A DNA stretch of 64,000 nucleotides, taken from the NCBI RefSeq assembly GCF_027497195.1, contig NZ_CP114905.1, forward strand, positions 4,351,001 through 4,415,000, written 5' to 3'. Under the pieces are notes generated by a model, which was given only the letters and a program-made list of their open reading frames with translations, made no database searches and was not told the origin of the DNA. The translations under genes and the position numbers were made by a program. How positions within the stretch are numbered: position 1 is the first letter of the stretch; the number at the start of each line of letters is the position of its first letter. This document shows, in pieces, positions 1-64,000 of this stretch. The DNA comes from Streptomyces sp. WMMC500 (GTDB lineage Bacteria; Actinomycetota; Actinomycetes; Streptomycetales; Streptomycetaceae).

Positions 1-6
1 CGGGTG

Positions 7-429
7 ATGCGGACGGACCCCGTGGAGGAGCTGGAACGCGGCGCGCGGGAACGGCTGCACAGCCAGGTCCAGATGCACCTCGGCCTCCTGGACGTCATCG
101 CCGCGGCCCCGCCCTCGGACGCGGACCTGCTGACGGGCCTGAAGAACCTCAAGGACACGCACACCCACAGGGTGGGCCGCATCCTGGAGGACGAGGCACA
201 GAAGCTGCTCCTGTTACGCGACGGGCTGGACGAGGAGTCGTGGCGGGCGGTGGAGCCTTACGCCGCCCACCACGGCGAATGGCTCGACGGCCACCGCCGC
301 GCGCTCGCGGCACTCGACGAGACCCTGGGGCTGTCGACGGCGCTTCTCACGGGCGACAGCCCGCGGCAGGCGCTGCTGGCCGCGGTGGACGCGTTCCGCA
401 GCCACATGCTGGAACTGCGGTCGGACTGA
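7..429 (+). CDS. Hypothetical protein, about 140 aa, possibly 5'-truncated by the window edge
   Basis: I do not recognise this protein. It is charged, predicted all-helical and rich in His, with no signal peptide or membrane segment. A GTG precedes the ATG used here and no in-frame stop lies upstream within the window, so the real start may lie outside. Codon use is typical of a GC-rich actinomycete gene. One leucine codon, at 214-216, is TTA, which in Streptomyces needs the bldA tRNA. It stands alone: the next intact gene is on the other strand, about 260 bp away. Confidence 0.6.
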   Translation: MRTDPVEELERGARERLHSQVQMHLGLLDVIAAAPPSDADLLTGLKNLKDTHTHRVGRILEDEAQKLLLLRDGLDEESWRAVEPYAAHHGEWLDGHRRALAALDETLGLSTALLTGDSPRQALLAAVDAFRSHMLELRSD

Positions 430-529
430 GCGCGCGTGGGCGTTCCGCGCCTTCAGGAGTTCGGCGACGCCGCGGCGCCGCGAGTTCGCCCCACTGCCGT
501 GGAGAGGAACTCCCGAACTCCGCGCAGTC

Positions 530-690
530 GCCATCGCCGGTGATCAGCGACGTTCGCACGATGAGAGCGGCGGGAGCCACGAGGCGCACCGCGGACTCGC
601 CCGCGGCTTTCGCGGCGCCGTACGGCGTGGCCGGATCCGGTGTCGCCGTTTCGTCGTAGGTGGTCCGTACGCCGGAGAAGACCGCGTCGC
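530..690 (-). pseudogene. Remnant of an RmlD/NAD-dependent epimerase-type oxidoreductase
   Basis: A stretch of about 50 codons reads on the minus strand like the middle of an extended short-chain dehydrogenase of the dTDP-4-dehydrorhamnose reductase type. It has a D-x-VFSG strand, the YDE..P.P.TPYGAAKAAGE segment with the catalytic Tyr-x3-Lys, and the following LIVRTSLI strand. There is no Rossmann start before it and no C-terminal domain after it. The frame upstream is shared with shadow sequence over the TetR gene. I infer a decayed fragment left after a deletion, not a live gene. Confidence 0.55.
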
Positions 691-693
691 CTG

Positions 694-1287
694 TCAGATC
701 GTGGTCGGCAGTGCGTTTTCCAGGAGGATCTCCGCCGCTGTCCGCGCGTGCCGGCCGTAGTTCGACTCGCCCAGCACCATGGCGCGGCTGGCGGCGCCGT
801 CCGCGAGGGTCACGAGTTGCTCGGCGAGGACGGCGGGCTCGCGGCAGCCCAGTTCCGCTACCAGGTCGGTCACCAGCCGCACCATCAGCAGTTTCTGTTC
901 GCGGGCGTAGGAGTGGACCGCGTTCTGCGGGTCGGGGAACTCCACGGCGGCGTCGATGAACGGGCATCCGCGCACGGGATCCGTCCCGGCCGGGGGCGGG
1001 TCGAACAGTGCGAGGATTCGCTCCTTGGCGGGGATGTCCTCGCGGGTCAGCGCGCCCTCCAGGGTGCGCCCCGTCGAGGAGAGGTCCTTGAGGTGGGCGA
1101 GGACCAGCTCGTCTTTGGTCCTGAAGTGCGCGTAGAGGGTGCGCTTGGACACCGGCGCCCGCTGCGCGATCTGCTCCATGCCGGTCGCGTTGATCCCCTG
1201 GGCCGCGAACAGTCCGGCCGCGGCGGCCAGGATGCGCTCCCGCCCTCCGCGCCCCTGCCGTCGGGACGCCGTCGTCGTCGTGGTCAT
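694..1287 (-). CDS. TetR/AcrR family transcriptional repressor
   Basis: A 197-residue protein with the TetR N-terminal helix-turn-helix at about residues 15-62, including RERILAAAAGLFAAQG and the recognition region VSKRTLYAHFRTKDEL. The C-terminal all-helical ligand domain has the usual family length. It is divergent from the nitroreductase gene; the 102-bp space between them holds two copies of an 18-bp inverted repeat, one next to each start. I infer autoregulation plus repression of the nitroreductase. The effector cannot be told from sequence, but an electrophile or nitro/quinone compound would fit the partner. Confidence 0.9.
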   Translation of the reverse strand: MTTTTTASRRQGRGGRERILAAAAGLFAAQGINATGMEQIAQRAPVSKRTLYAHFRTKDELVLAHLKDLSSTGRTLEGALTREDIPAKERILALFDPPPAGTDPVRGCPFIDAAVEFPDPQNAVHSYAREQKLLMVRLVTDLVAELGCREPAVLAEQLVTLADGAASRAMVLGESNYGRHARTAAEILLENALPTTI

Positions 1288-1294
1288 GACGTAA

Positions 1295-1312
1295 GTATAC
1301 GTTCTCGTTTAC
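1295..1312. promoter_or_regulatory. TetR-type operator, copy 1
   Basis: GTATAC, a 6-base spacer (GTTCTC), then GTTTAC. It is an imperfect inverted repeat just upstream of the TetR start and nearly matches the second copy 35 bp further on. Spacing and position fit a TetR autoregulatory site. Confidence 0.6.
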
Positions 1313-1347
1313 TTCGGCGGGGGTGGCTGGCTATAGTGCGACTTCAG

Positions 1348-1365
1348 GTAAACGCTTCTGTTTAC
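1348..1365. promoter_or_regulatory. TetR-type operator, copy 2
   Basis: GTAAAC, a 6-base spacer (GCTTCT), then GTTTAC. This is a perfect 6+6 inverted repeat ending 24 bp before the nitroreductase ATG. It shares arm sequence, spacer length and orientation with copy 1. Confidence 0.65.
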
Positions 1366-1389
1366 TTCAGGGATCCTGAGGAGAGTTCC

Positions 1390-2130
1390 ATGAGCGGACC
1401 GGTCTTCACCCGGACACGCACGAGCGAGGCGCCCACCGGCGCGACACAGACGGGCGGGACACGAACGTCGGAGTACACCGAGCATCTGATCCGCGGGCGC
1501 CGCGCGATCCGCGCATTCCGTCCCGACCCGGTACCCGAGGACACTCTGCGCGGGGTCTTCTCCCTGGCCGGCGCCGCGCCGTCCAATTCCAACGCGCAGC
1601 CGTGGCGGATCGAGGTGGTCGGTGGCGCACGGCGAGACCGTCTGGCCGACGCCCTGCGAACGGCCCACGCCGAGCAACGCGTCACGGCCGACTACCCGTA
1701 CTCCGAGGACATGTACGCCCCCGTCCACCAGGAACGGCGGGCCGCCTTCGGCGCCGGTGTGTACGGAGCGCTGGGCATCGACCCCGACGACCACCCGGCA
1801 CGCGCGGCCTACGACGTGGAGAGCCTGGGCTTCTACGGGGCGCCCCATGCCGCGTTCCTGTTCGTCACCGGCGACGGCGGGCCGCGACTGGCCGCCGACG
1901 CCGGCGCCTACCTGCAGACGCTGTTGCTGGCCATGACCGGCTACGGCGTGGCCAGTTGCCCGCAGGGCCTGCTCAGCTTCTACGCCGACACCGTCCGCGA
2001 CCAACTTGGAGTGGACGAGGGGAAGCTGCTCGTGGGTGTCTCCTTCGGCTACGCCGTCGAGAACGCGCCGGTGAACCGGGTCGCGACCGGCCGGGCGGCC
2101 CTGGAGGCAACCACCACATTCCACACCTAG
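1390..2130 (+). CDS. Nitroreductase family FMN oxidoreductase
   Basis: A 246-residue cytoplasmic flavoenzyme of the NAD(P)H nitroreductase fold. Near the N-terminus it has the family start RGRRAIRAFRPDPVPEDTL, and then APSNSNAQPWRIEVV, the FMN-binding loop with conserved Ser/Asn and QPW. The C-terminal part carries the glycine-rich LLAMTGYGVASCPQG segment. The ATG follows a strong GAGGAGAG ribosome site. It probably reduces nitroaromatics or quinones; the physiological substrate is unknown. It is divergent from, and probably controlled by, the neighbouring TetR protein. Confidence 0.88.
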   Translation: MSGPVFTRTRTSEAPTGATQTGGTRTSEYTEHLIRGRRAIRAFRPDPVPEDTLRGVFSLAGAAPSNSNAQPWRIEVVGGARRDRLADALRTAHAEQRVTADYPYSEDMYAPVHQERRAAFGAGVYGALGIDPDDHPARAAYDVESLGFYGAPHAAFLFVTGDGGPRLAADAGAYLQTLLLAMTGYGVASCPQGLLSFYADTVRDQLGVDEGKLLVGVSFGYAVENAPVNRVATGRAALEATTTFHT

Positions 2131-2561
2131 AGTCGGTCCCGAAAACGCCGGTCACAGCTACTCGTTGAGGGCTGCGACCGATCGCCGAGGGGCCGGTGGG
2201 CGGGGGTCGGTGCGTCGAGGCGTGACTGCCCGGTCGGGGATGCCGTCGGGGCGGGGCTTGGTGCCGCGGGCTCCGGTTCGTCGAGGGGTGTGCGTCTCGA
2301 TGGGCAAAAGTCGAGGCGCGTGGGCGTTTTGGGATGATTCAGCGGGTGGGTTACCGGGAGTTTGTCTCGGTGGCGTCCACTGGGCCGTCTCGGGTTGTTG
2401 CATGTGGGGGCGAGGGCTGGGTTTGGCGCACAACGATGCTGGCGACGTCGATTCCCGGAGCCGGCCCGCGTCCCCGGAGCCGGCCCCCCGGATCGCCGAT
2501 CCGGGCGGTTCCGCCCACCCACCGGGGTTCGATCGAGGTCAGCCCTGGCTGAGCGAGTTGT
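2131..2561. other. Non-coding stretch between convergent genes
   Basis: No frame here shows a credible protein. It lies between the nitroreductase end and the end of the minus-strand zinc-ribbon gene. It holds GC-rich inverted repeats, the clearest being annotated separately at 2487-2505. Confidence 0.5.
2487..2505. terminator. Candidate bidirectional terminator hairpin
   Basis: An 8-bp perfect stem CCCGGATC / GATCCGGG closes on a GCC loop between two convergent genes. There is no T-tract, as is usual in this GC range. Confidence 0.4.
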
Positions 2562-3059
2562 TCACAGGTAGAGCTGCCGGTCGCAATCCCGGCAGTAGGT
2601 CTTGCCGTCGCGCTTTTCGGTACGCGGGTGTGTGCAGCCCTCTGTCCGGCTGCCCGGGTCGCGGCGGCGGGGTAACGCCTCGGCCGGGTCGCCCACTGCC
2701 GCAAGGTGGCGCCCGGTGGGCAGGGCGCGCGGCGGTGGCGCGTGGGGTGGCAGCGTGAGGGTGGCGTAGCGGGCGGCGCGGTGGCCGCGGCGGTCGTGGG
2801 CGTGGGCCTGGCGGCGGACCATGTGGTCCAGCTCGGCGATACAGGATCCGCAGGCGTACATCTCGCCGCCCGCCCCCGGCGTGATCACCGACCCGACCCA
2901 CACCACGGCCACCCCCTCCCGCCGGCAGAACAGCCAACACACCCCCCGCACCCACGCGTTGCCGTCCCCGGCCCGCGCCACCGCCGGCCAGGCGTCACGC
3001 CACGGACGCTCCGCGGCGGGCAGGAACTCCTCGCCCGGCCCCGGCGGCTCGGGGCTCAC
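2562..3059 (-). CDS. Hypothetical zinc-ribbon-like protein
   Basis: A 165-residue protein of unknown function. It has two Cys pairs: CGSC at mid-protein, and at the C-terminus C-x-HPR ... CRDC, which looks like a small zinc ribbon. Trp/Cys-rich central strands (VRGVCWLFCRREGVAVVWVG) suggest a compact beta fold. The start codon is GTG and overlaps the stop of the upstream 77-aa gene by 4 bases, so the two form a translationally coupled pair. Such small proteins often sit beside XRE/DUF397 genes in Streptomyces, and one lies just upstream here on the other strand. Confidence 0.65.
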   Translation of the reverse strand: MSPEPPGPGEEFLPAAERPWRDAWPAVARAGDGNAWVRGVCWLFCRREGVAVVWVGSVITPGAGGEMYACGSCIAELDHMVRRQAHAHDRRGHRAARYATLTLPPHAPPPRALPTGRHLAAVGDPAEALPRRRDPGSRTEGCTHPRTEKRDGKTYCRDCDRQLYL

Positions 3060-3289
3060 CGGGCGGTTCCCCGCGGGCGGAGGGCGGCGGCGAGCGCGCG
3101 GGCGGTGGTGATGTTGCAGCGCCCGAGGTCGATCAGCCCGAGGGGGGCGGACCCCGTGCAGGAAACGGGATCGAGCCCCAGCGACGGCAGCACCACCCCC
3201 GCCGCCTTGAGCGCCTCCCGCAGTTCGTCACACGCCTGCCCGGCCTGTGTGACCCTGTCCGGCGTCTGGGACCTGCCCCTCGTCGCCAT
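3056..3289 (-). CDS. Hypothetical small protein, 77 aa
   Basis: A short soluble protein without recognisable catalytic motifs. The helix QACDELREALKAAGVVLPSLGLDP is followed by a segment ending in LGRCNITTARALAAAL. The ATG is preceded by GGAG at good spacing, which supports translation. It is the first gene of a two-gene operon with the downstream zinc-ribbon-like gene (4-base overlap). It is divergent from the XRE regulator gene, with 146 bp between them that must hold both promoters. Confidence 0.65.
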   Translation of the reverse strand: MATRGRSQTPDRVTQAGQACDELREALKAAGVVLPSLGLDPVSCTGSAPLGLIDLGRCNITTARALAAALRPRGTAR

Positions 3290-3435
3290 TTTCCGTCACT
3301 CCTGACTTTGCTTTCCTGCCGTCCCTCTTCCGGGGCGGGAAATTACGGTCTGTGCCCCAAGCATCGTCCTCCCGACGTACTCTCAACAGGCCAAACGGCT
3401 TTCCAAGGCACCTGGCAAGAAGGTGAATTGAACGA

Positions 3436-4266
3436 ATGACCGAGCCATTATCCGAACTGAACGGTGAGCCCCGGAACGGTCTTGAGTGGTTCGGGCGCGA
3501 GGTGGCAGCGGCCCTGGCCCACAAGGGCGCCAACCAGCGCCAACTAGCGGATGCTACGGGCTACAAGGAGCCGTACGTGTCCAAGGTGAAGAACGGCAAG
3601 GCGCTGGCGTCGAGGCACTTCGCCGACGGCTGTGACCGGTACTTCGACACGTCCGGCTACTTCGTCCGTCTGCTGGTCCGGGTGAGCGAACGGGGGCATC
3701 CCGGCTGGTTCGTGCCGTACATCAACCTGGAAAAGCAGGCCGACCGGATCGAGAACTACTCCAACGCCCTGATCATGGGCATGTTGCAGACCGCGGACTA
3801 CGCGGAGGCCACGTTTCGGGCCACGCACCCGCGGGAGACCGACGAGCAGATCAAGGCCCGGGTCGACGCCAGGCTGGCCCGTCGGGAGGTCATGGAGCGC
3901 GACAAGCCGCCGCTGCTCTGGGTGATCCTGCACGAATCGACGCTGCGGACCGAAGTGGGCGGCCGGGCCGTCATGGCCGACCAGCTCCGCCACCTTGCCT
4001 CGACCGCGGGAAATCCCCACGTCACGCTTCAAGTTCTGCGCTTCAAAGCGGGTGCCCCCGCGTCGTCCCTGCCGTTTATCCTGGTAACGCCAGGCGACGG
4101 GGCAACAGTCCTGTACTCGGAGAGCAGGGGACAGGGGCACGTGACGGACTCCGCCACGGCGGTGGACAGTGCACGCACGACGTACGAGCGGCTGCGGGCC
4201 TCCGCCCGTGACCCCGACGAGTCCCTGGCTCTGATTCGAGAAATCGCGGAGGAGTACGCCAGATGA
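3436..4266 (+). CDS. XRE-family regulator with C-terminal DUF5753 domain
   Basis: A 276-residue regulator. Residues about 12-70 form an XRE helix-turn-helix (VAAALAHKGANQRQLADATG ... YVSKVKNGKAL). Residues about 95-275 match DUF5753 (NYSNALIMGMLQTADYAEA ... LWVILHESTLR ... ILVTPGDGATVLYSES). It overlaps the DUF397 gene behind it by 4 bases. Such pairs are abundant in Streptomyces; the BldB/WhiJ-like systems are the best-known relatives and act in development. Codon 5 is TTA, so translation may depend on bldA. A broken paralogue lies at about 34 kb. Confidence 0.92.
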   Translation: MTEPLSELNGEPRNGLEWFGREVAAALAHKGANQRQLADATGYKEPYVSKVKNGKALASRHFADGCDRYFDTSGYFVRLLVRVSERGHPGWFVPYINLEKQADRIENYSNALIMGMLQTADYAEATFRATHPRETDEQIKARVDARLARREVMERDKPPLLWVILHESTLRTEVGGRAVMADQLRHLASTAGNPHVTLQVLRFKAGAPASSLPFILVTPGDGATVLYSESRGQGHVTDSATAVDSARTTYERLRASARDPDESLALIREIAEEYAR

Positions 4267-4475
4267 GCAGCATGCACGGCACGCGGCCCCTGCAGTGGGT
4301 CAAGAGCACGTACAGCGGCGGCGAAGGCGGCGAGTGCATCGAGTGGGCGCCGGAGCACGCAGCCGCCACCGGTGAGTTCCTAGTCCGGGACAGCAAAGAC
4401 CCCCACGGCCCCCACCTCACCCTGACCCGCGACGGGTTCGCCGCGCTCGTGGAGTTCGCCAAGCGGCACGGCTGA
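4263..4475 (+). CDS. DUF397 domain protein
   Basis: A 70-residue DUF397 protein: W-x-KSTYSGGEGGECIEWAP, then the conserved VRDSK and LTLTRDGFAALVEFAKR. DUF397 proteins are partners of XRE/DUF5753 regulators, and this one starts inside the stop of that gene (ATGA). Its last 29 residues (GEFLVRDSKDPHGPHLTLTR onward) are almost identical to those of the second DUF397 protein at 34.5 kb, pointing to a recent duplication or gene conversion. Confidence 0.93.
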   Translation: MSSMHGTRPLQWVKSTYSGGEGGECIEWAPEHAAATGEFLVRDSKDPHGPHLTLTRDGFAALVEFAKRHG

Positions 4476-4524
4476 ACCGCCCACCCCCGACCGACCGGTC
4501 CTCGCCCTGGGGCGGGGGCCGTCG

Positions 4525-5187
4525 TCACCCCCCGGCGCACTCCACGTGGCCCCAGCCCGCGTCGTTCTTCGCGATCGTCGTACCCGCGGCGTACGGCTTG
4601 CCGCAGCGGCAGCGGCCCGGGTACTTGGCCTTCAGGGTGCCGCCGCCCGGCTTGCCTCCCGCGCGGCGCTTCGGGGCCGGCGCCCGGGTCGGGGTGTCTT
4701 CCGCCGTCGGGAGCGGGGAGCCGTGGGCCGTGCCCGCGGGGTTCTGGGTGCGGGCCGCTTCGGCGGCTGCGGCGTCGGCGGCGGCGTTGTAGGGGTCGCC
4801 GCCGACCTGGTGCGCGCGGACGTGGACCAGCCGTACCTCGCGGCCCGCGAGGCGGTCGTCGATGCTGCGTACCAGCTCCTGGTTGGCCACCGGCTTGCCC
4901 GCGGCGTTCTTCCAGCCGCGCCGCCGCCAACCGGGCAGCCAGTCGGTGACGGCGCGCATCGCGTACGTGGAGTCCATCCGCACCTCCAGCGGTACGTCCG
5001 GGTCCGTGGCCTCCAGCAGCCGCAGCAGGGCGGTCAGCTCGGCGATGTTGTTGGTCGCCTTGCCGAGCGGGCCGGCCTCCCAGCGCGCGACCGCGCCGTC
5101 CGGGCCCGCCACCACCCACGCCCAGGCGGCAGGTCCCGGGTTCGGACTCGCGGCGCCGTCGCACGCGGCGATGATCACGTCAGCCAT
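4525..5187 (-). CDS. rnhA: Ribonuclease HI with C-terminal extension
   Basis: A 220-residue protein whose first 150 residues are a type 1 RNase H domain, degrading RNA in RNA-DNA hybrids. The four acidic residues and the histidine are all visible: D10 (CDGAASPNPGPAAW), E50 (NNIAELTALL), D72 (MDSTYAM), H126 (VRAHQ) and D138 (NAAADAA). A Pro/Ala/Gly-rich linker leads to a 40-residue tail with CRCGKPY and HVEC, which looks like a zinc-binding treble. Monofunctional actinomycete homologues often carry such tails. It stands alone and is convergent with the DUF397 gene. Confidence 0.9.
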   Translation of the reverse strand: MADVIIAACDGAASPNPGPAAWAWVVAGPDGAVARWEAGPLGKATNNIAELTALLRLLEATDPDVPLEVRMDSTYAMRAVTDWLPGWRRRGWKNAAGKPVANQELVRSIDDRLAGREVRLVHVRAHQVGGDPYNAAADAAAAEAARTQNPAGTAHGSPLPTAEDTPTRAPAPKRRAGGKPGGGTLKAKYPGRCRCGKPYAAGTTIAKNDAGWGHVECAGG

Positions 5188-5269
5188 GCGGGCGATTCTT
5201 CCATCCCGGCGACCGGCGCCCGGCGGCTGCCCGGGTTCCGCGCGGTCCCGGCGGTCGGCGGTGCGGAGT

Positions 5270-6703
5270 TCAGGAGGGGCCCGCGGACTCCAGGTGCGTC
5301 AGCCGTTTCCGCCAGCGGGCCGCGTTCTCCTCCTGCCCGTACGTGGACTCGCAGGCGGCCTGGGCCCGGCAGGCGTACGCCGCCAGCTCGGGGAGGTGTA
5401 CGCGGGCCACCTCGACGAGCGAGTCGACGGCGTCGTCCCACGCCGGGTTGACGATCTTGTCGACCAGCGCGGTCCCCATCTCCATGGCCAGCTCCGCCGG
5501 GCGGGCCGAACCGCTGACCAGGGCGTGCAGGAACGGTCCGCTGGTGTGCCCCTCGTCGGCCAGATCCGCCAGCCGGCGGGCGGTATCGGTGTTCCCGGCG
5601 CGGGCGTGCACGAAGGCCAGGTCCATCGCGAACTCGGCCATCCACATGCCCGCCAGGTCGCCGCCGAGACTTCCCCCCGATACCTCGTCGGCCCGGTCGT
5701 GGTCCCCTTCGTAGAGGGCGAGCGCGAAGGTGGCCACCTGGGCGGAGCCGTTGTCGTAGATCCTGCGCAGCTCCGCCGCCGCCCGTGACAGGTCGCCCGC
5801 CTGCGCCAGGCGGTGTCCGTACTCGGCCGGGCTCTCGATGCCCGCCCGTCGGCGTGCTTCGGCGATGACGGACGCTCCGCCGAGGAAGACCTCGCCTATG
5901 GAGAAGTCGCCGCGGAACACCGCCTCCGCATAGGCCGCCCGCGCTTCCTCCTCGTGCCCTTCCTCGTGCAGTCGTAGGGCCAGTTCGAGGAGCTCGGCCG
6001 CACCTCGGTCCTGTGCGGCGTACTTGTCCTGGCCGGCCAGGAGGGCGTCGAGCTCCAGGCGGGCCTTCACTTTGGCGTACGGGTCGCCGTGGGGGAGTGC
6101 GACGGCGTGCCGGAACGCGGCGGCGGCGCCGTCGGTGTCGTCGTCCCAGAGCTCCCATCCGAGACGTACCGCTGCTTCCGCTTCGGAAACCGGACCCCAG
6201 GCGCCGGTGCCCCAGCACTGGCCTGTTCTGAGGGTCTGCGTCCAGCGCGGGTCGGTGGGCCAGACGTCGTACTCGGCCTGGGCGAGGCGCTCCTCCACGG
6301 GGCCGTGCTCGCCGGGGCGGTAGCCGCCGTTGAACGTCCCCGCGTAGAAGAGGTGGTCGAGGGTGTCGTAGGCGTTGCGGTAGTACGCCGCCAGCGCGCC
6401 GTCGACGGGTTGATGGCGCACGGCCACCCGTTCGACGCGCTCGACGAAGCGGTGGGCGTGGGCGCGGAGGAACGCGGCGTCCAGGGTCTGCGCCTGGCCG
6501 ACCTCGTCGGCCAACGGCCCGCGGGGGCGGCCCATCTCACCGTCCGCCGCTTCCCGCAGCACCTGGAGGAAGAACCCGGGGTCGGCCGGAAGCAGCGCGG
6601 CCTGGTCCCACCACGGCTCGTGGTGCACGAGCAGCACCCGCAGCCGTACCGGCCCTCCCGCGGAGTCCGCGTGCACGACGTGAATCCGGTAGATGTCGTC
6701 CAT
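5270..6703 (-). CDS. Hypothetical protein with helical-repeat C-terminus
   Basis: A 477-residue soluble protein. The first 170 residues are rich in Trp, Tyr and His (HHEPWWDQAALL, GTFNGGYRPGEHGP, VWPTDPRWTQTLRTGQCWG). From about residue 180 on it reads as TPR/Sel1-like helical pairs with Ala- and Glu-rich motifs (HEEGHEEEARAAYAEAVFRG, AQAGDLSRAAAELRRIYDNG). There is no signal peptide or membrane segment. I know of no assigned function; the helical repeats suggest a scaffold role. It stands alone between two minus-strand genes. Confidence 0.7.
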   Translation of the reverse strand: MDDIYRIHVVHADSAGGPVRLRVLLVHHEPWWDQAALLPADPGFFLQVLREAADGEMGRPRGPLADEVGQAQTLDAAFLRAHAHRFVERVERVAVRHQPVDGALAAYYRNAYDTLDHLFYAGTFNGGYRPGEHGPVEERLAQAEYDVWPTDPRWTQTLRTGQCWGTGAWGPVSEAEAAVRLGWELWDDDTDGAAAAFRHAVALPHGDPYAKVKARLELDALLAGQDKYAAQDRGAAELLELALRLHEEGHEEEARAAYAEAVFRGDFSIGEVFLGGASVIAEARRRAGIESPAEYGHRLAQAGDLSRAAAELRRIYDNGSAQVATFALALYEGDHDRADEVSGGSLGGDLAGMWMAEFAMDLAFVHARAGNTDTARRLADLADEGHTSGPFLHALVSGSARPAELAMEMGTALVDKIVNPAWDDAVDSLVEVARVHLPELAAYACRAQAACESTYGQEENAARWRKRLTHLESAGPS

Positions 6704-6790
6704 GCCGTCACCCTGGCAGGCGCCTAGGACATTCGGTGAGCCGTTTCCGCGTGGAGTCGCCCCCTGTGGTCCCTCCCCGGCAGGGCACGC

Positions 6791-6837
6791 GAAGGGGGCC
6801 TTCCGGCACCTGTACCACGCGCCGGAAGGCCCCCTTC
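6791..6837 (-). terminator. Strong rho-independent-type terminator
   Basis: A perfect 17-bp stem (6791-6807 with 6821-6837) with a 13-base loop lies directly after the stop codon of the haloperoxidase-like gene. It is one of the longest perfect hairpins in the window. Confidence 0.85.
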
Positions 6838-6853
6838 AGCTTCGGGAGGGCGG

Positions 6854-8431
6854 TCAGCTCTTGCCGTTGCCCTCGCCCTTGACGTGCCGCTGGATGAAGT
6901 CGTGGGCCAGGTCGCCGAACTGCTCGCCGAAGGCCATGGACCGCTCGACCGTCTTCTTGAAGTGCACGCCGCCGTCGACCCGGCTGTAGGCGCACCTCTC
7001 GTTGAAGTCCGTCCACGTCGGGAACGACACCCGCACGTTCTGGGAGGGAGTGATCCCCGGCTCCACGATCGACTTGCCGACCTCGAAGTCGAACTCCCAG
7101 CCCAGCTCGTCCGTGCCGAAGAACCGCCGCGCCGTCTGCGACGCCGCCGAGCCCACCGTGGTCGAACCCGACGGGTACTCCGGGTGGTCACCGGTCGGCA
7201 GGTAGCTGGACCACTCGTCCGCCCGGATGTCGTTGACCGTGCCCATGCCGATGCCACCCCAGGCGGTCAGCTTTCGCCGCCCGTACACGTACGGAACGGC
7301 GGTGATCGGGCGCACCGCCTCGTACATGCGCTTGAAGCGCCAGGCGGCGATGAGGGCGTCGAAGGTCGCCAGGATGTGCTGGAGCAACCAGTGGGCCCAG
7401 CCGTGCACGCCCAGTTCGTTGTTCTCGTCGTGCTTCAGGGCGATCTCGATGGACGAGTGGCCGATGCCCCAGAGCTTGTTCTCCATGATCTCGGCGAGCG
7501 CCTTGTGCTCGTCGTCGAGCGCCGCGGACGCCTCGATGACCTCGTCGACCGAACGCTTGTAGGCGCGGCGGTCGGTGTGGTCGGTGAAGTCGGGCCGGGC
7601 GAGGCGGAACCGGGCCGGGTCCTTGTAGATGTGCGGCAGGGTCACCGCGATCTGCGGGGTCACCATGTGCTGGGTGACGTAGATGCCCAGGTCGCCCGGG
7701 CCGCCGCCGGCGCGCCGGCCGTTGTGCCGCTGGAGCTGCGGCTGCCACCGGGAGGGGTTGTTCAGGTCGAAGGCGGTGTTCACCGGCACGTATCCGGTGT
7801 AGTCCGCCCACGGCGTGGGGTTGTACTTACGGCCCCCCTCATAACCGAGGGCGTTCATGCCGTCGCTCTTCATCACGTTCCAGACGGCCTTGGCCGCGAC
7901 GTTGCCGATGCCCACCGGGGTGGTCACGTCCTCCGACTCGTCGTCGGGGTCCAGACCGAGGGCGACCATCATCTCTCGCAGGGATTCCACGATGGGCGGC
8001 AGCAGCCGGCTCCAGATCGCGTTCTGGGCGTGGAGGCAGGCGATGTTCATGTTGCGGTTGGTGGCCGACTCACTGGAGGGGCGCTTCGGGATGTTGCTGT
8101 AAATCCCGACCGCGGTCTCGTGGTACGGGGCCAGCGCGTCGAACAGCGCCAGCATCGCCGCGCGGTTCATGAACAGGATGAGGGTGACGTCCATCGTGCC
8201 GATGAACGCGTCGCTGGCCGACTGACCTGTCCGCGGGCCGGTGGGCTGGGCCCACTTGATGTAGTTGTCCTTGTCCAGGTCGGGAAGCTCGGGCGGCTCG
8301 TCGCTGCCGGCGGCCAGGGCCGGGCGGGAGAGAGCCAGCGTGGAAAGGGCTGCCGTCGACCCGGCGCCGACCAGCAGCGACCTGCGGCCTATCGGCGAGC
8401 CTATGAGAGGGGTGCGTCCGGAACTCGTCAT
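6854..8431 (-). CDS. Tat-exported vanadium haloperoxidase-like (PAP2 fold) protein
   Basis: About 525 residues. The N-terminus is a twin-arginine signal (GRRSLLVGAGSTAALSTLAL, then ALAAG). The body is a vanadium-haloperoxidase/PAP2-type helical protein with RMYEAVRPITAVPYVYG, a TGDHPEYPSGSTT loop and a late SRVDGGVHF. In fungal chloroperoxidase the loop is PSGH; here the residue after PSG is Ser (about residue 423), so proton transfer may differ, while the later vanadate-ligand-type His is present. The start was set at the second Met because AGAGG lies properly before it and nothing lies before the first. Confidence 0.8.
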   Translation of the reverse strand: MTSSGRTPLIGSPIGRRSLLVGAGSTAALSTLALSRPALAAGSDEPPELPDLDKDNYIKWAQPTGPRTGQSASDAFIGTMDVTLILFMNRAAMLALFDALAPYHETAVGIYSNIPKRPSSESATNRNMNIACLHAQNAIWSRLLPPIVESLREMMVALGLDPDDESEDVTTPVGIGNVAAKAVWNVMKSDGMNALGYEGGRKYNPTPWADYTGYVPVNTAFDLNNPSRWQPQLQRHNGRRAGGGPGDLGIYVTQHMVTPQIAVTLPHIYKDPARFRLARPDFTDHTDRRAYKRSVDEVIEASAALDDEHKALAEIMENKLWGIGHSSIEIALKHDENNELGVHGWAHWLLQHILATFDALIAAWRFKRMYEAVRPITAVPYVYGRRKLTAWGGIGMGTVNDIRADEWSSYLPTGDHPEYPSGSTTVGSAASQTARRFFGTDELGWEFDFEVGKSIVEPGITPSQNVRVSFPTWTDFNERCAYSRVDGGVHFKKTVERSMAFGEQFGDLAHDFIQRHVKGEGNGKS

Positions 8432-8449
8432 GATCCTCTTTCTTTTCAT

Positions 8450-8864
8450 CGGCGGGGAGGGCCCAGAGACGAACGTGACATGCGGCCCTTCGAGGAAACG
8501 GGATCTCGATGGTGGTGCCGTGTGGTGCTCTCCGGGTTTTCGTGAGAGAGCGATGTGGGGGAGCGTGGGGCGGCGGGCGGGAAACCGCCGCCCGGGGGGG
8601 GGAGAAACGCTGCAGGATCCGGGACCACGCTCGTCGGCCGCGGCGCGAAAGCGATTTCCGGAGAATCCCCTTCGTGTCCCGTACGAGCATGGTGCAGATT
8701 CGTTACGCCTTTCCCGCCTACGCCACCGTCTCCTCGCTCGGTTCGCTCTTCCCGGTTTCGTGCGGCGGGGCCGGCACGTTCTTCGGGTGGAGGTTTCCAG
8801 CGGTGGCAGCGGGTCGGGAAGTACAGGTTATGGTGTTGTGTGGCGTGGCCGGTAGGTCGGCCGT
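8450..8864. other. Upstream region of the haloperoxidase-like gene; no gene seen
   Basis: No convincing reading frame. It presumably holds the promoter of the minus-strand haloperoxidase-like gene. Base composition drops from about 8640 onward. Confidence 0.4.
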
Positions 8865-9068
8865 GTGGTGTCACGTGAGAAAAGGCGCATCGACCAGTCG
8901 GGTCGATTCTCCGAGGGCCGGGCAAAGCCCTTCCGCACCTATACCTTCGGACACCCAGAACTCCAAGCAGTCGATGCCGATGACGTCCCCGTGGAACCTG
9001 CGGAGGGGACACTACCGACCGTCACTCAAGAGTCACTCGAAAGGGACTATGGCAGAGATCTTTCTTGA
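8865..9068 (+). CDS. Candidate small acidic protein, 67 aa
   Basis: A GTG-started frame inside a 1.1-kb gap. The N-terminal 25 residues are basic and the C-terminal 40 strongly acidic (FGHPELQAVDADDVPVEPAE, then TQESLERDYG). Codons are less GC-biased than in neighbouring genes, with several A/T third positions, which fits either foreign origin or non-coding sequence. The leader-like acidic segment would suit a RiPP precursor, but no modification enzyme is adjacent. No clear ribosome site is seen. Treat it as a possibility only. Confidence 0.3.
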   Translation: MVSREKRRIDQSGRFSEGRAKPFRTYTFGHPELQAVDADDVPVEPAEGTLPTVTQESLERDYGRDLS

Positions 9069-9541
9069 CATGCCGAATCAGCCGTGACAAATTCACAGTG
9101 TGATGAAAATGGAGCGCCATCGTCACGTGTAAAGCACATGTCAGGGAATACCCGGATTGATCCGGAGCACACGACGGCATCGGCAGGGCAGGTCCTTACG
9201 CCGCCGGGCCTTTCCGGAATGCGGCCCGCCGCAGGGCGCGGTAGCCGGCGGTGAGCCTGGCCGCGGCCAGGGCGCAGCCGGTGAGGGCCGTGAGGGTGCG
9301 GAGCCGGGATCCGGCGGCGGATCTCCGAGAGAGTTGTCCACAGGCTGTGGGAACGGTTGCCGCTCGACGGCCGTCGGCGCGCGGTCACCTTGCCGCGGTC
9401 GCCGAGGAGTTGCTGCGGGGGCGCCTGGACGGCGTCTTCCCCGGGGAGTGCCGCCGGTACCGGCGGTGAGCACCCCCGGCGGGACGAGCCGGTGGCCGGG
9501 CGCGGGACACCCGGCCACCGGTCGCGCCTACCGCCGGTCCG
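9069..9541. other. Non-coding gap
   Basis: No supported gene. The first 100 bases are unusually AT-rich for this window (AATTCACAGTGTGATGAAAA region). The plus frame from about 9251 to 9469 reads partly like protein (GHLAAVAEELLRGRLDGVFP) and may be a decayed fragment, but I could not assign it. Confidence 0.35.
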
Positions 9542-10003
9542 TCACTCGAAGACGAACGGGCCCGGGTTCTGCGGGGTGGTGGCGTCACAGTTGGCCGTGA
9601 TGCCGAGGACCTGGACCGTCAGGGACGTGGCCTCCAGCGAGTCGCCGGAGGCGACCGTGCCGGACAGCGGACCCGTGTCGGCCGGGCTGCCGGCCGGAAT
9701 GGCCGGGTTGGAACTGCCGGAGAACTCGGCCGTGTCGGTGCCGTTCTTCGTGAGGGTGAGGGTGGAGGACGCGGAGTTCGCCGCGATGTCGATCGGCGCG
9801 GTGATGGCGTCGGTGGTGATGGTGATGGTCGCCGCGGTGCCGTCCTGCGTGGCTTCGAGCGTCGCCTCGCCGGAGCCCCAAGTGCCGCAGTCGAAGCCGA
9901 TGGTGGCGGTCTGCGGCTCCACCGCGAGCGCGCTCGGCGCGGCCAGTAACAGCGCGCCGGCGACCGCGGCACCGACGCCCAGGGCGGTGCGTGCCTTCTT
10001 CAT
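9542..10003 (-). CDS. Small secreted protein of unknown function
   Basis: A 153-residue protein with a classical Sec signal peptide (MKKARTALGVGAAVAGALLL, cleaved near ALA-VEP). The mature part is Thr/Ser/Ala-rich and predicted beta-structured, with two Cys (FDCGTWG near the start, TANCDAT near the end) that could form a disulfide. AGAGG precedes the chosen ATG; the frame is open further upstream but without a signal-like start. Codon 19 (9947-9949 on the plus strand) is TTA, so expression may depend on bldA. The function is unknown; it looks like an extracellular or surface protein. Confidence 0.75.
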   Translation of the reverse strand: MKKARTALGVGAAVAGALLLAAPSALAVEPQTATIGFDCGTWGSGEATLEATQDGTAATITITTDAITAPIDIAANSASSTLTLTKNGTDTAEFSGSSNPAIPAGSPADTGPLSGTVASGDSLEATSLTVQVLGITANCDATTPQNPGPFVFE

Positions 10004-10333
10004 GGAGTGCCTCTTCCTTGTGGGGGGTCGGGGTGGATCACCCCGCATACGTAGGCATTGAGGCAGCTCGGCACCGGGAGGGCAAGACCGGTGAACCGAC
10101 TTTGTTGTCATGGGCATCACTATTGCGCCAAGTTTGTTACCGGTGGGTCAACGGGCGAGTAGGGCCGCCCCCGACGACCGCGACGCCCCCGTCCCCCGGC
10201 GCCGCCCGCCCCGCCTCCCGCCGGGCGGCGAACCCCCCAGAGGGGTGATCCGCAGTGCCCTGGGCTTTCGCGCCGTCGTTACCAGCCAAACGGGCGCCTA
10301 CGCACTCTGCCCCCGGGAAGGCGGCTTGTCCTC
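10004..10333. other. Divergent promoter region before the prenyl-aromatic operon
   Basis: A 330-bp space between the secreted protein gene (minus) and the polyprenyl synthase gene (plus). An AT-rich block at about 10095-10145 stands out and is the likely location of promoters. No clear operator or small gene was recognised. Confidence 0.45.
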
Positions 10334-11554
10334 ATGCAGCGCACCGACGCCGGCCCGGCGTGCTTTCCGCTCGCCGAGCTGCGTCACGCCGTGGACGCCG
10401 GCATCGCCGCCTGGCTGGACCGCGGCGGTCCCGGCGCCGGTGCTGCCGATGGCGATGGCGATGCCGACTACCTCGCCACCGCGCAGCGGTGGGCGCTCAG
10501 CCCGCCCGGCAAGCTCCTGCGGCCGATCACCCTCCTCGCCGCCGCCGGCGCCGTCGGCGGCTCGTACGACGCGGTGATGCCCGCCGCCGTGGGCATCGAA
10601 CTCGCCCACGTCGCGACCCTCGTGCACGACGACATCATCGACGGCGACGAGCTGCGCCGCGGCAAGGCCGCGGCGCACCGCGAGTTCGGGCTCGCCCACG
10701 GGGTGCTGGCGGCCGACTCGTTGTTCTTCGCCCTCTTCCAGCAGCTCGGCGGCTGCCGGCGCACCGGCGTGCCGGAGAGCTGCGTCCTCGACGCCGTCGA
10801 GGCCCTCGGCGCCGCCGGGCAGCAGACCGCGCGGGGCGTCGCGCAGGAGGTCGCGCTCAGCGGCAGCCTGTGCGAGGTGACCGCCCCGGCGGACGGGGGC
10901 ATCGCCGCGTACGTGGAGATGGTCCGGCTGAAAAGCGCGTCGCTGTTCCGCGCCGCGTGCCACGTGGGTGCGCTGCTCGGCGGCGGGAACCCGGAGCAGG
11001 CGGGGGTGCTGGCGGTGTACGGGGAGGCGATGGGGATCGCGTTCCAGATCCGGGACGACCTGCTGCCCTACACGTCCGTCGTCGGCGGCGGCGACAGCGC
11101 CGACAGCGGCGGCGAGTACGACCATGACGACGGCGACCGCGTCGACCTGCGCGCCGGCAAGCCCGTCTGCAGCGACCTCCGCAACCGCCGCCCCGCGCTG
11201 CCCGTACTCCTCGCCCACCGCCTCGGCGGCCACGCCGAGCGGGCGGCGCTCGCCGCACTCGTCGACGGCACGAGCGACGAACACGGCCGCCACCGGCAAC
11301 TCTCACGTCTCGCCCGCGAGACCGGCGCGCTGCGCGCGGCGCAGAGCATGGCCCGCGCGTACGTCGACCGCTGCCACCGCGCGCTGGCGCCCGTGCCGCC
11401 GGGCGCGGACCGCGACCGGCTGGCGTGGCTCGCCGACGAGGTGGCGGGCCCGGCGTACGGCCAGGAGCACGGCGGCGTTCAGGAGCGCGGCTGCTCCCCC
11501 GCACACGGCAGCTCCCCCGCACACGGCCGCGCCACCGGCGGTGACCTGCCGTGA
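10334..11554 (+). CDS. Trans-polyprenyl diphosphate synthase
   Basis: A 406-residue all-helical prenyl elongation enzyme. The first Asp-rich motif is DDIID (99-103). The residues before it, AHVATLVHDD, place Ala and Thr at positions -5 and -4. This pattern is seen in C20 and longer synthases such as IspB, so a long chain is likely. The second motif reads DDLLP (241-245) with Pro for the third Asp, followed by GKPVCSDLRNRRPALPVLLA. It is the first gene of a five-gene operon; its GTGA stop overlaps the next start. It should supply the allylic donor for the UbiA enzyme at the operon's end. Confidence 0.88.
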   Translation: MQRTDAGPACFPLAELRHAVDAGIAAWLDRGGPGAGAADGDGDADYLATAQRWALSPPGKLLRPITLLAAAGAVGGSYDAVMPAAVGIELAHVATLVHDDIIDGDELRRGKAAAHREFGLAHGVLAADSLFFALFQQLGGCRRTGVPESCVLDAVEALGAAGQQTARGVAQEVALSGSLCEVTAPADGGIAAYVEMVRLKSASLFRAACHVGALLGGGNPEQAGVLAVYGEAMGIAFQIRDDLLPYTSVVGGGDSADSGGEYDHDDGDRVDLRAGKPVCSDLRNRRPALPVLLAHRLGGHAERAALAALVDGTSDEHGRHRQLSRLARETGALRAAQSMARAYVDRCHRALAPVPPGADRDRLAWLADEVAGPAYGQEHGGVQERGCSPAHGSSPAHGRATGGDLP

Positions 11555-12348
11555 ACACCCCGCCCCCCGACCCCGCCGCCCCCCTCGTCATGCCCCGCGG
11601 CGGCCCCGCCGCCGCCCGCTGGGACCGGCTCTACGAGACCGACAGAGAGGAGTACATCGACCGCCCCGACACCCCCGCCGCCGCCCGCCGCGTCCTGCGC
11701 GGCCTCGACCGGCTCCAGCGCCTCACCCTCGGCTACCGCACCTGCGGCCGGCTCACCGCGGCGGCCCTCGGCCCCGCGCCCCGCCCGCGGGTGCTGGAAC
11801 TCGGCGCCGGCTGCGGGCGCCTGTCGTCCGACGTCCTCCGCCGCCACCCCACCGCCCGCGTCACCGCCAGCGACGTCAACCCGCGTGTCGTCGCGGAGCT
11901 GCGCGCCGGGCCGCTGGGCCGCCATCCGCGGGCCGAGTGCGCGGTGGTCGACGCCACCGCGATCGACGCCCCGGCGGGCGCGTACGACGTGGCGGTGATG
12001 ACCACGTCCCTGCACCACCTGACGCCGGACGGGGTGGTGGCGCTGCTGGGGGAGGGCACCCGGGTGGCGCGGACCCTGCTGCTCGTGGACGGCTGGCGGA
12101 ATCCGCTGTTCCTCGCCGCGGTACCGCTGATGTTCCTGACCGGGGGTGCGGCGCACGTGCACGACGGTGTCGTCAGCCTGCGCAAGATGTACAGCGGCGC
12201 CGCCGTCCGGGCCCTTGCGGGGATGTGCGGAGCGCCACTGCGGGTGCACACTCGGTTCGCACTGCCGGGGTATCTCGTCGTCACCGCCAGTCGGTCGGCG
12301 TACGCCCCGGCAACTGCCGTTCAGAACCGTCTCCGTACCCGAAAGTGA
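11551..12348 (+). CDS. Class I SAM-dependent methyltransferase
   Basis: A 265-residue protein with the Rossmann methyltransferase core. Motif I is VLELGAGCGRLSSDVL (about residue 70), followed by the acidic loop TASDVNPRVV and then AVVDATAID and VAVMTTSLHHL. The C-terminal third is more hydrophobic (NPLFLAAVPLMFLTGG), suggesting a lipophilic substrate or membrane contact. GTG start, 4-base overlap with the synthase before it. In this operon it probably methylates the prenylated or hydroxylated aromatic, on O or C, as UbiE/UbiG do in ubiquinone synthesis; that is inference. Confidence 0.85.
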   Translation: MNTPPPDPAAPLVMPRGGPAAARWDRLYETDREEYIDRPDTPAAARRVLRGLDRLQRLTLGYRTCGRLTAAALGPAPRPRVLELGAGCGRLSSDVLRRHPTARVTASDVNPRVVAELRAGPLGRHPRAECAVVDATAIDAPAGAYDVAVMTTSLHHLTPDGVVALLGEGTRVARTLLLVDGWRNPLFLAAVPLMFLTGGAAHVHDGVVSLRKMYSGAAVRALAGMCGAPLRVHTRFALPGYLVVTASRSAYAPATAVQNRLRTRK

Positions 12349-12941
12349 GCCGCAACGGTATGCCCACGAGGACCCAGCTCCTTCGCGCAGCCCACGACGA
12401 CATCTTCGCCACCCCCGGCACCGACACCGCCCGGTCGGCCATCGCCCGCTTCCGCAGCCCGCTGACCCGCATGCTGCTCGGCAGCGACGGCCTGACGACC
12501 ACGCTCCTGGAGTCGTGGGCGGGCTCCCCGCTGGAGGTCGGCGACGTGACGCTCCGCTTCGTCCGCGCCGAACGGGCCCCGCGCGGCGCCGCCGCCCTGC
12601 TCGGCACCGAAGGCGACGTGCTCGTGCGGCACTCGACGCTCACCGACGCCCGCGGCCGGATGTGGTCGTGGAACCAGGTCGTCGCGGGCCCGGCCGGCGA
12701 GCCCGCGCTGCGGCGCTGCCTCACCGACGCCTCGGCGCCGGTGGGCCCCGCGCTGCGGGCGGCGGGCGCCCGGCTGGGGCGGACGGTCGTACGCGCCGGG
12801 GTGACCCCGTGGCCGCCGGACCCGCGGGAGCAGGCGGCGTTCAGGACGTACCGGCTGTGGTGCGGGGACGACGTCCTGGCCGCCATCCACGAGGTGTTCA
12901 ACCCCGCGCACGTACCGGCGGATCTGCGGGAGGCGGCATGA
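12345..12941 (+). CDS. Chorismate lyase-like (DUF98) protein, putative 4-hydroxybenzoate synthase
   Basis: About 198 residues. The segment SPLTRMLLGSDGLTTTLLES, then VTLRFVRAERAPRGAAALLG and a HSTLTDARGRMWSWNQVV strand, resembles chorismate pyruvate-lyase family proteins. These cut chorismate to 4-hydroxybenzoate plus pyruvate. Next to a PobA-like hydroxylase and a UbiA prenyltransferase this assignment is attractive, but it rests on my reading of the fold. I chose the GTG at 12345 because it overlaps the methyltransferase stop by 4 bases like the other operon junctions; an ATG at 12360 is the alternative. Confidence 0.7.
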   Translation: MSRNGMPTRTQLLRAAHDDIFATPGTDTARSAIARFRSPLTRMLLGSDGLTTTLLESWAGSPLEVGDVTLRFVRAERAPRGAAALLGTEGDVLVRHSTLTDARGRMWSWNQVVAGPAGEPALRRCLTDASAPVGPALRAAGARLGRTVVRAGVTPWPPDPREQAAFRTYRLWCGDDVLAAIHEVFNPAHVPADLREAA

Positions 12942-14212
12942 CACGGGCACAGCGGCGGGTGCGTACGCAGGTCGCCGTCGTGGGCGCGGGACCGGCCGGC
13001 CTGGTCCTGGCGAACGTCCTTTTACGCGCCGGCGTCGGCGTCGCCGTCGTGGAGCGCCGCTCGCGCGCCGAGGTCGAACGGCGCGCGCGGGCGGGCCTGG
13101 TGGAGCACCGGATCGTCGAGTACCTGCGCGCGCACGGCCTGGCCGACCGGCTGCTGGCCGAGGGCACCCGGCACGGCTGGTGCGACTTCCTGTGCTCGGG
13201 CCGGCTGCTGCGCTTCGACTACGGCGCGCAGTCCGGGGGCGTACGGCACTGGGTGTACCCGCAGCAGCTCCTCGTGCGCGACCTCATCGCCGACCTCCAC
13301 GAGGCGGGCCACACCCCGGAGTTCTCGCTCCCGGCGACCCGCGTGCACGTCGACGGCGCCGGGCCGGCGCGGGTGGAGTGCGCCGGGCTCGACATCGACT
13401 GCGACTACGTCGTCGGCTGCGACGGCCCGCACGGCGTCACCCCGCAGGCGCTCCCCCCGGAGGCCGCGCCGCACGACGGCCTCCCCGGGACCGGGCCTGC
13501 GCCGCCGGGCGGGCTGGACGAGCGGTACCCGTACGACTGGCTCACGCTCCTCGCCGAGGTCGACCGCGGCGTACCGGGTGTCGTCTACGCCGTGCACGAG
13601 GACGGCTTCGCCGGCGTCATGCCGCGTACGTCCCGCATCGCCCGGCTCTACCTGGAGATCCCCGCGGGCGACGCCACCGCCCGCTGGACCGCCCCCCGCG
13701 TGCACGAGCGGCTGCGCACCCGGCTGGTGGGCGCGGGCGCGGCGGTGCCGCGGCTGGGGCGCATCCTGGAGACGGGGGTGCTGCGGATGCGCAGCAGCGT
13801 GCGGCGGCGGTTCCAGCACGGGCGGCTCTTCCTTGCCGGGGACGCGGCGCACGTGCTGACGCCCTCGGGCGCGAAGGGCATGAACCTCGCCGTCGCGGAC
13901 GCCGCCGACCTGGCCGACGCGCTGATCCGCCGCTACCGCTACGGCGACGAGGCACACCTGGACGGCTACACGTCCCGCAGACTCCCCGAGGTGCTGCGGA
14001 CCCGCGACCTCGCGGCCGGGTTCCTGGACCTGCTCCATCCGCAGGGCCGGCACCCCGCGGACCGCCGGGCGGAACTGGCCCTGCGGCTGGAGCGGATGCG
14101 GGAGCTGGCGGAACCGGGCGCCGCGGGCGCCGCGTTCGCGCACTGGTACGTCGGCGCAGGCCCGGAACTTCCCGTCCCCCACACCTCGGCACCCAGGGAG
14201 CCCACTCCATGA
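12938..14212 (+). CDS. PobA-like 4-hydroxybenzoate 3-monooxygenase (FAD)
   Basis: A 424-residue class A flavoprotein hydroxylase. GAGPAG (16-21) binds FAD. RARAGLVEHRIVEYLRAHGL matches the p-hydroxybenzoate hydroxylase segment after the first strand. YPQQLLVRDLI and the DG motif GCDGPHG follow, then GDAAHVLTPSGAKGMNLAVAD at about 304-324, very close to PobA. An insertion rich in Pro/Gly/Ala (about 168-190) separates the halves. It should hydroxylate 4-hydroxybenzoate or its prenylated form ortho to the OH. Codon 29 (13022-13024) is TTA. It overlaps both neighbours by 4 bases. Confidence 0.87.
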   Translation: MTRAQRRVRTQVAVVGAGPAGLVLANVLLRAGVGVAVVERRSRAEVERRARAGLVEHRIVEYLRAHGLADRLLAEGTRHGWCDFLCSGRLLRFDYGAQSGGVRHWVYPQQLLVRDLIADLHEAGHTPEFSLPATRVHVDGAGPARVECAGLDIDCDYVVGCDGPHGVTPQALPPEAAPHDGLPGTGPAPPGGLDERYPYDWLTLLAEVDRGVPGVVYAVHEDGFAGVMPRTSRIARLYLEIPAGDATARWTAPRVHERLRTRLVGAGAAVPRLGRILETGVLRMRSSVRRRFQHGRLFLAGDAAHVLTPSGAKGMNLAVADAADLADALIRRYRYGDEAHLDGYTSRRLPEVLRTRDLAAGFLDLLHPQGRHPADRRAELALRLERMRELAEPGAAGAAFAHWYVGAGPELPVPHTSAPREPTP

Positions 14213-15123
14213 GTCTTGCGGTCCAGGCGCGGGCGTTGTACGGCTTCTCGCGCGGCAACCAGGCGCTGCTGAGCATCGCGCAGCCCCTGGTCGGCGCGCT
14301 GCTGGCCACCGACCACCCCGCGCCGGGCCGCCTGACCGCCGCCGTACTCGCCACCGCCGCCGCCTTCTTCGCGGTCTTCGCGGCGAACGACCTGTTCGAC
14401 GCCCGGCTCGACCGGCGCAGCGCGGCGATGGCCCACACCCGCGCGGCCCCCGACATCGACAGCGCGGGCGGCCGGCATCCGCTGGCGGAGGGCAGGCTGC
14501 GCTTCACGGCGGGGCTGGCGTGGGTGCTGGTGCTGGGCGCGTTCGCGCTGGCGGTGGCGGCGGCGCTGAGCTGGGTGTGCGCGGTGCTGTTCGTGTGCGC
14601 GGCGCTGCTGGAGGCCGTGTACTGCAAGCTGGCCACGGTCACGGCGTACAAGTTCCTGGTCAGCGGGGTGATGGTCGCGATCGGCGCGTGCGCGGGCTGG
14701 TTCGCCTTCTCCGGCACCGTCGACCCGCTGCGGCTCGGGCTGCTCGCGGTGTGGATGGCGGCGTGGGAGATCGGCGGCCGGAACATCCCCAACGACCTCG
14801 CCGACGTCGAGGAGGACACCCCGCTCGGCATCAAGACCGTGCCGATCGTCTACGGCCCCCGCGCCGCCGCGCGCCTCGCGGCGGCGCTGCTCGTGCTCTC
14901 CGCGGCGGCGGCCTGCGCGCTGGCCGTGGCGGCGTGGCCGTCGTACGGCGCCGTGGGCCTGACGCTCACCGCCCTCACCGCGCTCCCCACCCTCGTCCTC
15001 CCCGCCGCCCGCCTCCTCCGCCGCCCGGACGGCCCGACGGCCCTCGCGGTCTTCAACCGCGCGTCGTTCCACCCGGTGGGGGTCGTGGCGGCCTTCGTGG
15101 CGGGGGCGTGGGTGACGGGCTGA
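14209..15123 (+). CDS. UbiA-family membrane aromatic prenyltransferase
   Basis: A 304-residue integral membrane protein with about eight hydrophobic helices. Both Mg-diphosphate motifs are present: NDLFDARLD (60-68) and NDLADVEED (195-203). They are followed by TPLGIKTVPIVYG, the usual UbiA sequence after the second motif. It transfers a polyprenyl chain from its diphosphate to an aromatic ring. It is last in the operon, ATGA-overlapped with the PobA-like gene. The presumed acceptor is 4-hydroxybenzoate from the lyase-like protein and the donor comes from the first gene; the product is unknown. Confidence 0.88.
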   Translation: MSLAVQARALYGFSRGNQALLSIAQPLVGALLATDHPAPGRLTAAVLATAAAFFAVFAANDLFDARLDRRSAAMAHTRAAPDIDSAGGRHPLAEGRLRFTAGLAWVLVLGAFALAVAAALSWVCAVLFVCAALLEAVYCKLATVTAYKFLVSGVMVAIGACAGWFAFSGTVDPLRLGLLAVWMAAWEIGGRNIPNDLADVEEDTPLGIKTVPIVYGPRAAARLAAALLVLSAAAACALAVAAWPSYGAVGLTLTALTALPTLVLPAARLLRRPDGPTALAVFNRASFHPVGVVAAFVAGAWVTG

Positions 15124-15162
15124 CGCCCGCGACGCGCGGCCGTCCCGCCGTCGCCGGCCGGG

Positions 15163-15636
15163 TCACATCTTGTGGAGCGTACGGACCCGCTGCTGGACTC
15201 TGCTCACGGCCGCGAAGAGCCGGGTGCGGGCCTGCTCCTGCTTCATCGCGGCCACCATCAGCGCCGTCCTGGAGCCGGACAGGGGTGACCTGAGCGCCGT
15301 GCCGAGGTAGTCGTCGCAGCGGACCACGATGTCGTGCAACTCGGCGCGCAGCGCACCGGGCTGAGCGGCGTAGCCCTCTATCGCGTGGCGCAGGGTGAGC
15401 AGCGGTGCGAAGTCGGCGGCCGTGCTGGGCTTCTGGGCGAACCCGCACAGCAGTTCGTAGACCTCCTTGAGGTAGGCGTCGACGTCGTCCAGGTCTTTGG
15501 CGGCGTCGTCGGTGCTGCGGGTCCTCCTGGCCCAGGCGAAGACCCGGCGGTGGTGGCGCAGGGTGACGATGCCGACGGCGACGAGGCCGCCGGTACCGCA
15601 GATCGTCAGGGCGGTGCTGAGGTTCATCGAACGCAT
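15163..15636 (-). CDS. Hypothetical membrane-anchored protein
   Basis: About 157 residues with one N-terminal membrane helix (LSTALTICGTGGLVAVGIVTL), then a basic stop-transfer stretch (HHRRVFAWARR) and a soluble helical domain with regularly spaced Asp, Leu and Arg. No catalytic motif is seen. Two Met codons, 9 bases apart, could start it and neither has a clear ribosome site. It ends 39 bp from the convergent UbiA gene. Its upstream neighbour is the Crp/Fnr gene on the same strand, about 150 bp away. Confidence 0.55.
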   Translation of the reverse strand: MRSMNLSTALTICGTGGLVAVGIVTLRHHRRVFAWARRTRSTDDAAKDLDDVDAYLKEVYELLCGFAQKPSTAADFAPLLTLRHAIEGYAAQPGALRAELHDIVVRCDDYLGTALRSPLSGSRTALMVAAMKQEQARTRLFAAVSRVQQRVRTLHKM

Positions 15637-15790
15637 CCGTTCGTCGGTGCGCGCGGACCCGGCTCCCGGGGGACCGGGGCCGCGCGAGGGGAGAGGGTGA
15701 CGGGTGGCCGGGCCGCAGGAACCGGAGGAGCCCGGAGGAGCCCGGAGGAGCCTGGCGGCGCTTGGAGGCACTTGGAGGCGCCCGGAGGAG

Positions 15791-16534
15791 CTACGTGATG
15801 AGGGCGAGGCGCTCAAGGGCGCGCAGGTCGGTCACCACCAGCTCCCGGTACCCGCTGTCGACGGCCCCGTGGCCGGTCCGCAGGTGGCGCAGGGCGTTCT
15901 CGACCGTGGACGTGCCGAGTAACAGGGCGCGGGAGATGTCGCGCTGCCGCAGCCCCTTGAGCGCGATCCGGTCGGGATCGGCGGAGTCCCTGGCGCCGGC
16001 GGTGTGGGCCAGATGCACCAGGAGGGTGGTCACCCGGGCGAGGGAGGAGCGGCGGGTCATGGCGTAGACCCGCTCGTCGCTGCGGTTGCGGTCCTCCAGG
16101 CTGCGCAGGAGCGCGAGTTGCATGGGCGGGTGCTGCCTGAGCAGGACGTTCACCCGCTGCACCGGACAGGGCATCACCCACGTCCTGCCGACGCAGACCG
16201 TCTCCACCCGGGACCGGGGCTCGATGAGCTTGGCCTCGCCCAGGAACTCCCCGACGCCGCGGAACCGGGCTATCACGTCCCGCCCCTGGCCCATCGGGTA
16301 GCGCTCCTGGATGACGCAGCCGCCCAGAACGAGGTAGCACGTGCGGTCGTCGGCGGCGAGCGGAAGCCGGCGGCCGGACTCGAACGTACGCGCGTCCGGG
16401 CCCCATGCTCTGACGAGCAACGGCCAGATGCGGTCCGGCAGGTGGTGCAGAAAACTGCCCTGGGGCATGGGCTGACGCCCTGCCAGTATTTCGGTGGGGT
16501 TGAAGCCGTCGACCTTCGACGGAAGCGAGCCCAT
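15791..16534 (-). CDS. Crp/Fnr family transcriptional regulator
   Basis: A 247-residue regulator with an N-terminal cyclic-nucleotide-binding-type beta roll (about 45-150: YLVLGGCVIQERYPMGQGRD, FRGVGEFLGEAKL) and a C-terminal winged helix (KGLRQRDISRALLLGTSTVE). No Fnr-type cysteine cluster is present, so it is not an iron-sulfur Fnr. A strong GGGAGG precedes the ATG. A TTA codon occurs at codon 205, inside the recognition helix region (15920-15922 on the plus strand). More than 1.3 kb of non-coding DNA lies upstream. Confidence 0.85.
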   Translation of the reverse strand: MGSLPSKVDGFNPTEILAGRQPMPQGSFLHHLPDRIWPLLVRAWGPDARTFESGRRLPLAADDRTCYLVLGGCVIQERYPMGQGRDVIARFRGVGEFLGEAKLIEPRSRVETVCVGRTWVMPCPVQRVNVLLRQHPPMQLALLRSLEDRNRSDERVYAMTRRSSLARVTTLLVHLAHTAGARDSADPDRIALKGLRQRDISRALLLGTSTVENALRHLRTGHGAVDSGYRELVVTDLRALERLALIT

Positions 16535-16893
16535 CTCTACCCCTTGCCTCCCGGTCGAGCGGGAATGCCGGTGCGGTCACCGGCCGCCGCGTGCGTCGCG
16601 GCAGGAGGGTGGTCCGGGGGGCGGGGCGGCAGCGCAGCACGACGGCGCGCCCGCGGGACGCGGGTGGCCTGTGCTGCGACGCCGTCCGAAACGGCGCTGT
16701 TCAACGGTCCGGGCCTCCTTCTGTTCCAGGGTGTGAAGTTGGTGGGTCCAGTACCTCTCCCGCGCCTGTCCGGTTGGTGAGCCCGGAGTACGGCGCGGAG
16801 CCAAGCGAGGGACCTACAGTACCCCGCGAAGGGGTAGCAGATCCTAGCTACGCGGGACCGTTTCTGTGGCCCCTGTCATGTGGCCTCACCGAC

Positions 16894-16914
16894 AATCCCC
16901 CACCGATGGGGATT
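16894..16914. repeat. Short inverted repeat
   Basis: AATCCCC and GGGGATT flank a 7-base loop in an AT-richer part of a non-coding gap. It could be a regulator site or a small RNA hairpin; nothing more can be said. Confidence 0.35.
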
Positions 16915-17049
16915 GAAAATTCCTACAAAGGATTGCACCGGGCGCCATCGGTCACGGGAGGCCGGCGAATTCCCCTTAAGCTACAAGGTTTCGAAATTTC
17001 CAGCAGGTAAACGCCGCCGGAGAATAGGCGCACAGTGGCCTTCTACGCA

Positions 17050-17084
17050 CCGGAGGCCCCAGGGAACCACCCTGGAGCCTCCGG
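17050..17084. terminator. Hairpin, possible terminator or small-RNA stem
   Basis: Arms at 17050-17064 and 17070-17084 pair over 15 bp with one mismatch, around an AACCA loop. No annotated gene ends nearby, so an unannotated transcript may end here. Confidence 0.45.
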
Positions 17085-17820
17085 GAAGAGGTCTGGACCC
17101 ACCAAGGCTCAGACCGGCTCCTATTTAACACCACCACGCGGAAGTGCAGCACCTCCGGCGTCGCGTCCATCTCACACTTCCCCCACCAACAGGGCTTTCG
17201 GCACGCGGATGTTGGTACGGCGAAGCACACCGAGCGTAACGGGGGGTACACGCCGACAACTGTCCGCTTTGACCTGTTTCGCCGTGCCTCACCCCCGGGA
17301 AGGCCCGCGTGAGCGAGCCCGCTCGACGCCGGAGCGTACGAGCGCGCGCACGCAGCAGATTCGGTGCACAGTTGCAAACGGTGACCGACCCCGTACCCGC
17401 AGGCTCACAGCGCACGAGCACAGGCACCGTTTCCCACGCCTCGCCCGGCAGTCGCCACGGCGAAAGCCCCGCGGCCGAGAATGCCCCGGGAAGGGACGTC
17501 AATTTCCTTCCGAAAACTGACAGTCAATGCCAGAAGAGTTTTGTCGACCTAGGCGTCAAGCAATGGCCCACACGCGCCCACACACCCCCTGCCTGACGGC
17601 CCCTCAGCACGCACCCGGGGGCCCCCGGGCACTGCATGCCCGACCCATGAACGACCCCGTCCCCCGCCTCAACGCGTCGCCGCACCGCCGCCCGGAGGGG
17701 CGCCGGAACGGGCGCGCGGGCACGCCGTGCGCCCCCCGTCCACCGCGCACGCCGGGCGGCCCCTGCCCGGCGCCGGGCGGCGGGCGGCCCGACGCGGGTC
17801 CCCTTAGTCCACGCTTCCCT

Positions 17821-17833
17821 GAATCCAGGATTC
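17821..17833. promoter_or_regulatory. Probable ArsR/SmtB operator
   Basis: GAATCCAGGATTC is a perfect 13-bp palindrome ending 17 bp before the ArsR GTG. ArsR/SmtB repressors typically bind such short palindromes over their own promoter. Confidence 0.55.
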
Positions 17834-17850
17834 GCTGTATCGTCCGGAGG

Positions 17851-18186
17851 GTGCTGACCACCGCCACGGACATCGACGTGCTGGCCCGCTTCGGCCGCGC
17901 CCTCGCCGACCCCATCCGCTGCCGCGTCCTGCTCGCCCTGCGCGACGCCCCCGGCTACCCCGCCGAGTTGGCCGACGCGCTCGGGATCTCCCGGACCCGG
18001 CTCTCCAACCACCTGACGTGCCTGCGCGACTGCGGGCTCGTCGTCTCCGCGCCCGACGGGCGGCGGATGCGGTACGAACTCGCCGACGCCCGGCTCGGGC
18101 ACGCGCTGGACGACCTGCGGACCGCCGTCATCGCCGTGGAGACCGACCGGACCTGCCCGGACGCCGACACCGAAGGGTGCTGCTGA
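17851..18186 (+). CDS. ArsR/SmtB family metal-sensing repressor
   Basis: A 111-residue winged-helix protein. ALADPIRCRVLLALRDAPGYPAEL carries the first helices, and ADALGISRTRLSNHLTCLRD is the recognition helix with conserved N-H-L. Cys residues occur at RCR, in LTCLRDCG and in a tail ending TCPDAD..GCC. This pattern resembles CmtR-type Cd/Pb sensors, where tail and recognition-helix Cys bind metal. The start is GTG, as homologues begin there, although GGAGG lies unusually close to it. The CDF transporter gene begins 3 bases after the stop. Confidence 0.88.
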   Translation: MLTTATDIDVLARFGRALADPIRCRVLLALRDAPGYPAELADALGISRTRLSNHLTCLRDCGLVVSAPDGRRMRYELADARLGHALDDLRTAVIAVETDRTCPDADTEGCC

Positions 18187-18188
18187 CG

Positions 18189-18920
18189 ATGGCGGTGCAC
18201 GTCGGCACCGGCACCGGCATCGGCATCGGCATCGGCCCCGGTCCGGTCCGGGCGGCCCTGCTCGCCCGCCGGATACGGCTGCTGGTCGCGGCGACGATCG
18301 CGTACAACGTCGTGGAGGCCGCCGTCGCGCTGACCGCCGGGGTCCTCGCCTCCTCCGGCGCGCTGATCGGCTTCGGGCTGGACTCCGTCGTCGAGGTCTC
18401 CTCCGCCGCCGCCCTCGCCTGGCAGTTCTCCGCCTCCGACCCCGCCGTCCGGCAGGCCCGGGAGGGGCGGACGCTGCGGATCGTCGCGGTGTCGTTCTTC
18501 GCCCTCGCCGCGTACGTCGCCGTCGACGCCGTACGCGCCCTGGCCGGCGGCACCGAGGCGGAGCCGTCCGTACCCGGCATCGTGCTGGCCGCGCTGTCGC
18601 TGGCGATCATGCCGTTCCTGTCCGCCGCGCAGCGCCGCGCGGGCCGCGAACTCGGCTCCGCCAGCGCCGTGGCCGACTCCAAGCAGACCCTGCTGTGCAC
18701 CTACCTGTCGGCCGTGCTGCTGCTCGGTCTCGTCCTCAACGCGACCGCCGGCTGGGCCTTCGCCGACCCGGTCGCCGCCCTCGTCATCGCCGCCGTCGCC
18801 GTGCGGGAGGGCCGCAACGCCTGGCGGGGCGAAGCCTGCTGCCCCGTCCCGGCCGCCGCGGCCGGGAAGCCGGCCGAGGCGTGCGGCTGCTGCGCCGCCG
18901 CCGAGGGAGGCCGGGCCTGA
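18189..18920 (+). CDS. Cation diffusion facilitator-type efflux transporter
   Basis: A 243-residue membrane protein with about five or six hydrophobic helices. The N-terminal helices contain SGALIGFGLDSVVEVSSAAAL and later VADSKQTLLCTY, the two CDF metal sites with Asp in places where His is common, so metal preference may be altered. The C-terminus ends in a Cys-rich tail (EACCPVP, EACGCCA) instead of the long cytoplasmic CDF domain. It is co-transcribed with the ArsR gene 3 bp upstream. It probably exports the metal that the repressor senses. Confidence 0.82.
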   Translation: MAVHVGTGTGIGIGIGPGPVRAALLARRIRLLVAATIAYNVVEAAVALTAGVLASSGALIGFGLDSVVEVSSAAALAWQFSASDPAVRQAREGRTLRIVAVSFFALAAYVAVDAVRALAGGTEAEPSVPGIVLAALSLAIMPFLSAAQRRAGRELGSASAVADSKQTLLCTYLSAVLLLGLVLNATAGWAFADPVAALVIAAVAVREGRNAWRGEACCPVPAAAAGKPAEACGCCAAAEGGRA

Positions 18921-18980
18921 GGAGTGGGCGTGAGGCGGTGCGCGTGAGGCGCCTCGCTCACTCCCCGCCCCGGCGGCCGG

Positions 18981-19016
18981 CGTAGCGCAGCGCCCTGCGC
19001 AGGGCGCTGCGCTACG
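18981..19016. terminator. Perfect 36-bp palindrome, probable terminator
   Basis: Every base pairs with its mirror across the centre at TGCGCA, which gives a very stable hairpin when transcribed. It lies about 60 bp after the CDF gene and 130 bp before the next gene on the same strand, so it probably separates two transcripts. Confidence 0.7.
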
Positions 19017-19147
19017 TCGTCGGTCATGGGACCGGTGTCCGGGACCGTTGCCGCCTCGGCCATGACCGCACCCGCACCCGCCGCCGCCCCGGCCGTTTAC
19101 CGTCGAGGGTGTACGCCCCACCCCACCCCACCCCGCAAGGAGCGCCC

Positions 19148-20134
19148 GTGGCGGAGCCGGCCGGCCTCGTCGCCGCCATGGAGCAGCACCAGGTCGCCGT
19201 CTACCTCGGCGCCCTCGCCGCCGGCGGGCTCGTCGGGTGGTTCGCGCCCGGGGCCGGGCCCGGGCTCGAGCACGCCATCAACCCCGTGCTCGCCGCCCTG
19301 CTGTACGTGACGTTCCTCCAGGTGCCCGCCGCCCAACTGCTGCGTTCCCTGCGCGCCGGGCGGTTCCTCGCCGCCGCGCTCGTCGTCAACTTCGTCGTCG
19401 TGCCGCTGGTCGTCGCGGCGATGTTCGCCTTCCTCCCCGGCGAGCGGGCCGTCCGCATGGGCGTCCTGCTCGTCCTGCTCGCCCCCTGCGTCGACTACGT
19501 GATCGTCTTCACCGGCCTCGCCGGCGGCAGCAGCCGGCGGCTCCTGGCCGCCACCCCCCTGCTGCTCCTCGCGCAGATGGTCCTGCTGCCCGGCTACCTC
19601 TACCTCTTCCTGGGCTCCGGCCTCGCCGACGTCGTCGAGGCCGGGCCGTTCGTCGAGGCGTTCGCCGTCCTCATCGCCCTCCCCCTCGCCCTGGCCTGGC
19701 TCACCCAGGCGTGGGCCGCCCGCCGCCCGGCCGGGCGGCGGACCGCCGGCGCAGCGGGCACCGCGATGGTGCCGCTGATGGCCGCGACCCTCGCGATCGT
19801 CGTCGCGTCCCAGGTGCCCAAGCTGGACGACGGCGTCGGCGACGTGGCCCGCGTGGTGCCGTTCTACGTCCTCTTCCTCGCCGCGATGGCCGTCGCCGGC
19901 CTCGGCGTCGCCCGGCTGTTCCGCCTCGACGTCCCCGCCGGCCGCGCGATCGTCTTCACCGGCGCCACCCGCAACTCCCTCGTCGTCCTCCCGCTGGCCC
20001 TCGCGCTGCCCGACCCGCTGGCCGCCGCCGCGGTGGTCGTGGTCGCCCAGACCCTGGTCGAGGTCGCCGGCATGGTGATCTACGTACGCCTCGTCCCCCG
20101 GCTGCTGCCGGACGCCGCACGCGCCGGGGCGTGA
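19148..20134 (+). CDS. Arsenite/bile acid:sodium symporter (ACR3-like) superfamily transporter
   Basis: A 328-residue protein with about ten membrane helices of the BASS/ACR3 superfamily: NPVLAALLYVTFLQVP, VVNFVVVPLVVAAMF, LLAPCVDYVIVFTGLAGG and a late TGATRNSLVVLPLALALP. The APC-x-D-Y-V motif contains the Cys conserved in ACR3 arsenite exporters, so arsenite or antimonite efflux is likely. The start is the GTG with AAGGAG five bases before it. The neighbouring ArsR/CDF pair suggests a metal-resistance patch, but a strong palindrome separates the transcripts. Confidence 0.8.
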   Translation: MAEPAGLVAAMEQHQVAVYLGALAAGGLVGWFAPGAGPGLEHAINPVLAALLYVTFLQVPAAQLLRSLRAGRFLAAALVVNFVVVPLVVAAMFAFLPGERAVRMGVLLVLLAPCVDYVIVFTGLAGGSSRRLLAATPLLLLAQMVLLPGYLYLFLGSGLADVVEAGPFVEAFAVLIALPLALAWLTQAWAARRPAGRRTAGAAGTAMVPLMAATLAIVVASQVPKLDDGVGDVARVVPFYVLFLAAMAVAGLGVARLFRLDVPAGRAIVFTGATRNSLVVLPLALALPDPLAAAAVVVVAQTLVEVAGMVIYVRLVPRLLPDAARAGA

Positions 20135-20169
20135 GCGGTGCCGCGGTGCAGCGGTGCCGCTCACGCCCC
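20126..20169 (+). terminator. Terminator hairpin overlapping the stop codon
   Basis: Thirteen-base arms (20126-20138 and 20157-20169) pair perfectly and include the TGA of the transporter gene. The loop region is GC-rich. It probably ends the transporter transcript. Confidence 0.6.
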
Positions 20170-20274
20170 GGTGTCGTTTCGGCTACGGACCCGTAGCCGC
20201 CTGCGACTCGTCTGTTCTGTCCGGCAGGCCGGGAAGGTACGTTGGAGGGCAGTCCCCCGAGGGAGGCTGACGCG

Positions 20275-20712
20275 ATGTCGTGGTTCGTCTGGCTGCTCGC
20301 CGCCGCGGCGCTCGGCGCCGCCGAGTTCTTCACGATGACGCTCGTCTTCGGACTGCTGGCCGGCGCCGCGATGGTGGCCGCCGTGGTGGCCGGGGTGGGC
20401 GTGGGGGCGCTCGGTCAGTTCGTGGCCCTCGGGGCGGCGGCGGCAGCGGGGCTGGTCGTCGTCCGTCCCGTCGCGCTCAAGCACATGGGGCAGACGCCGC
20501 TGACCCGGGACGGCAGCGACGCGCTGCTCGGCAAGCGGGCCGAGGTCGTCCAGGAGGTCACCGCGACCCGCGGGCTGATCAAGCTCTCCGGGGAGGAGTG
20601 GTCCGCCCGCGCCTTCGACGAGACCGCGGTGATCCCGGTGGGAGCGCTGGTCGAGGTCATGGAGATCGAGGGCGCCACCGCCGTCGTCTACCCCCGCGAA
20701 CTGCTCCCCTGA
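20275..20712 (+). CDS. NfeD-like membrane protein
   Basis: A 145-residue protein with two or three N-terminal membrane helices (WFVWLLAAAALGAAEFFTMTL and two more up to residue 65) and a C-terminal OB-fold (LLGKRAEVVQEVTATRGLIKL ... VEVMEIEGATAVVYP). NfeD proteins pair with SPFH/stomatin-like proteins, and one is encoded 61 bp downstream. GGGAGG precedes the ATG. It probably acts in membrane microdomain organisation or quality control together with its partner. Confidence 0.88.
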   Translation: MSWFVWLLAAAALGAAEFFTMTLVFGLLAGAAMVAAVVAGVGVGALGQFVALGAAAAAGLVVVRPVALKHMGQTPLTRDGSDALLGKRAEVVQEVTATRGLIKLSGEEWSARAFDETAVIPVGALVEVMEIEGATAVVYPRELLP

Positions 20713-20773
20713 ACTGCGAAGCCGCCCCTTGAACTCCCCCTGAACCGCCGAACGCACAGCCAACGGAGGAAGC

Positions 20774-21937
20774 GTGGACCCGGTTGTCATCCCGATGCTC
20801 CTGGCGGCGCTGGTCGTCGTCTTTCTCGTGGCCTCCAGCGTGCGGGTCGTGCCACAGGCGCGCCGTTACAACATCGAGCGCTTCGGCCGGTACCGCCGGA
20901 CGCTGCAGCCCGGCCTGAACTTCGTCCTGCCGGTCGCGGACCGCGTCAACACCAAGCTGGACGTGCGCGAGCAGGTCTACTCGTCCGACCCCAAGCCGGT
21001 GATCACCGAGGACAACCTCGTCGTCAACATCGACACCGTGCTCTACTACCAGATCACCGACCCGCGGGCGGCGGCGTACGAGGTCTCCGACTACCTCCAG
21101 GCCATCGACCAGCTCACCGTCACCACGCTGCGGAACGTCATCGGCGGCATGGACCTGGAGGAGACGCTCACCTCGCGCGAGGAGATCAACGCCCGGCTTC
21201 GTACCGTCCTCGACGACGCCACCGGCAAGTGGGGCATCCGCGTCAACCGCGTCGAGATCAAGGCCATCGACCCGCCGCACAGCATCAAAGAGGCGATGGA
21301 GAAGCAGATGCGCGCCGAGCGCGACAAGCGCGCCGCCATCCTGCACGCCGAGGGCGAGCGGCAGGCCAAGATCCTCACCGCGGAGGGCACGAAGCAGAGC
21401 GACATCCTGGAGGCGCAGGGCACGCAGCAGGCCATGATCCTGCGGGCGGACGGCGAGGCGCAGGCCGTGGAGCGCGTCTTCCAGGCCGTCCACCGCAACA
21501 ACGCCGACCCGAAGATCCTCGCCTACAAGTACCTGGAGACGCTGCCGCACCTGGCGAACAGCGACAACAACACCTTCTGGGTGATACCCGGCGAGCTGAC
21601 CGAGGCGGTACGCACCGTCACCACGGCCTTCGGCGACAGGTCGGCGCCCGGCCTGCCCCAGGCCGCGCAGGCCGAGGGGGCGACGGCCGCGGCGACGGAG
21701 AAGGGCGCGGAGACGGGCACGGACTCGGCCAAGGACGCGGAGAAGGGCTCCGACCAGGGCGGGACCGGGACTCCGGAGCTGACCGCGGCCCCGCCGCCCG
21801 CGCTCGACGCGGTGACGGCGGCCGTCGAGGCCGCGAAGGAGGCCGACGCGGCGGTGAGCGAGGCCAAGGCCGAGGCGGAGGCGGCGAGTTCGCCGCAGCC
21901 GCCGAAGGTGAACCGGAAGAAGCCGGACGACGAGTAG
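20774..21937 (+). CDS. SPFH/band 7 (stomatin, QmcA-like) membrane protein
   Basis: A 387-residue protein. One N-terminal membrane helix (MLLAALVVVFLVASSVRVV) leads into the SPFH domain: QARRYNIERFGRYRRTLQPG, then PVITEDNLVVNIDTVLYYQI and VRTVLDDATGKWGIRV-type segments. A coiled coil (RAERDKRAAILHAEGERQAK) and a charged low-complexity tail from about residue 285 follow (Ala/Glu/Lys-rich). It forms membrane-associated oligomers with the NfeD partner encoded just upstream. GTG start with GGAGGA before it. Confidence 0.92.
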   Translation: MDPVVIPMLLAALVVVFLVASSVRVVPQARRYNIERFGRYRRTLQPGLNFVLPVADRVNTKLDVREQVYSSDPKPVITEDNLVVNIDTVLYYQITDPRAAAYEVSDYLQAIDQLTVTTLRNVIGGMDLEETLTSREEINARLRTVLDDATGKWGIRVNRVEIKAIDPPHSIKEAMEKQMRAERDKRAAILHAEGERQAKILTAEGTKQSDILEAQGTQQAMILRADGEAQAVERVFQAVHRNNADPKILAYKYLETLPHLANSDNNTFWVIPGELTEAVRTVTTAFGDRSAPGLPQAAQAEGATAAATEKGAETGTDSAKDAEKGSDQGGTGTPELTAAPPPALDAVTAAVEAAKEADAAVSEAKAEAEAASSPQPPKVNRKKPDDE

Positions 21938-21956
21938 GCGAACCCCTGCCGTGCGG

Positions 21957-23056
<1,100 letters not shown>

Positions 23057-23060
<4 letters not shown>

Positions 23061-23962
23061 GCCGACGTCATCCAGCGGTCCCGCAGCCCCGCCAGCACCG
23101 CCACCGACACCGCCAGCAGCACCAGGCTCAGCGCGATGGCCGCCTCCGGGTCGCTCTGCAGCGCGAGATAGACGGACAGCGGCATCGTCTGCGTACGCCC
23201 CGGGAAGTTGCCCGCGAACGTGATGGTGGCGCCGAACTCCCCCAGCGCCCGCGCCCACGCCAGCACCGCCCCGGCTGCGATGCCCGGCGCGACGAGCGGC
23301 AGGGTGACGCGGCGGAACGCGGTGAAGCGGGAGGCGCCGAGAGTGGTGGCGGCCTCCTCGTAGCGGGGGTCCGCGGCCCGTAGCGTGCCCTCGACCGCGA
23401 TGACGAGGAACGGCATCGCCACGAACGCCTCGGCGACCACCACCCCCGCGGTCGTGAACGGCAGCGTGACCCCGAACCAGTCGTCCAGCCACCGCCCGAC
23501 GACCCCGTTGCGCCCCAGCGCCATCAGCAGCGCCACGCCGCCGACCACCGGCGGCAGCACCAACGGCAGCGTCACGAGCGCCCGCACGAGCCCGCGCCCC
23601 GGGAACTCCACCCGCGCCAGCAGCCACGCCAGCGGCACCCCGACGACCAGGCTCAGCGCGGTCGCCGCCGTCGCGCACACCAGCGACAGCCGCAGCGCCT
23701 GCCACACCTCGGTGCTGGTCAGCAGCTCCGGCATGCTGCTCCACGGGGCGCGCAGCAGCAGCGCGAAGAGCGGCAGGACCAGGAACGCGAGGCCGAGCAG
23801 CGCCGGTACGAGCAGCGGCAGCGGCGCGCCCCCGCGGCCGGGGGAGCGGGGCCGGGAGCGCGACCCGTAGCGCTTGCGGGGGCGGCGCCCGGGGCGCGGG
23901 GCGGGGCCGCCGGCCAGGGTGTCCGCCGCCGGGCCCCCGCCCGCGGCGGAGGGGGACGTCAT
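23057..23962 (-). CDS. modB: Molybdate ABC transporter permease
   Basis: A 301-residue permease. After a basic, disordered N-terminus of about 45 residues come six membrane helices of the binding-protein-dependent type. The EAA loop, YEEAATTLGASRFTAFRRVTL, is intact and is followed by PGIAAGAVLAWARALGEFGA, typical of ModB/CysT permeases. It is 4-base overlapped by both neighbours (modA before, modC after), which indicates coordinated translation. Confidence 0.93.
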
Positions 23963-24771
23963 GGCTTGAGGAACCCGGCCGCGCTCAGCACCTTCTGCCC
24001 CTCCGCGGACCGCACCAGGTCGACGAAAGCCTCGGCCGCGGCGGCGTTCGGTGCGTCCTGGAGGAGCGTGATCGGGTAGTCGTTGACCGCGTCGGCCGAC
24101 TCGGGGAAGTCCACGCCCGCGACCTTGCCGCCGGCGGCCCGGACGTCCGTCCGGTAGACGACCGCGGCGTCCGCCTCCTTCAGCACCACCTTGTTGAGGG
24201 CGGACTTGACGTCCTCCTCGTACGACACGGGGGTGAGCTTCAGCCCGCCCGCGTCCAGGGCCTGCTGCGCGGCGGCCCCGCAGGGCACCGCCTCGTCGCA
24301 GAGCACCACCTTCAGGCCGGAGTCGGTGAGGTCCTTGAGCGACGCGATCCCGTCGGGGTTGCCGGGCGGGGTGGCGATCTCCAGTTGGTTGCGGACGAAG
24401 GTGTCGGGGGTGCCGGCGGCGGCACCGGCGTCCGTGACGATGTCCATCGTCGCGGGGCTGGCGGAGGCGAAGACGTCGGCGGGGGCGCCGCCGGTGATGC
24501 TCGCGGCCAGGGCGTCGCTGCCGCCGAAGCTGAACGTCACCTTCGTACCGGGGTGTTTCTCCTCGAACCGCGCGCCGAGCTTCTCGAAGCTCTCGGTGAG
24601 CGAGGCGGCGGCGAAGACGGTGACCTCGCCGGACACCTCACCGGAGGCCCCCGGGCCGTCGTCGGTGCCGGAGCCCGGGTCGTCGCCGGAGTCGGAGCAG
24701 GCGCCGAGGGCCAGCAGGGCGGCGGCGCCGGCCGCCCCCAGGGTGCGGCGGTTGCCGCTACGCGTCATCAC
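23959..24771 (-). CDS. modA: Molybdate-binding lipoprotein
   Basis: A 270-residue periplasmic-type binding protein. The N-terminus is a lipoprotein signal with lipobox LGAC followed by a Ser/Asp/Gly linker. The domain starts with VTVFAAASLTESFEKLGARF and contains FSFGGSDALAASITGGAPAD, both hallmarks of ModA molybdate-binding proteins. Later conserved parts include VVYRTDVRAAGGKV. It captures molybdate outside the membrane for ModBC. Confidence 0.94.
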   Translation of the reverse strand: MMTRSGNRRTLGAAGAAALLALGACSDSGDDPGSGTDDGPGASGEVSGEVTVFAAASLTESFEKLGARFEEKHPGTKVTFSFGGSDALAASITGGAPADVFASASPATMDIVTDAGAAAGTPDTFVRNQLEIATPPGNPDGIASLKDLTDSGLKVVLCDEAVPCGAAAQQALDAGGLKLTPVSYEEDVKSALNKVVLKEADAAVVYRTDVRAAGGKVAGVDFPESADAVNDYPITLLQDAPNAAAAEAFVDLVRSAEGQKVLSAAGFLKP

Positions 24772-24789
24772 AGGTCCACTCCCCGACGT

Positions 24790-25176
24790 CTACGGTCGTT
24801 CGACGACCACGTTGGTCGACTTGATCACCGCCACCGCCGGAACGCCCGGCGCCAGCTCCAGTTCCTCGGCCGACTCCCGGCTGACCATCGACACCACCCG
24901 GAACGGCCCCGCCTGGATCTCCACCTGCGCCGAGACGTCCCCCATGTGCACGTCGGTGACGATCCCGGCGAAGCGGTTGCGGGCGGAGGACCCGGTGGAC
25001 TCGCGCGCCCCGCGGTGCGTCTCCCGCGCGTACGCCGCGAGGGCCTCCCCGGGAATGATCCGCCGCCCCGCCTCGTCGCGACCGGCGGTCAGCTTGCCGG
25101 CGTCGACCAGGCGCCTGACGGTGTCGGCGCTGACGCCGAGCAGGGCGGCGGCGTCGCCGATCCGGTACGTGTGCAT
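24790..25176 (-). CDS. Molybdenum-responsive regulator (HTH plus TOBE/Mop domain)
   Basis: A protein of about 128 residues. Residues 1-50 form a MerR/excisionase-like helix-turn-helix (YRIGDAAALLGVSADTVRRLVDAGKL), and residues 60-128 a Mop/TOBE domain (NRFAGIVTDVHMGDVSAQVEI ... AVAVIKSTNVVVE) that binds molybdate oxyanions. It begins the mod operon, 18 bp before modA, and probably tunes it to molybdate supply. I chose the internal ATG because the helix-turn-helix starts there; a GTG 21 bases upstream (25197) is possible. Confidence 0.85.
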   Translation of the reverse strand: MHTYRIGDAAALLGVSADTVRRLVDAGKLTAGRDEAGRRIIPGEALAAYARETHRGARESTGSSARNRFAGIVTDVHMGDVSAQVEIQAGPFRVVSMVSRESAEELELAPGVPAVAVIKSTNVVVERP

Positions 25177-25273
25177 GGGTCGATGATAATGCCGCACCTG
25201 CGGGATGAGAACCGGCAGTCAGCTCGCAGACGCCAGCCCGTCCCCGGAAAGACCTCGCATGTGCGTGTGCCGG

Positions 25274-26920
25274 TCAGACCGGGCGGCACTTCTCCGTGTT
25301 CTCCGTCTCGGAGCACAGGCCGTGGCGCTTGTCGGCCAGGATGTCGCGGCCGGTCTTCTGGGTGAGGAAGTTCAGGAACTCCGCGGCGATCGAGCCGGCC
25401 GGGGGGTCGCCGTAGGTGTACGCGTACTCGGTCTGCCAGTACGGGTAGCCGGCGTCCTCGACGCCCTTGACCGTCGGGTCCCTGCCGTCCATCTTCACCT
25501 TCACGAGGCTGCCGGACCCCGGGTGGTCGCCGACGCCGGCGGCCTCGCTGTAGCCGATGCCGCCGGGCCTGGCGGCGACCGTGTCCAGCATCGTGTCCGT
25601 ACCGCTGACCTCGCAGCGGTCGTACTCCCGCGCGTCCATGGCGGCGCAGTCGGTCTCGGTGAACTGCGCCGGCTCGTCGCCGTCGAGCACCTTGGCGACG
25701 AGGGTGCCGCGGGTCCCGGAGCCGGGTTCGCGGTTGACCACGTGGATGGGCACCGGGTTGCCGCGCAGTTCCCTCCAGTTCTTGTAGTCGCCCCTGAAGA
25801 TGCCCTTGATCTGGTCCCGCGTCAGGTTCTCCACGCCCGCGTCCTTGTTGACGACCAGGGTGAACACGGAGAAGGCGATCGGCCTGGGGATCAGCCGGGG
25901 GTGGCCGTCGGAGGCGAGGCCGTCGGTGAAGGCCAGGTGGTTGCGGAGCCCCTTGCCGACCGGGATCTTCGCGTCAGCGCCCGCCTCTTCCAGCTCCGTG
26001 ACCCCGTCGGTGCTGCCGCGGAAGGTCTCCTCCTCCAGCGGAATCGACACGTCCGCCCCCTCGCACCGTTTGACGTAGTCGGCGGCGGCGGCCCGTACGG
26101 CGGGCTCGAAGGCGGTGGAGCCGTGCAGGTACAGGGTGCCGTCGACGCAGCCCAGCGGGGGCCTGCGGCCGTCGTCGCGGACGAAGAGCGTGAAGGACGC
26201 CTGCACGACGACGGCCGCGATCAGGATCCAGACGGCCCACCAGGCGGGCCGCGACGCGAAGACGTGGCTCTCGGTCCTGGTCGCCCGCAGCCGCAGGAAC
26301 CGCACCACCGGGTCGTACCACCGGTCCAGCCCGTCGGTCCCCTGGACGATCGGGGCCGGGAAGCGGTCCCGCCCCTCGTCGTCGGGCCAGCGCTCCAGCA
26401 CGACGAGCACCTTGTACTCGGACCCGCGGGGCAGCGTCACCTTCGGCAACTGGATGGTGCCCGTACGCTCCGTGTCGTCGTTGTGGCGGCGGAAGCCCGG
26501 TTTGGCGAGGACCTCGCGGACGCTGTCGCCTTCGGTCCGTACCTCGAAGAAGAAGTCGCGCAGGAACTCGTCGCTCGGGTCGGTGAGGACCACGGCCGTG
26601 ACCCGGCGGTTCCGGAAGGTGACCTTGATGCCGTGGTGATCGGCCGGGTCGGCGAGGTAGTCGTCGGAGACGATCTTCGTCGACCCGGCGTTCTCGATGC
26701 GCAGCAGGACGAACGAGGGATCCTTGAGCTGATGCCCGTCGTGCTGCATGTCCCCCAGCACCCCGGCGTACGGCTTGTTGGCGGCGTCGGCGGCGAGCGT
26801 GTCCATCTGCACGCGGTAGCCGAGCCGCTTGCGGCCGAAGATGGCGAACTCCCACAGGAACGCCAGGACGGGGAACGCGAGGCTGAGAATCGCAATCCAC
26901 TGCTCGGCTCTTTCGCTCAC
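25274..26920 (-). CDS. Membrane-anchored protein with C-terminal PstS-like substrate-binding domain
   Basis: About 548 residues in two halves. An N-terminal hydrophobic helix (WIAILSLAFPVLAFLWEFAIF) precedes an intracellular-looking beta domain, then a second helix (AWWAVWILIAAVVVQASFTLF). The C-terminal 280 residues resemble a phosphate-binding protein: LHGSTAFEPAVRAAAADYVKRC near its start and VNREPGSGTRGTLVAKVL further on. No permease or ATPase is adjacent, so it may be a sensor rather than a transport component. The GTG start is uncertain; the frame is open upstream. Confidence 0.72.
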   Translation of the reverse strand: MSERAEQWIAILSLAFPVLAFLWEFAIFGRKRLGYRVQMDTLAADAANKPYAGVLGDMQHDGHQLKDPSFVLLRIENAGSTKIVSDDYLADPADHHGIKVTFRNRRVTAVVLTDPSDEFLRDFFFEVRTEGDSVREVLAKPGFRRHNDDTERTGTIQLPKVTLPRGSEYKVLVVLERWPDDEGRDRFPAPIVQGTDGLDRWYDPVVRFLRLRATRTESHVFASRPAWWAVWILIAAVVVQASFTLFVRDDGRRPPLGCVDGTLYLHGSTAFEPAVRAAAADYVKRCEGADVSIPLEEETFRGSTDGVTELEEAGADAKIPVGKGLRNHLAFTDGLASDGHPRLIPRPIAFSVFTLVVNKDAGVENLTRDQIKGIFRGDYKNWRELRGNPVPIHVVNREPGSGTRGTLVAKVLDGDEPAQFTETDCAAMDAREYDRCEVSGTDTMLDTVAARPGGIGYSEAAGVGDHPGSGSLVKVKMDGRDPTVKGVEDAGYPYWQTEYAYTYGDPPAGSIAAEFLNFLTQKTGRDILADKRHGLCSETENTEKCRPV

Positions 26921-27221
26921 CGCGGCGTCACCCGAATCCCCTTGCACCGACGAGTAGTTGGGAGGAGACCCAGGGTGCTGGCGGGTACGGAGGGCTGCCA
27001 GGACTGCCGGAAGAGTCCGGCCACTGTTCATCCCGGAGCCATCTCCGACACTTTCTGTTCGCTCGCCCGTTCCGCGGCGGTGGGTTGCGCCCCCGGCGGC
27101 GGGGCGGGCGTCCCCACACCGCCCGGCGGGCCGTGTCAGTGCCGGGACGTAGCCTCGGCATCTCTGTACGTGCGTCCTTCGCCTGCGGTGTGGGGACGGT
27201 GTCCCGGCAAGGAGTCTCCCC
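26921..27221. other. Divergent intergenic region
   Basis: About 300 bp between the PstS-like gene (minus) and the DUF1579-like gene (plus), presumably with both promoters. No small gene or clear operator was recognised. Confidence 0.4.
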
Positions 27222-27701
27222 ATGGGTTCTGTTGTTCCGACCGACGGACGCGCTGACTTCGATTTCCTCTTCGGCCGCTGGCGGGTGCGCAACCGCAAGC
27301 TGGTCGACGTGACCGACGTGGCATGCGAGGACTGGATCGAGTTCGACGCGACGGCGGCGATCGAGCCGATCATGGGCGGGCTGGGGCACGTCGACCGGAT
27401 ACGGACCGACGAGTTCGAGGGTTTCACGCTGCGCCTGTTCGACCCGGACGCCAAGCTCTGGCGGATCTGGTGGGCCTCCAGCACCCGGCCCGGGCACCTC
27501 GATCCCGCCATGGAAGGGGCCTTCAGCGACGGCGTGGGCCGGTTCTACTGCGACGACGTCCTGGGCGGTCAAGCAGTAAAGGTCCGGTTCGAGTGGACCA
27601 ACGCCTCCCGCGACGCGGCCCGGTGGGAGCAGGCGTTCTCGTACGACGGGGAGGTCACCTGGCGCACCAACTGGACCATGGACCTCAGCCGCGTCGAATA
27701 A
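27222..27701 (+). CDS. Hypothetical protein, lipocalin/DUF1579-like
   Basis: A 159-residue soluble protein with many Trp, Phe and Asp in alternating strands. [18 protein letters not shown] at the start and [19 protein letters not shown] near the end resemble small beta-barrel proteins of the DUF1579 group, of unknown biochemical role. A clear AAGGAG precedes the ATG. It stands alone between a minus-strand gene and the polysaccharide lyase gene on the same strand, 124 bp downstream. Confidence 0.72.
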
Positions 27702-27825
27702 GGGCGGCGGCGGGCCGGCCGCGCGGGACGGGCGCGCGAAAAACTGTTATCGCCGGCACCCCGGTGCCGTCTCCTGTGGTGTTCGTGCGCACGGCCATCA
27801 CTCCCCCCACTCACAGGAGCCGTCC

Positions 27826-29091
27826 ATGGGTCACCACAACGCACACCGCATGAGCCGCCGCAGCGTGCTGCAGATCGCCGGCGGGCTGGCCGCGACAGGG
27901 GCCGCCGGCAGCGTCGCCCTCGCGTGGGGCGGAGACTCCGCCGGGGCGGCGCCCGACACCGGGGCCGCATCCGACCCGCGGGCCGGGGCCGCGGCCTTCA
28001 CCCACCCCGGCATGCTGCACGCCTACGGCGAGCTGAACCGGGCCAGGGTCCGGGTGGCCGCGGGCGACGAGCCGTGGCTTTCCGGCTGGCGGCGGCTGAC
28101 CGCCAACCCGCACGCCCAGAGCGGGTGGGCCCCCCGCCCGCTGGAGACGGTCGTGCGCGGCGGCACGGGCCAGAACTACACCGTCCTGTACAACGACATC
28201 CACGCCGCGTACCAGAACGCCCTGCGCTGGCACATCGGCGGTACCCACGAGCACGGTGACACCGCCCGCGACATCCTCAACGCCTGGTCGGGCACGCTGA
28301 AGACGGTCACGGGCAACGCGGACCGGTTCCTGGCCGCCGGCATCTACGGCTGGCAGTTCGCTAACGCCGCCGAGCTGATGCGCGACTACCCCGGCTTCGA
28401 GCTCGCGCGGTTCCAGCAGATGATGACCGACGTCTTCCTCCCCCTCAACGACAGCTTCCTGGTCAACCACAACGACGCCTGCATCACCAACTACTGGGCC
28501 AACTGGGACCTGTGCACCGTCGCCTCCGTCATGGCGACCGGCATCCTCTGCGACGATCAGGCCGTGTTCGACCGCGCCGTCGAGTACATGAAGACGGGGG
28601 AGGGCAACGGCTCCCTCCCGCACGCCATTCCGTTCGTGTACGACGACGAGGGGCTCGCGCAGTGGCAGGAGTCCGGCCGCGACCAGGGCCACACCGTCAT
28701 GGGCATGGGCCAGGCGGGGGCGATCTGCGAGATGGCCTGGAGCCAGGGCGTCGACCTCTACGGTCACGACGGCAACCGGTTCATGAAGGCCGCCCAGTAC
28801 GTCGCCAAGTACAACCTCGGGCAGGACGTTCCCTTCACCACGTACACCTGGGGCACCGGGCAGAACTGCGCCCAGCGGTCGCACACCGTCATCTCCGCGG
28901 CGAGCCGCGGCCAGGCCCGCCCGGTGTGGGACATGCTGCACTACCACTACGCCCGCCGCCGCGGGCAGTCCGTGCCGTACCTCACGGCCATCGCCGAGCA
29001 GGTCCGTCCCGAGGGCGGCGGCGGGGACTACGGCCCCAACAGCGGCGGCTACGACCAACTCGGCTTCGGTACGCTCCTCTACGCCAAATGA
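27826..29091 (+). CDS. Tat-exported polysaccharide lyase (alginate lyase-type, PL38-like)
   Basis: A 421-residue secreted enzyme. The N-terminus is a Tat signal (SRRSVLQIAGGLAATGAAGS). The mature part is an alpha/alpha-toroid alginate-lyase-type domain with conserved patches NHNDACITNYWANWDLC, ESGRDQGHTVMGMGQAGAIC and TYTWGTGQNCAQR. The N/H/Y-rich sites fit beta-elimination of uronic acid polymers such as glucuronan or alginate. AGGAG precedes the ATG. A sigma factor gene starts 37 bp after it and may belong to the same control circuit. Confidence 0.82.
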   Translation: MGHHNAHRMSRRSVLQIAGGLAATGAAGSVALAWGGDSAGAAPDTGAASDPRAGAAAFTHPGMLHAYGELNRARVRVAAGDEPWLSGWRRLTANPHAQSGWAPRPLETVVRGGTGQNYTVLYNDIHAAYQNALRWHIGGTHEHGDTARDILNAWSGTLKTVTGNADRFLAAGIYGWQFANAAELMRDYPGFELARFQQMMTDVFLPLNDSFLVNHNDACITNYWANWDLCTVASVMATGILCDDQAVFDRAVEYMKTGEGNGSLPHAIPFVYDDEGLAQWQESGRDQGHTVMGMGQAGAICEMAWSQGVDLYGHDGNRFMKAAQYVAKYNLGQDVPFTTYTWGTGQNCAQRSHTVISAASRGQARPVWDMLHYHYARRRGQSVPYLTAIAEQVRPEGGGGDYGPNSGGYDQLGFGTLLYAK

Positions 29092-29128
29092 CCTTCGCCG
29101 GGACGGCTCGCATGCGAGGGGAGTGACG

Positions 29129-30853
29129 GTGGAGGCGCGGGAGTGGCACGCGGTCATCACGGCTGCGCAGTCCGGTGACCGGGCGGCGATGGACCGCCTG
29201 GTGGCCGGGTGGCTGCCGCTCGTCTACAACATCGTCGGCCGGGCGCTGGGTGGTCACGCCGACGTCGACGACGTCGTCCAGGAGACGATGCTCCGCGTCG
29301 TACACCGGCTGCCCTCGCTGCGCGAGCCGGACCGCTTCCGCTCCTGGCTGGTCGCGATCACGATGCGGCAGATACGGGAGCGGGCCCGGCGCCGCGGGCG
29401 GGCGGCGGAGGCCGCGCACGCCGCCGCGCCCGCCGCCGAACCCGCCGCCCTTCCGGCCGGGGCGGCGGACTTCGCCGATCTCACCGTGGCGCGGCTGCAC
29501 CTGCAGGGGCAGCGGCGCGAGGTCGCGGAGGCGGCGCGCTGGCTGGACGACGAGGACCGCCAACTCCTGGCCCTGTGGTGGCTGGAGGTCGCCGGCGAGC
29601 TGAGCCGGCGCGACCTCGCCGCGGCGCTCGGTGTCAGCCGGGCACACGCCGCCGTGCGCGTCCAGCGGATGAAGGAGCGGCTGGAGACGGCGCGCGGCAT
29701 CGTGCGGGTGCTGGCGGGGCCGCAGCAGGTGCACTGCGCCGACCTGCGTGCCCTGCTCGCGCCCTGGGACGGCAGGCCCGTCTCCGTCTGGCGCAAGCGA
29801 CTGGCCCGCCACATCCGCGGCTGCCCCCGCTGCGGGGCGCCGCGCCGGGGGATCGTGCCGGCGGAGAGGCTGCTGGTGGGCCTGGCCCTGGTGCCGCTGC
29901 CCACGGGATTCGCCCTCTCCCTGGCGCTGGGCGGCAAGAGCGCCTCGGCGGCCCTCGTCACCACCGGCTGGTCGGCCAAGGTGCTCGCGGCGCTGGGCAA
30001 GCCGGCCGCGGCGGTCACGGCCGGGGCGACACTCGCGGCGGGTGGTGCGGCGCTGCTGGTCTACGAACGGCCCGCAGACCCGCCGCCGCGCAGCGCCGCA
30101 CCCTCGACGTCCTCCCCGGCGCCGCCCGCCCGGCCCGACACCCCGCCCCCGACGAGCGCACCCCCCTCCCCCCGCCCGACCGCGACCACCGAGCCCCCGT
30201 CTCCACGCCCCGCCGCCCGCTACGGCAGCGTCGTCGACGCCGTCGACGAGGCCCCCGACCCCGGCCGCCCGCCGGGCCCGCTCCCCCGCCGCGCGGACCG
30301 CGGCCTGACCAGCACCGGCGGCCCCAGCGTCAACCTCACCCACCGGGGAGAGACCGCGACGTTGCGCGGCACCGGATACGTGCGGCTCCGCTGGCAGATC
30401 CTGCCCGTGCAACGCCCCGGCGGCCTGGTCATGGCCTCCTGGACCGGCCTGGAGGGGAGGCTCTTCCACGTCGCGTCCGGGGGCGGCCGGCGGATGGACG
30501 ACCTGAAGCCGGGCAGCCCGGACGAGACCTGGATGGGCTCGCCGGCCATCGGCTACACGGTGCTGCCCGCGGGCACCCAGCAGATGTGGCAGAACGAGTA
30601 CTTCTGGCTCGACGGCACGGTCACCCTCAACCAGAACGAGCGCGGCGCGGACTACAACCTCATCATCCAGCCCACCACCTACGAGGACGTCGAACTCGAC
30701 CTGCGCACGGCGCCGGACCCGCAGGCGGGCATCGTCCGCTACGGGCTCGTCCGCGACACCGGCGACAACCGCACCCCCGTACCCCAGTACCTCACCCGCT
30801 CCCGCCCCGCCGACCCGGCGGAAGTCCCCCGGGACTCCGAGGTCGGCGAGTAG
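29129..30853 (+). CDS. ECF sigma factor fused to zinc anti-sigma motif, membrane segments and exported-type domain
   Basis: About 574 residues. Sigma region 2 (LPLVYNIVGRALGGHADVDD, then VVQETMLRVVHRLPSL, RFRSWLVAI) and region 4 (LSRRDLAAALGVSRAHAAVR) form an ECF sigma factor. Next comes H228-x3-C232-x2-C235, the zinc motif of ZAS anti-sigma factors, then two hydrophobic stretches (about 245-312), a Pro-rich linker and a 200-residue beta-rich tail. ECF groups with such fusions are known; release by proteolysis is inferred. The start was chosen for its spacing to GAGGGGAG. It lies right after the lyase gene. Confidence 0.82.
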   Translation: MEAREWHAVITAAQSGDRAAMDRLVAGWLPLVYNIVGRALGGHADVDDVVQETMLRVVHRLPSLREPDRFRSWLVAITMRQIRERARRRGRAAEAAHAAAPAAEPAALPAGAADFADLTVARLHLQGQRREVAEAARWLDDEDRQLLALWWLEVAGELSRRDLAAALGVSRAHAAVRVQRMKERLETARGIVRVLAGPQQVHCADLRALLAPWDGRPVSVWRKRLARHIRGCPRCGAPRRGIVPAERLLVGLALVPLPTGFALSLALGGKSASAALVTTGWSAKVLAALGKPAAAVTAGATLAAGGAALLVYERPADPPPRSAAPSTSSPAPPARPDTPPPTSAPPSPRPTATTEPPSPRPAARYGSVVDAVDEAPDPGRPPGPLPRRADRGLTSTGGPSVNLTHRGETATLRGTGYVRLRWQILPVQRPGGLVMASWTGLEGRLFHVASGGGRRMDDLKPGSPDETWMGSPAIGYTVLPAGTQQMWQNEYFWLDGTVTLNQNERGADYNLIIQPTTYEDVELDLRTAPDPQAGIVRYGLVRDTGDNRTPVPQYLTRSRPADPAEVPRDSEVGE

Positions 30854-30869
30854 CCGAGGGCGCAGGACA

Positions 30870-32426
30870 CTAGTCCCGGGGTTCCAGGTCGACGCTGTAG
30901 CGCACCGCGCCGTCCGCGTCGCGCAGGCGGACCGTCATCACGGCGGTGGAGCCGTCGATGTCCACCTCTCCGAAGAACTGGTTTCCGTACAGCGGGCTGC
31001 TCTTGGCGGCGCTCTCCGCGTGGGCGGCGAACCGCACCTCCGGGCCGAACGTGGCGTCCAGCGGGTTGGGCTCCGGGGCCACGCCGGCGTTGAGCGGGCC
31101 CGACACGAACTCCCAGAAGGGGGCGAAGTCCTGGAAAACCGCCTTCCCGGGGTCGTAGTAGTGGGCAGCGGTGAAGTGGACGTCGGCGGTCAGCCACACG
31201 GTGTTCGTGACCCGCCGGCGGCGGATGAACGACAGCACCCCGGCGATCTCCGCTTCCCGCCCCAGCGGCGCGCCGCCGTTGCCCTGGGCCACGCCCTCGT
31301 GGGCGGTTCCGTCCGGCACGACCAGGCCCAGGGGGATGTCCGCGGCGATCACCTTCCAGGTGGCCCGGGAAGCGGCCAGCTCACGCTTCAGCCACGCCGC
31401 CTGCTCCGCGCCCAGGATGCCGGTGTCGGGTGCCGGGGCGTCGTTGGGGCCGTTGGCGTCCCGGTAGGTGCGCATGTCCAGGACGAAGACGTCCAACTGC
31501 GGCCCGTACCGGACGACGCGGTGCACCCGCCCCTCGGTGCGCGGCCGGTGCTCCAGGGGCAGGTACTCGAAGAGCGCCTGCCGGGCCCGCTCCGCCAGGA
31601 CGTCCACCCGCTTCTCGGCGTAGCGGGTGTCGGTGAGGATCTCGCCGGGATACCAGTTGTTGAGCACCTCGTGGTCGTCCCACTGGTTGATCATCGGCAC
31701 CGTCGCCACGAAGGCGCGGAGGTTGTCGTCCATCAGGTTGTACTTGTGCTGGCCTCGGTATTCGGCGAGGGTCTCGGCGACCTTCGCCTTCTCCGGCGTG
31801 ACGACGTTCCGCCAGACCTGGCCGTCGGGCAGGGTCACCGTCTCGGCGAGCGGCCCGTCCGCGTACCAGAAGTCGCCGCTGCACAGGAAGAAGTCCGGGT
31901 CGCGCTCCGCCATGGCCCGGAAGATGCGGTAGCCGCCGACGTCCGGGTTGATGCCCCAGCCCTGGCCGGCGAGGTCGGCGGACCACAGGAAGCGGACGTC
32001 GTCGCGGCGCTGCGGAGCGGTGCGCAGCCGCCCGGTGGCCGGCTCGCCGGTGACGGCGGCGTTGTACGGGTCAGCGAGCCGGACGCGGTAGTGCAGTTCG
32101 CGGCCGGCTGGCAGGCCCCGCAGCCGGACGCGGCCGGTGAGGTCGCTGTCGGGGGTCAGGAGGGGCCCCGGCACGGTCAGCGAGTGCCGGAAGTCGGGGC
32201 GGCGGCTCACCTCGACCAGCATCCGCGCGGGCCGGTCGGCGCGCGTCCACACGATGGCGCTGTTCGCCGTGACGTCGCCGGTCTGCACGCCGTGCGAGAC
32301 CGCCGGCCGGTCGCGGCGTACGAACGCGGGTGCGCCAAGGGCGGTGGGGAGGGAAAGGGAGGAGGCCGCGGCGCCCGTGCCCGCGAACAGGCCGGACCGC
32401 AGGAGGGTGCGCCTGGGAATCGCCAT
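30870..32426 (-). CDS. phoD: Tat-exported alkaline phosphatase D / phosphodiesterase
   Basis: A 518-residue secreted metallophosphatase. The Tat signal is IPRRTLLRSGLFAGTGAAA. The PhoD N-terminal domain starts HGVQTGDVTANSAIVWTRAD; the catalytic part contains FLWSADLAGQGWG, FFLCSGDFWYADGP, MINQWDDHEVLNNW and VWLTADVHFTAAHYYDPG, all metal-ligand motifs of the PhoD family. It cleaves phosphate mono- and diesters outside the cell. A possible PHO box (four 11-nt units) lies about 75-115 bp upstream. It is convergent with the sigma factor gene. Confidence 0.92.
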   Translation of the reverse strand: MAIPRRTLLRSGLFAGTGAAASSLSLPTALGAPAFVRRDRPAVSHGVQTGDVTANSAIVWTRADRPARMLVEVSRRPDFRHSLTVPGPLLTPDSDLTGRVRLRGLPAGRELHYRVRLADPYNAAVTGEPATGRLRTAPQRRDDVRFLWSADLAGQGWGINPDVGGYRIFRAMAERDPDFFLCSGDFWYADGPLAETVTLPDGQVWRNVVTPEKAKVAETLAEYRGQHKYNLMDDNLRAFVATVPMINQWDDHEVLNNWYPGEILTDTRYAEKRVDVLAERARQALFEYLPLEHRPRTEGRVHRVVRYGPQLDVFVLDMRTYRDANGPNDAPAPDTGILGAEQAAWLKRELAASRATWKVIAADIPLGLVVPDGTAHEGVAQGNGGAPLGREAEIAGVLSFIRRRRVTNTVWLTADVHFTAAHYYDPGKAVFQDFAPFWEFVSGPLNAGVAPEPNPLDATFGPEVRFAAHAESAAKSSPLYGNQFFGEVDIDGSTAVMTVRLRDADGAVRYSVDLEPRD

Positions 32427-32499
32427 GAGGGGGTGCTCCTGTCGTAGCTTGTGACGCCGACCTGTGTAGTCAGTCGCAGGAACGGCCACCGGGAGGCAC

Positions 32500-32543
32500 G
32501 GTGACGCCTGCGGGACGGGCCAGTGAAAGCCGGTGGACCTGGT
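32500..32543 (-). promoter_or_regulatory. Candidate PHO box (PhoP direct repeats)
   Basis: Read on the minus strand, four 11-nt units follow each other: GGTCCAC, TTTCACT, CGTCCCG and CGTCACC, each followed by four bases. They resemble the GTTCACC unit of Streptomyces PhoP sites. The agreement is partial, especially in the third unit. Location upstream of phoD supports it. Confidence 0.4.
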
Positions 32544-32621
32544 CGGGTGCGTGACGGGCGGTCGTCCATGCCCTGATGTCCTGCTCAAGGGCCTTCACGG
32601 AGGTGCGGACGCCGCGGCGGA

Positions 32622-32726
32622 TGAGGCGTAGTTGTCACAGACCAGATGGGCGTCGAGGCCGGCGGGCACAGCCTTGTCGATCGTGACCAGGAACTTGTTG
32701 AACTCGATTGCCCGGTGGCGACGGTG
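32622..32726 (-). mobile_element. IS630-family transposase remnant
   Basis: About 35 codons read HRAIEFNKFLVTIDKAVPAG and continue LDAHLVCDNYA. This is the IS630 segment just before and around the second catalytic Asp (normally D-N-Y followed by THK). The rest of the transposase, including its N-terminus and DDE partners, is missing, and the downstream continuation is out of register. It marks an old insertion, now inert. Confidence 0.65.
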
Positions 32727-32848
32727 CGGCTGCGCCCTCAGACCTCTCCTGCCTGGCCTGTGGATATGCGGTGATGGGCACCGGCATTCGATGACGCACG
32801 GCAAATCTAGCGCGCGCCTTGACCGCCGGGGAAGATCAGTCCGGACGC

Positions 32849-32970
32849 CTATGGATCCAGAACGCCGGGGGTCTTGAACGAGGCCCAGACGGCTCTGCCG
32901 GGCCCGTGCGGCCGGAGGTGCCCCACTTGTCGGCGAGGGCGTCGACGATGCGAAGGCCGCGGGCGTCATT
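32849..32970 (-). pseudogene. C-terminal fragment of an ATP-binding (RsbW/HATPase-type) regulator, copy 1
   Basis: On the minus strand DARGLRIVDALADKWGTSGR, then after a one-base frameshift AVWASFKTPGVLDP and a stop (TAG at 32849-32851). This is the usual tail of Streptomyces anti-sigma-like ATP-binding proteins. The N-terminal part is gone: its place is taken by the promoter of the toxin-antitoxin pair. A second, similar fragment lies about 1 kb away in the same orientation. Confidence 0.65.
32897..32947 (+). repeat. Direct repeat flanking the toxin-antitoxin islet, copy 1
   Basis: About 50 bp, over 90% identical by eye to 33935-33986. It encodes the ATP-binding protein tail on the minus strand. 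The two copies flank the VapBC genes and the tRNA-Gly fragment. Confidence 0.65.
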
Positions 32971-32981
32971 TACCAGCGTGT

Positions 32982-32995
32982 TTCTGATATTCTGA
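32982..32995 (+). promoter_or_regulatory. Direct repeat operator of the antitoxin-toxin operon
   Basis: TTCTGA occurs twice, 8 bp apart, ending 5 bp before the antitoxin ATG in an AT-rich stretch. Position suits autoregulation by an antitoxin-toxin complex. Confidence 0.4.
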
Positions 32996-32999
32996 ATTC

Positions 33000-33251
33000 A
33001 TGAGGATGATGAGCGCAAGCGAAGCTTCCCGGAGCTTCGCTTCGGTGCTGGACCAGGCGGAGCATGGGGAAACCATCGTGATCACCCGCAACGGCAGACG
33101 TCTGGCGATCCTCGGGCCAGCACCCAGCGGGAACGGCGCTGCGCTTGCCGAGGTGCTGGAAGCGCACGCCGCGGCTCTCGACGAGGACTTCGCGTCCGAT
33201 GTGCTGGAGACCCGTGAGCTGCTGACTCTGGAGCACCCGTGGGAAGAGTAA
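33000..33251 (+). CDS. Phd/YefM-family antitoxin
   Basis: An 83-residue protein. MSASEASRSFASVLDQAEHG, then ETIVITRNGRRLAIL is the Phd/YefM DNA-binding fold: a first helix, and the hairpin with RNGRRLA. The C-terminal part is acidic and helical and would wrap the toxin. The toxin gene overlaps its end by 13 bases. The antitoxin should neutralise the PIN-domain RNase and repress the operon. Confidence 0.92.
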   Translation: MRMMSASEASRSFASVLDQAEHGETIVITRNGRRLAILGPAPSGNGAALAEVLEAHAAALDEDFASDVLETRELLTLEHPWEE

Positions 33252-33652
33252 TCCTCGACACCGGTGTCCTTGCTGCGGTCGATCGCGGCCGGCTTGAGCT
33301 GGCCAGGCTGTTGCGCGCCCGGGATGACGACATCACCATCGCTGCCGTCACGGCGGCTGAACTGCTGCAGGGCGTGGAACTCGCGGCGGACGAGTTGACC
33401 ACACGCCGCCGTCAGGGATTCGTCGACGCGGTGCTCGCCATAGTCCCGGTGGATGACTACACGCTGGATGTGGCGCGGGTGCATGCCCGGTTGCTGGCGT
33501 ACACGCGGAGGCTGGGCAAGCCGCGCGGTGCGCACGACCTGATCATCGCGGCGACGGCGATTGCCACGAACCGGACGGTGATGACCACCGACGCCAAAGC
33601 GAAGTTCGATGAACTACCTGGCGTGGCCGCAGAGATGATCCCCGTCCCGTAA
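33239..33652 (+). CDS. VapC-family PIN-domain toxin RNase
   Basis: A 137-residue PIN-domain nuclease. The acidic site is complete: D7 (VILDTGVLAAVDRG), E41 (AAVTAAELLQG), D100 (GKPRGAHDLIIAATA) and D118 (MTTDAKAKFDEL). VapC toxins are Mg-dependent RNases that cut tRNA or rRNA. It starts at GTG, 13 bases before the antitoxin stop, so translation is coupled. It lies in an islet of decayed genes and next to an attachment-site scar. Confidence 0.93.
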   Translation: MGRVILDTGVLAAVDRGRLELARLLRARDDDITIAAVTAAELLQGVELAADELTTRRRQGFVDAVLAIVPVDDYTLDVARVHARLLAYTRRLGKPRGAHDLIIAATAIATNRTVMTTDAKAKFDELPGVAAEMIPVP

Positions 33653-33686
33653 CTCCGAGCTGCACCGAGGGGCTCAGACAACCAGC

Positions 33687-33713
33687 AAGGCCCAGGTCTG
33701 TGACCTGGGTCTT
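33687..33713 (+). terminator. Terminator hairpin after the toxin gene
   Basis: Twelve-base arms (33687-33698 with 33702-33713, one G-T pair) close on a TGT loop, 35 bp after the vapC stop. It also lies just beyond the 3' end of the tRNA-Gly fragment on the other strand. Confidence 0.7.
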
Positions 33714-33721
33714 CATGGGAG

Positions 33722-33762
33722 AGCGGGCGACGGGAATCGAACCCGCGCTCCCAGCTCGGGAA
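33722..33762 (-). other. 3' fragment of tRNA-Gly(CCC): probable attachment-site scar
   Basis: Read on the minus strand this gives the anticodon loop TTCCCGA, anticodon stem GCTGG, variable GAGC, T arm GCGGG-TTCGATT-CCCGT and acceptor strand CGCCCGC plus a T. That is the 3' half of a tRNA-Gly with anticodon CCC. The sequence diverges just 5' of the anticodon loop, so no functional tRNA can form. Integrative elements of actinomycetes commonly recombine in the anticodon-loop-to-3'-end interval, and this looks like the copy left by one. Confidence 0.75.
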
Positions 33763-33901
33763 TCACCGGTGGATGGTCTCGGATCTTGCTCCTGACCTGC
33801 GGCAAGACCAAAGCCATCCGACCGTCCCTCTCGGTCCTGCTGGACTCGTGGTTCCCCACCCGATCGGGCACGCATCGGGCACGCAGACCTCCGGGGAGGT
33901 T

Positions 33902-33990
33902 TCACGTGCTGGTCGCTCGGGCCAGAGGGGCGGTGCCGGGGCCCGTGCGGGCGGAGGTGCCCCACTCGTCGGCGAGGGCGTCGACGGGCG
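33902..33990 (-). pseudogene. C-terminal fragment of an ATP-binding regulator, copy 2
   Basis: The minus strand reads VDALADEWGTSARTGPGTAP and ends at a stop at 33902-33904. It is the second copy of the tail seen at 32849-32970. It joins, tail against body, an XRE gene running the other way. ATP-binding genes commonly stand divergent from XRE/DUF397 pairs in Streptomyces, so one deletion removing both 5' ends explains the junction. Confidence 0.6.
33935..33986 (+). repeat. Direct repeat flanking the toxin-antitoxin islet, copy 2
   Basis: Partner of 32897-32947, with a few substitutions and one extra base. The extra G restores the frame that is broken in copy 1. Confidence 0.65.
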
Positions 33991-34547
33991 GCTTCGGGCC
34001 AAGCTGAGCAAGCAGGGGCATCCGGAGTGGTTCATCCCGTACGTCGAGTTGGAGAGGACCGCGGCGAAGATCGAGGACTACTCGAACGCATTCGTCATGG
34101 GCGCGCTCCAGACTGCGGAGTACGCCGAAGCGGTCTACCGGGCAGCGAATCCACGCGAGGCGGATGCGCAGATCAAGCACGGTAATCCTTCACGAATCCG
34201 TCCTGCGGACGGTCGTCGGCAGCCGAGCCGTCATGGTGGAGCAGCTTGAGCACTTGCTCACGATGGCCGCGAGCCCTCATGTCTCCTTGCAGGTCCTCCG
34301 GTTCACGGCGGGTGCACCCATGTCGGGGCTGCAATTCACCCTGCTGACGCAGGCCGACGGGGCAGCAGTCCTGTACTCGGAGACGACCGGGCACGGGTAC
34401 GTGAACGACTCCGCGACTGCTGTGCGTGAGTGGACGGACACGTACGATCGAATGCGCGCGTCGACCGAGTCGGAGGACCGGTCGCTGCGCCTCATCCACT
34501 CGATCACGGAGGAGCACGCGAATGAGCAGCACACCCGAACCGCGTGA
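33988..34547 (+). pseudogene. Broken XRE/DUF5753 regulator
   Basis: Begins at KLSKQGHPEWFIPYVELERT, so the helix-turn-helix (about 75 residues) is missing. NYS-like SNAFVMGALQTAEYAEAVYR and EADAQIK follow. After QIK about 20 residues are deleted and the frame shifts, then VILHESVLRTVVGSRAVMVE continues to the end. Compared with the intact paralogue at 3436-4266, the order and spacing elsewhere are kept. It cannot bind DNA and is a pseudogene, although its DUF397 partner downstream is intact. Confidence 0.8.
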
Positions 34548-34734
34548 CATGCGCTGGATCAGCAGCACGTACAGCGATGGCCAGGGAGGTCAGTGCGTCC
34601 AGTGGGCGCCCGACCACGCGCGTGCGACGGGTGAGTTCCTGGTCCGTGACAGCAAAGACCCGCACGGCCCGCACCTCACGCTCACCCGCGAAGCATTCGC
34701 CGGTCTCGTGGAGTTCGCCAAGCGCCACGGCTGA
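34522..34734 (+). CDS. DUF397 domain protein, second copy
   Basis: A 70-residue DUF397 protein (WISSTYSDGQGGQCVQWAPD, VRDSKDPHGPHLTLTREAF). It has the same length as the copy at 4263-4475 and a nearly identical C-terminal 29 residues, while the N-terminal half differs. Its own XRE partner is broken, so it is either orphaned or now works with another XRE protein such as the one at 3.4 kb. Its start lies inside the pseudogene's end, as in the intact pair. Confidence 0.9.
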   Translation: MSSTPEPRDMRWISSTYSDGQGGQCVQWAPDHARATGEFLVRDSKDPHGPHLTLTREAFAGLVEFAKRHG

Positions 34735-34921
34735 CCCGCGCCTCTCACCGACCCCCCAGTGACCGGCCCTCGCCACCCGGCGGGCGCCGTGCCCTACCCG
34801 GAGCACGCCCCGTGACGAGGCGGGCGGCGCTCGTGCCCCCGCCCCGGCGCGATCTATTCCGCCGAGGCAGCAAGCGGTTACAGTCGGGGCCCCGGACCGC
34901 GGCGACGGGAGGCTTCCCGGT

Positions 34922-37447
34922 ATGGCGACCCCGATTCCCTTCCCTCGCAGGCGGTTTCTCCTCGCCGGCGGCGCTACCGCCACCGCCGCCGGGCTCGCCC
35001 TTGCCGCGCCCGGTATCGGCGTCGCCGCCTCCGCCGCGAGTCCCGAGGCGGTGCTCTATCACCGGCTGCTCCTGCGTCACACCCGCTGGGTCGAGACGCG
35101 GTGGGATGCCGCCGCGGGGCGGTATCCCCTTGCCGACTTCGGCTTCGTGAGTGTGCTGGGCAATGCCGTGCTGCTCACTCACGGTACGTACGACGCGGAC
35201 CTCGCGGGTGTGGACCGGGAGACGCTCGCCGATCACACCGTCCGCACCATCCGGCACTTCGCCGCCACGAACTTCTGGGCCACCGACGCGAGCTGGGGTG
35301 GCGGCGGGTACGAGTGGGGCGGGCGGGTGTTCTGGGACGGGACGTTCGAGTCGTACTTCGTCGCCGCCGCCCGGCTGCTCTGGGCCGAACTCGACGCCGC
35401 CACCCGCGCGCACGTCGACGCCATCGCCGTCCGCGGCGCGCAGTACGTCGCGGGCCTGGGTGACGGGGAGGATCCGCGCAGCGGAGGGTGGTCGTCGAAC
35501 GGGCTCGCGGGCGGTTACCGCGGGGACTCGAAGATCGAGGAGATGGGCGCGAAGTCGATGCCACTGGCGACCGGGCTCGCGTACCACCGGGGGCACCCGG
35601 ACGCCGCCGGCTGGCGCGAGTGGCTGACGCGGTGGCTGTCGAACATGACCGGCCTGCCCTCCGCGGACCGCGACAACGACACACAGATCGACGGCCGTCC
35701 GGTGTTTGAATGGAACACCGCGCAGAACATGTACGAGGGTCACGTCGTGGAGAACCACGGCACCTACGCGCCCATGTACCAGCAGTCGACCGGCGCGTAC
35801 CCCGGGCGCAACGCCCTGCACTTCCTCATCGCCGGCGCCCCGCTGCCCGACGTGCTCTCCCTCCAGCCGAACGCCGACGGCCTCTGGCGCACGATGACCC
35901 ACCTCGGTACCGCCGCCGGGCTGTCCTCGCATCCCATGGTGGCCGACCGCTACCACCTCTACGGCCGCGACGTACTCCCCCTGACCTGGCGCCGGATGGG
36001 CCAGGCCGACCCGTACGTCGCCCGCTCCGAGCGGATGCTCGCCGCGCATCTGGAGCCGTATCTCGCGTACCCGCCGGAGAACCGGCTGACGAAGTTCAGC
36101 GGCGAGCCGAAGTACGAGCCGGAGGCGCGCGCGGAGCTGGCGACCGCCTATCTGCTGCACGTCTGGCGCGACCGGCTGCACGGCGACGTACGGCCGGTGA
36201 GCGAGACCCGCTACTGGGCGAGCGTGGCCGGGGCGACGGATTACGGCGCCGAAGTGGGCCTGGTCGGGCACCAGTCGGCGCGGGCGCTGGCGCTGGCGGT
36301 CAGCAAGGCGGGCCACGTGAAGTTCGCGTTCCTGCCCGAGCACGACGACTGGCTCTTCGACGTCTCGGGCGCGGCGCCCGCGTTCCTGCCGGGCACCGGG
36401 CTTGCCGTCACCGGCCGGCGGGTCGCCCGCTACACGCGCGCCGCCGACGGCTTCGACGGCTCGGCCACCGTGCTGCGCTTCGCCGCAGGCAGCGCCGGCT
36501 ACGCGACGCTGCCCACCGGGGCGGTCGTGTACGCCACGTCGGGGCTGGCCGCCGACGAGGGGCGGCTGCGGCTGCACGCGCTGGCCATGCCGGGCGTACG
36601 CGGCCTCGACGGCGACCGTACGTTCCACGGCCCCGGCGGCAGCGTCACCCTGGCCCCGGACGGGGGCGACGGCGGCGTGGACGAGGTGCGCTTCCCGGCC
36701 GTCACGGCGCGGCACGTACGGATCCTCGGCGCCCGGCCCGCGACGCAGTACGGCTACTCCCTCTGGCACGTCGAGGCGTACGCCCCCGGAACCGGCCCCG
36801 ATCCCGGCCCCGGCGCCGACCTGGCCCGCGGCCGTCCCGTCACCGCCTCGTCGGCCGACCCCGCGTACCCGCCGCGGCACGCCACGGACGGCGACCCCGC
36901 CACCCGCTGGGCGGTCGCCCGGGCGGAGCGCCCGCGGGCGGACAGTTGGCTGGCGGTGGACCTGGGCGCGGAACACCGGGTGGACCGCGTACGGCTGGGG
37001 TGGGAGGCGGCGTACGGCGCGGAGTACCGCGTGCAGGTGTCCGCGGACGGCGCCGCCTGGCGCGACGCGGCGGCGGTGCCCGCGGCGCACGACTTCGCGG
37101 GGAACTGGCTGAACGTCGACGACCGCGCCGGCTTCGTCGTACGCGGCGCGGGCCACCCGATCCGCGTGACGGCCACCTCCGCCACGCTCTCCGCCGGCCC
37201 GCCCGCGCCGCTGGTCGCCGAGGGCTACCCGGCCCAGCGCGCCACCCGCACCCGCGCCCTGGCCGCCACCCCGCCTCCGACCACCGACACCCCGGGCGTC
37301 ACCGCCGCCCTCGCGGACGGCTACCTCGCGGTCTTCAACCTCACGAACACCGCGGTACGGACAACAGTCCGCACCTCCACCCGCACGGTCACCGTCGACC
37401 TCCCCGCCGCCTCCGCCACGATCCTGCCGCCGGAGCCCGGCACGTAG
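34922..37447 (+). CDS. Large Tat-exported protein with C-terminal discoidin (F5/8 type C) domain
   Basis: An 841-residue secreted protein. The Tat signal is FPRRRFLLAGGATATAAGLA. The central 500 residues are Trp/Tyr/Gly-rich with helical repeats (NMYEGHVVENHGTYAPMYQQ), like an alpha/alpha-barrel carbohydrate-active enzyme; the family cannot be named with confidence. Residues about 640-760 form a discoidin domain (ARGRPVTASSADPAYPPRHA, then TDGDPATRWAV and SWLAVDLGAEHRVDRVRLGW), which usually binds glycans. A beta-rich tail ends it. It probably acts on extracellular polysaccharide. Confidence 0.75.
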   Translation: MATPIPFPRRRFLLAGGATATAAGLALAAPGIGVAASAASPEAVLYHRLLLRHTRWVETRWDAAAGRYPLADFGFVSVLGNAVLLTHGTYDADLAGVDRETLADHTVRTIRHFAATNFWATDASWGGGGYEWGGRVFWDGTFESYFVAAARLLWAELDAATRAHVDAIAVRGAQYVAGLGDGEDPRSGGWSSNGLAGGYRGDSKIEEMGAKSMPLATGLAYHRGHPDAAGWREWLTRWLSNMTGLPSADRDNDTQIDGRPVFEWNTAQNMYEGHVVENHGTYAPMYQQSTGAYPGRNALHFLIAGAPLPDVLSLQPNADGLWRTMTHLGTAAGLSSHPMVADRYHLYGRDVLPLTWRRMGQADPYVARSERMLAAHLEPYLAYPPENRLTKFSGEPKYEPEARAELATAYLLHVWRDRLHGDVRPVSETRYWASVAGATDYGAEVGLVGHQSARALALAVSKAGHVKFAFLPEHDDWLFDVSGAAPAFLPGTGLAVTGRRVARYTRAADGFDGSATVLRFAAGSAGYATLPTGAVVYATSGLAADEGRLRLHALAMPGVRGLDGDRTFHGPGGSVTLAPDGGDGGVDEVRFPAVTARHVRILGARPATQYGYSLWHVEAYAPGTGPDPGPGADLARGRPVTASSADPAYPPRHATDGDPATRWAVARAERPRADSWLAVDLGAEHRVDRVRLGWEAAYGAEYRVQVSADGAAWRDAAAVPAAHDFAGNWLNVDDRAGFVVRGAGHPIRVTATSATLSAGPPAPLVAEGYPAQRATRTRALAATPPPTTDTPGVTAALADGYLAVFNLTNTAVRTTVRTSTRTVTVDLPAASATILPPEPGT

Positions 37448-37574
37448 CGCGCGTACGCGGATCTCGGCCGCGGGCCGGGTACGTGACGCCCGCTACAGCG
37501 GGGCCTGCGGTGGTGGGCGAGACTCGTCCCGGGCCGGAGCCAGGGGGGCGCGGGCCGGGATGGGGAGGGGCGGA

Positions 37575-38186
37575 ATGGGGATGCCCGGGGTGCGCAGGGG
37601 TGGGGTTGCCGTGGTCGCGGTGTGTCTGGGCGCGGTCGTCGCGGCGGGTTGCGGTGAGGAGAGCGGTTCGCGATCCGGTGCGGGTACGCCTTCCGGGGGC
37701 GGGTCGCCGTCCACCGCGGAGGAGTACGCCGACGCCGCGCGGGCCGAGCACGACCGGGCGTGGCCGGACGTCGCGGAGAAGTGCCGCGACGTACGGGCGG
37801 AGCCCTCGGCCGAGACGAGCGCGGGCGACCACCCGGAGCCCGAGAATCCCAAGTACGCCGAGAACAACGCGTACAAGCAGACCACCGACGTCGCGCCCGA
37901 CGAGCTGTGCCGCGGCGAGGCGCACGCCGCGCGCATCGCCGCCGCACTCGACGACGCCGCACTCGCCGATCCCGGGGACGAGCGGGCCGTCCGGCTCGTG
38001 CTCAGGGACCTCGGCTACGCCGAGGACAGGGTCAGCACGCAGGTCGCAGCGTCCGCCGTCGGGTGGGACGTGATGGTCGCGGGCGCGGGGCCGTGCATCA
38101 GCGGCAGCACCGACTTCCCCGACGACATCGACGTACACGGCGTGTACATGGAAGGCGGCTGCACCGAGCCCGCGGGCGGCCACTGA
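37575..38186 (+). CDS. Lipoprotein of unknown function, paralogue 1
   Basis: About 203 residues. The signal VAVVAVCLGAVVAAGC ends in a lipobox Cys. The mature part starts with a Ser/Gly linker, then YADAARAEHDRAWPDVAEKC, and ends VHGVYMEGGCTEPAGGH. Cys residues (four outside the lipobox) match those of the next gene. ATG 37575 was chosen because GGGGAGGGG lies just before it. The two genes are tandem paralogues about 100 bp apart. No enzymatic motif is visible. Confidence 0.75.
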   Translation: MGMPGVRRGGVAVVAVCLGAVVAAGCGEESGSRSGAGTPSGGGSPSTAEEYADAARAEHDRAWPDVAEKCRDVRAEPSAETSAGDHPEPENPKYAENNAYKQTTDVAPDELCRGEAHAARIAAALDDAALADPGDERAVRLVLRDLGYAEDRVSTQVAASAVGWDVMVAGAGPCISGSTDFPDDIDVHGVYMEGGCTEPAGGH

Positions 38187-38288
38187 CACTTGGCCCCCGC
38201 ACCCCCGGCGGCCGGAAGACGACGCCTGCCGGTGCGTGACTTGCGGCGGTAGGCCAGAATCGTCCCGGGCTGAGAAGAGGGGGCGGTT

Positions 38289-38987
38289 GTGGTGATACGG
38301 GTTGCCGGGGTGCGGCGGGGGGTTCTGGCCGCGGTGGCGGTCTGTCTGGGCCTGGTCGTCGTGGCGGGGTGCGGTGAGGAGGACGGCTCCGGTACGGGGG
38401 CGGGTCCAGCGGCCGGTACGGCGACCGACGCGGTGTCAGGCGACGGATCCGCCCCGGGGTCCGTTGAGCCCGTGCCCGACGGGAGCGCGTCCCCCTCCAC
38501 CGCCGAGGAGTACGCCCGCGCCGCCCGCACGGAGCACGACCGCGCCTGGCCCGGCATCGCCGAGAAGTGCCGCGGCCTGCCGACCGAGGCCACGCCCGAA
38601 CCGAGCAAGACCCCGGCCGACGACATCGGTCCACCCCCCGAGAACCCGAAGTGGGCCGAGAACCACGCCTTCAAGCAGACCTTCCCCGTCTCCCCCGACG
38701 AGCAGTGCCGCGGCGACGTCCACGCGGCGCGGATCGGGGCCGGCCTCAAGGCCGCCGCGCCCGCCGACCTCAAGGACGCGCGGCGCACCCGGCACGTACT
38801 GGAGGACCTCGGCTACGACGGATCCGTCTACGCGAAGCCGGCCGGTCCGGGCGCCGTCGCCTGGGACGTGACCGTGACCGGGACCGGCCCCTGCGTCAGC
38901 GGCAACACCGCCTACGGGGCCGGCGAGATCGAGGTGCACGGCCGGTACATGGAAGGCGGCTGCACCGAGCCCGTCGGCGGGCACTGA
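38289..38987 (+). CDS. Lipoprotein of unknown function, paralogue 2
   Basis: A 232-residue homologue of the preceding lipoprotein: signal VLAAVAVCLGLVVVAGC, a longer Ala/Gly/Ser linker, then YARAARTEHDRAWPGIAEKC and the same ending YMEGGCTEPVGGH. Conservation of the four Cys suggests two disulfides. It arose by tandem duplication and has diverged considerably. Start GTG with GAGGGGG before it. Confidence 0.75.
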   Translation: MVIRVAGVRRGVLAAVAVCLGLVVVAGCGEEDGSGTGAGPAAGTATDAVSGDGSAPGSVEPVPDGSASPSTAEEYARAARTEHDRAWPGIAEKCRGLPTEATPEPSKTPADDIGPPPENPKWAENHAFKQTFPVSPDEQCRGDVHAARIGAGLKAAAPADLKDARRTRHVLEDLGYDGSVYAKPAGPGAVAWDVTVTGTGPCVSGNTAYGAGEIEVHGRYMEGGCTEPVGGH

Positions 38988-39041
38988 CCCGTCGGGTCCC
39001 GGCAGTTGACGCGCGGGGCATCCGCGGGGTTGGGTGCCGGT

Positions 39042-39485
39042 GTGTCCGATCTACGCTTCACGCAGCCGGTCGACGACGACGCGCTCCGGGACTGGCGCGA
39101 CGTCCACAACGTGACCATCCCCACGCATCAGTTGTCCCTCGACGACGTACGGGACCGTGCCGGGCGTCACCACCTGGAGGTCGCCTACCTCGACGGCGTC
39201 CTCGTCGGCTGCAGCACCGTGCGCCCGCCCGAGAAGGGCTCGCGCGTCTCCACCGTCATCGCCCGCGTCCTCGCCGACCACCGCCGCAAGGGCATCGGCG
39301 AGGAGTTGTACGTGCGCGGGCTGTACAAGGCGTGGGAGCTGGGCGCGGAGCAGATCGAAACCGTCGTTCTGTCGTCGAACGAGAGCGGGCTGCTCTTCGC
39401 GCAGAAGCACGGCTTCGTCGAGACCGAGCGCTACGTGCTGCCCGGCGAGACCGTCCCCTGGGTCGACATGAAGCTGGCCCGCTGA
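39042..39485 (+). CDS. GNAT family N-acetyltransferase
   Basis: About 147 residues of a GNAT fold. VIARVLADHRRKGIGEELYV contains the acetyl-CoA pyrophosphate loop (R-x-x-G-x-G/A equivalent RRKGIG), then ETVVLSSNESGLLFAQKHGF is the beta5/alpha4 region. The substrate cannot be told. The GTG chosen fits the domain start (SDLRFTQPV); a TTG further upstream at 39006 is the alternative. Confidence 0.82.
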   Translation: MSDLRFTQPVDDDALRDWRDVHNVTIPTHQLSLDDVRDRAGRHHLEVAYLDGVLVGCSTVRPPEKGSRVSTVIARVLADHRRKGIGEELYVRGLYKAWELGAEQIETVVLSSNESGLLFAQKHGFVETERYVLPGETVPWVDMKLAR

Positions 39486-39506
39486 GCCCCGTGCAGGTCG
39501 GGCGGG

Positions 39507-40232
39507 CTACCCGTTCGTAGGGGCCGGTCCCTCCGCTCGCCGCCGGGAGGCCGGGGGTGTGCCGATGCCGGCCGCCGCGCACCACAGCACCGAGAGCGTC
39601 CACACCCCTGTGCCCGCGGCGGCGATGCCGCCCGCGCCGACCGTGAAGCCGTGGTCCCGGTCCAGTTCCTCCGCCGTGTCCGCACCCCAGGGGCCCCAGG
39701 CGGCCGAGGGGTCGTACACCACCGCGACGCGGTCGCCCGCCGCCAGGTCGCCGGTGTCGGTGGTCACCTCCGCGGGCCCGCCGTCGGGGCAGGCCAGCTC
39801 GTGGTCGTAGCGGGTGGCCGTGGCGTCCACGTTCTCGGCGAACGTGAGCCTCGTGTCCAGCCGTTCCTCGACGGCGCGCACCGTGCAGGTGGTCTCAGTC
39901 CCCTGCCAGCGCAGCATCAGGTCGCCCGCGGACGCGAGGACGCAGAAGTACGCGAACATCAGCGCGACGAACCCCCACCCCAGAGCGGCGTCGTGGCCGC
40001 CTTCCGCCGCGCCCGTCGCTTCCCAGAGCAGTACGGTGACGCCCGCCAGGATCAGGGCGGTGAGAACGAAGGGCAGCAGCAGGAGCAGGAAGAGAACCTT
40101 CCCGAGAAAGAGGTAGACCCAGACGACGGCGCACGCGTGGGCGAAGCACACGAGAGGCCAGAGCAGGAGGCCGGCGAGCGTCGCCCCGCGCGTCACCCGC
40201 CCCCGCCCGCCGCCCCGTTCCGGCTCGGCCAC
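39507..40232 (-). CDS. Membrane protein, DUF3592-like
   Basis: About 241 residues with four or five hydrophobic helices: WPLVCFAHACAVVWVYLFLG, VLFLLLLLPFVLTALILAGV, and others flanking a beta-rich loop with RYDHELACPDGGPAEVTT and DRVAVVYDPS. That loop resembles DUF3592, in which VxVxYDP is typical. I chose the GTG at 40232 because AAGGGGG lies five bases before it; starts further upstream would overlap the neighbour's promoter. Confidence 0.68.
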   Translation of the reverse strand: MAEPERGGGRGRVTRGATLAGLLLWPLVCFAHACAVVWVYLFLGKVLFLLLLLPFVLTALILAGVTVLLWEATGAAEGGHDAALGWGFVALMFAYFCVLASAGDLMLRWQGTETTCTVRAVEERLDTRLTFAENVDATATRYDHELACPDGGPAEVTTDTGDLAAGDRVAVVYDPSAAWGPWGADTAEELDRDHGFTVGAGGIAAAGTGVWTLSVLWCAAAGIGTPPASRRRAEGPAPTNG

Positions 40233-40308
40233 CGAGCCCCCTTCCACCCGCAGGACGTGACGTGCCCGCACCACTGAACCTACCCACGCCCGCCCGGTAG
40301 GGGTCCCG

Positions 40309-41442
40309 ATGTCAGTGGTGGCGGGCAGACTTGGCCGCATGCGCACGGTGTACAGCGGTGAACTGAACGTCAGCTACATGCAGTTCTACGTGGACAGCCG
40401 GCGGGAGTTCGAGGAGGAGCCGTGGGACTCCCGCGCCGGGCAGCGCAACGGGCTGTGCGGAGCCGCCGTGCCCGGGTTCCTGTTCTGCACCACCGGGCTG
40501 CACACCGGCCCCGTCGGGCTGACCGTCGAGGTGCACGAGGAGGCGCCGCCCGTCGCGGAGGAGTGGGAGGAGGTCGTCGAGGTCTCCTTCCGGCCCTCCT
40601 CGCCGCGGACGTCGGTGGTCCCGTGGGGGGACGGGGAGCTGTGCGCCGCGGAGCTGGCGGAGACCGACCACCGGGTGCGGTACTGCGCGCGGGGGATGGA
40701 CATCGAGCCGGACGCGGAGTCGGCCGTCCTGGGCGGCGGGCCGCCCGTCGACCACTACCTGCTGCAGTTCTGGCCCGCCCCACCCGCCCCGGAGCGGATC
40801 GTCCGCGAGACCTCCCGGAAGGCGGCGTACTGGCACGGCGTCGCCCGCCGTCTCCCCCCGCCGCCCACCGCCGAGGAGCTGGCCGAGGCCGCGCGCCGCG
40901 AGCGGGAGGCGCGGGAGCGCGAGCGCGCGGAGGCCCGCGAGCGGGCGGAGCGGCGGCGCTGGGGCGGGCGGATACCGAGCGAGCGGGTGCTGGCCGCCGG
41001 GGGCAACGTGACGATGCTGGTCCGGCTGGACCGCGACCTGATCGACGTGGTCGACGCGGCCGGGCCGGCGGCGCAGCGGGACCTGGCCCGCTGGGCGGCG
41101 CGTCGGGCCCTGACCGCGGCCGGGCTGGACCGGGTCGGGTGGATAGCCGCCGGGCTGGACGCCGTGGACCGGGGGGAGGAGCTGCCGGTGCCGTTCGATG
41201 ACATGACGCGCGCCTTCGACCGGCTCTTCGCCGACCCGAGCGTCCCGCAGACCCTCGTGGACTCCACGGACGGCCGCCACGACAACGTGCTGCAACAGGC
41301 CATGGCCCTGCCCGCGCTCTTCGGCGCCGCCGAGCCGAACCCGCTCAGGGCCGCCCTGGACGCGCTCTCGCACGCCGCCGTGACCTGGGGCACCGCGTAC
41401 CCGGACCTGTTCGCCGAGGCCCGCGCCCGGCTCGCGGCCTGA
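40309..41442 (+). CDS. Conserved hypothetical protein
   Basis: About 377 residues, soluble. The first 150 residues look like a beta-sandwich (GELNVSYMQFYVDSRREFEE, LHTGPVGLTVEVHEEAPPVA). A highly charged Arg/Glu coiled coil follows (AARREREARERERAEARERA). The C-terminal 170 residues are helical (AAQRDLARWAARRALTAAGL). I know of no function. An in-frame ATG at 40339 could be the true start (MRTVYSGELN); 40309 was used because GGTAGGGG precedes it. Confidence 0.65.
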   Translation: MSVVAGRLGRMRTVYSGELNVSYMQFYVDSRREFEEEPWDSRAGQRNGLCGAAVPGFLFCTTGLHTGPVGLTVEVHEEAPPVAEEWEEVVEVSFRPSSPRTSVVPWGDGELCAAELAETDHRVRYCARGMDIEPDAESAVLGGGPPVDHYLLQFWPAPPAPERIVRETSRKAAYWHGVARRLPPPPTAEELAEAARREREARERERAEARERAERRRWGGRIPSERVLAAGGNVTMLVRLDRDLIDVVDAAGPAAQRDLARWAARRALTAAGLDRVGWIAAGLDAVDRGEELPVPFDDMTRAFDRLFADPSVPQTLVDSTDGRHDNVLQQAMALPALFGAAEPNPLRAALDALSHAAVTWGTAYPDLFAEARARLAA

Positions 41443-41831
41443 CGGCCCGTACGCCTGAGCGCGAACCCCGCCGGCCGTTCCGGCCCGCGGGCCCCCGCTC
41501 CCGCGCAGATCGCGCGGCCCGACGACCCGCACGTCTGCCGGGGCGCCGGCCGCCCGCCGCCCGCCGCCTCCCCGGCGCCGCGCCCGCCCGCCCGCCGCGG
41601 GCCGCCCGCGCCCTCTCGGTCCCTGGTCAAGTCCACCCCGGCCCGCGCCCACCCCGCAGCCCTCGCACCCGGGTCTCGCCCTCCTCACCGCGCTGACCAC
41701 TGCTTCCGTCGCGTAAACAAGCTCTGCACACCCGTTGACCCCCATGTGGACCCCGTGTATACATGCCACATCCACGGTGGATCCACCGCCGGTACGGCTC
41801 GTCCCCTGGCCCCGATGTGTGGAGATGTTCA
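41443..41831. other. Promoter region of the importer operon
   Basis: The first 250 bp are extremely GC-rich with no gene seen. The last 130 bp are less GC-rich and contain a near-consensus promoter and the regulator site, annotated separately. Confidence 0.5.
41735..41763 (+). promoter_or_regulatory. Promoter with overlapping regulator site before the ABC importer operon
   Basis: -35 TTGACC (41735-41740), a 17-bp spacer, and -10 TATACA (41758-41763). GTGTATAC (41755-41762) overlaps the -10. The same 8-mer occurs twice before the GntR/aldolase genes at 48.65 kb. I infer repression by the GntR protein. Confidence 0.65.
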
Positions 41832-43421
41832 ATGGCACCAATCAGCAGGCGGCACCTCCTCGCCGCCGGCGGTGGCGCGCTGGGCAGCGCGGCGCTGGCC
41901 GCGTGCGGCAGCCCGGTCAACCTGCCGTCGTCCATGGAGGAAGTGACCCCCCGGCCCGGCCGGCCCAGCCGGGGCGGGGTGCTGCACTTCGGGCTCTCCA
42001 CGGATCCGGCCAACCTCGACCCGCACGTCACCACCGGCGCCGCGTCGGACCTGCTGCGGCAGCTCACGTACAACGCGCTGCTCCAGTACGACGGCGACGG
42101 CGAGATCATCGGCGACCTCGCCGCCGAGTTCGGCTGGGCCGACGACACGACGTACGAGGTCAAGCTGCGCCCCGGGGTCCGCTTCCACGACGGCTCGCGG
42201 CTGACCACGAAGGACGTCGCGTTCTCCTTCCGCCGCATGATGGACGAGAAGACCGCGGCGACCACCGGACCGCTCCTCGACCTGGTCGAGGAGGTCGAGG
42301 CCGCCGACGCCACCCGGGTCGTCTTCCACCTCAAGCAGGCGGACTCCACGATCCCCTTCGTGCTCGCCAACCCCACCGCGAACATCGTCTCCCAGCGCTG
42401 GATCGAGTCGGGCGCCGACCCCAAGACGCAGGTCATGGGCACGGGCCCGTTCCGGTTCGTGGAGCGCATCCCCGGGGTGAGCACCACCTACGAGCGCTTC
42501 GACGAGTACTTCGAGCCCGAGCTGCCGTACCTCAGCGCCATGGTCTTCCAGCCGATGAGCGACGACTACGCCCGCGTCACGGCCCTGCGCACCGCCACCG
42601 TCGACATGATCGACTACGTCCCCGCCACCCACGTCGACGTCATCAGCGAGAACCCCCGGCTGCGCTTCGCCTCGGACCGCAGCTTCGGCTTCGGCTTCGT
42701 CGGCTTCGTCACCAGCAAGCCGCCGTTCGACGACGTCCGCGTCCGCAAGGCCGTCGCGCTGGCGATCAACCGGCCGTCCGTGCTGGAGACCGCGCTCCTC
42801 GACCACGGCGAGCCCATCGACGGGGCGCTGATGCCGAGTGCCTTCGCCCGCTACTCCGGCTCCCTCGACAACACCATGGACTACGACCCCGAGCAGGCCC
42901 GCTTTCTTCTGAAGAAGGCCGGCCAGGAGGGGCTGACGCTGCCGGTCGTCACCACCAGCACGTACTCGGTCATCGCCCGCCCCGCCCAGGCGATGCTGCC
43001 GGGCATCCGCGCGGCCGGGGTGGACGTGCGGCTGACCCAGCAGGAGTGGCTGACCTTCCGGGCCAGCGTCGAGGCCAGGTCGTACCCCGTGCACTCCTGG
43101 GGCACCGCGCCGAAGTTCGGCGACCCGGCGTCCCTCAGCGACTTCCTCGGCAGCACCGGCACGTTCACCGCGAACACCGACTTCAAGGACGAGCGCATCG
43201 ACCAACTGCTCGCCGAGGGCCGCCGCACCCGCGACCGGGCGCTGCGCGACGAGATCTACCGGGACGTCGAGCAGCGGGCCCTGGAGCTGGTGCCGATGAC
43301 CTGGACCGTACGCCGCCAGCAGGGCGAGGCGCACTACGACTACGTCAAGGGCTACCGGCACCCGCCCAAGGGCTCGTGGACCGGTGTGACGCTCCGCCGC
43401 ATATGGATGGACAAGCCATGA
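41832..43421 (+). CDS. ABC transporter substrate-binding lipoprotein (family 5, peptide/opine type)
   Basis: A 529-residue binding protein. The N-terminus has both a Tat-like RR motif (SRRHLLAAGGG) and a lipobox (ALAAC). The body is SBP family 5: GGVLHFGLSTDPANLDPHVT, VKLRPGVRFHDGSRLTTKDV, and later VRKAVALAINRPSVLETALL. It delivers peptides, opines or similar amides to the permeases encoded behind it. The next gene overlaps it by 4 bases. Expression is probably under the GntR regulator via the site at 41755. Confidence 0.92.
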   Translation: MAPISRRHLLAAGGGALGSAALAACGSPVNLPSSMEEVTPRPGRPSRGGVLHFGLSTDPANLDPHVTTGAASDLLRQLTYNALLQYDGDGEIIGDLAAEFGWADDTTYEVKLRPGVRFHDGSRLTTKDVAFSFRRMMDEKTAATTGPLLDLVEEVEAADATRVVFHLKQADSTIPFVLANPTANIVSQRWIESGADPKTQVMGTGPFRFVERIPGVSTTYERFDEYFEPELPYLSAMVFQPMSDDYARVTALRTATVDMIDYVPATHVDVISENPRLRFASDRSFGFGFVGFVTSKPPFDDVRVRKAVALAINRPSVLETALLDHGEPIDGALMPSAFARYSGSLDNTMDYDPEQARFLLKKAGQEGLTLPVVTTSTYSVIARPAQAMLPGIRAAGVDVRLTQQEWLTFRASVEARSYPVHSWGTAPKFGDPASLSDFLGSTGTFTANTDFKDERIDQLLAEGRRTRDRALRDEIYRDVEQRALELVPMTWTVRRQQGEAHYDYVKGYRHPPKGSWTGVTLRRIWMDKP

Positions 43422-44362
43422 GAAGGTTCCTCCTCACCAGATTCGCGCAGGCGGTGCTCCAGCTCTTCGCCGTCGGCAGCATCGTGTTCCTCCTCGTCCG
43501 CCTCATCCCCGGCGACCCGGCGCGCGCCGCGCTCGGCGAGGGCGCCACCGCGGAGCAGGTGGCGCAGACCCGCGAGACGATGCACCTGAACGACTCCTTC
43601 GTCAGCCAGTTCTTCGGCTTCTGGGGCCGGCTCTTCCAGGGCGACCTCGGCACCTCGCTGATGAGCAGCCGGCCGGTGATGCAGGACCTGCCGGACCGGC
43701 TGGGCAACTCGCTGGAGCTGGTGCTCGTCTCGCTGATCATCGCGGTGACGCTGGGCGTGCTGCTCGGCCGGGTCGCGGCCACCCGCGCCGACAAGCCCGC
43801 CGACCACGCGCTCGTCGCCGGCTCGATCTTCGGGATCTCGCTGCCGGTGTTCGTCGTCGGCACGCTGCTGCTGATGGTCTTCGCGTTCCTCGTGCCGATC
43901 CTGCCGCCGCAGCGGTTCACCACCCCCTGGCAGGATCCGGTGGCCCACCTGCAGATCCTCATCCTCCCGGTGGTCACGCTCACCGCCGCCTCGTGCGCGG
44001 TCATCACGCGCATGACGCGCGCGGCGATGCTGGAGACCCTCTCCGCGGACTACGTGCGCACCGCCCGCTCCAAGGGCCTCGCCGAGCAGCGGGTGATCAA
44101 GGACCACGCGCTGCGCACCGCGCTGCTGCCGGTGGCGTCCGCGACGACGGTGGAGCTGACCACGCTGATCGGCAGCACCGTGCTGGTGGAGACGATCTTC
44201 GGCTGGCCCGGGGTGAGTTCGCTGCTGATGAGCGCGGTCGGGCAGCGGGACTACCCCGTCATCCAGGCCGTCGTCCTCGCCGTCGCGGCCGTCGTCATCC
44301 TCGTCAACCTCGTCGGCGACCTGGTCGTACGAGCCCTCGACCCGCGGGCGGAGGAAGCCTGA
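43418..44362 (+). CDS. ABC transporter permease (DppB/OppB-type)
   Basis: A 314-residue permease: MRRFLLTRFAQAVLQLFAVG, VRLIPGDPARAALGEGATAE, the EAA-type loop RSKGLAEQRVIKDHALRTAL and a final ETIFGWPGVSSLLMSAVGQRD, all typical of OppB/DppB proteins. It has six membrane helices. It starts within the stop region of the binding-protein gene and ends one base before the start of the second permease. Confidence 0.93.
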   Translation: MRRFLLTRFAQAVLQLFAVGSIVFLLVRLIPGDPARAALGEGATAEQVAQTRETMHLNDSFVSQFFGFWGRLFQGDLGTSLMSSRPVMQDLPDRLGNSLELVLVSLIIAVTLGVLLGRVAATRADKPADHALVAGSIFGISLPVFVVGTLLLMVFAFLVPILPPQRFTTPWQDPVAHLQILILPVVTLTAASCAVITRMTRAAMLETLSADYVRTARSKGLAEQRVIKDHALRTALLPVASATTVELTTLIGSTVLVETIFGWPGVSSLLMSAVGQRDYPVIQAVVLAVAAVVILVNLVGDLVVRALDPRAEEA

Positions 44363-44363
44363 C

Positions 44364-45257
44364 ATGCCGACCGTCGAACTCGACACCGCCCCCGCGCCGC
44401 CCACCGCCGCCGCCCCGCCGCGCCGCGGCGGCAAGCACCTGCTGCGCGGGCTGGCGAGCAACCGCCGTACGTCCGTCGCCGGCGGCTTCCTGCTGCTCGT
44501 CGGCGCCGCCGCGCTGCTCGCCCCGCTGATCGCGCCGCACGACTACCGCGACATCGCCGGCACCCCGCTCACCCAGGAGGGCGTGCTCGGCGTCGACGAC
44601 TACGGGCGTGACGTGCTCTCCCGGCTCCTCATCGGGCTGCGTACGTCGCTGGCCGTCGCGCTGTCCGCGGTCCTCATCGCCGGGGCCATCGGCACCACGC
44701 TGGGCCTGATCGCCGGCTACGGCGGACGCTGGGCGTCGAGCGTCATCATGCGCGGCATCGACATCCTGCTCAGCTTCCCGCCCATCGTGCTGGCCATCGC
44801 CGTGGTCGCCGCGATGGGACCAGAACTGGTCAACGTCGTCATGGTCATCGGCGTGCTGTACATCCCGCGGTTCACCCGGATCGTCTACAGCCAGGTGCTC
44901 GCGATCCGCAGCGTGGAGTACGTCGAGGCCGCCGAGATCATGGGCACCGGGCGCAGCACCATCCTGCTGCGCACGATCCTGCCGAACGTCGCCGCACCGG
45001 TGATCGTGCAGCTCAGCCTCTCGGTGAGCTTCGCGATCCAGATGGAGGCGGGCCTGAGCTTCCTCGGCCTCGGCGCCCAGCCGCCGCTGCCGTCGCTCGG
45101 CACGATGGTCGGCGCGGGCCGCGACTTCCTGGAGGTCCAGCCCACGCTGCTGGTCTACCCGTCGGTGCTGATCATCCTGATCGTGCTGGCCCTGAACGTC
45201 TTCGGCGACGGCCTGCGCGACCTGCTCGACCCGCGCCGCAGCGGCACCGACTCGTGA
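44364..45257 (+). CDS. ABC transporter permease (DppC/OppC-type)
   Basis: A 297-residue permease of the OppC type: a short N-terminal cytoplasmic part, a first helix (VAGGFLLLVGAAALLAPLIA), GVDDYGRDVLSRLLIGLRTS, and the EAA loop VEAAEIMGTGRSTILLRTIL with GLSFLGLGAQPPLPSLGTMV following. It pairs with the DppB-type protein to form the membrane channel. Confidence 0.93.
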   Translation: MPTVELDTAPAPPTAAAPPRRGGKHLLRGLASNRRTSVAGGFLLLVGAAALLAPLIAPHDYRDIAGTPLTQEGVLGVDDYGRDVLSRLLIGLRTSLAVALSAVLIAGAIGTTLGLIAGYGGRWASSVIMRGIDILLSFPPIVLAIAVVAAMGPELVNVVMVIGVLYIPRFTRIVYSQVLAIRSVEYVEAAEIMGTGRSTILLRTILPNVAAPVIVQLSLSVSFAIQMEAGLSFLGLGAQPPLPSLGTMVGAGRDFLEVQPTLLVYPSVLIILIVLALNVFGDGLRDLLDPRRSGTDS

Positions 45258-45313
45258 ACTCCCTCCGTACGCACGACAGCACCACCGCACAGCAGCGAAA
45301 GGAACCGAACCCC

Positions 45314-46147
45314 ATGGCCGTCTCCCTGCCCGACACCCACCGTCTCGGCGAGCTGTCCTGGACGCAGGTCAAGCACCTGGCGGAGCAGGACCCGGTCGTC
45401 CTGCTGCCCATCGGCGCCATCGAGCAGCACGGGCCGCACCTGCCGGTGCACGAGGACTCGATCGTCGCCGAGTGGGTCGCCGACCGGCTCGCCCGCGAGC
45501 ACGGCCACTGGGTCGCGCCCGCCCTCAACTACGGCCACTCCGGCGTCTTCCGCGGCTTCGCCGGGAACCTCTCCCTCAGCCAGGAGACGCTGCGCAACGT
45601 CACGTACGAGATCATCGAGGCGCTCGTCGCCTCCGGCTTCCGCCGCATCGTCATCGTCGACAACAACGGCGGCAACGTCGGCCCGGTGACCGGCGCCGCC
45701 CTCGACGCCCGGCGCGACTTCGGCGTCCTCGTCGGCCACCTCTACCCCTGGCAGCTCGGCTACGCCCTGATGCGCGACGTGTACGAGGACCCGGCCACCG
45801 CCTACGGACACGGCGCCGAGCCGGAGCACTCGGCGATGCTGGCGATGTTCCCCGAGCAGGTGCAGAGCGAACTGGCCGAGCCCGGCGCGCTCGCCTCGCC
45901 GGCCGGATGGACGCCGACCAGCTACACCGAGGCCGCCATCCCCGGCCAGCCCGTACCCGGCACGGTGCTCTGGGACTTCTCCGAGATCAGCGCCACCGGC
46001 TGCACCGGCGACGTGAGCCTGGGCAGCGCCGAGACCGGCAAGGTGTGGATCGAGCGCGTCCTCGGCTTCTGCGCCGCGTACCTGGCGGAGTACGACCGCA
46101 ACACCCGTACGGGCGCGCCCGCCGGGACCGCGGCGGTGCCGAAGTGA
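45314..46147 (+). CDS. Creatininase-family amidohydrolase inside the importer operon
   Basis: A protein of about 277 residues. VVLLPIGAIEQHGPHLPVHE, then D, is the metal-binding signature of the creatininase family (Glu, His, Asp), with FRGFAGNLSLS, VDNNGGNVGP and GHGAEPEHSAMLA completing the active site. The family hydrolyses cyclic amides and lactams (creatinine, 2-amino-3-carboxy intermediates, mycofactocin peptide). Sitting between permease and ATPase genes, it probably opens or trims the imported substrate. AAAGGA precedes ATG 45314; a GTG at 45254 overlaps the permease stop and is the alternative. Confidence 0.87.
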   Translation: MAVSLPDTHRLGELSWTQVKHLAEQDPVVLLPIGAIEQHGPHLPVHEDSIVAEWVADRLAREHGHWVAPALNYGHSGVFRGFAGNLSLSQETLRNVTYEIIEALVASGFRRIVIVDNNGGNVGPVTGAALDARRDFGVLVGHLYPWQLGYALMRDVYEDPATAYGHGAEPEHSAMLAMFPEQVQSELAEPGALASPAGWTPTSYTEAAIPGQPVPGTVLWDFSEISATGCTGDVSLGSAETGKVWIERVLGFCAAYLAEYDRNTRTGAPAGTAAVPK

Positions 46148-47892
46148 GCGGCGCGGTGCAGGAAGAGGAAGGGACGGCCGCCGCGCCCGAGCCCGTGCTG
46201 TGCGTCGAGCGGCTGTCGGTGGACTTCCGCGTCGCGGGCGAGTGGACCCCCGCCGTACGGGACGTCAGCTTCACCGTCGGCCGCGGCGAGGTCGTCGCGC
46301 TGGTCGGCGAGTCCGGCTCCGGCAAGTCGGTCAGCTCGATGTCCGTCCTCGGCCTGGTCGCCGGCAGCGCCCGGCACCGCGGCAGCATCCGCTTCCACGA
46401 CACCGAGCTGCTCGGCCTCGGCCACGAGGCGCTGCGCGGCGTCCGCGGCAAGCGGATCGCGATGATCTTCCAGGAGCCGATGACGGCGCTCAACCCCGTC
46501 TACACCATCGGCAAGCAGATCGCCGAGGCCATCCGCTGCCACGAGAAGGTCACCGCGCCCGCCGCCCGCGCCCGCGCGATCGAGTTGCTGACGAAGGTCG
46601 GCATCCCGGAGCCGGAACGCCGCGTCGACAGCTACCCGCACCAGCTCTCCGGCGGCCAGCGGCAGCGCGCGATGATCGCCATGGCGATCTCCGGCAACCC
46701 CGAGGTGATCATCGCCGACGAGCCGACCACCGCGCTCGACGTCACCGTGCAGGCCGAGATCCTGGAACTGCTGCGCGGCCTGCGCCGGGACCTCGGCTCC
46801 GCGGTCCTCATCATCACCCACGACATGGGCGTGGTCGCCGACATCGCCGACCGCGTGGTGGTGATGAAGGAGGGCGAGGTCGTCGAGGAGGCGCCCGCCG
46901 GGCGGCTGTTCGCGGCGCCGGAGCACGAGTACACCCGCCGGCTGCTGGCCGCCGTGCCCAAGCCGCCTCCCCCGCCGGCTACGCCCTCACTGGCGGGGGT
47001 GCCCCCACTCCCGGGCGACGCGGAGCCCGCCGCGGTGACCGCGCCTGCGGAGGCGAAGGACACGACGCTGCGGATAAGGGACCTGGAGGTCGAGTACCCG
47101 GGGCGGCTGGGCCGCAAGGGGTTCAAGGCCGTGCACGGCGTGAGCCTGACGATCGGCAAGGGCGAAGTCCTCGGCCTCGTCGGCGAGTCCGGCTCCGGGA
47201 AGTCCACCATCGGCCGGGCCGTCGTCGGGCTCTCCCGGGCCACCGGCGGGTCCGTCGAGGTCTGCGGCACCGACGTCACCCGCCTGTCGGGGCGGCGGCT
47301 GCGGGCCTTCCGGCCCACGTACTCGATGGTCTTCCAGGACCCCGGCGCCTCGCTCAACCCCCGCTGGTCGATCGGCGATTCCATCGCCGCGCCGCTGCTG
47401 GTCAACCGCGTCACTGGCCGTGCCGCGGGCCGTGCTGCCGCGCACGCCCGGGTGGCCGAGCTGCTGGAGCAGGTCGAGCTGCCCGCGCACTGGGCGAGCC
47501 GGTTCCCGCACGAGCTGTCCGGCGGGCAGCGCCAGCGCGTCGGCATCGCCCGCGCGCTGGCGCTGGAGCCGGAGCTGCTCATCGCCGACGAGCCGACGTC
47601 CGCGCTCGACGTCTCCGTCCAGGCCACCGTGCTGCGGCTGTTCCGCGAGCTGCAGGACCGGCTGGGCTTCGCGTGCCTGTTCATCAGCCACGACCTCGGC
47701 GTCGTCGAACTCCTCGCGCACGAGGTCGCGGTGCTGCAGAACGGCCGTCTTGTGGAGCACGGACCGGCGCGCGAGGTGCTGACCAACCCGCGTACGGAGT
47801 ACACCAGACGGCTCGTCGCCGCGGCGCCCGTGCCGGACCCGGCGCAGCAGGCGGAGCGCCGCCGGCTGTGGCGCGAGATGGCGGCGGCGTGA
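46144..47892 (+). CDS. Fused dual ABC ATPase (DppD-DppF type)
   Basis: A 582-residue protein joining two oligopeptide-type ATPases. Each half has Walker A GESGSGKS, signature LSGGQRQR and Walker B IADEPT(T/S)ALD. In the first half, FQEPMTALNP is followed by ITHDMGVVADIADRVVVMK; in the second, FQDPGASLNPRW and ISHDLGVVELLAHEVAVL. The linker (about residues 270-300) carries the 47-bp repeat at 46967-47013, read as ATPSLAGVPPLPGD. GTG start, overlapping the creatininase gene by 4 bases. Confidence 0.94.
   Translation: MSGAVQEEEGTAAAPEPVLCVERLSVDFRVAGEWTPAVRDVSFTVGRGEVVALVGESGSGKSVSSMSVLGLVAGSARHRGSIRFHDTELLGLGHEALRGVRGKRIAMIFQEPMTALNPVYTIGKQIAEAIRCHEKVTAPAARARAIELLTKVGIPEPERRVDSYPHQLSGGQRQRAMIAMAISGNPEVIIADEPTTALDVTVQAEILELLRGLRRDLGSAVLIITHDMGVVADIADRVVVMKEGEVVEEAPAGRLFAAPEHEYTRRLLAAVPKPPPPPATPSLAGVPPLPGDAEPAAVTAPAEAKDTTLRIRDLEVEYPGRLGRKGFKAVHGVSLTIGKGEVLGLVGESGSGKSTIGRAVVGLSRATGGSVEVCGTDVTRLSGRRLRAFRPTYSMVFQDPGASLNPRWSIGDSIAAPLLVNRVTGRAAGRAAAHARVAELLEQVELPAHWASRFPHELSGGQRQRVGIARALALEPELLIADEPTSALDVSVQATVLRLFRELQDRLGFACLFISHDLGVVELLAHEVAVLQNGRLVEHGPAREVLTNPRTEYTRRLVAAAPVPDPAQQAERRRLWREMAAA
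46967..47013 (-). repeat. 47-bp repeat, copy A, inside the ATPase linker
   Basis: It matches 58750-58796 in inverted orientation with a single difference at the centre of a G5/C5 palindrome (GTG here, GTA there). It lies in frame in the Pro-rich linker of the fused ATPase. Confidence 0.75.
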
Positions 47893-47948
47893 GGGGCGAG
47901 CCCGACCGTGGCCGGTCACCGCAGGTGCGCGCACCCGGCCGTGGCCGG

Positions 47949-48650
47949 TCAGTCCAGGTGCGCGACCACCGTCTGGTCGGGGTTCAGGTGGGCGCGGATC
48001 GTCCGGGCCGCGGTCTCGAACTCGTGCCCGCCGAGGGAGTCGAGGAGCGCCTTGTGCTCGCGCATGATGAGCGGCAGCCGCTCGGGGCGGATCGTTATCG
48101 CCGAGACGCCGATGCGCTGGTGGCGCGGCCGGAGGCTGCGGAACAGGTCGGTCAGCACGGTGTTGCCGGTGGCCTGGACGAAGCCGAAGTGGAACTGGAA
48201 GTCCAGCTTCCCGTGTTCGGCGATGGCCTCCCGGTCGCCGGTGCGGCAGCGCGCCAGCAGCTCCGCGTCCCCCATCAGTTCGAGGAGCTCGGCCTGCCGG
48301 GCGGGGATCTCCAGCCGCTTGTCGCACAGCGTGCGGAAGCCGTGGATCTCCAGCACCTGGCGCATCTCGTACGTCTCGATCATCTCGGCCACGGTGACGC
48401 GGCGGACCTGCGCGCCGCGCCGCGGCAGCAGGTCGAGATACCCCTCGGCGGCCAGCCGGTGCAGCGCCTCGCGCACCGGCGTCCGCGACACCCCCGCAGC
48501 CTCGGAAAGGACCTTCTCCTCCAGGAACGAGCCCTCCGGGTACCGCCCCAGCAGGACGGCCTCCCGGACCCACTCGTACGCCCGCGCCCGCGCCGTCACC
48601 GCACGGCCGCTCTCGTCGACTGACACGCTCCCCGCCCTCTGTCGTTCCAT
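47949..48650 (-). CDS. GntR/FadR-family (FCD) transcriptional regulator
   Basis: A 233-residue regulator. Winged helix at about 20-85 (AYEWVREAVLLGRYPEGSFL, SEAAGVSRTPVREALHRLAA), then an FCD helical ligand domain with the metal-type His residues (LDFQFHFGFVQATGN, IMREHKALLDSL). It is divergent from the aldolase gene; two GTGTATAC boxes lie between them, and a third overlaps the importer promoter. It probably represses the uptake and degradation genes until the substrate binds. Confidence 0.92.
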   Translation of the reverse strand: MERQRAGSVSVDESGRAVTARARAYEWVREAVLLGRYPEGSFLEEKVLSEAAGVSRTPVREALHRLAAEGYLDLLPRRGAQVRRVTVAEMIETYEMRQVLEIHGFRTLCDKRLEIPARQAELLELMGDAELLARCRTGDREAIAEHGKLDFQFHFGFVQATGNTVLTDLFRSLRPRHQRIGVSAITIRPERLPLIMREHKALLDSLGGHEFETAARTIRAHLNPDQTVVAHLD

Positions 48651-48669
48651 GTGTATACGCAGTGTATAC
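48651..48669. promoter_or_regulatory. Paired GntR operator boxes
   Basis: GTGTATAC at 48651-48658 and again at 48662-48669, 11 bp apart, directly abutting the regulator start and 19 bp before the aldolase ATG. GTATAC is itself palindromic. The preceding CCATG also occurs at the importer promoter (41743). Confidence 0.65.
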
Positions 48670-48687
48670 CTACTCCCGAGGAGGCTC

Positions 48688-49443
48688 ATGCCCCCGCGCA
48701 CGACCGACCGCCGCCGCGCATACGCCGCCTGGCTGTCGGACCCGAACGTCGCCGCCGCCGAGATCGTGGCGGCCACCGGATACGGCGCCGTGGTGCTCGA
48801 CATCGAGCACGGCGCCTTCGGCCTCGCCGACCTGGAGCGCTTCATCCCGTTCCTGCGCCGGCTCGACCTCGACGTCCTGGCCAAGGTCCTCGGCCCGGAA
48901 CGCGGCCCGATCCAGCAGGCGCTGGACTTCGGCGCCACGGCCGTCGTCGTCCCGCACGTGGAGAGCGCGGCGCACGCCGCCGAGGTCTGCGCGTACGGCA
49001 AGTTCCCGCCGCTGGGCGACCGCAGCTTCGCCGGCGGCCGCACGGCCGGGTACGGCGGGTTCGACGACGACTGGATCGCCCGCCAGGACCGCGAGACCCG
49101 GGTCTACCCGATGATCGAGGACGCCGGGGCGTTCGAGGAGATCGAGAAGATCCTCGACCTGCCGGTGGTCGACGGCGTGTTCGTCGGCCCCAGCGACCTG
49201 TCGATGCGCCGCGCGCGCGGCGCGTACACCAGGAGCGAGGCGGACTTCGCGGACCTCGCCGCCATCGCGGACGCGGCCCGGGCGGCCGGCAAGCCGTGGG
49301 TGCTGCCGGCCTGGTCCGCGGCGGAGAAGGCGTTCGCGCTCGCGCACGGCGCCGACCAACTGGTGCTGACCATGCAGCACGGCGCGCTGCTGGCGGGCTT
49401 CAGCGCCGCGGTCGCCGAGACCGACGCCCTGGCCGCCGGATAG
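48688..49443 (+). CDS. HpcH/HpaI-type (class II) aldolase
   Basis: A 251-residue metal-dependent pyruvate aldolase of the HpaI/citrate lyase beta type. VVLDIEHGAFGLADLERFIP, then VVPHVESAAHAAEV, PMIEDAGAFEEIEKILDLPV and DGVFVGPSDLSMRRA correspond to the conserved barrel strands and metal ligands (Glu, Asp). It cleaves 4-hydroxy-2-oxo acids to pyruvate and an aldehyde. GAGGAGG precedes the ATG. In this regulon it may act on the carbon skeleton left after amide hydrolysis. Confidence 0.9.
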   Translation: MPPRTTDRRRAYAAWLSDPNVAAAEIVAATGYGAVVLDIEHGAFGLADLERFIPFLRRLDLDVLAKVLGPERGPIQQALDFGATAVVVPHVESAAHAAEVCAYGKFPPLGDRSFAGGRTAGYGGFDDDWIARQDRETRVYPMIEDAGAFEEIEKILDLPVVDGVFVGPSDLSMRRARGAYTRSEADFADLAAIADAARAAGKPWVLPAWSAAEKAFALAHGADQLVLTMQHGALLAGFSAAVAETDALAAG

Positions 49444-49462
49444 CCGGGGGCTGCGCCCCCGG
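49444..49462 (+). terminator. GC-rich terminator hairpin 1
   Basis: CCGGGGGC / GCCCCCGG with a TGC loop, overlapping the end of the aldolase stop. It begins a 140-bp block of related hairpins. Confidence 0.6.
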
Positions 49463-49556
49463 ACCCCCTGCGCCGGCTCCGCCGGGGCCGGGTAACGAAA
49501 GATTCCGAGGGCTACGCCCCCAGACCCCGGGGCCGCGCCCCCGACCCCTCCGATCC

Positions 49557-49578
49557 GGGGGCTGGGCCTCCAGCCCCC
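49557..49578 (+). terminator. GC-rich terminator hairpin 2
   Basis: GGGGGCTGG / CCAGCCCCC around a GCCT loop. Between it and hairpin 1, further GGGCTACGCCCC- and GGGCCGCGCCCC-type stems repeat the same theme, so this is a cluster of REP-like elements. Confidence 0.55.
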
Positions 49579-49605
49579 CAGGACACGAAAGGCACGACAC
49601 CTCCC

Positions 49606-50400
49606 ATGCTCGCCACCGTCGCCCAGTTCGCCGCCACCACCGACAAGGCCGCCAACCTCAAGGCCGCCGCCGACCTCGTCGCCACCGCCGCCGCGCGCGG
49701 CTCCGACCTCGTCGTCCTCCCCGAGAACAGCATGTACACCAACCCCGACCCGCTGGCCGACGTCTCCGGCGACGCCGAGGCGGTCGACGGCCCGTTCGCC
49801 ACGGCGATCGCCGCGCTGGCCAAGGAGTACGGCATCGCGGTCGTCGCCGGGATGACGGAGGCCGCGGCGGACGGCTCCGGCAAGCCCAGCAACACCGTCC
49901 TCGCCGTGGACCGCGCCGGCGAGCAGTTCGGCGTCTACCGCAAGGTCCACCTCTACGACGCCTTCGGCTACCGCGAGTCCGACCGCATCCAGGCACAGCC
50001 CGCCAAGGCCCTGACCTTCACCCTCGACGGCCTCACCGTCGGCGTCATGACCTGCTACGACCTCCGCTTCCCGGAGATGGCCCGGTTCCTGGTCGACGCC
50101 GGCGCCGAGGCCGTCGTCGTGCCCGCCGCGTGGGTCGCCGGGCCGGTCAAGGAGGACCACTGGACCACACTGCTGCGGGCCCGCGCGATCGAGAACACCG
50201 TGTACGTCCTCGGCTGCGGCCAGACGGGCCCCGTGTCGTGCGGGCAGAGCGCCATCGTCGACCCCATGGGCCAGATCGCCGCGTCCGCCGGCGAGACGCC
50301 GGGGGTGGCGTCGGCGGTCCTGGAGTCCGCGCGGGTCGCGGAGGTACGCGCGAAGAACCCGAGCCTCGCCAACCGCCGCTTCTCGGTGACCTTCGACTGA
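49606..50400 (+). CDS. Carbon-nitrogen hydrolase (nitrilase superfamily)
   Basis: A 264-residue amidase with the complete catalytic triad: E40 (DLVVLPENSMYTN), K113 (GVYRKVHLYDAFGY) and C150 (VMTCYDLRFPEMAR). It resembles Nit2/omega-amidase-type enzymes that remove amide nitrogen from short dicarboxylic amides. It lies after the aldolase gene but beyond several terminator-like hairpins, so it may be separately transcribed while still serving the same pathway. Confidence 0.92.
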   Translation: MLATVAQFAATTDKAANLKAAADLVATAAARGSDLVVLPENSMYTNPDPLADVSGDAEAVDGPFATAIAALAKEYGIAVVAGMTEAAADGSGKPSNTVLAVDRAGEQFGVYRKVHLYDAFGYRESDRIQAQPAKALTFTLDGLTVGVMTCYDLRFPEMARFLVDAGAEAVVVPAAWVAGPVKEDHWTTLLRARAIENTVYVLGCGQTGPVSCGQSAIVDPMGQIAASAGETPGVASAVLESARVAEVRAKNPSLANRRFSVTFD

Positions 50401-50425
50401 CACCGCCTGGGCGGAGGTCTGAGCC

Positions 50426-50479
50426 GTGCACCGGGCAGCGGTTGTAGTCGGTGAAGAGGCACCCGGCTACCCGGTGCAC
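50426..50479. repeat. Long-range inverted repeat between convergent genes
   Basis: GTGCACCGGG (50426-50435) and CCCGGTGCAC (50470-50479) are perfect 10-bp arms around a 34-bp loop, between the ends of the nitrilase gene and the XRE gene. It could be a bidirectional terminator. Confidence 0.45.
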
Positions 50480-50508
50480 GCAGGACGCGGGATCCGCTGA
50501 CCGCCCGT

Positions 50509-51894
50509 TCAGCCGAGGGCGCCGACTCGGGCTGCGAAGTTCCGGATCCCGGGCAGGTGGCGGTCGTGGCGCATCAGGCTGGCGGCGATGGTGCGTACGG
50601 AGCCGAGGCGCACTTCCTGGGGCGCTGCCTTCTCGGCGGCCAGCAGCGCGTTGTAGCAGCGGTCGTGCTTGCCCCATTGGTCGAATGCGCGGGCGACATC
50701 GACGTAGTAGCGGGCTTGGCGTTCGGGGGTCGGCAGCGCGGCCGGGCGGATTCTTCGGGCGTGCTCGATGGCGGTGCCGGCGTCGCCCAGTAGGTAGCTG
50801 ATGGAGATCTGGTGGAGGATCACCTGGCTGGGGCCGAACACCGCGCCGCCGGTGACCGCGTCGTGCCCGAGCTGGTCGGCGGTGGTGGCAGCTTCGGCGA
50901 TCAGGTCGCGGGCCAGGCACCGGTCGCCTTGTTTGCCCGCGGTGTAGGCGGCGGTGGCGTACAAGTTGCCCTTCGCCGACAGCACGGCGGCGTCGCTGCT
51001 GCCGCCGGCGAGCTGCTGGGCGGCGGTGACAGCGACGTCCGTGGCGCGGGTGTAGTGCTGGGCGCGGCGCCAGACGGAGGAGACCATGCGGTGGGCCTCG
51101 GCGGTGGTCAGCGCGTCCGCGCCGCCGCGGCACGCAGTGAGCGCGCGGTCGGCGGTGGCTGCGGCCATCTCGTCCTCGCCGAGCTTGATGCACAGCCGGG
51201 TAGCGATGTTGTACAGCTCGGCGACCGCGGTCGCGCCGCCCTCCGGGGGCCCGGCGTCGGTGAGGGCCTGGGCGAGGGCAAAGTGGCCGGGCAGCGCGCG
51301 GGCGAGGCGGTCGTAGCGGCAGGCGGCGAAGTCGCGCCGGGCGGCGTCGACGGCTGCGGCAACCGCGGCCGGAGTCGGCTCCGGGGCGGCCAGGGGCGGG
51401 GTGTTTCGGTAGAGGAGGACGTCCTCCAGGCCGGACAGGCTCGGCCGTGGTGCTGCGGTGGCAGCGGTGGGGGTGAGGATCACGCTGGTGGTGGCCCCGG
51501 CTACGCGGGCCAGGAGTTTGCGGCGTCGCACCGGGTCCTCATCCTCCTCGCCGATCGGCTCACGGCCCAGGCTATCGACGCCGGGTGGGGCGGCGGGGCC
51601 GTACGGAGCTGCCGTCGCCGCATCGTGTCGCGGTGCCAGCCCGAGCAGAGGTGGCGGAATGCCGAGGAGGCCGGCGATGCGCGTGAGGAGTTCGATGTCG
51701 CGCATCGGCTGCTGTCCGCGTTCCATCCGCGACAGCGAAGCTGCGGTGTAGCCGACGGCCTGGCCCAGGTCGGCGAGGGTGACGTCGGCGGCGCGGCGGG
51801 CCAGGCGCACGATCGCGCCAGCGTCGCGGCGGGTGAGAGCGTCGCGCATGGCGGGCGTGTGCCACAGCGAATGTGAGCTGTCCAGGGCGTTCAT
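50509..51894 (-). CDS. XRE-family regulator with helical-repeat C-terminal domain
   Basis: A 461-residue regulator. Residues about 20-85 form the helix-turn-helix (IVRLARRAADVTLADLGQAV, YTAASLSRMERGQQPM). From about residue 150 the protein is helical-repeat-like, as in quorum-type and developmental XRE regulators of Streptomyces (AQALTDAGPPEGGATAVAEL, VILHQISISYLLGDAGTAIE). GGAGG precedes the ATG at 51894. It is divergent from the oxidoreductase-aminotransferase-Nudix operon and probably controls it. Confidence 0.88.
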   Translation of the reverse strand: MNALDSSHSLWHTPAMRDALTRRDAGAIVRLARRAADVTLADLGQAVGYTAASLSRMERGQQPMRDIELLTRIAGLLGIPPPLLGLAPRHDAATAAPYGPAAPPGVDSLGREPIGEEDEDPVRRRKLLARVAGATTSVILTPTAATAAPRPSLSGLEDVLLYRNTPPLAAPEPTPAAVAAAVDAARRDFAACRYDRLARALPGHFALAQALTDAGPPEGGATAVAELYNIATRLCIKLGEDEMAAATADRALTACRGGADALTTAEAHRMVSSVWRRAQHYTRATDVAVTAAQQLAGGSSDAAVLSAKGNLYATAAYTAGKQGDRCLARDLIAEAATTADQLGHDAVTGGAVFGPSQVILHQISISYLLGDAGTAIEHARRIRPAALPTPERQARYYVDVARAFDQWGKHDRCYNALLAAEKAAPQEVRLGSVRTIAASLMRHDRHLPGIRNFAARVGALG

Positions 51895-51951
51895 GGACCA
51901 CCTCCTGCCGAACTGCATTGTCGCCCGCAACCGACGGGCGAAAGCAGTCTG

Positions 51952-51977
51952 TTGCAAGCCGTTTACACCCGGTGCAA
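51952..51977. promoter_or_regulatory. Inverted repeat in the divergent promoter region
   Basis: TTGCA (51952-51956) and TGCAA (51973-51977) flank a 16-bp centre in the 190-bp space between the XRE gene and its divergent operon. A second hairpin TCGCCCG / CGGGCGA lies at 51921-51941. Either could be the XRE operator. Confidence 0.35.
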
Positions 51978-52085
51978 ACCGCGTGCGCGGATCGCAGACG
52001 GCTCTGTCGGAGCCCTCCGGGTTGCGCTGCTCTGGGCTGTGCGGGCGGCTCGCCCGCTGACCCGGAACGGCGAGGGAGGCCGTGC

Positions 52086-53096
52086 ATGCTGAGCGAATCG
52101 ACCCTGCGCAGAGCCGCGGTGGTGGGGCTGGGCTCCCAGGCCCGAGAGGACCACCTCCCGGGCCTGGGAGCCTGCCAGTTCGCCGAGCTCGCGTCGGTCT
52201 GCGACACCGACGAGGCGACCACCGGAGGCCAGGCCGTCGCCTGGCGCGTTCCCGGCTACACCGACCTCGAGCAGATGCTCGCGGAGGTGCGGCCCGACTT
52301 TGTCATCGCCGCGGTGCCGCACCACGCCGGACGGCAGGTGATCGAGACCTGCGCCGCGGCCGGGGTGCACGTGATGAAGGAGAAGCCCTTCGCCACCACG
52401 CCCGCCGAGGCTGCTGATCTGGCGGCGGCCTGCACGAAGGCCGGCATCGAGTTGATGGTCACCGTCCAGCGCCGCTTCCACCCCGTCTACACCGCCGCGC
52501 TGCAACTGCTGGAACAGATCGGCACCCCGTACCTGGTCGAGGGTCGCTACACCTTCTGCTGCCCCGACCCGTCCGCCGGTTGGCGCGGGCAGCGCACGCT
52601 CGCCGGCGGCGGGGCGCTGATGGACATGGGCTACCACCTGATCGACCTGCTGATCTGGTACCTCGGACTGCCGGACCGGATCCTGGCCGATGTCTCCGCG
52701 ACCGCGGCCCCGCACGCGGACTACGACGCCGAGGACACCGCGCTCGTGCACCTGTCCTACGACGCGGGCCTGTTCGGGTCGCTGCTGATCTCCCGCTCCA
52801 GCGGCCCGAAGAGCGAGGAACTGGCCATCACCGGCACCCGCGGCAAGGTGATCGTCGAGCGGGGCCGCGTGCGCCGGCTGGACCCGGCCGGCCAGCAGAT
52901 CGAGTCCCTCACCCGCCAGCCCGCCTGGCCGGCCGCTGCAGCCGCACAGATCGACTGCTTCTGCAGGGTCCTGGACGGCACCCGCACCAACCCGTCCGGA
53001 CCCGAGACCCACCGGGCGCACGCCGCGTTCCTGGCCGCCGCCTACCGCTCCGCCACGACCGCCCGCCCCAGCGACCCCAAGGAGTACATGCCGTGA
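52086..53096 (+). CDS. Gfo/Idh/MocA-family NAD(P)-dependent oxidoreductase
   Basis: A 336-residue sugar/inositol-type dehydrogenase. The N-terminal Rossmann fold begins AAVVGLGSQAREDHLPGLGA, and VMKEKPFATTPAEAADLA contains the catalytic EKP Lys. MDMGYHLIDLLIWYLG supplies the conserved Asp/His of the C-terminal domain. It oxidises a hydroxyl to a ketone (or the reverse), which an aminotransferase can then use; such an enzyme is encoded by the overlapping next gene. GGGAGG precedes the ATG. Confidence 0.9.
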   Translation: MLSESTLRRAAVVGLGSQAREDHLPGLGACQFAELASVCDTDEATTGGQAVAWRVPGYTDLEQMLAEVRPDFVIAAVPHHAGRQVIETCAAAGVHVMKEKPFATTPAEAADLAAACTKAGIELMVTVQRRFHPVYTAALQLLEQIGTPYLVEGRYTFCCPDPSAGWRGQRTLAGGGALMDMGYHLIDLLIWYLGLPDRILADVSATAAPHADYDAEDTALVHLSYDAGLFGSLLISRSSGPKSEELAITGTRGKVIVERGRVRRLDPAGQQIESLTRQPAWPAAAAAQIDCFCRVLDGTRTNPSGPETHRAHAAFLAAAYRSATTARPSDPKEYMP

Positions 53097-54355
53097 CCGA
53101 CTCGCCCGCTGCCTCGCTCGCCCTCCTCGGAGGGCAGCCGGAAATCACCACGCCCGCACCGCACTTCTCGTGGCCGCCGATCGACAGTCGGGACATCGAG
53201 GCCGTCACCGGGCAGTTGACGGAGGCCGTGTCCATCCCCGACCGCTCCGGAATCGTCGCCGACCTGGAGGTCGCCCTGGCTGCATGGCTCGGCGTCCGGC
53301 ACGTGGTCACCACGAGCACCGGCACCGCGGCGCTGCACTCGATGTACGCCGCCGCCGGTATCGGCCCCGGCGACGAAGTGCTCGTGCCTGCGCTGACCTT
53401 CCACGCCACGGCGACCCCGCTGCTGCACCTCGGTGCCCGCCCCGTCCTCGTCGACGTCAACGCCGACGGGCAGCTCGGCCTCGCCACGGCCGCCAGCCTC
53501 GTCTCACCCCGGACGAAGGCCCTGGTCGCCGTGCACCTGTGGGGCCTGCCCGAGAACGCCGACGCTCTGGCCGCGTTCGCCGGCGAGCACGGCGTGATGC
53601 TGCTGGAGGACGGCTCCCACGCCCACGGCGCCTCCTGGAACGGCCGGCTCGTCGGCACCTACGGGCGGGCGGCGGCCTTCAGCCTCAACGGCCCGAAACC
53701 CTTAGCCGCTGGCGAGGGCGGCTTCGTCGCCACCGACGACACCGAGCTGTACTACCGGCTGCTGCTGCACGGCCAGTACAACAAGCGCTGCCGCACCGAG
53801 ATCCCCGCCGGCCACCGGCTGGCGAAGTACGCGACCACCGGCCAAGGGCTCAAGCTGCGCATCCACCCGCTGGCCGCCGCCCTTGCGCGCGCTCAACTCC
53901 ACCGCCTGGAGGGCTACCTCACCGGCCGGGCGGCCTGCGCCGAGCGTCTGTGCGCTGCCCTGGAGGACGTGCCCGGGCTGCGCGTCCCCCGCCTCGGCCC
54001 GGCGGCACGGGCCTCCTGGTATGCGCTGCCGCTGCGGTACGAATCGGCTGCACTCGGCGGCCTGCCCCTGGCCCGATTCCTGGCCGCGGTCCACGCAGAG
54101 GGAGCCACCGAAGTCGACCACCCCGGCTCCACCCGCCCCCTCGGTGACCACCCCCTCTTCCACGCCCCGAGGGAGCTGATCCCCCACTACCCTGTCGGGC
54201 AGGACACCGCCCTCGGGGGCTGCCGCGGCGCCGCGTCCGTCCATGCCAGCACGCTCAAGCTGCCGGTCTGGCACCGCCCCGAGGACTCCGCGCTCGCCGA
54301 CGCCTACACCGCGGCCCTGGCCAAAGTCGCCCGCCACCACAAGGAACTGCTGTGA
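53093..54355 (+). CDS. DegT/DnrJ/EryC1/StrS-family aminotransferase
   Basis: A 420-residue PLP enzyme. [40 protein letters not shown], then [20 protein letters not shown] and [17 protein letters not shown] show the cofactor pocket, with K202 as the Schiff-base lysine. The family aminates keto-sugars or keto-cyclitols, or in some members dehydrates. The codon two after the lysine (53702-53704) is TTA. It starts at GTG and overlaps both neighbours by 4 bases, so the three enzymes probably work on one substrate. Confidence 0.92.
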
Positions 54356-54813
54356 TCGCACCTGTACCCGTCGACGCTGCCCTGCTCCAGGCACTCACCG
54401 CCGGCGCCGACGCCGACGGCATCACCAAGCACGTCGTCGGCGCCGTCCTGGCGGACCCCACCGGCCGGGTCCTGCTCCTGCACCGGCCGGAGGACGAGTA
54501 CCTCGGAGGGCTGTGGGAACTGCCCTCCGGCGGCGTCGAACCCGGTGAGACCCTCACCGCCGCCCTGGACCGGGAAGTGGCTGAGGAGACGGGTCTGACC
54601 ATCACCGGCATCAGCAGCTACCTGGGCCATTTCGACTACCTGTCGGGCAGCGGGCGAAGGACCAGGCAGTTCAACTTCGCCGCCACGGTGGCCGGCTCCG
54701 AGGTACGGCTCACCGAACACGACTTCCACGAATGGGCCGGCACCACCGGGCAGCACAAGACTTCCGAAGCCGTCCAGACAGTCCTGGCCGCCTGGCACCA
54801 GCTCGCGGCCTGA
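54352..54813 (+). CDS. Nudix hydrolase
   Basis: A 153-residue protein with a complete Nudix box at residues 60-82 ([20 protein letters not shown], then TGL), which fits GX5EX7REUXEEXGU. Nudix enzymes cleave nucleoside diphosphate-X bonds. Overlapping the aminotransferase gene by 4 bases, it could remove a nucleotide from a sugar product or clean up a side product. The substrate is unknown. Confidence 0.93.
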
Positions 54814-55183
54814 CCCGGGGCCCGGGAAGCAGTTGCCTCCACGCCCGGCGCACAGCCTGCTCAGAAGGCGGGTCCCTTGGTGGTCATCGGGTGGCAGGCG
54901 GACCAACGAAACCGGCCGGTCGCTGCCGGCCGGCCGGGGGCCGTTCCGGGGGCGTTCGGGTGCGGTGGGGCGGCGAACAAAGGGGCCGTAGCGTGCATTC
55001 GGGGCGGGTGCGGAGCGCGACCAGGTGTGCACGGGGAGCTGAACGACCCGGAAGCGAGCGTTTCGGGGTGCTGCGGCGAAGGCGATAAATCATCACCGTG
55101 GGTGGAGGCCCCACCCGGCCTCTGTCACCACAGGCCCACGCCGACCTGCTCACCCCACCTGCACGCGAGAAGGCGAGACTCAG
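54814..55183. other. Intergenic region before the acyl-CoA dehydrogenase gene
   Basis: 370 bp without a supported gene. It probably holds a promoter; nothing more specific was recognised. Confidence 0.4.
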
Positions 55184-56383
55184 ATGGACGGTTACTTCCT
55201 CACGGAGCGTCATATACGGCTCAGGGAGGAGGTCCGCGCCTACGCGGAGCGCGAGGTCCGCCCCCGTGTGGCGGGAATGGAGGAGTCGCGCAGCGTGCAG
55301 TTCGAGCTGTCCCGCGACATCGCCAGGCAGGGCTGGCTCGGCGTCACCGTCGAGGCCGAGTACGGCGGGATGGACCGGGGGCACCTCGCCAAAACGATCG
55401 TGATCGAGGAGCTTTCGCGCGTGAGCGCCGCCATGGGCGCGATGGTGCAGGCGTCGCAGCTCGGCGTCGCGAAGATCGTGCACTTCGGCAGCTCCGTGCA
55501 GAAGAAGACGTGGCTGCCGCTGATCTCCGCCGGCGTCTGCATGCCGACCATAGCCGTCACGGAACCCACCTCCGGCAGCCACGTGCTGGGGATGTCGGCG
55601 ACCGCGGAGCGCGTCGGCGACGAGTACGTCGTCAACGGCCGCAAGGTGTTCGTCGGCAACAGCCACGTCGGCGACCTGCACGGCATCGTGGTACGCACCG
55701 GGCCCGGCTCCAAGGGCCTGTCGGCGCTGCTCGTGGAGGCCGACCGGCCGGGGTGCATGCTCGGTCCGCACCGGCCCTCCATGGGGCTGCACGGCTTCAG
55801 CTTCGGCGAGGTGATCTTCGACAACTGCCGGGTGCCGGTGTCGAACCTGCTGGGGCAGGAGGGCGACGGGCTCTCTGTCGCGTACTCCTCCAGCGTCCTG
55901 TACGGCAGGCCCAATCTCACCGCCGTCGCCCTCGGCATCCACCGCGCGCTGGTGGAGGAGACCACCGCCTTCGCCGCGCGGCAGATCCGCTACGGCCGCC
56001 CGCTGGCGGAGCTGGCCACGGTCAAGCAGAAGCTGGGCGAGATGCAGTCGCGGCTGATGACCGCCCGGCTTGCGGCGTACCACGCGACGCACCTGCTGGA
56101 CCGCGGGCTGCCGTGCGACGCCGAGCTGCAGAACGCCAAGCTGGTCAACGTCGAGTCCTCGCTCGACTCGGCCCGTACGGCGATGGAGGTGCACGGCGCC
56201 TGCGGGCTCTACCCCGAGATGGCCGTGGAGCGGTATCTGCGCGACGCGTACCACGTGTTACCGCCGGCGGGCACGTCCGACGTGCAGCGGCTGCGGCTGG
56301 CGGAGGTGGCGCTCGGCGCGGACCACGAGCCGTGGTCCGCGCGCCTCGCGCCGCACGCGCTGGCGTCCCGCCAGGTGGTGTGA
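55184..56383 (+). CDS. Acyl-CoA dehydrogenase family protein lacking the usual catalytic Glu
   Basis: A 399-residue flavoprotein of the acyl-CoA dehydrogenase fold: LREEVRAYAEREVRPRVAGM, AVTEPTSGSHVLGMSATAER, GDGLSVAYSSSVLYGRPNLT, FAARQIRYGRPLAELATVKQ and MEVHGACGLYPEMAVERYLR. In ordinary members a catalytic Glu occurs in EGTxxxQ near the C-terminus. Here the segment is PPAGTSDVQRL with A362 in its place, and the alternative position used by isovaleryl-type enzymes has Gly. It may act on a carrier-bound or preactivated substrate, or not dehydrogenate at all. Codon 359 is TTA. Confidence 0.87.
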   Translation: MDGYFLTERHIRLREEVRAYAEREVRPRVAGMEESRSVQFELSRDIARQGWLGVTVEAEYGGMDRGHLAKTIVIEELSRVSAAMGAMVQASQLGVAKIVHFGSSVQKKTWLPLISAGVCMPTIAVTEPTSGSHVLGMSATAERVGDEYVVNGRKVFVGNSHVGDLHGIVVRTGPGSKGLSALLVEADRPGCMLGPHRPSMGLHGFSFGEVIFDNCRVPVSNLLGQEGDGLSVAYSSSVLYGRPNLTAVALGIHRALVEETTAFAARQIRYGRPLAELATVKQKLGEMQSRLMTARLAAYHATHLLDRGLPCDAELQNAKLVNVESSLDSARTAMEVHGACGLYPEMAVERYLRDAYHVLPPAGTSDVQRLRLAEVALGADHEPWSARLAPHALASRQVV

Positions 56384-56560
56384 GGCGCGCCCTCGTCTCC
56401 GGTGCGGTGCCGGCCGGCGGTGGCGGCACCGCCGACCAGCCGGCCAGCCGGACTGCCGGCCGGCGGCCCGGCGCCCGATGCACCGGGAGGCGGGGCACGG
56501 AGCGGCGCGGGAGCGTTGGCCCGGGGCGCGTGGCTCCCGGACCGCCCCCGCGCGGGGCCT

Positions 56561-57172
56561 TCAGCTCGCCGTCCGGCTGCGCTCCTCCAGGATCTCCATC
56601 AGCGAACGGGCCTGGGTCTTGATGAACTCCAGCCCCTGCTGCGCCTGCCGCCCCCACGGGCGCGGCTCGGTGTCCACCACGCACACCGTGCCCAGCGTCA
56701 CGTCCGTCACCGGGTCGATGAGCGGCGCGCCCATGTAGGTGCGGATGCCGATCTGGTCCACCACCGGGTTGCCCGCGAAGCGGGGGTACGCGCACACGTC
56801 GGGCAGCACCAGCGCGGTGCGCCGGCCGACGACGTGCGGGCAGTACCCGTGGTCGCGGTCCATGATCCGGCTGACCCCCGGCTTGCCGGGCTGCTCGGCG
56901 AGGCTGGGGTCGGCCCAGTCGGCGGGCGGCGCGTACAGGCCGGTGAAGTACTGGTGGTCGGTGATGAGGTTGACCATCGCGTACGGGGTTCCGCCCAGTT
57001 GGGCCAGTGCGGCGGCACCCTCGGCGAGGCGGGCGGCGAAGGCGTCGAACTCCGGGTCCGGGTTGTCGCCCAGGCCGAGTTCGTGCAGCCGCTGCTTGCG
57101 CCGCTCCAGCTCCTGGTCCTGCTCCCCGTCGGTCATCAGATGGCGGGCGGTGTGGTAGTCGAAGGTCGTCAT
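56561..57172 (-). CDS. GAF-domain protein at the end of a conservon
   Basis: A 203-residue protein with one GAF domain (about 45-185): ALAQLGGTPYAMVNLITDHQ, SRIMDRDHGYCPHVVGRRTA, PVVDQIGIRTYMGAPLIDPV, LGTVCVVDTEPRPWG. The Cys-Pro-His in DHGYCPHVV could bind a ligand or cofactor. It overlaps the GTPase gene by 4 bases, so it is co-translated with the conservon and probably serves as a sensor in it. Confidence 0.88.
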   Translation of the reverse strand: MTTFDYHTARHLMTDGEQDQELERRKQRLHELGLGDNPDPEFDAFAARLAEGAAALAQLGGTPYAMVNLITDHQYFTGLYAPPADWADPSLAEQPGKPGVSRIMDRDHGYCPHVVGRRTALVLPDVCAYPRFAGNPVVDQIGIRTYMGAPLIDPVTDVTLGTVCVVDTEPRPWGRQAQQGLEFIKTQARSLMEILEERSRTAS

Positions 57173-57846
57173 GCGGGGCTCCTCGGTGGGGAGGTGGGCA
57201 CGGGCTGTGCGGACTCGGACGCGGACACCGCCCCGGCCTCGGGCTCCGGTGCCGCCGGGGCCCCGGCCCTGGCCGCCACGGACCGGGCGTGCGCGTGCTC
57301 GACCAGCTTGATCAGGAGCTGGCGCGCCGAGTTGGTGGCGCGGGCGTCGCAGCACATCACCGGGGTGTCGCTGCGCAGATGGAGCGCGGCCTTCACCTCT
57401 TCCGGGGTGTAGTGGTAGGCGTCGTCGAACTCGTTGACGCCGACCACGAAGGGCAGGCCGCGCCGCTCGAAGTACTCGACGGCCGCGAAGCAGTCCGCGA
57501 GCCGCCGGGTGTCGGCGAGGACGACGGCGCCGATGGCGCCGCTCGCGAGGTGGTCCCACATGAACCAGAACCGCTTCTGGCCCGGCGTGCCGAACAGCAG
57601 CAGCATCATGCGGTGCGCGCTGAGCGTGATGCGGCCGAAGTCCATCGCGACCGTGGTCGCGTCCTTCTCCGGCACGCCGTCCAGGCTGTCGTGGTCGACG
57701 CTCGCGGCGGTCAGGGTCTCCTCGGTCGTCAGCGGCGGGATCTCGCTCACCGCACCGACCAGCGTGGTCTTGCCGACCCCGAACCCGCCGGCTATCACGA
57801 TCTTCAGCGGGACGAAGGAGTCGTCAGAGGTTGCGTAGTCCGACAA
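57169..57846 (-). CDS. cvnD: Conservon GTP-binding protein
   Basis: A 225-residue small Ras-like GTPase. P-loop VIAGGFGVGKTTLVGAVSEI, the switch region with TTVAMDFGRITL, GTPGQKRFWFMWDHLASGAI as G3, and VGVNEFDDA as G4 (N-x-x-D type). It belongs to the CvnD/MglA-like family. The start is TTG with GGAGAAGG just before it and overlaps the cvnC end by 23 bases. The acidic/Pro-rich tail beyond residue 190 is unusual in length. Confidence 0.93.
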   Translation of the reverse strand: MSDYATSDDSFVPLKIVIAGGFGVGKTTLVGAVSEIPPLTTEETLTAASVDHDSLDGVPEKDATTVAMDFGRITLSAHRMMLLLFGTPGQKRFWFMWDHLASGAIGAVVLADTRRLADCFAAVEYFERRGLPFVVGVNEFDDAYHYTPEEVKAALHLRSDTPVMCCDARATNSARQLLIKLVEHAHARSVAARAGAPAAPEPEAGAVSASESAQPVPTSPPRSPA

Positions 57847-58192
57847 GGACCTTCTCCAGTAGGTAAGGGTCGGTGGGGTCGGGCGGGGCCGCCGGCGCCG
57901 TCAGGATGAGCGCGCAGGTGTCGAGCAGGTCGCAGAGGAGGATCTTGGTGACCGCCACCGGCAGCCCGAGCCGGCCGGCCACCTCCGCCACCGAGCGCGG
58001 GCCCGCGCGGCACTCCCGCAGCGTCTCGTCGTGCTCCGGCGTCAGCGGCACCCTGGGCAGCGTCCGCGCGGCCATGACCAGGGTCTCCAGGGCCAGCCGG
58101 CGGGTCGGCGCGGTCCGCCCGCCGGTCACCGCGTACGGGCGTAACCGCGGAGCGCCGTCCTCCACCCAGGGAGCGTCGTCGTACGACGTCAT
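57824..58192 (-). CDS. cvnC: Conservon DUF742 protein
   Basis: A 122-residue DUF742 protein: RPYAVTGGRTAPTRRLALET and CRAGPRSVAEVAGRLGLPVA, then KILLCDLLDTCALIL are the conserved parts, including a winged-helix-like segment. CvnC proteins are cytosolic partners of the conservon ATPase and GTPase. Codon 17 (58142-58144 on the plus strand) is TTA, a bldA-dependent codon, which could place the whole conservon under developmental control by limiting one subunit. Confidence 0.93.
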   Translation of the reverse strand: MTSYDDAPWVEDGAPRLRPYAVTGGRTAPTRRLALETLVMAARTLPRVPLTPEHDETLRECRAGPRSVAEVAGRLGLPVAVTKILLCDLLDTCALILTAPAAPPDPTDPYLLEKVLVGLRNL

Positions 58193-58193
58193 G

Positions 58194-58598
58194 TCACCGT
58201 ACGGGGCCCGGGGCCGCGGCCGCGGCCGTCCGCGCGGGCGAGGTGAGGTGCGTCGGCACGCGCTTGACCAACTGGCCCATCTCGTAGCCGATCACGCCCA
58301 GGTCCGCGTCCGGCTCGGCGAGCACCGCCAGCACGGCGCCGGGGCCCGCGGCCATCACGCACAGCACGACGTCCTCGTGCTCGACGAGCACCTGGCGCAC
58401 CCCGCGGGCGGTGCCGGTGCCGATGCCGGCGCCGAGCGAGAAGAGCCCGGTCGCCACCGCGGCGAGCCGGTCGGCGGCGGCGGTGTCGAGGTCGTGGGCG
58501 TGCATCCGCACGCCGTCCGTCGAGGCGACGACGGCGCTGCGGGCGCTGGCGACCTGCTGGACGAAGTTGGCCAGAAGCCAGTCGAGGCTTTCGCTCAC
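58194..58598 (-). CDS. cvnB: Conservon roadblock/LC7-domain protein
   Basis: A 134-residue roadblock/LC7 protein: SESLDWLLANFVQQVASARS, AVVASTDGVRMHAHDLDTAA and VCVMAAGPGAVLAVLAEPDA are characteristic of CvnB, an MglB-like GTPase regulator. GTG start, 4-base overlap with cvnA before it, and one base to cvnC after it. Confidence 0.94.
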   Translation of the reverse strand: MSESLDWLLANFVQQVASARSAVVASTDGVRMHAHDLDTAAADRLAAVATGLFSLGAGIGTGTARGVRQVLVEHEDVVLCVMAAGPGAVLAVLAEPDADLGVIGYEMGQLVKRVPTHLTSPARTAAAAAPGPVR

Positions 58599-60598
58599 GA
58601 AGACGGGCCTTCCGTGGATCGGTGCTGCTGAGGCGTGGGGGCGGGGCCGGGATACTCGTCGACGGCGCGCTGGTCGCCGTCCTCGGCGGCGCGGGAGCCG
58701 GCGGTGAAGCTGGCCATGAGGCCGGTGTTCAGGGGGGCGGCGGGGCGTGCGGGAGTGGGGGTACCCCCGCCAGTGAGGGCGTAGCCGGCGGGGGAGCCGG
58801 GTGCGGCGCCGGGGACACCTGGTTCGCGGCGCAGCTCGGGCACCAGGTGGCTGCCGGAGCGCTCGGGCAGCGGGGGGCGCTGACCGGGGGCGGGGGCGGC
58901 GTGGCGGGGGGTGTAGCCGGCCGCCGGGCCCGAGGGGTGCGGGGCGGTGTCGGGGTGGCCGGCGCCGGGCGCCGGGTGGGCGGGGGTGCGCTCGTGGGCG
59001 GCGGCGCTCTCGTACGGGGCGGTGCTCTCGTACTCGGTGCCGTCGTGGGCGGGGGTGCCGTCGTACGCACCGGCGGTCTGGTGCGACGCGGCGATCCGGT
59101 GCGCGCCCGTCGCCTCGTGCGCACCCGTGGCCTCGGCCGCACCCGTCGTCTCGTACGTACCGGTCATGCGGTGTGCACCCGTGGCCTCGTGCGCACCCGC
59201 GGCCCGCGCACCCGCGGCACCCGTGACCTCCGGCGCGCCGGTGCTCCGGTGGGCGCCCGTGAGCTCGTGGGCACCCTGCTGCGGCTGCCGTGCCACCCCG
59301 TTGGCGGTCCGGGCGGGCAGCGGCGCCGCGGCGGTGCCCGCGACGGCGGGCGCGGGGCGCTCGGCGGCCTCGGCGGCGCCGGGGCGTTCGCGCTTCTCCT
59401 CGGGGTCCATCAGCAGCGCGTTGGGCAGCAGCACGGTGGCGCGGCAGCCGCCGTAGACGTTGCGCTGGAGCTGGACGGGGATCCGGTGCCGGCGCGCGAG
59501 GTGGGCGACCACGAGGAGGCCGATGCGGCCGTCCTTGATCTGCTCGTCCACGGCCTGCGGCGTGGCCCGGCTCAGCAGAGTGTTCATCCGGTCCTGCGTC
59601 TCGGCCTGGAGCCCGAGCCCGCGGTCGTCGATCTCCACGACGAGGCCGGCCGCGGCCGGCTCGACCCGCAGCTCGACCTTGGTCTCCGGCGGGGAGAACC
59701 CGGCCGCGTTCTCGACCAGTTCGGCGATCAGGTGGATGACGTCGGGGGCGACGGCACCCTCCAGCACGCCGGTCATCGGCGGCACCAGCTTGACGCGCCC
59801 GTAGTCCTCGACCTCCGAGACCGCCGAGCGCAGCACGGCGTTCACGGGCATCGGCCGGCTGATGCGGCGCGGCACGGCGCCGCCGAGGATCGCCAGGCTC
59901 TCCACCTGGCGGCGCAGCCGGGTGACGAGGTGGTCGAGCTGGAAGAGGCCGTGCAGCAGGTCCGGGTCCTCGACCTGCTTCTCCAGCCCGTCCAGCTCGT
60001 CCAGGGAGCGGATGACGAGGTTCTGCAGCCGGCGGGCGAGGTTGACGAAGACCTCGATGCGGCCGCGGGAGGAGACGTCGACGACGGCCTTGAGCGCGGC
60101 GTGCACGGTGGCGTGCACCAGCCGCTCCAGCGACTCGGGGGTGACCTCGGCGGCGGCGCGGGGAGCGGGGGCGGCCGTGGAGAGCGACAGCGCGTCGGGC
60201 TCCGGGCGTTCGCCGCGCTGCGCCTGGTCGACCAGGCGCAGCAGCTCGCCCTGCGCGGCCTCGAGGAGCGCGGTCAGCTCCACGTGGCTTTCCGCGCGGG
60301 CGTCCTCCTCGGCGTCGAGGGCGTCGGCGAGCGCGCCGATGCGGAGTATCGCCAGGACCGTGATGCCCACCACGGCCAGCACTCCGGCACCGATGATCAT
60401 GCGGGTCTCGGCGCTCGTCGACCCGCCTATGAGCGCGGCGTACGTCGTGGCGCCGCCCACCAGCAGCGCGGCGGTCACCGGCAGCAGCGTGACCCGCCAG
60501 AGCCGGGCGCGCAGGGCACGGCCCGCGCGGCGCCGCCGGGAGGGGAACCGGCCCTGGCGGGGGCCGTCGTTCCCGGCGGGAGCGGGGTGGTCGGACAT
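58595..60598 (-). CDS. cvnA: Conservon sensor histidine-kinase-like ATPase
   Basis: A 667-residue membrane protein. Two N-terminal helices (LLPVTAALLVGGATTYAALI and IIGAGVLAVVGITVLAILRI), a coiled linker, then an ATPase domain with N box VIHLIAELVENAAGFSPPE and G box VVEIDDRGLGLQ. Residues about 436-520 are degenerate hexapeptides of the type TGAHEA/TGAHRM, followed by a Pro-rich tail carrying the 47-bp repeat (58750-58796). GAGGAAG precedes the ATG. It is the first gene of the conservon. Confidence 0.93.
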   Translation of the reverse strand: MSDHPAPAGNDGPRQGRFPSRRRRAGRALRARLWRVTLLPVTAALLVGGATTYAALIGGSTSAETRMIIGAGVLAVVGITVLAILRIGALADALDAEEDARAESHVELTALLEAAQGELLRLVDQAQRGERPEPDALSLSTAAPAPRAAAEVTPESLERLVHATVHAALKAVVDVSSRGRIEVFVNLARRLQNLVIRSLDELDGLEKQVEDPDLLHGLFQLDHLVTRLRRQVESLAILGGAVPRRISRPMPVNAVLRSAVSEVEDYGRVKLVPPMTGVLEGAVAPDVIHLIAELVENAAGFSPPETKVELRVEPAAAGLVVEIDDRGLGLQAETQDRMNTLLSRATPQAVDEQIKDGRIGLLVVAHLARRHRIPVQLQRNVYGGCRATVLLPNALLMDPEEKRERPGAAEAAERPAPAVAGTAAAPLPARTANGVARQPQQGAHELTGAHRSTGAPEVTGAAGARAAGAHEATGAHRMTGTYETTGAAEATGAHEATGAHRIAASHQTAGAYDGTPAHDGTEYESTAPYESAAAHERTPAHPAPGAGHPDTAPHPSGPAAGYTPRHAAPAPGQRPPLPERSGSHLVPELRREPGVPGAAPGSPAGYALTGGGTPTPARPAAPLNTGLMASFTAGSRAAEDGDQRAVDEYPGPAPTPQQHRSTEGPSS
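58750..58796 (+). repeat. 47-bp repeat, copy B, inside the cvnA tail
   Basis: Inverted relative to copy A (46967-47013), one difference. In cvnA it is read in frame as SPAGYALTGGGTPTP, a different frame from that used in the ATPase linker, so selection is not on the peptide. Confidence 0.75.
59040..59270 (-). repeat. Degenerate 18-bp tandem repeats encoding TGAHEA-type hexapeptides
   Basis: Units of 18 bp around GTGCGCACCCGTGGCCTCG recur, for example at 59117-59135 and 59171-59189 (54 bp apart). They encode a Thr-Gly-Ala-His/Tyr-Glu/Arg series in the cvnA linker. Confidence 0.65.
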
Positions 60599-60837
60599 GG
60601 GCTTCCTCGCTTGATGGGCCGTACGAGGACAGCATCGGGCTGCGCTGTCGTACGGCGTCGTGCGGCGTTTCTTCCGGCCGTCTGCCGGGCAGTGCGCGCG
60701 CGGCGCACACACATCGGATGGTCACCGTGCTCTCAACGGCACCGTGAGCCACACCTACATTGCTCACCTACGGGTGTCGTTGCCACCGGTCCCCGGGGTC
60801 GTTTGGGGGTCGCTTCCCGGGGGGTTCGCACGCGTGT

Positions 60838-62613
60838 TCATCTTCGCCCGCCGCGGGTCCGGTCGGGCCGGAACTGCGTTCGGTTTCCGCCGGTCACAGC
60901 GCCGGCGAGGGCACCGGAACCGTCGGCCGCGGGCTCGCTCCGGAAGCCCGGGGAAAGGCCGTCGAGTTCGCCGAGGTCGCCGACGAAGCGCAGCACCCCG
61001 TCGAGTTCCTCCAGTCCGATCAGCCGGCTGCGCGGCCGGAGCATACCGGCGCTGCCGTAGCGCCCCAGCTCCGCGCACCGGCCCGTCAGCCAGGCCCAGT
61101 CGAGATCCAGGTGGTCCGCCAGCCGGCGCAGCCGCTCCGCCGCCGTGGCGCCGTCGATGACGCTGTGCGTCTGCGCGTGCCGTACGGCGTCGGCGTACGC
61201 GCGCAGCCGCGCCCAGTGGCTGGTGGTGTCGACCTGCCAGATTCCGTCCGTACGCAGCCAGTTGGCGATGACCGCGCGCTCGCCCGGCAGCAGCGCGAAC
61301 CCGTCGACCTGCGCGTACTCCGGCTCCGTGCACACCCACGTGGTCAGCCCGTGCTGCTCCAGCAGCGCCAGGGTCAGGAACAGCAGCGTGCGCTCGTAGC
61401 GCTCGCTGGTCTTGACCGCGTTGTGCGGCAGGCAGAAGGCGTGCCCGTACGGGCGGTCGGCGTCCGCGAGCGCGTCGCGCAGCGATCGCAGATACGCGTG
61501 CTTGTGCCGGAAGAACAGCCAGGCGGCGGCCTCTTCGCCGTACTGCTCACGGGCCCAGAACACCGGCGGCTCGCCGGCGTCCGCGCTCAGCTCGCGCAGG
61601 ATGTGCTGGTCGCAGACGTGCGAGCCGAGCCACGCGGTGCCGACGTCGGACAGCTCCGGCATCGCCGAGCGGGCCACCGCGGACCGCTCGCGGGTCAGGA
61701 AGTCGTCCAGCCCGCTGCGCTCCGCCTCCAGCACGGCGTCGTCGGCGAGGAGGCCGTCGTCGAGGTTGAGGACGGCCCAGAGGATCCCGTACGTCAGGTC
61801 GTCGAGCCGGTACGCGCGCGGGATCGGCAGCACGTCCACCGGGTCGGCGGCGACGGGCTGCCGGGCGCGTACCGCGTCGAGCACGAACAGCCCCTCGCCG
61901 CGCCGCGCACCGAGCGCGGCGAGCAGGAGCGCCCGGCGCGCGGGGCGGATGAAGTCGCGCAGGTGGGGGTGGTCGTCGGGCCCGATGACGACGCTGTCGG
62001 TGCCCGCCTCCGCCTCGTACAACTGCACGGCCACGGACGTGCCGTCGAAGACGCGGTGGCCGTCGAGCTGCCAGACCCCGCCGCCGCCGGGGGCCGGCGC
62101 GGTGGGCGAGAGGAAGGACGTGGACCAGGTGACGTCGAGCGCGCGGGCGGTGGCCAGGGAGGCGTCGTCGGGGAGGCGGGGGGTGGTGAACGTGCGCGTG
62201 GGCGCCGGGCCGAGGAGCGCGTCGACGTCGATGCCGAGCATGTGCTCCAGGACGGTGCCGGCGTTGCCGCGCGGTATCTGCTCCCCGGCGAGCCACCGCT
62301 TGAAGGTGGTGCTGGAGATGGTGAGTCTGGCGAGCCGCGGGTCGCCGTACTCGGCGGCGGCCTTGCGCGCGGCGTGCGTGTAGTGGACCTCGAACGTCGA
62401 GAATCTGGCCCAGCCGCGCTTGGCCAGCTCGACGCGGAGCAGCGTCGGCGGCGGGGGCGCGTGCCCGGGCTCCGGCTCCGGCTCCCGTGGGGCGTCCGGG
62501 GTGTCCGGGGCGTTCGGGGCCTCGCCCGGGGGGACGCCCGGAGGGGCGCCCCGGGCGTCGTCGTCCGCGGGCTGCGGGGTGTGGCCGTCGGCGGGTGGTC
62601 CCGTCGTGGTCAT
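60838..62613 (-). CDS. Large HTH regulator-like protein of unknown function
   Basis: A 591-residue protein. After a Pro/Asp-rich disordered N-terminus (about 55 residues), a helix-turn-helix-like segment occurs (YGDPRLARLTISSTTFKRWL, then AGEQIPRGNAGTVLEHMLGI). The remaining 420 residues are mixed with many Trp, His and Arg (HVCDQHILRELSADAGEPPV, WLFFRHKHAYLRSL). Such proteins are common in Streptomyces and presumed regulatory. It is divergent from the regulator running off the window end. Confidence 0.7.
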   Translation of the reverse strand: MTTTGPPADGHTPQPADDDARGAPPGVPPGEAPNAPDTPDAPREPEPEPGHAPPPPTLLRVELAKRGWARFSTFEVHYTHAARKAAAEYGDPRLARLTISSTTFKRWLAGEQIPRGNAGTVLEHMLGIDVDALLGPAPTRTFTTPRLPDDASLATARALDVTWSTSFLSPTAPAPGGGGVWQLDGHRVFDGTSVAVQLYEAEAGTDSVVIGPDDHPHLRDFIRPARRALLLAALGARRGEGLFVLDAVRARQPVAADPVDVLPIPRAYRLDDLTYGILWAVLNLDDGLLADDAVLEAERSGLDDFLTRERSAVARSAMPELSDVGTAWLGSHVCDQHILRELSADAGEPPVFWAREQYGEEAAAWLFFRHKHAYLRSLRDALADADRPYGHAFCLPHNAVKTSERYERTLLFLTLALLEQHGLTTWVCTEPEYAQVDGFALLPGERAVIANWLRTDGIWQVDTTSHWARLRAYADAVRHAQTHSVIDGATAAERLRRLADHLDLDWAWLTGRCAELGRYGSAGMLRPRSRLIGLEELDGVLRFVGDLGELDGLSPGFRSEPAADGSGALAGAVTGGNRTQFRPDRTRGGRR

Positions 62614-62820
62614 GTATGCGCTACCTCGATCTGCCGGCTCAGACCGGAACTTTGCGCTCCGTAGCCTGCCTTCTGGCATGTGCCATGTGTAAGTTCCGAG
62701 GGTGTGCAGAGCGTTCACCGCGACGGTGCGCATTAAATCGGGTGATCTTGCAGGTCGTTCGAGGGTCGTCCGGCGCAGAGCGGCCTGCGGGGGGCGCGCG
62801 GCGGGCAATAATGCGCGTCC

Positions 62821-64000
62821 ATGACGCGAGGCAGGCCCACGACTCGGTTGACATTGACGGACCGAGAACTCCACTTCCTCGAACACCTGGTCGCACACAG
62901 CGGCACCCCGGCGGCGAGACGGCTCCACTGCCGGATCGTGCTCGCGTGCGCGGCGGGGGAGTCGAACGGGGAAGTGGCGGCCCGGTTCGGGATCACCGCG
63001 GCGACGGTGTGCCGGTGGCGCAACCGGTTCGCCCGGGAGCGGCTGGCGGCGGTGCGGGCTGCCGGCGGCGGGCAGGGCGCGGCCGGGCAGGGCGCGGGCG
63101 CGGGGCGGGAGCCGGGGGAGTCGGCGGCGACCGGAGCAGGGGGCAGGTCACAGACCGGGGCGAGGGCGAAGCCGGGGTCGAAGGCGACGTCGAAGTCCAG
63201 ACCCGCGTCCCCGATCGCGTCCACGCCCGCGCCCGGGGCCGGGTCCGGGTCCGGGGCCACGTCCCGGGGCAGGTCCGGGGCCGGGCGCAGACCCGTTCCC
63301 GGCGAGTACGTGCGTGTCAACGTCCGGTTGGCCGCGCTCATGCGGGAGTCGGGGCTCACCCCGACCTCCCTCGCCGGCCAGGTACGGGAGCTGGGCCGGC
63401 GCCGCGGTCTCGAACTGCGCTGCACGCACACGTACGTCAAGCGCTGGCTGCGCGGCAGCTTCGGCCCCTCCGTCCCGCCCGAGCTGATCGCCGCCGTGTT
63501 CTCCCGCAGGCTCGGCCGGGACATCACCCCGGGCGACATCGCCGCCCCTGCCGGCCGCCGCCGGCTCCTCCCGGACGACCTCGGCCTCAGCGGCCCGTCG
63601 ACGCCCCACGGCGCCGTCCGCACCGCCGCCCGGCTCTGGGACTCCGACCCGCGCTACGCCCTCCCGCCGGTGTCCGCCGCCGCCCTGCGCGACTCCGTCC
63701 GCCGGTGGCGCGGCGCCACACCCCCCGCGCCGCCGCAGCGCGCCGTGGGCTCGTACCGCGTCGGACCGCACGACATCGCGAAGATCCACGCGCTGACCGA
63801 GCACCTCGCGATGCTCGACAACCGCTACGGCGGCGGCGCCGCCCGGTCGATCGCGATGACCCACCTGCGCACCGACGTGCTGCCGATGCTCGAAGGCAGC
63901 TACACGGGCGCGGTCGGCCGCAACCTGTTCCGCGCCGCGTCCCTCGTCACCCACCACACCGCCCACCTGCTGTACGACACCGGCCGGCACGGCGCGGCCA
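62821..64000 (+). CDS. Regulator with transposase-type N-terminal HTH, truncated by the window end
   Basis: The frame is open from ATG 62821 to the last base (at least 393 residues). Residues about 24-75 (TPAARRLHCRIVLACAAGES, NGEVAARFGITAATVCRWRN, RF) match the N-terminal helix-turn-helix of IS630-type transposases. A Gly/Ala/Ser/Pro-rich linker (about 80-158) follows, then a second DNA-binding-like region (VRLAALMRESGLTPTSLAGQ, then RCTHTYVKRWLRGSFGPSVP) and a helical domain (HALTEHLAMLDNRYGGGAAR) typical of Streptomyces regulatory proteins. No DDE catalytic part is seen. Confidence 0.82.
   Translation, partial: MTRGRPTTRLTLTDRELHFLEHLVAHSGTPAARRLHCRIVLACAAGESNGEVAARFGITAATVCRWRNRFARERLAAVRAAGGGQGAAGQGAGAGREPGESAATGAGGRSQTGARAKPGSKATSKSRPASPIASTPAPGAGSGSGATSRGRSGAGRRPVPGEYVRVNVRLAALMRESGLTPTSLAGQVRELGRRRGLELRCTHTYVKRWLRGSFGPSVPPELIAAVFSRRLGRDITPGDIAAPAGRRRLLPDDLGLSGPSTPHGAVRTAARLWDSDPRYALPPVSAAALRDSVRRWRGATPPAPPQRAVGSYRVGPHDIAKIHALTEHLAMLDNRYGGGAARSIAMTHLRTDVLPMLEGSYTGAVGRNLFRAASLVTHHTAHLLYDTGRHGAA

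Follow-up and report, generated by a model that had tools for sequence, protein, structure and literature searches.

Five consecutive open reading frames on the forward strand of Streptomyces sp. WMMC500 (10334-15123 of the window, the whole stretch of 64,000 nucleotides analysed here) encode, in order, a polyprenyl diphosphate synthase (PPS), a methyltransferase (MT), a putative chorismate lyase, a PobA-type FAD monooxygenase (FMO) and a UbiA-superfamily prenyltransferase (Table 1). An earlier sequence-only reading had described a consecutive same-strand set with these five identities, and on both counts we agree with it: all five frames are present on the same strand, four of the five proteins score above Pfam cut-offs (PF00348, PF13649, PF01494 and PF01040), and the lyase is supported by its predicted fold and conserved residues. 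The 4-base overlaps that it reported are read as tetramers at all four junctions (in order GTGA, GTGA, ATGA and ATGA), but that between the MT and lyase genes may be apparent, as the lyase can start either at GTG 12345, which overlaps the MT gene, or at ATG 12360, which does not, and protein records starting at the Met of ATG 12360 exist. A scan for promoters and terminators, which is uninformative for Streptomyces, found nothing. A tRNA-Asp called by ARAGORN at 10579-10673 on the reverse strand sits within the PPS gene and was taken as a false call.

Table 1 Features of the operon and the neighbouring haloperoxidase gene (positions in the window).
Feature	Coordinates	Strand	Length	Evidence
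PPS, trans-polyprenyl diphosphate synthase	10334-11554	+	406 aa	PF00348, 151.8 bits
MT, SAM-dependent methyltransferase, conserved MPRGGP start	11551-12348	+	265 aa	PF13649, 50.3 bits
Putative chorismate lyase, Rv2949c/DUF98 type	12345-12941	+		Predicted fold, invariant Arg/Glu; without Pfam/NCBIfam match
FMO, PobA-type FAD monooxygenase, altered substrate pocket	12938-14212	+	424 aa	PF01494, 208 bits
UbiA-superfamily membrane prenyltransferase	14209-15123	+	304 aa	PF01040, 96.1 bits (cut-off 34.2)
NapH1-like vanadium haloperoxidase	6854-8449	-		NapH1 match, E 1.8e-241

The gene order is identical in three other loci from related MAR4-type Streptomyces (L014, L015 and L036), and in a more distant Streptomyces (L039) the five families occur together but rearranged, at 43-66% identity. 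Conserved synteny, which the sequence-only reading had named as potential support, is thus found, and the shared order together with the rearranged clustering suggests that the five genes work together. Gene maps of the compared loci came from a codon-usage caller with approximate starts, neighbours without a family scan were named by eye, and loci received their labels from a BLAST comparison with the five proteins of the operon (E 1e-4). By a simple Nei-Gojobori estimate on these very GC-rich genes, dN/dS was below 1 for all five (0.08-0.57; 20 values, from four of the six pairs of the four same-order loci) and ranged from 0.37 to 1.08 against the distant L039. The lyase-hydroxylase-UbiA core occurs in eight of the nine Streptomyces that carry this UbiA type, four of the nine having the core without PPS and MT within the stretch fetched, while in L037 UbiA and the MT are present and the other three genes are absent from the stretch. 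Beyond the genus, a phylum search with UbiA matched 15 of 396 genomes, including 13 that are not Streptomyces, and neighbourhoods were retrieved for seven of these 13 and for one class match (G729). In a separate, larger protein search, capped at 7995 candidates, the UbiA relatives listed include some from Amycolatopsis (53-55%) and Actinomadura (49%) and from MAGs of Dehalococcoidales (49%) and Acidimicrobiia (45%), so this UbiA type is not specific to streptomycetes.

A housekeeping role was considered and rejected. Streptomycetes make menaquinones and not ubiquinones according to the view stated in the excerpted text of PMC4044012, and the WMMC500 genome has two PF02621 genes (menaquinone, MqnA/MqnD family), while its only UbiD match lies not in the operon but ~0.6 kb from another UbiA gene, all of which accords with the earlier suggestion that the set is not for housekeeping. 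The UbiA type is moreover found in just 9 of 392 Streptomyces genomes (E 1e-20) and 4 of 394 genomes of the class (E 1e-30). Since WMMC500 has separate menaquinone-pathway genes, the compact operon is probably accessory, serving a lipid-like natural product rather than the normal respiratory quinone.

The putative lyase has no Pfam or NCBIfam match, PF01947 included; its relatives in L025, L038 and L039 likewise lack any Pfam match, and PF01947 is seen in two of the 20 listed lyase homologs (P0014 and P0015, 26-27 bits against a cut-off of 22). The sequence-only reading had named structural evidence against a chorismate lyase as a refutation, and the identity survives this check: DUF98 and E. 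coli UbiC are matched by the predicted fold, and the residues of the putative active site, Arg90 and Glu178, are invariant in 31/31 relatives. Aligning the protein to a single UbiC sequence with hhalign, at a probability of only 3.1, pairs Arg90 and Glu178 with the WLRE and LTELF segments; the active-site residues of UbiC are R76 and E155. A transcription-factor ligand domain of the same fold class was set aside, because the protein lacks a DNA-binding domain and fits DUF98 and UbiC better. Relatives of the lyase adjoin DAHP synthases that belong to distinct families (PF00793 in L018 and PF01474 in L025), which fits chorismate as the substrate. The protein would then make 4-hydroxybenzoate from chorismate, and the operon of this 'marine-type' Streptomyces looks able to build its phenol ring from central metabolism.

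The isoprenoid side of the pathway is represented by PPS and UbiA. In PPS the first Asp-rich motif is DDIID with Ala at -5 and the second is DDLLP, with the third Asp missing (4/4 aligned copies for both), and the C-terminal tail is of low complexity. A small residue at -5 of the first DDxxD motif is the rule for long-chain polyprenyl diphosphate synthases. The Ala is shared with the octaprenyl synthase 4jxn, whereas the GGPP synthase 1wy0 has Tyr, and the nearest solved relative (9v4g, named merely 'prenyltransferase') has Gly and not Ala at this position; by its first motif, PPS probably makes a chain longer than C20. UbiA keeps both Asp-rich motifs, NDxxDxxxD and NDxADxxED, in 10/10 aligned copies. 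It scores far below the cut-off for 4-hydroxybenzoate octaprenyltransferase (TIGR01474; 35 of 275.45 bits) and aligns with E. coli UbiA by BLASTP over 66 residues only (E 0.005), so that 4-hydroxybenzoate can only be presumed as its acceptor.

Relatives of the MT, which has no match to a UbiE/UbiG model, occur in 7 of 392 Streptomyces genomes (its own included), and in the seven neighbourhoods, all of which were examined, they adjoin UbiA in five and a type III PKS set in one (L084), the last (L083) being uninformative. On the 6-kb contig that makes up L084, the relative accompanies genes for a type III PKS, an ICMT and an FMO. The srs phenolic-lipid operon has this same gene set, which supports a methyltransferase acting on a phenolic lipid. 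As described in the available part of PMC6669644, the srs operon (SrsA type III PKS, SrsB ICMT and SrsC monooxygenase) is also small and methylates and hydroxylates a lipophilic phenol, but its ring and tail come from the PKS, whereas those of the operon studied here would come from chorismate and isoprenoid. A TGA reported in the MT match of L039 is, by its coordinates, the gene's own stop.

The predicted model of the FMO (pLDDT 79.6) retrieves chains of 4-hydroxybenzoate or protocatechuate hydroxylases in the top 34 Foldseek rows, and a protocatechuate hydroxylase, by its title, is the closest fold among solved structures; the best PDB sequence matches are also such hydroxylases. Of the PobA active site, the His, Tyr, Arg, Tyr, Pro and Asn positions are kept. 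Among the substrate residues of PobA (Y201, S212, R214, Y222 and Y385), the positions of Y201, R214 and Y222 are conserved in 9/9 UbiA-linked FMOs and that of Y385 in 8/9 (Phe in L039), while Met stands in place of S212, and Gly in place of L210, in 9/9. This Gly/Met pocket, as read from the alignment, fits a bulkier substrate, and a PHBH structure with 4-hydroxy-3-methylbenzoate (by its title) places 3-substituted 4-hydroxybenzoates within reach of the PobA fold. The conserved Tyr, Arg and Tyr would also suit hydroxylation before prenylation, with the FMO as a true PobA that gives protocatechuate, UbiA prenylating this and the MT capping one oxygen, and lyase and PobA-like genes do adjoin each other without UbiA in the stretches fetched for L023, L024 and L025. 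We regard this order as rather unlikely, given that the FMOs of these three loci are just 33-40% identical to that of the operon, that L025 has Leu/Ser, as normal PobA does, at the two pocket positions that are Gly/Met in all the UbiA-linked FMOs, and that the operon FMO falls below the NCBIfam cut-offs of both PRK08243 (323.9 of 351 bits) and TIGR02360 (231 of 538.7).

Our preferred reading, to which we assign a probability of about 0.62, is that the operon makes a prenylated, hydroxylated and methylated 4-hydroxybenzoate derivative; the three rival explanations are variants inside or beside this pathway class, and their likelihoods overlap with this figure. The lyase would convert chorismate to 4-hydroxybenzoate, and PPS would build a dedicated polyprenyl diphosphate, by motif probably >C20, that UbiA would attach in the membrane, probably at C3. 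The 3-prenyl-4-hydroxybenzoate would then be hydroxylated by the FMO, with the unoccupied ortho position, C5, as the simplest site, to give a polyprenyl catechol acid, and the MT would methylate this, probably at one phenol oxygen; the outcome would be an accessory polyprenylated phenolic lipid. We infer the substrates, the order of prenylation and hydroxylation, the chain length, the methylation site and the product alike. As far as the encoded proteins indicate, the set appears self-contained, as the sequence-only reading had it. Such a pathway would test whether the PobA fold works on prenylated, membrane-derived substrates.

The operon encodes no decarboxylase, so the carboxylate probably stays. 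In a ubiquinone-like alternative it would be lost, the FMO performing a decarboxylating ipso hydroxylation at C1 to give a prenyl hydroquinone that the MT would modify, with a redox-active polyprenyl benzoquinone as the product. As the operon lacks UbiD and the genome's single UbiD match is beside another UbiA, carboxylate loss would need some other route such as this; a long chain is compatible with the PPS motif, and distant UbiA relatives (30-33%) in other Actinomycetota (L091 and L092) adjoin an MpqE-like methyltransferase and two U32-family proteins. This outcome seems to us unlikely. PobA-type enzymes, with which the FMO groups, hydroxylate ortho, and the FMO keeps the Arg that in PobA binds the substrate carboxylate; the MpqE-like and U32 matches are below their cut-offs at loci where the UbiA relation is itself distant, and UbiD could act in trans. 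That some Streptomyces make a dedicated long-chain polyprenyl benzoquinone alongside menaquinone, as an actinobacterial analogue of ubiquinone, with the PobA-type flavoenzyme replacing both UbiD and a ring hydroxylase, is a shade more doubtful still. The ubiquinone pathway (UbiC, UbiA, IspB, UbiD, UbiG/E and UbiI/H/F) shares with the operon a chorismate-derived ring, a polyprenyl chain, UbiA, hydroxylation and methylation, but the operon is without UbiD and its FMO is nearest PobA and far below the UbiH/UbiF cut-offs. Among the five proteins we found none of the ubiquinone decarboxylase, further hydroxylases or methylases; the genome-wide search was for UbiD. A quinone product would depart from the menaquinone-only view of streptomycetes (excerpted text of PMC4044012).

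The statement in the sequence-only reading that no terpene cyclase is near needs correction, as it overlooked the haloperoxidase gene, which lies 1.9 kb upstream of the operon, divergently transcribed and with one more small gene between. In the accessible text of the MAR4 review (PMC10897937), haloperoxidases of this class cyclise geranyl chains, and the enzyme could chlorinate and cyclise the prenylated phenol to a halogenated MAR4 meroterpenoid. The strong NapH1 match points this way, as does a copy in S. aculeolatus (L014), which is located ~6.8 kb upstream of the operon and is truncated where the contig ends. The haloperoxidase is unmatched near the operon in L015 (searched over 6.8 kb upstream) and in L036 (3.6 kb upstream, as far as the homologue of the far-side gene), which together with its divergent orientation and the intervening gene leaves it unsupported as a sixth operon gene and makes such a product quite improbable. 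VCPO genes are numerous in WMMC500, with 17 stretches matched, of which 11 are above cut-off and nearly full length, so that one near the operon is unsurprising. Halogenation or cyclisation is nevertheless compatible with the preferred 4-hydroxybenzoate pathway as a further step.

Like the sequence-only reading, which knew of no described pathway with exactly this gene order, we found no published description of it, with partial coverage of the literature and no MIBiG-type collection compared; the available text of the MAR4 review, charts aside, has no occurrence of 'hydroxybenz' (PMC10897937). The nearest system in logic is the five-gene xiamenmycin (xim) set of S. xiamenensis 318, in which XimC, a chorismate lyase, supplies 4-hydroxybenzoate for prenylation by the UbiA-type XimB, with an FAD enzyme acting thereafter. 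According to the excerpted text of PMC4053376, xim uses geranyl diphosphate and has an amide synthetase (ximA), an epoxidase-type FAD enzyme (ximD) and a SnoaL-like cyclase (ximE), none of which is among the five operon genes, while three of the five operon functions (polyprenyl synthase, methyltransferase and PobA-type FMO) are absent in xim. XimB shares 34% identity with E. coli UbiA (same excerpt), and the operon UbiA, which has no comparable match, is by this comparison of descriptions unlikely to be its orthologue. S. xiamenensis carries a homologue of the operon UbiA (P0041, 318 aa), also without an E. coli UbiA match, that is on these grounds probably not XimB (313 aa).

What Streptomyces UbiA-type enzymes other than the menaquinone one do is a question raised in the available part of PMC4044012, and the operon bears on it as a small, complete-looking pathway, movable in one piece to a clean host, from a clade noted for its halogenated isoprenoid hybrids. 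Mpz10 and CnqPT1 are also UbiA-superfamily enzymes of marine Streptomyces, the latter from MAR4 strain CNQ-509, and prenylate 1,6-dihydroxyphenazine; per the review, the phenazine genes lie apart from CnqPT1 (excerpts of PMC4044012 and PMC10897937). The CNQ-509 genome (G222) has eight PF01040 matches. Its copy of the operon UbiA (L103) reads NDLFDARLD, as does the operon UbiA itself, which lacks the Mpz10-type NALADRxxD motif, whereas another match (L108) reads NALADREQD, like NALADRWED in Mpz10 (from the excerpted source). The operon UbiA was on this basis rejected as CnqPT1 or Mpz10; by this motif comparison L108 appears likelier than L103 to be CnqPT1, and it is flanked by two genes that read by eye like FAD monooxygenases.

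The five reading frames that the sequence-only reading had assigned to the operon, for a polyprenyl diphosphate synthase, a methyltransferase, a chorismate-lyase-like protein, a PobA-type hydroxylase and a UbiA prenyltransferase, are all present in the window sequence, and the 4-base overlaps that it had described were recovered as the junction tetramers GTGA, GTGA, ATGA and ATGA. Pfam assigns a family to four of the five proteins, and two start codons are available for the lyase (see the table). The genome itself is 8.6 Mb in a single contig. A tRNA-Asp called by ARAGORN within the synthase gene is probably false. Downstream of the operon lie a small regulator gene, ArsR-like by eye, a gene for a PF01545 cation-efflux protein and one for an SBF-family (PF01758) transporter.

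Table. Coordinates of the operon, neighbouring features and gene sets at loci of other genomes
Feature	Locus	Position	Strand	Match
Five-gene operon	window	10334-15123	+	
Polyprenyl diphosphate synthase	window	10334-11554	+	
Chorismate-lyase-like protein, start	window	GTG 12345 or ATG 12360	+	
UbiA prenyltransferase, start	window	14209	+	
NapH1-like vanadium haloperoxidase	window	6854-8449	-	E 1.8e-241 to 3w35
tRNA-Asp call, probably false	window	10579-10673	-	
Regulator, cation-efflux and SBF-family genes	window	17851-20134	+	
srs-like genes with extra methyltransferase	L084	2086-5652		
UbiA relative with MpqE-like methyltransferase	L091	8764-12435		
UbiA relative with MpqE-like methyltransferase	L092	5681-9455		

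By searching 392 Streptomyces genomes at a threshold of E 1e-20, we found this type of UbiA in nine. Across the neighbourhoods of all nine, the lyase and hydroxylase genes adjoin UbiA in eight, while the methyltransferase is nearby in five and the synthase in four. S. aculeolatus (L014), a genome taken from a different collection, likewise carries the full set of five genes in the same order, and a distant, rearranged locus (L039) carries lyase, hydroxylase, UbiA and methyltransferase on one strand with the synthase on the opposite strand; its UbiA resembles, by eye, the S. harbinensis protein P0034. The operon is real and conserved. Outside the surveyed genomes, three pairs of lyase and UbiA protein records (P0016/P0066, P0019/P0055 and P0022/P0043), the two members of each pair being on contigs of equal length, suggest further linked copies, and UbiA relatives of 45-55% identity occur in genera other than Streptomyces. 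The lyase search was positive in 13 of 100 genomes, the window's genome included; among the 12 others, UbiA adjoins the lyase in two (G047 and G037), a PobA-like hydroxylase is present without UbiA in three and neither is present in seven, a weak hydroxylase match (26%) at locus L018 being left out of these counts. At three loci (L016, L038 and L041) the core of lyase, hydroxylase and UbiA lies ~3-6 kb from a geosmin-synthase-like gene (by eye), within a region common to all three.

The operon hydroxylase groups with PobA by sequence and by the fold of a ligand-free model, and scores below both NCBIfam cut-offs for PobA. In PobA numbering, Tyr201, Arg214, Tyr222, His72, Pro293 and Asn300 are retained in all nine UbiA-linked hydroxylases and Tyr385 in eight of them. 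All nine also carry the substitutions Leu210 to Gly, Ser212 to Met, Thr294 to Ser and Val47 to Leu, whereas a relative without UbiA (L025) has the standard residues at these four positions. Judging by these residues, the pocket may have opened to fit a larger derivative of 4-hydroxybenzoate.

In the synthase, an Ala stands at position -5 from the DDIID motif, like in the octaprenyl synthase 4jxn; this position is Tyr in the GGPP synthase 1wy0 and Gly in 9v4g, the closest solved relative. The second motif is DDLLP in all four copies. Of the NCBIfam models, the one for family 2 encapsulin cargo polyprenyl transferase matches the window synthase best, at 173.6 bits versus a cut-off of 450. A low-complexity C-terminal tail is found on the window synthase and on those of two loci with the same gene order (L015 and L036), and is absent in L039. 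The operon UbiA has low similarity to that of E. coli, and both Asp-rich motifs were found in 10 of 10 UbiA sequences.

From knowledge of the protein families, we propose a pathway in which chorismate would be converted to 4-hydroxybenzoate and a polyprenyl diphosphate formed, followed by prenylation at the membrane, hydroxylation and methylation. Relatives of the operon methyltransferase lie next to UbiA genes or next to type III PKS, ICMT and monooxygenase genes, the latter at L084, a 6-kb contig where a member of the operon's methyltransferase family is added to an srs-like set; these neighbours suggest that its substrates are lipophilic phenols. Phenols of this kind are methylated and hydroxylated by the enzymes of the srs operon (PMC6669644).

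Each pathway step has precedent. The xiamenmycin pathway follows the same logic of 4-hydroxybenzoate and UbiA, but three of the five functions differ from those of the operon. We found no published description of this operon in an open-access library of partial coverage, so that this absence is no proof of novelty. The text of a review on the marine MAR4 clade (PMC10897937) does not contain "hydroxybenz", "UbiA" or "benzoquinone". The phenazine prenyltransferase CnqPT1 is probably a different UbiA gene of the CNQ-509 genome.

Two PF02621 genes are present in the window's genome, as is a UbiD match that lies 0.6 kb away from a further UbiA match; together they agree with the futalosine menaquinone route, and the operon is therefore accessory.

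Among named strains, the closest relatives of the lyase occur in Streptomyces sp. 184, B8F3, CNQ-509, CMB-StM0423 and S. aculeolatus, the last three being MAR4 members according to the clade review (PMC10897937). The window's genome likely belongs to MAR4 as well, because vanadium haloperoxidase matches are many (17 stretches). One of these enzymes, NapH1-like and with a Tat-like N-terminus by eye, is encoded in the window. A haloperoxidase beside the operon was sought and not found in L015 and L036, and a partial (cut) copy lies near the operon in L014.

In two Actinomycetota outside Streptomyces (L091 and L092), a distant UbiA relative adjoins an MpqE-like (methyl-plastoquinone) methyltransferase, scoring 279 and 261 bits, respectively, versus a cut-off of 335. 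Two U32-family proteins are also encoded there, matching the TrhP, UbiU and UbiV models below their cut-offs, and these gene sets could possibly represent a benzoquinone pathway in Actinomycetota.
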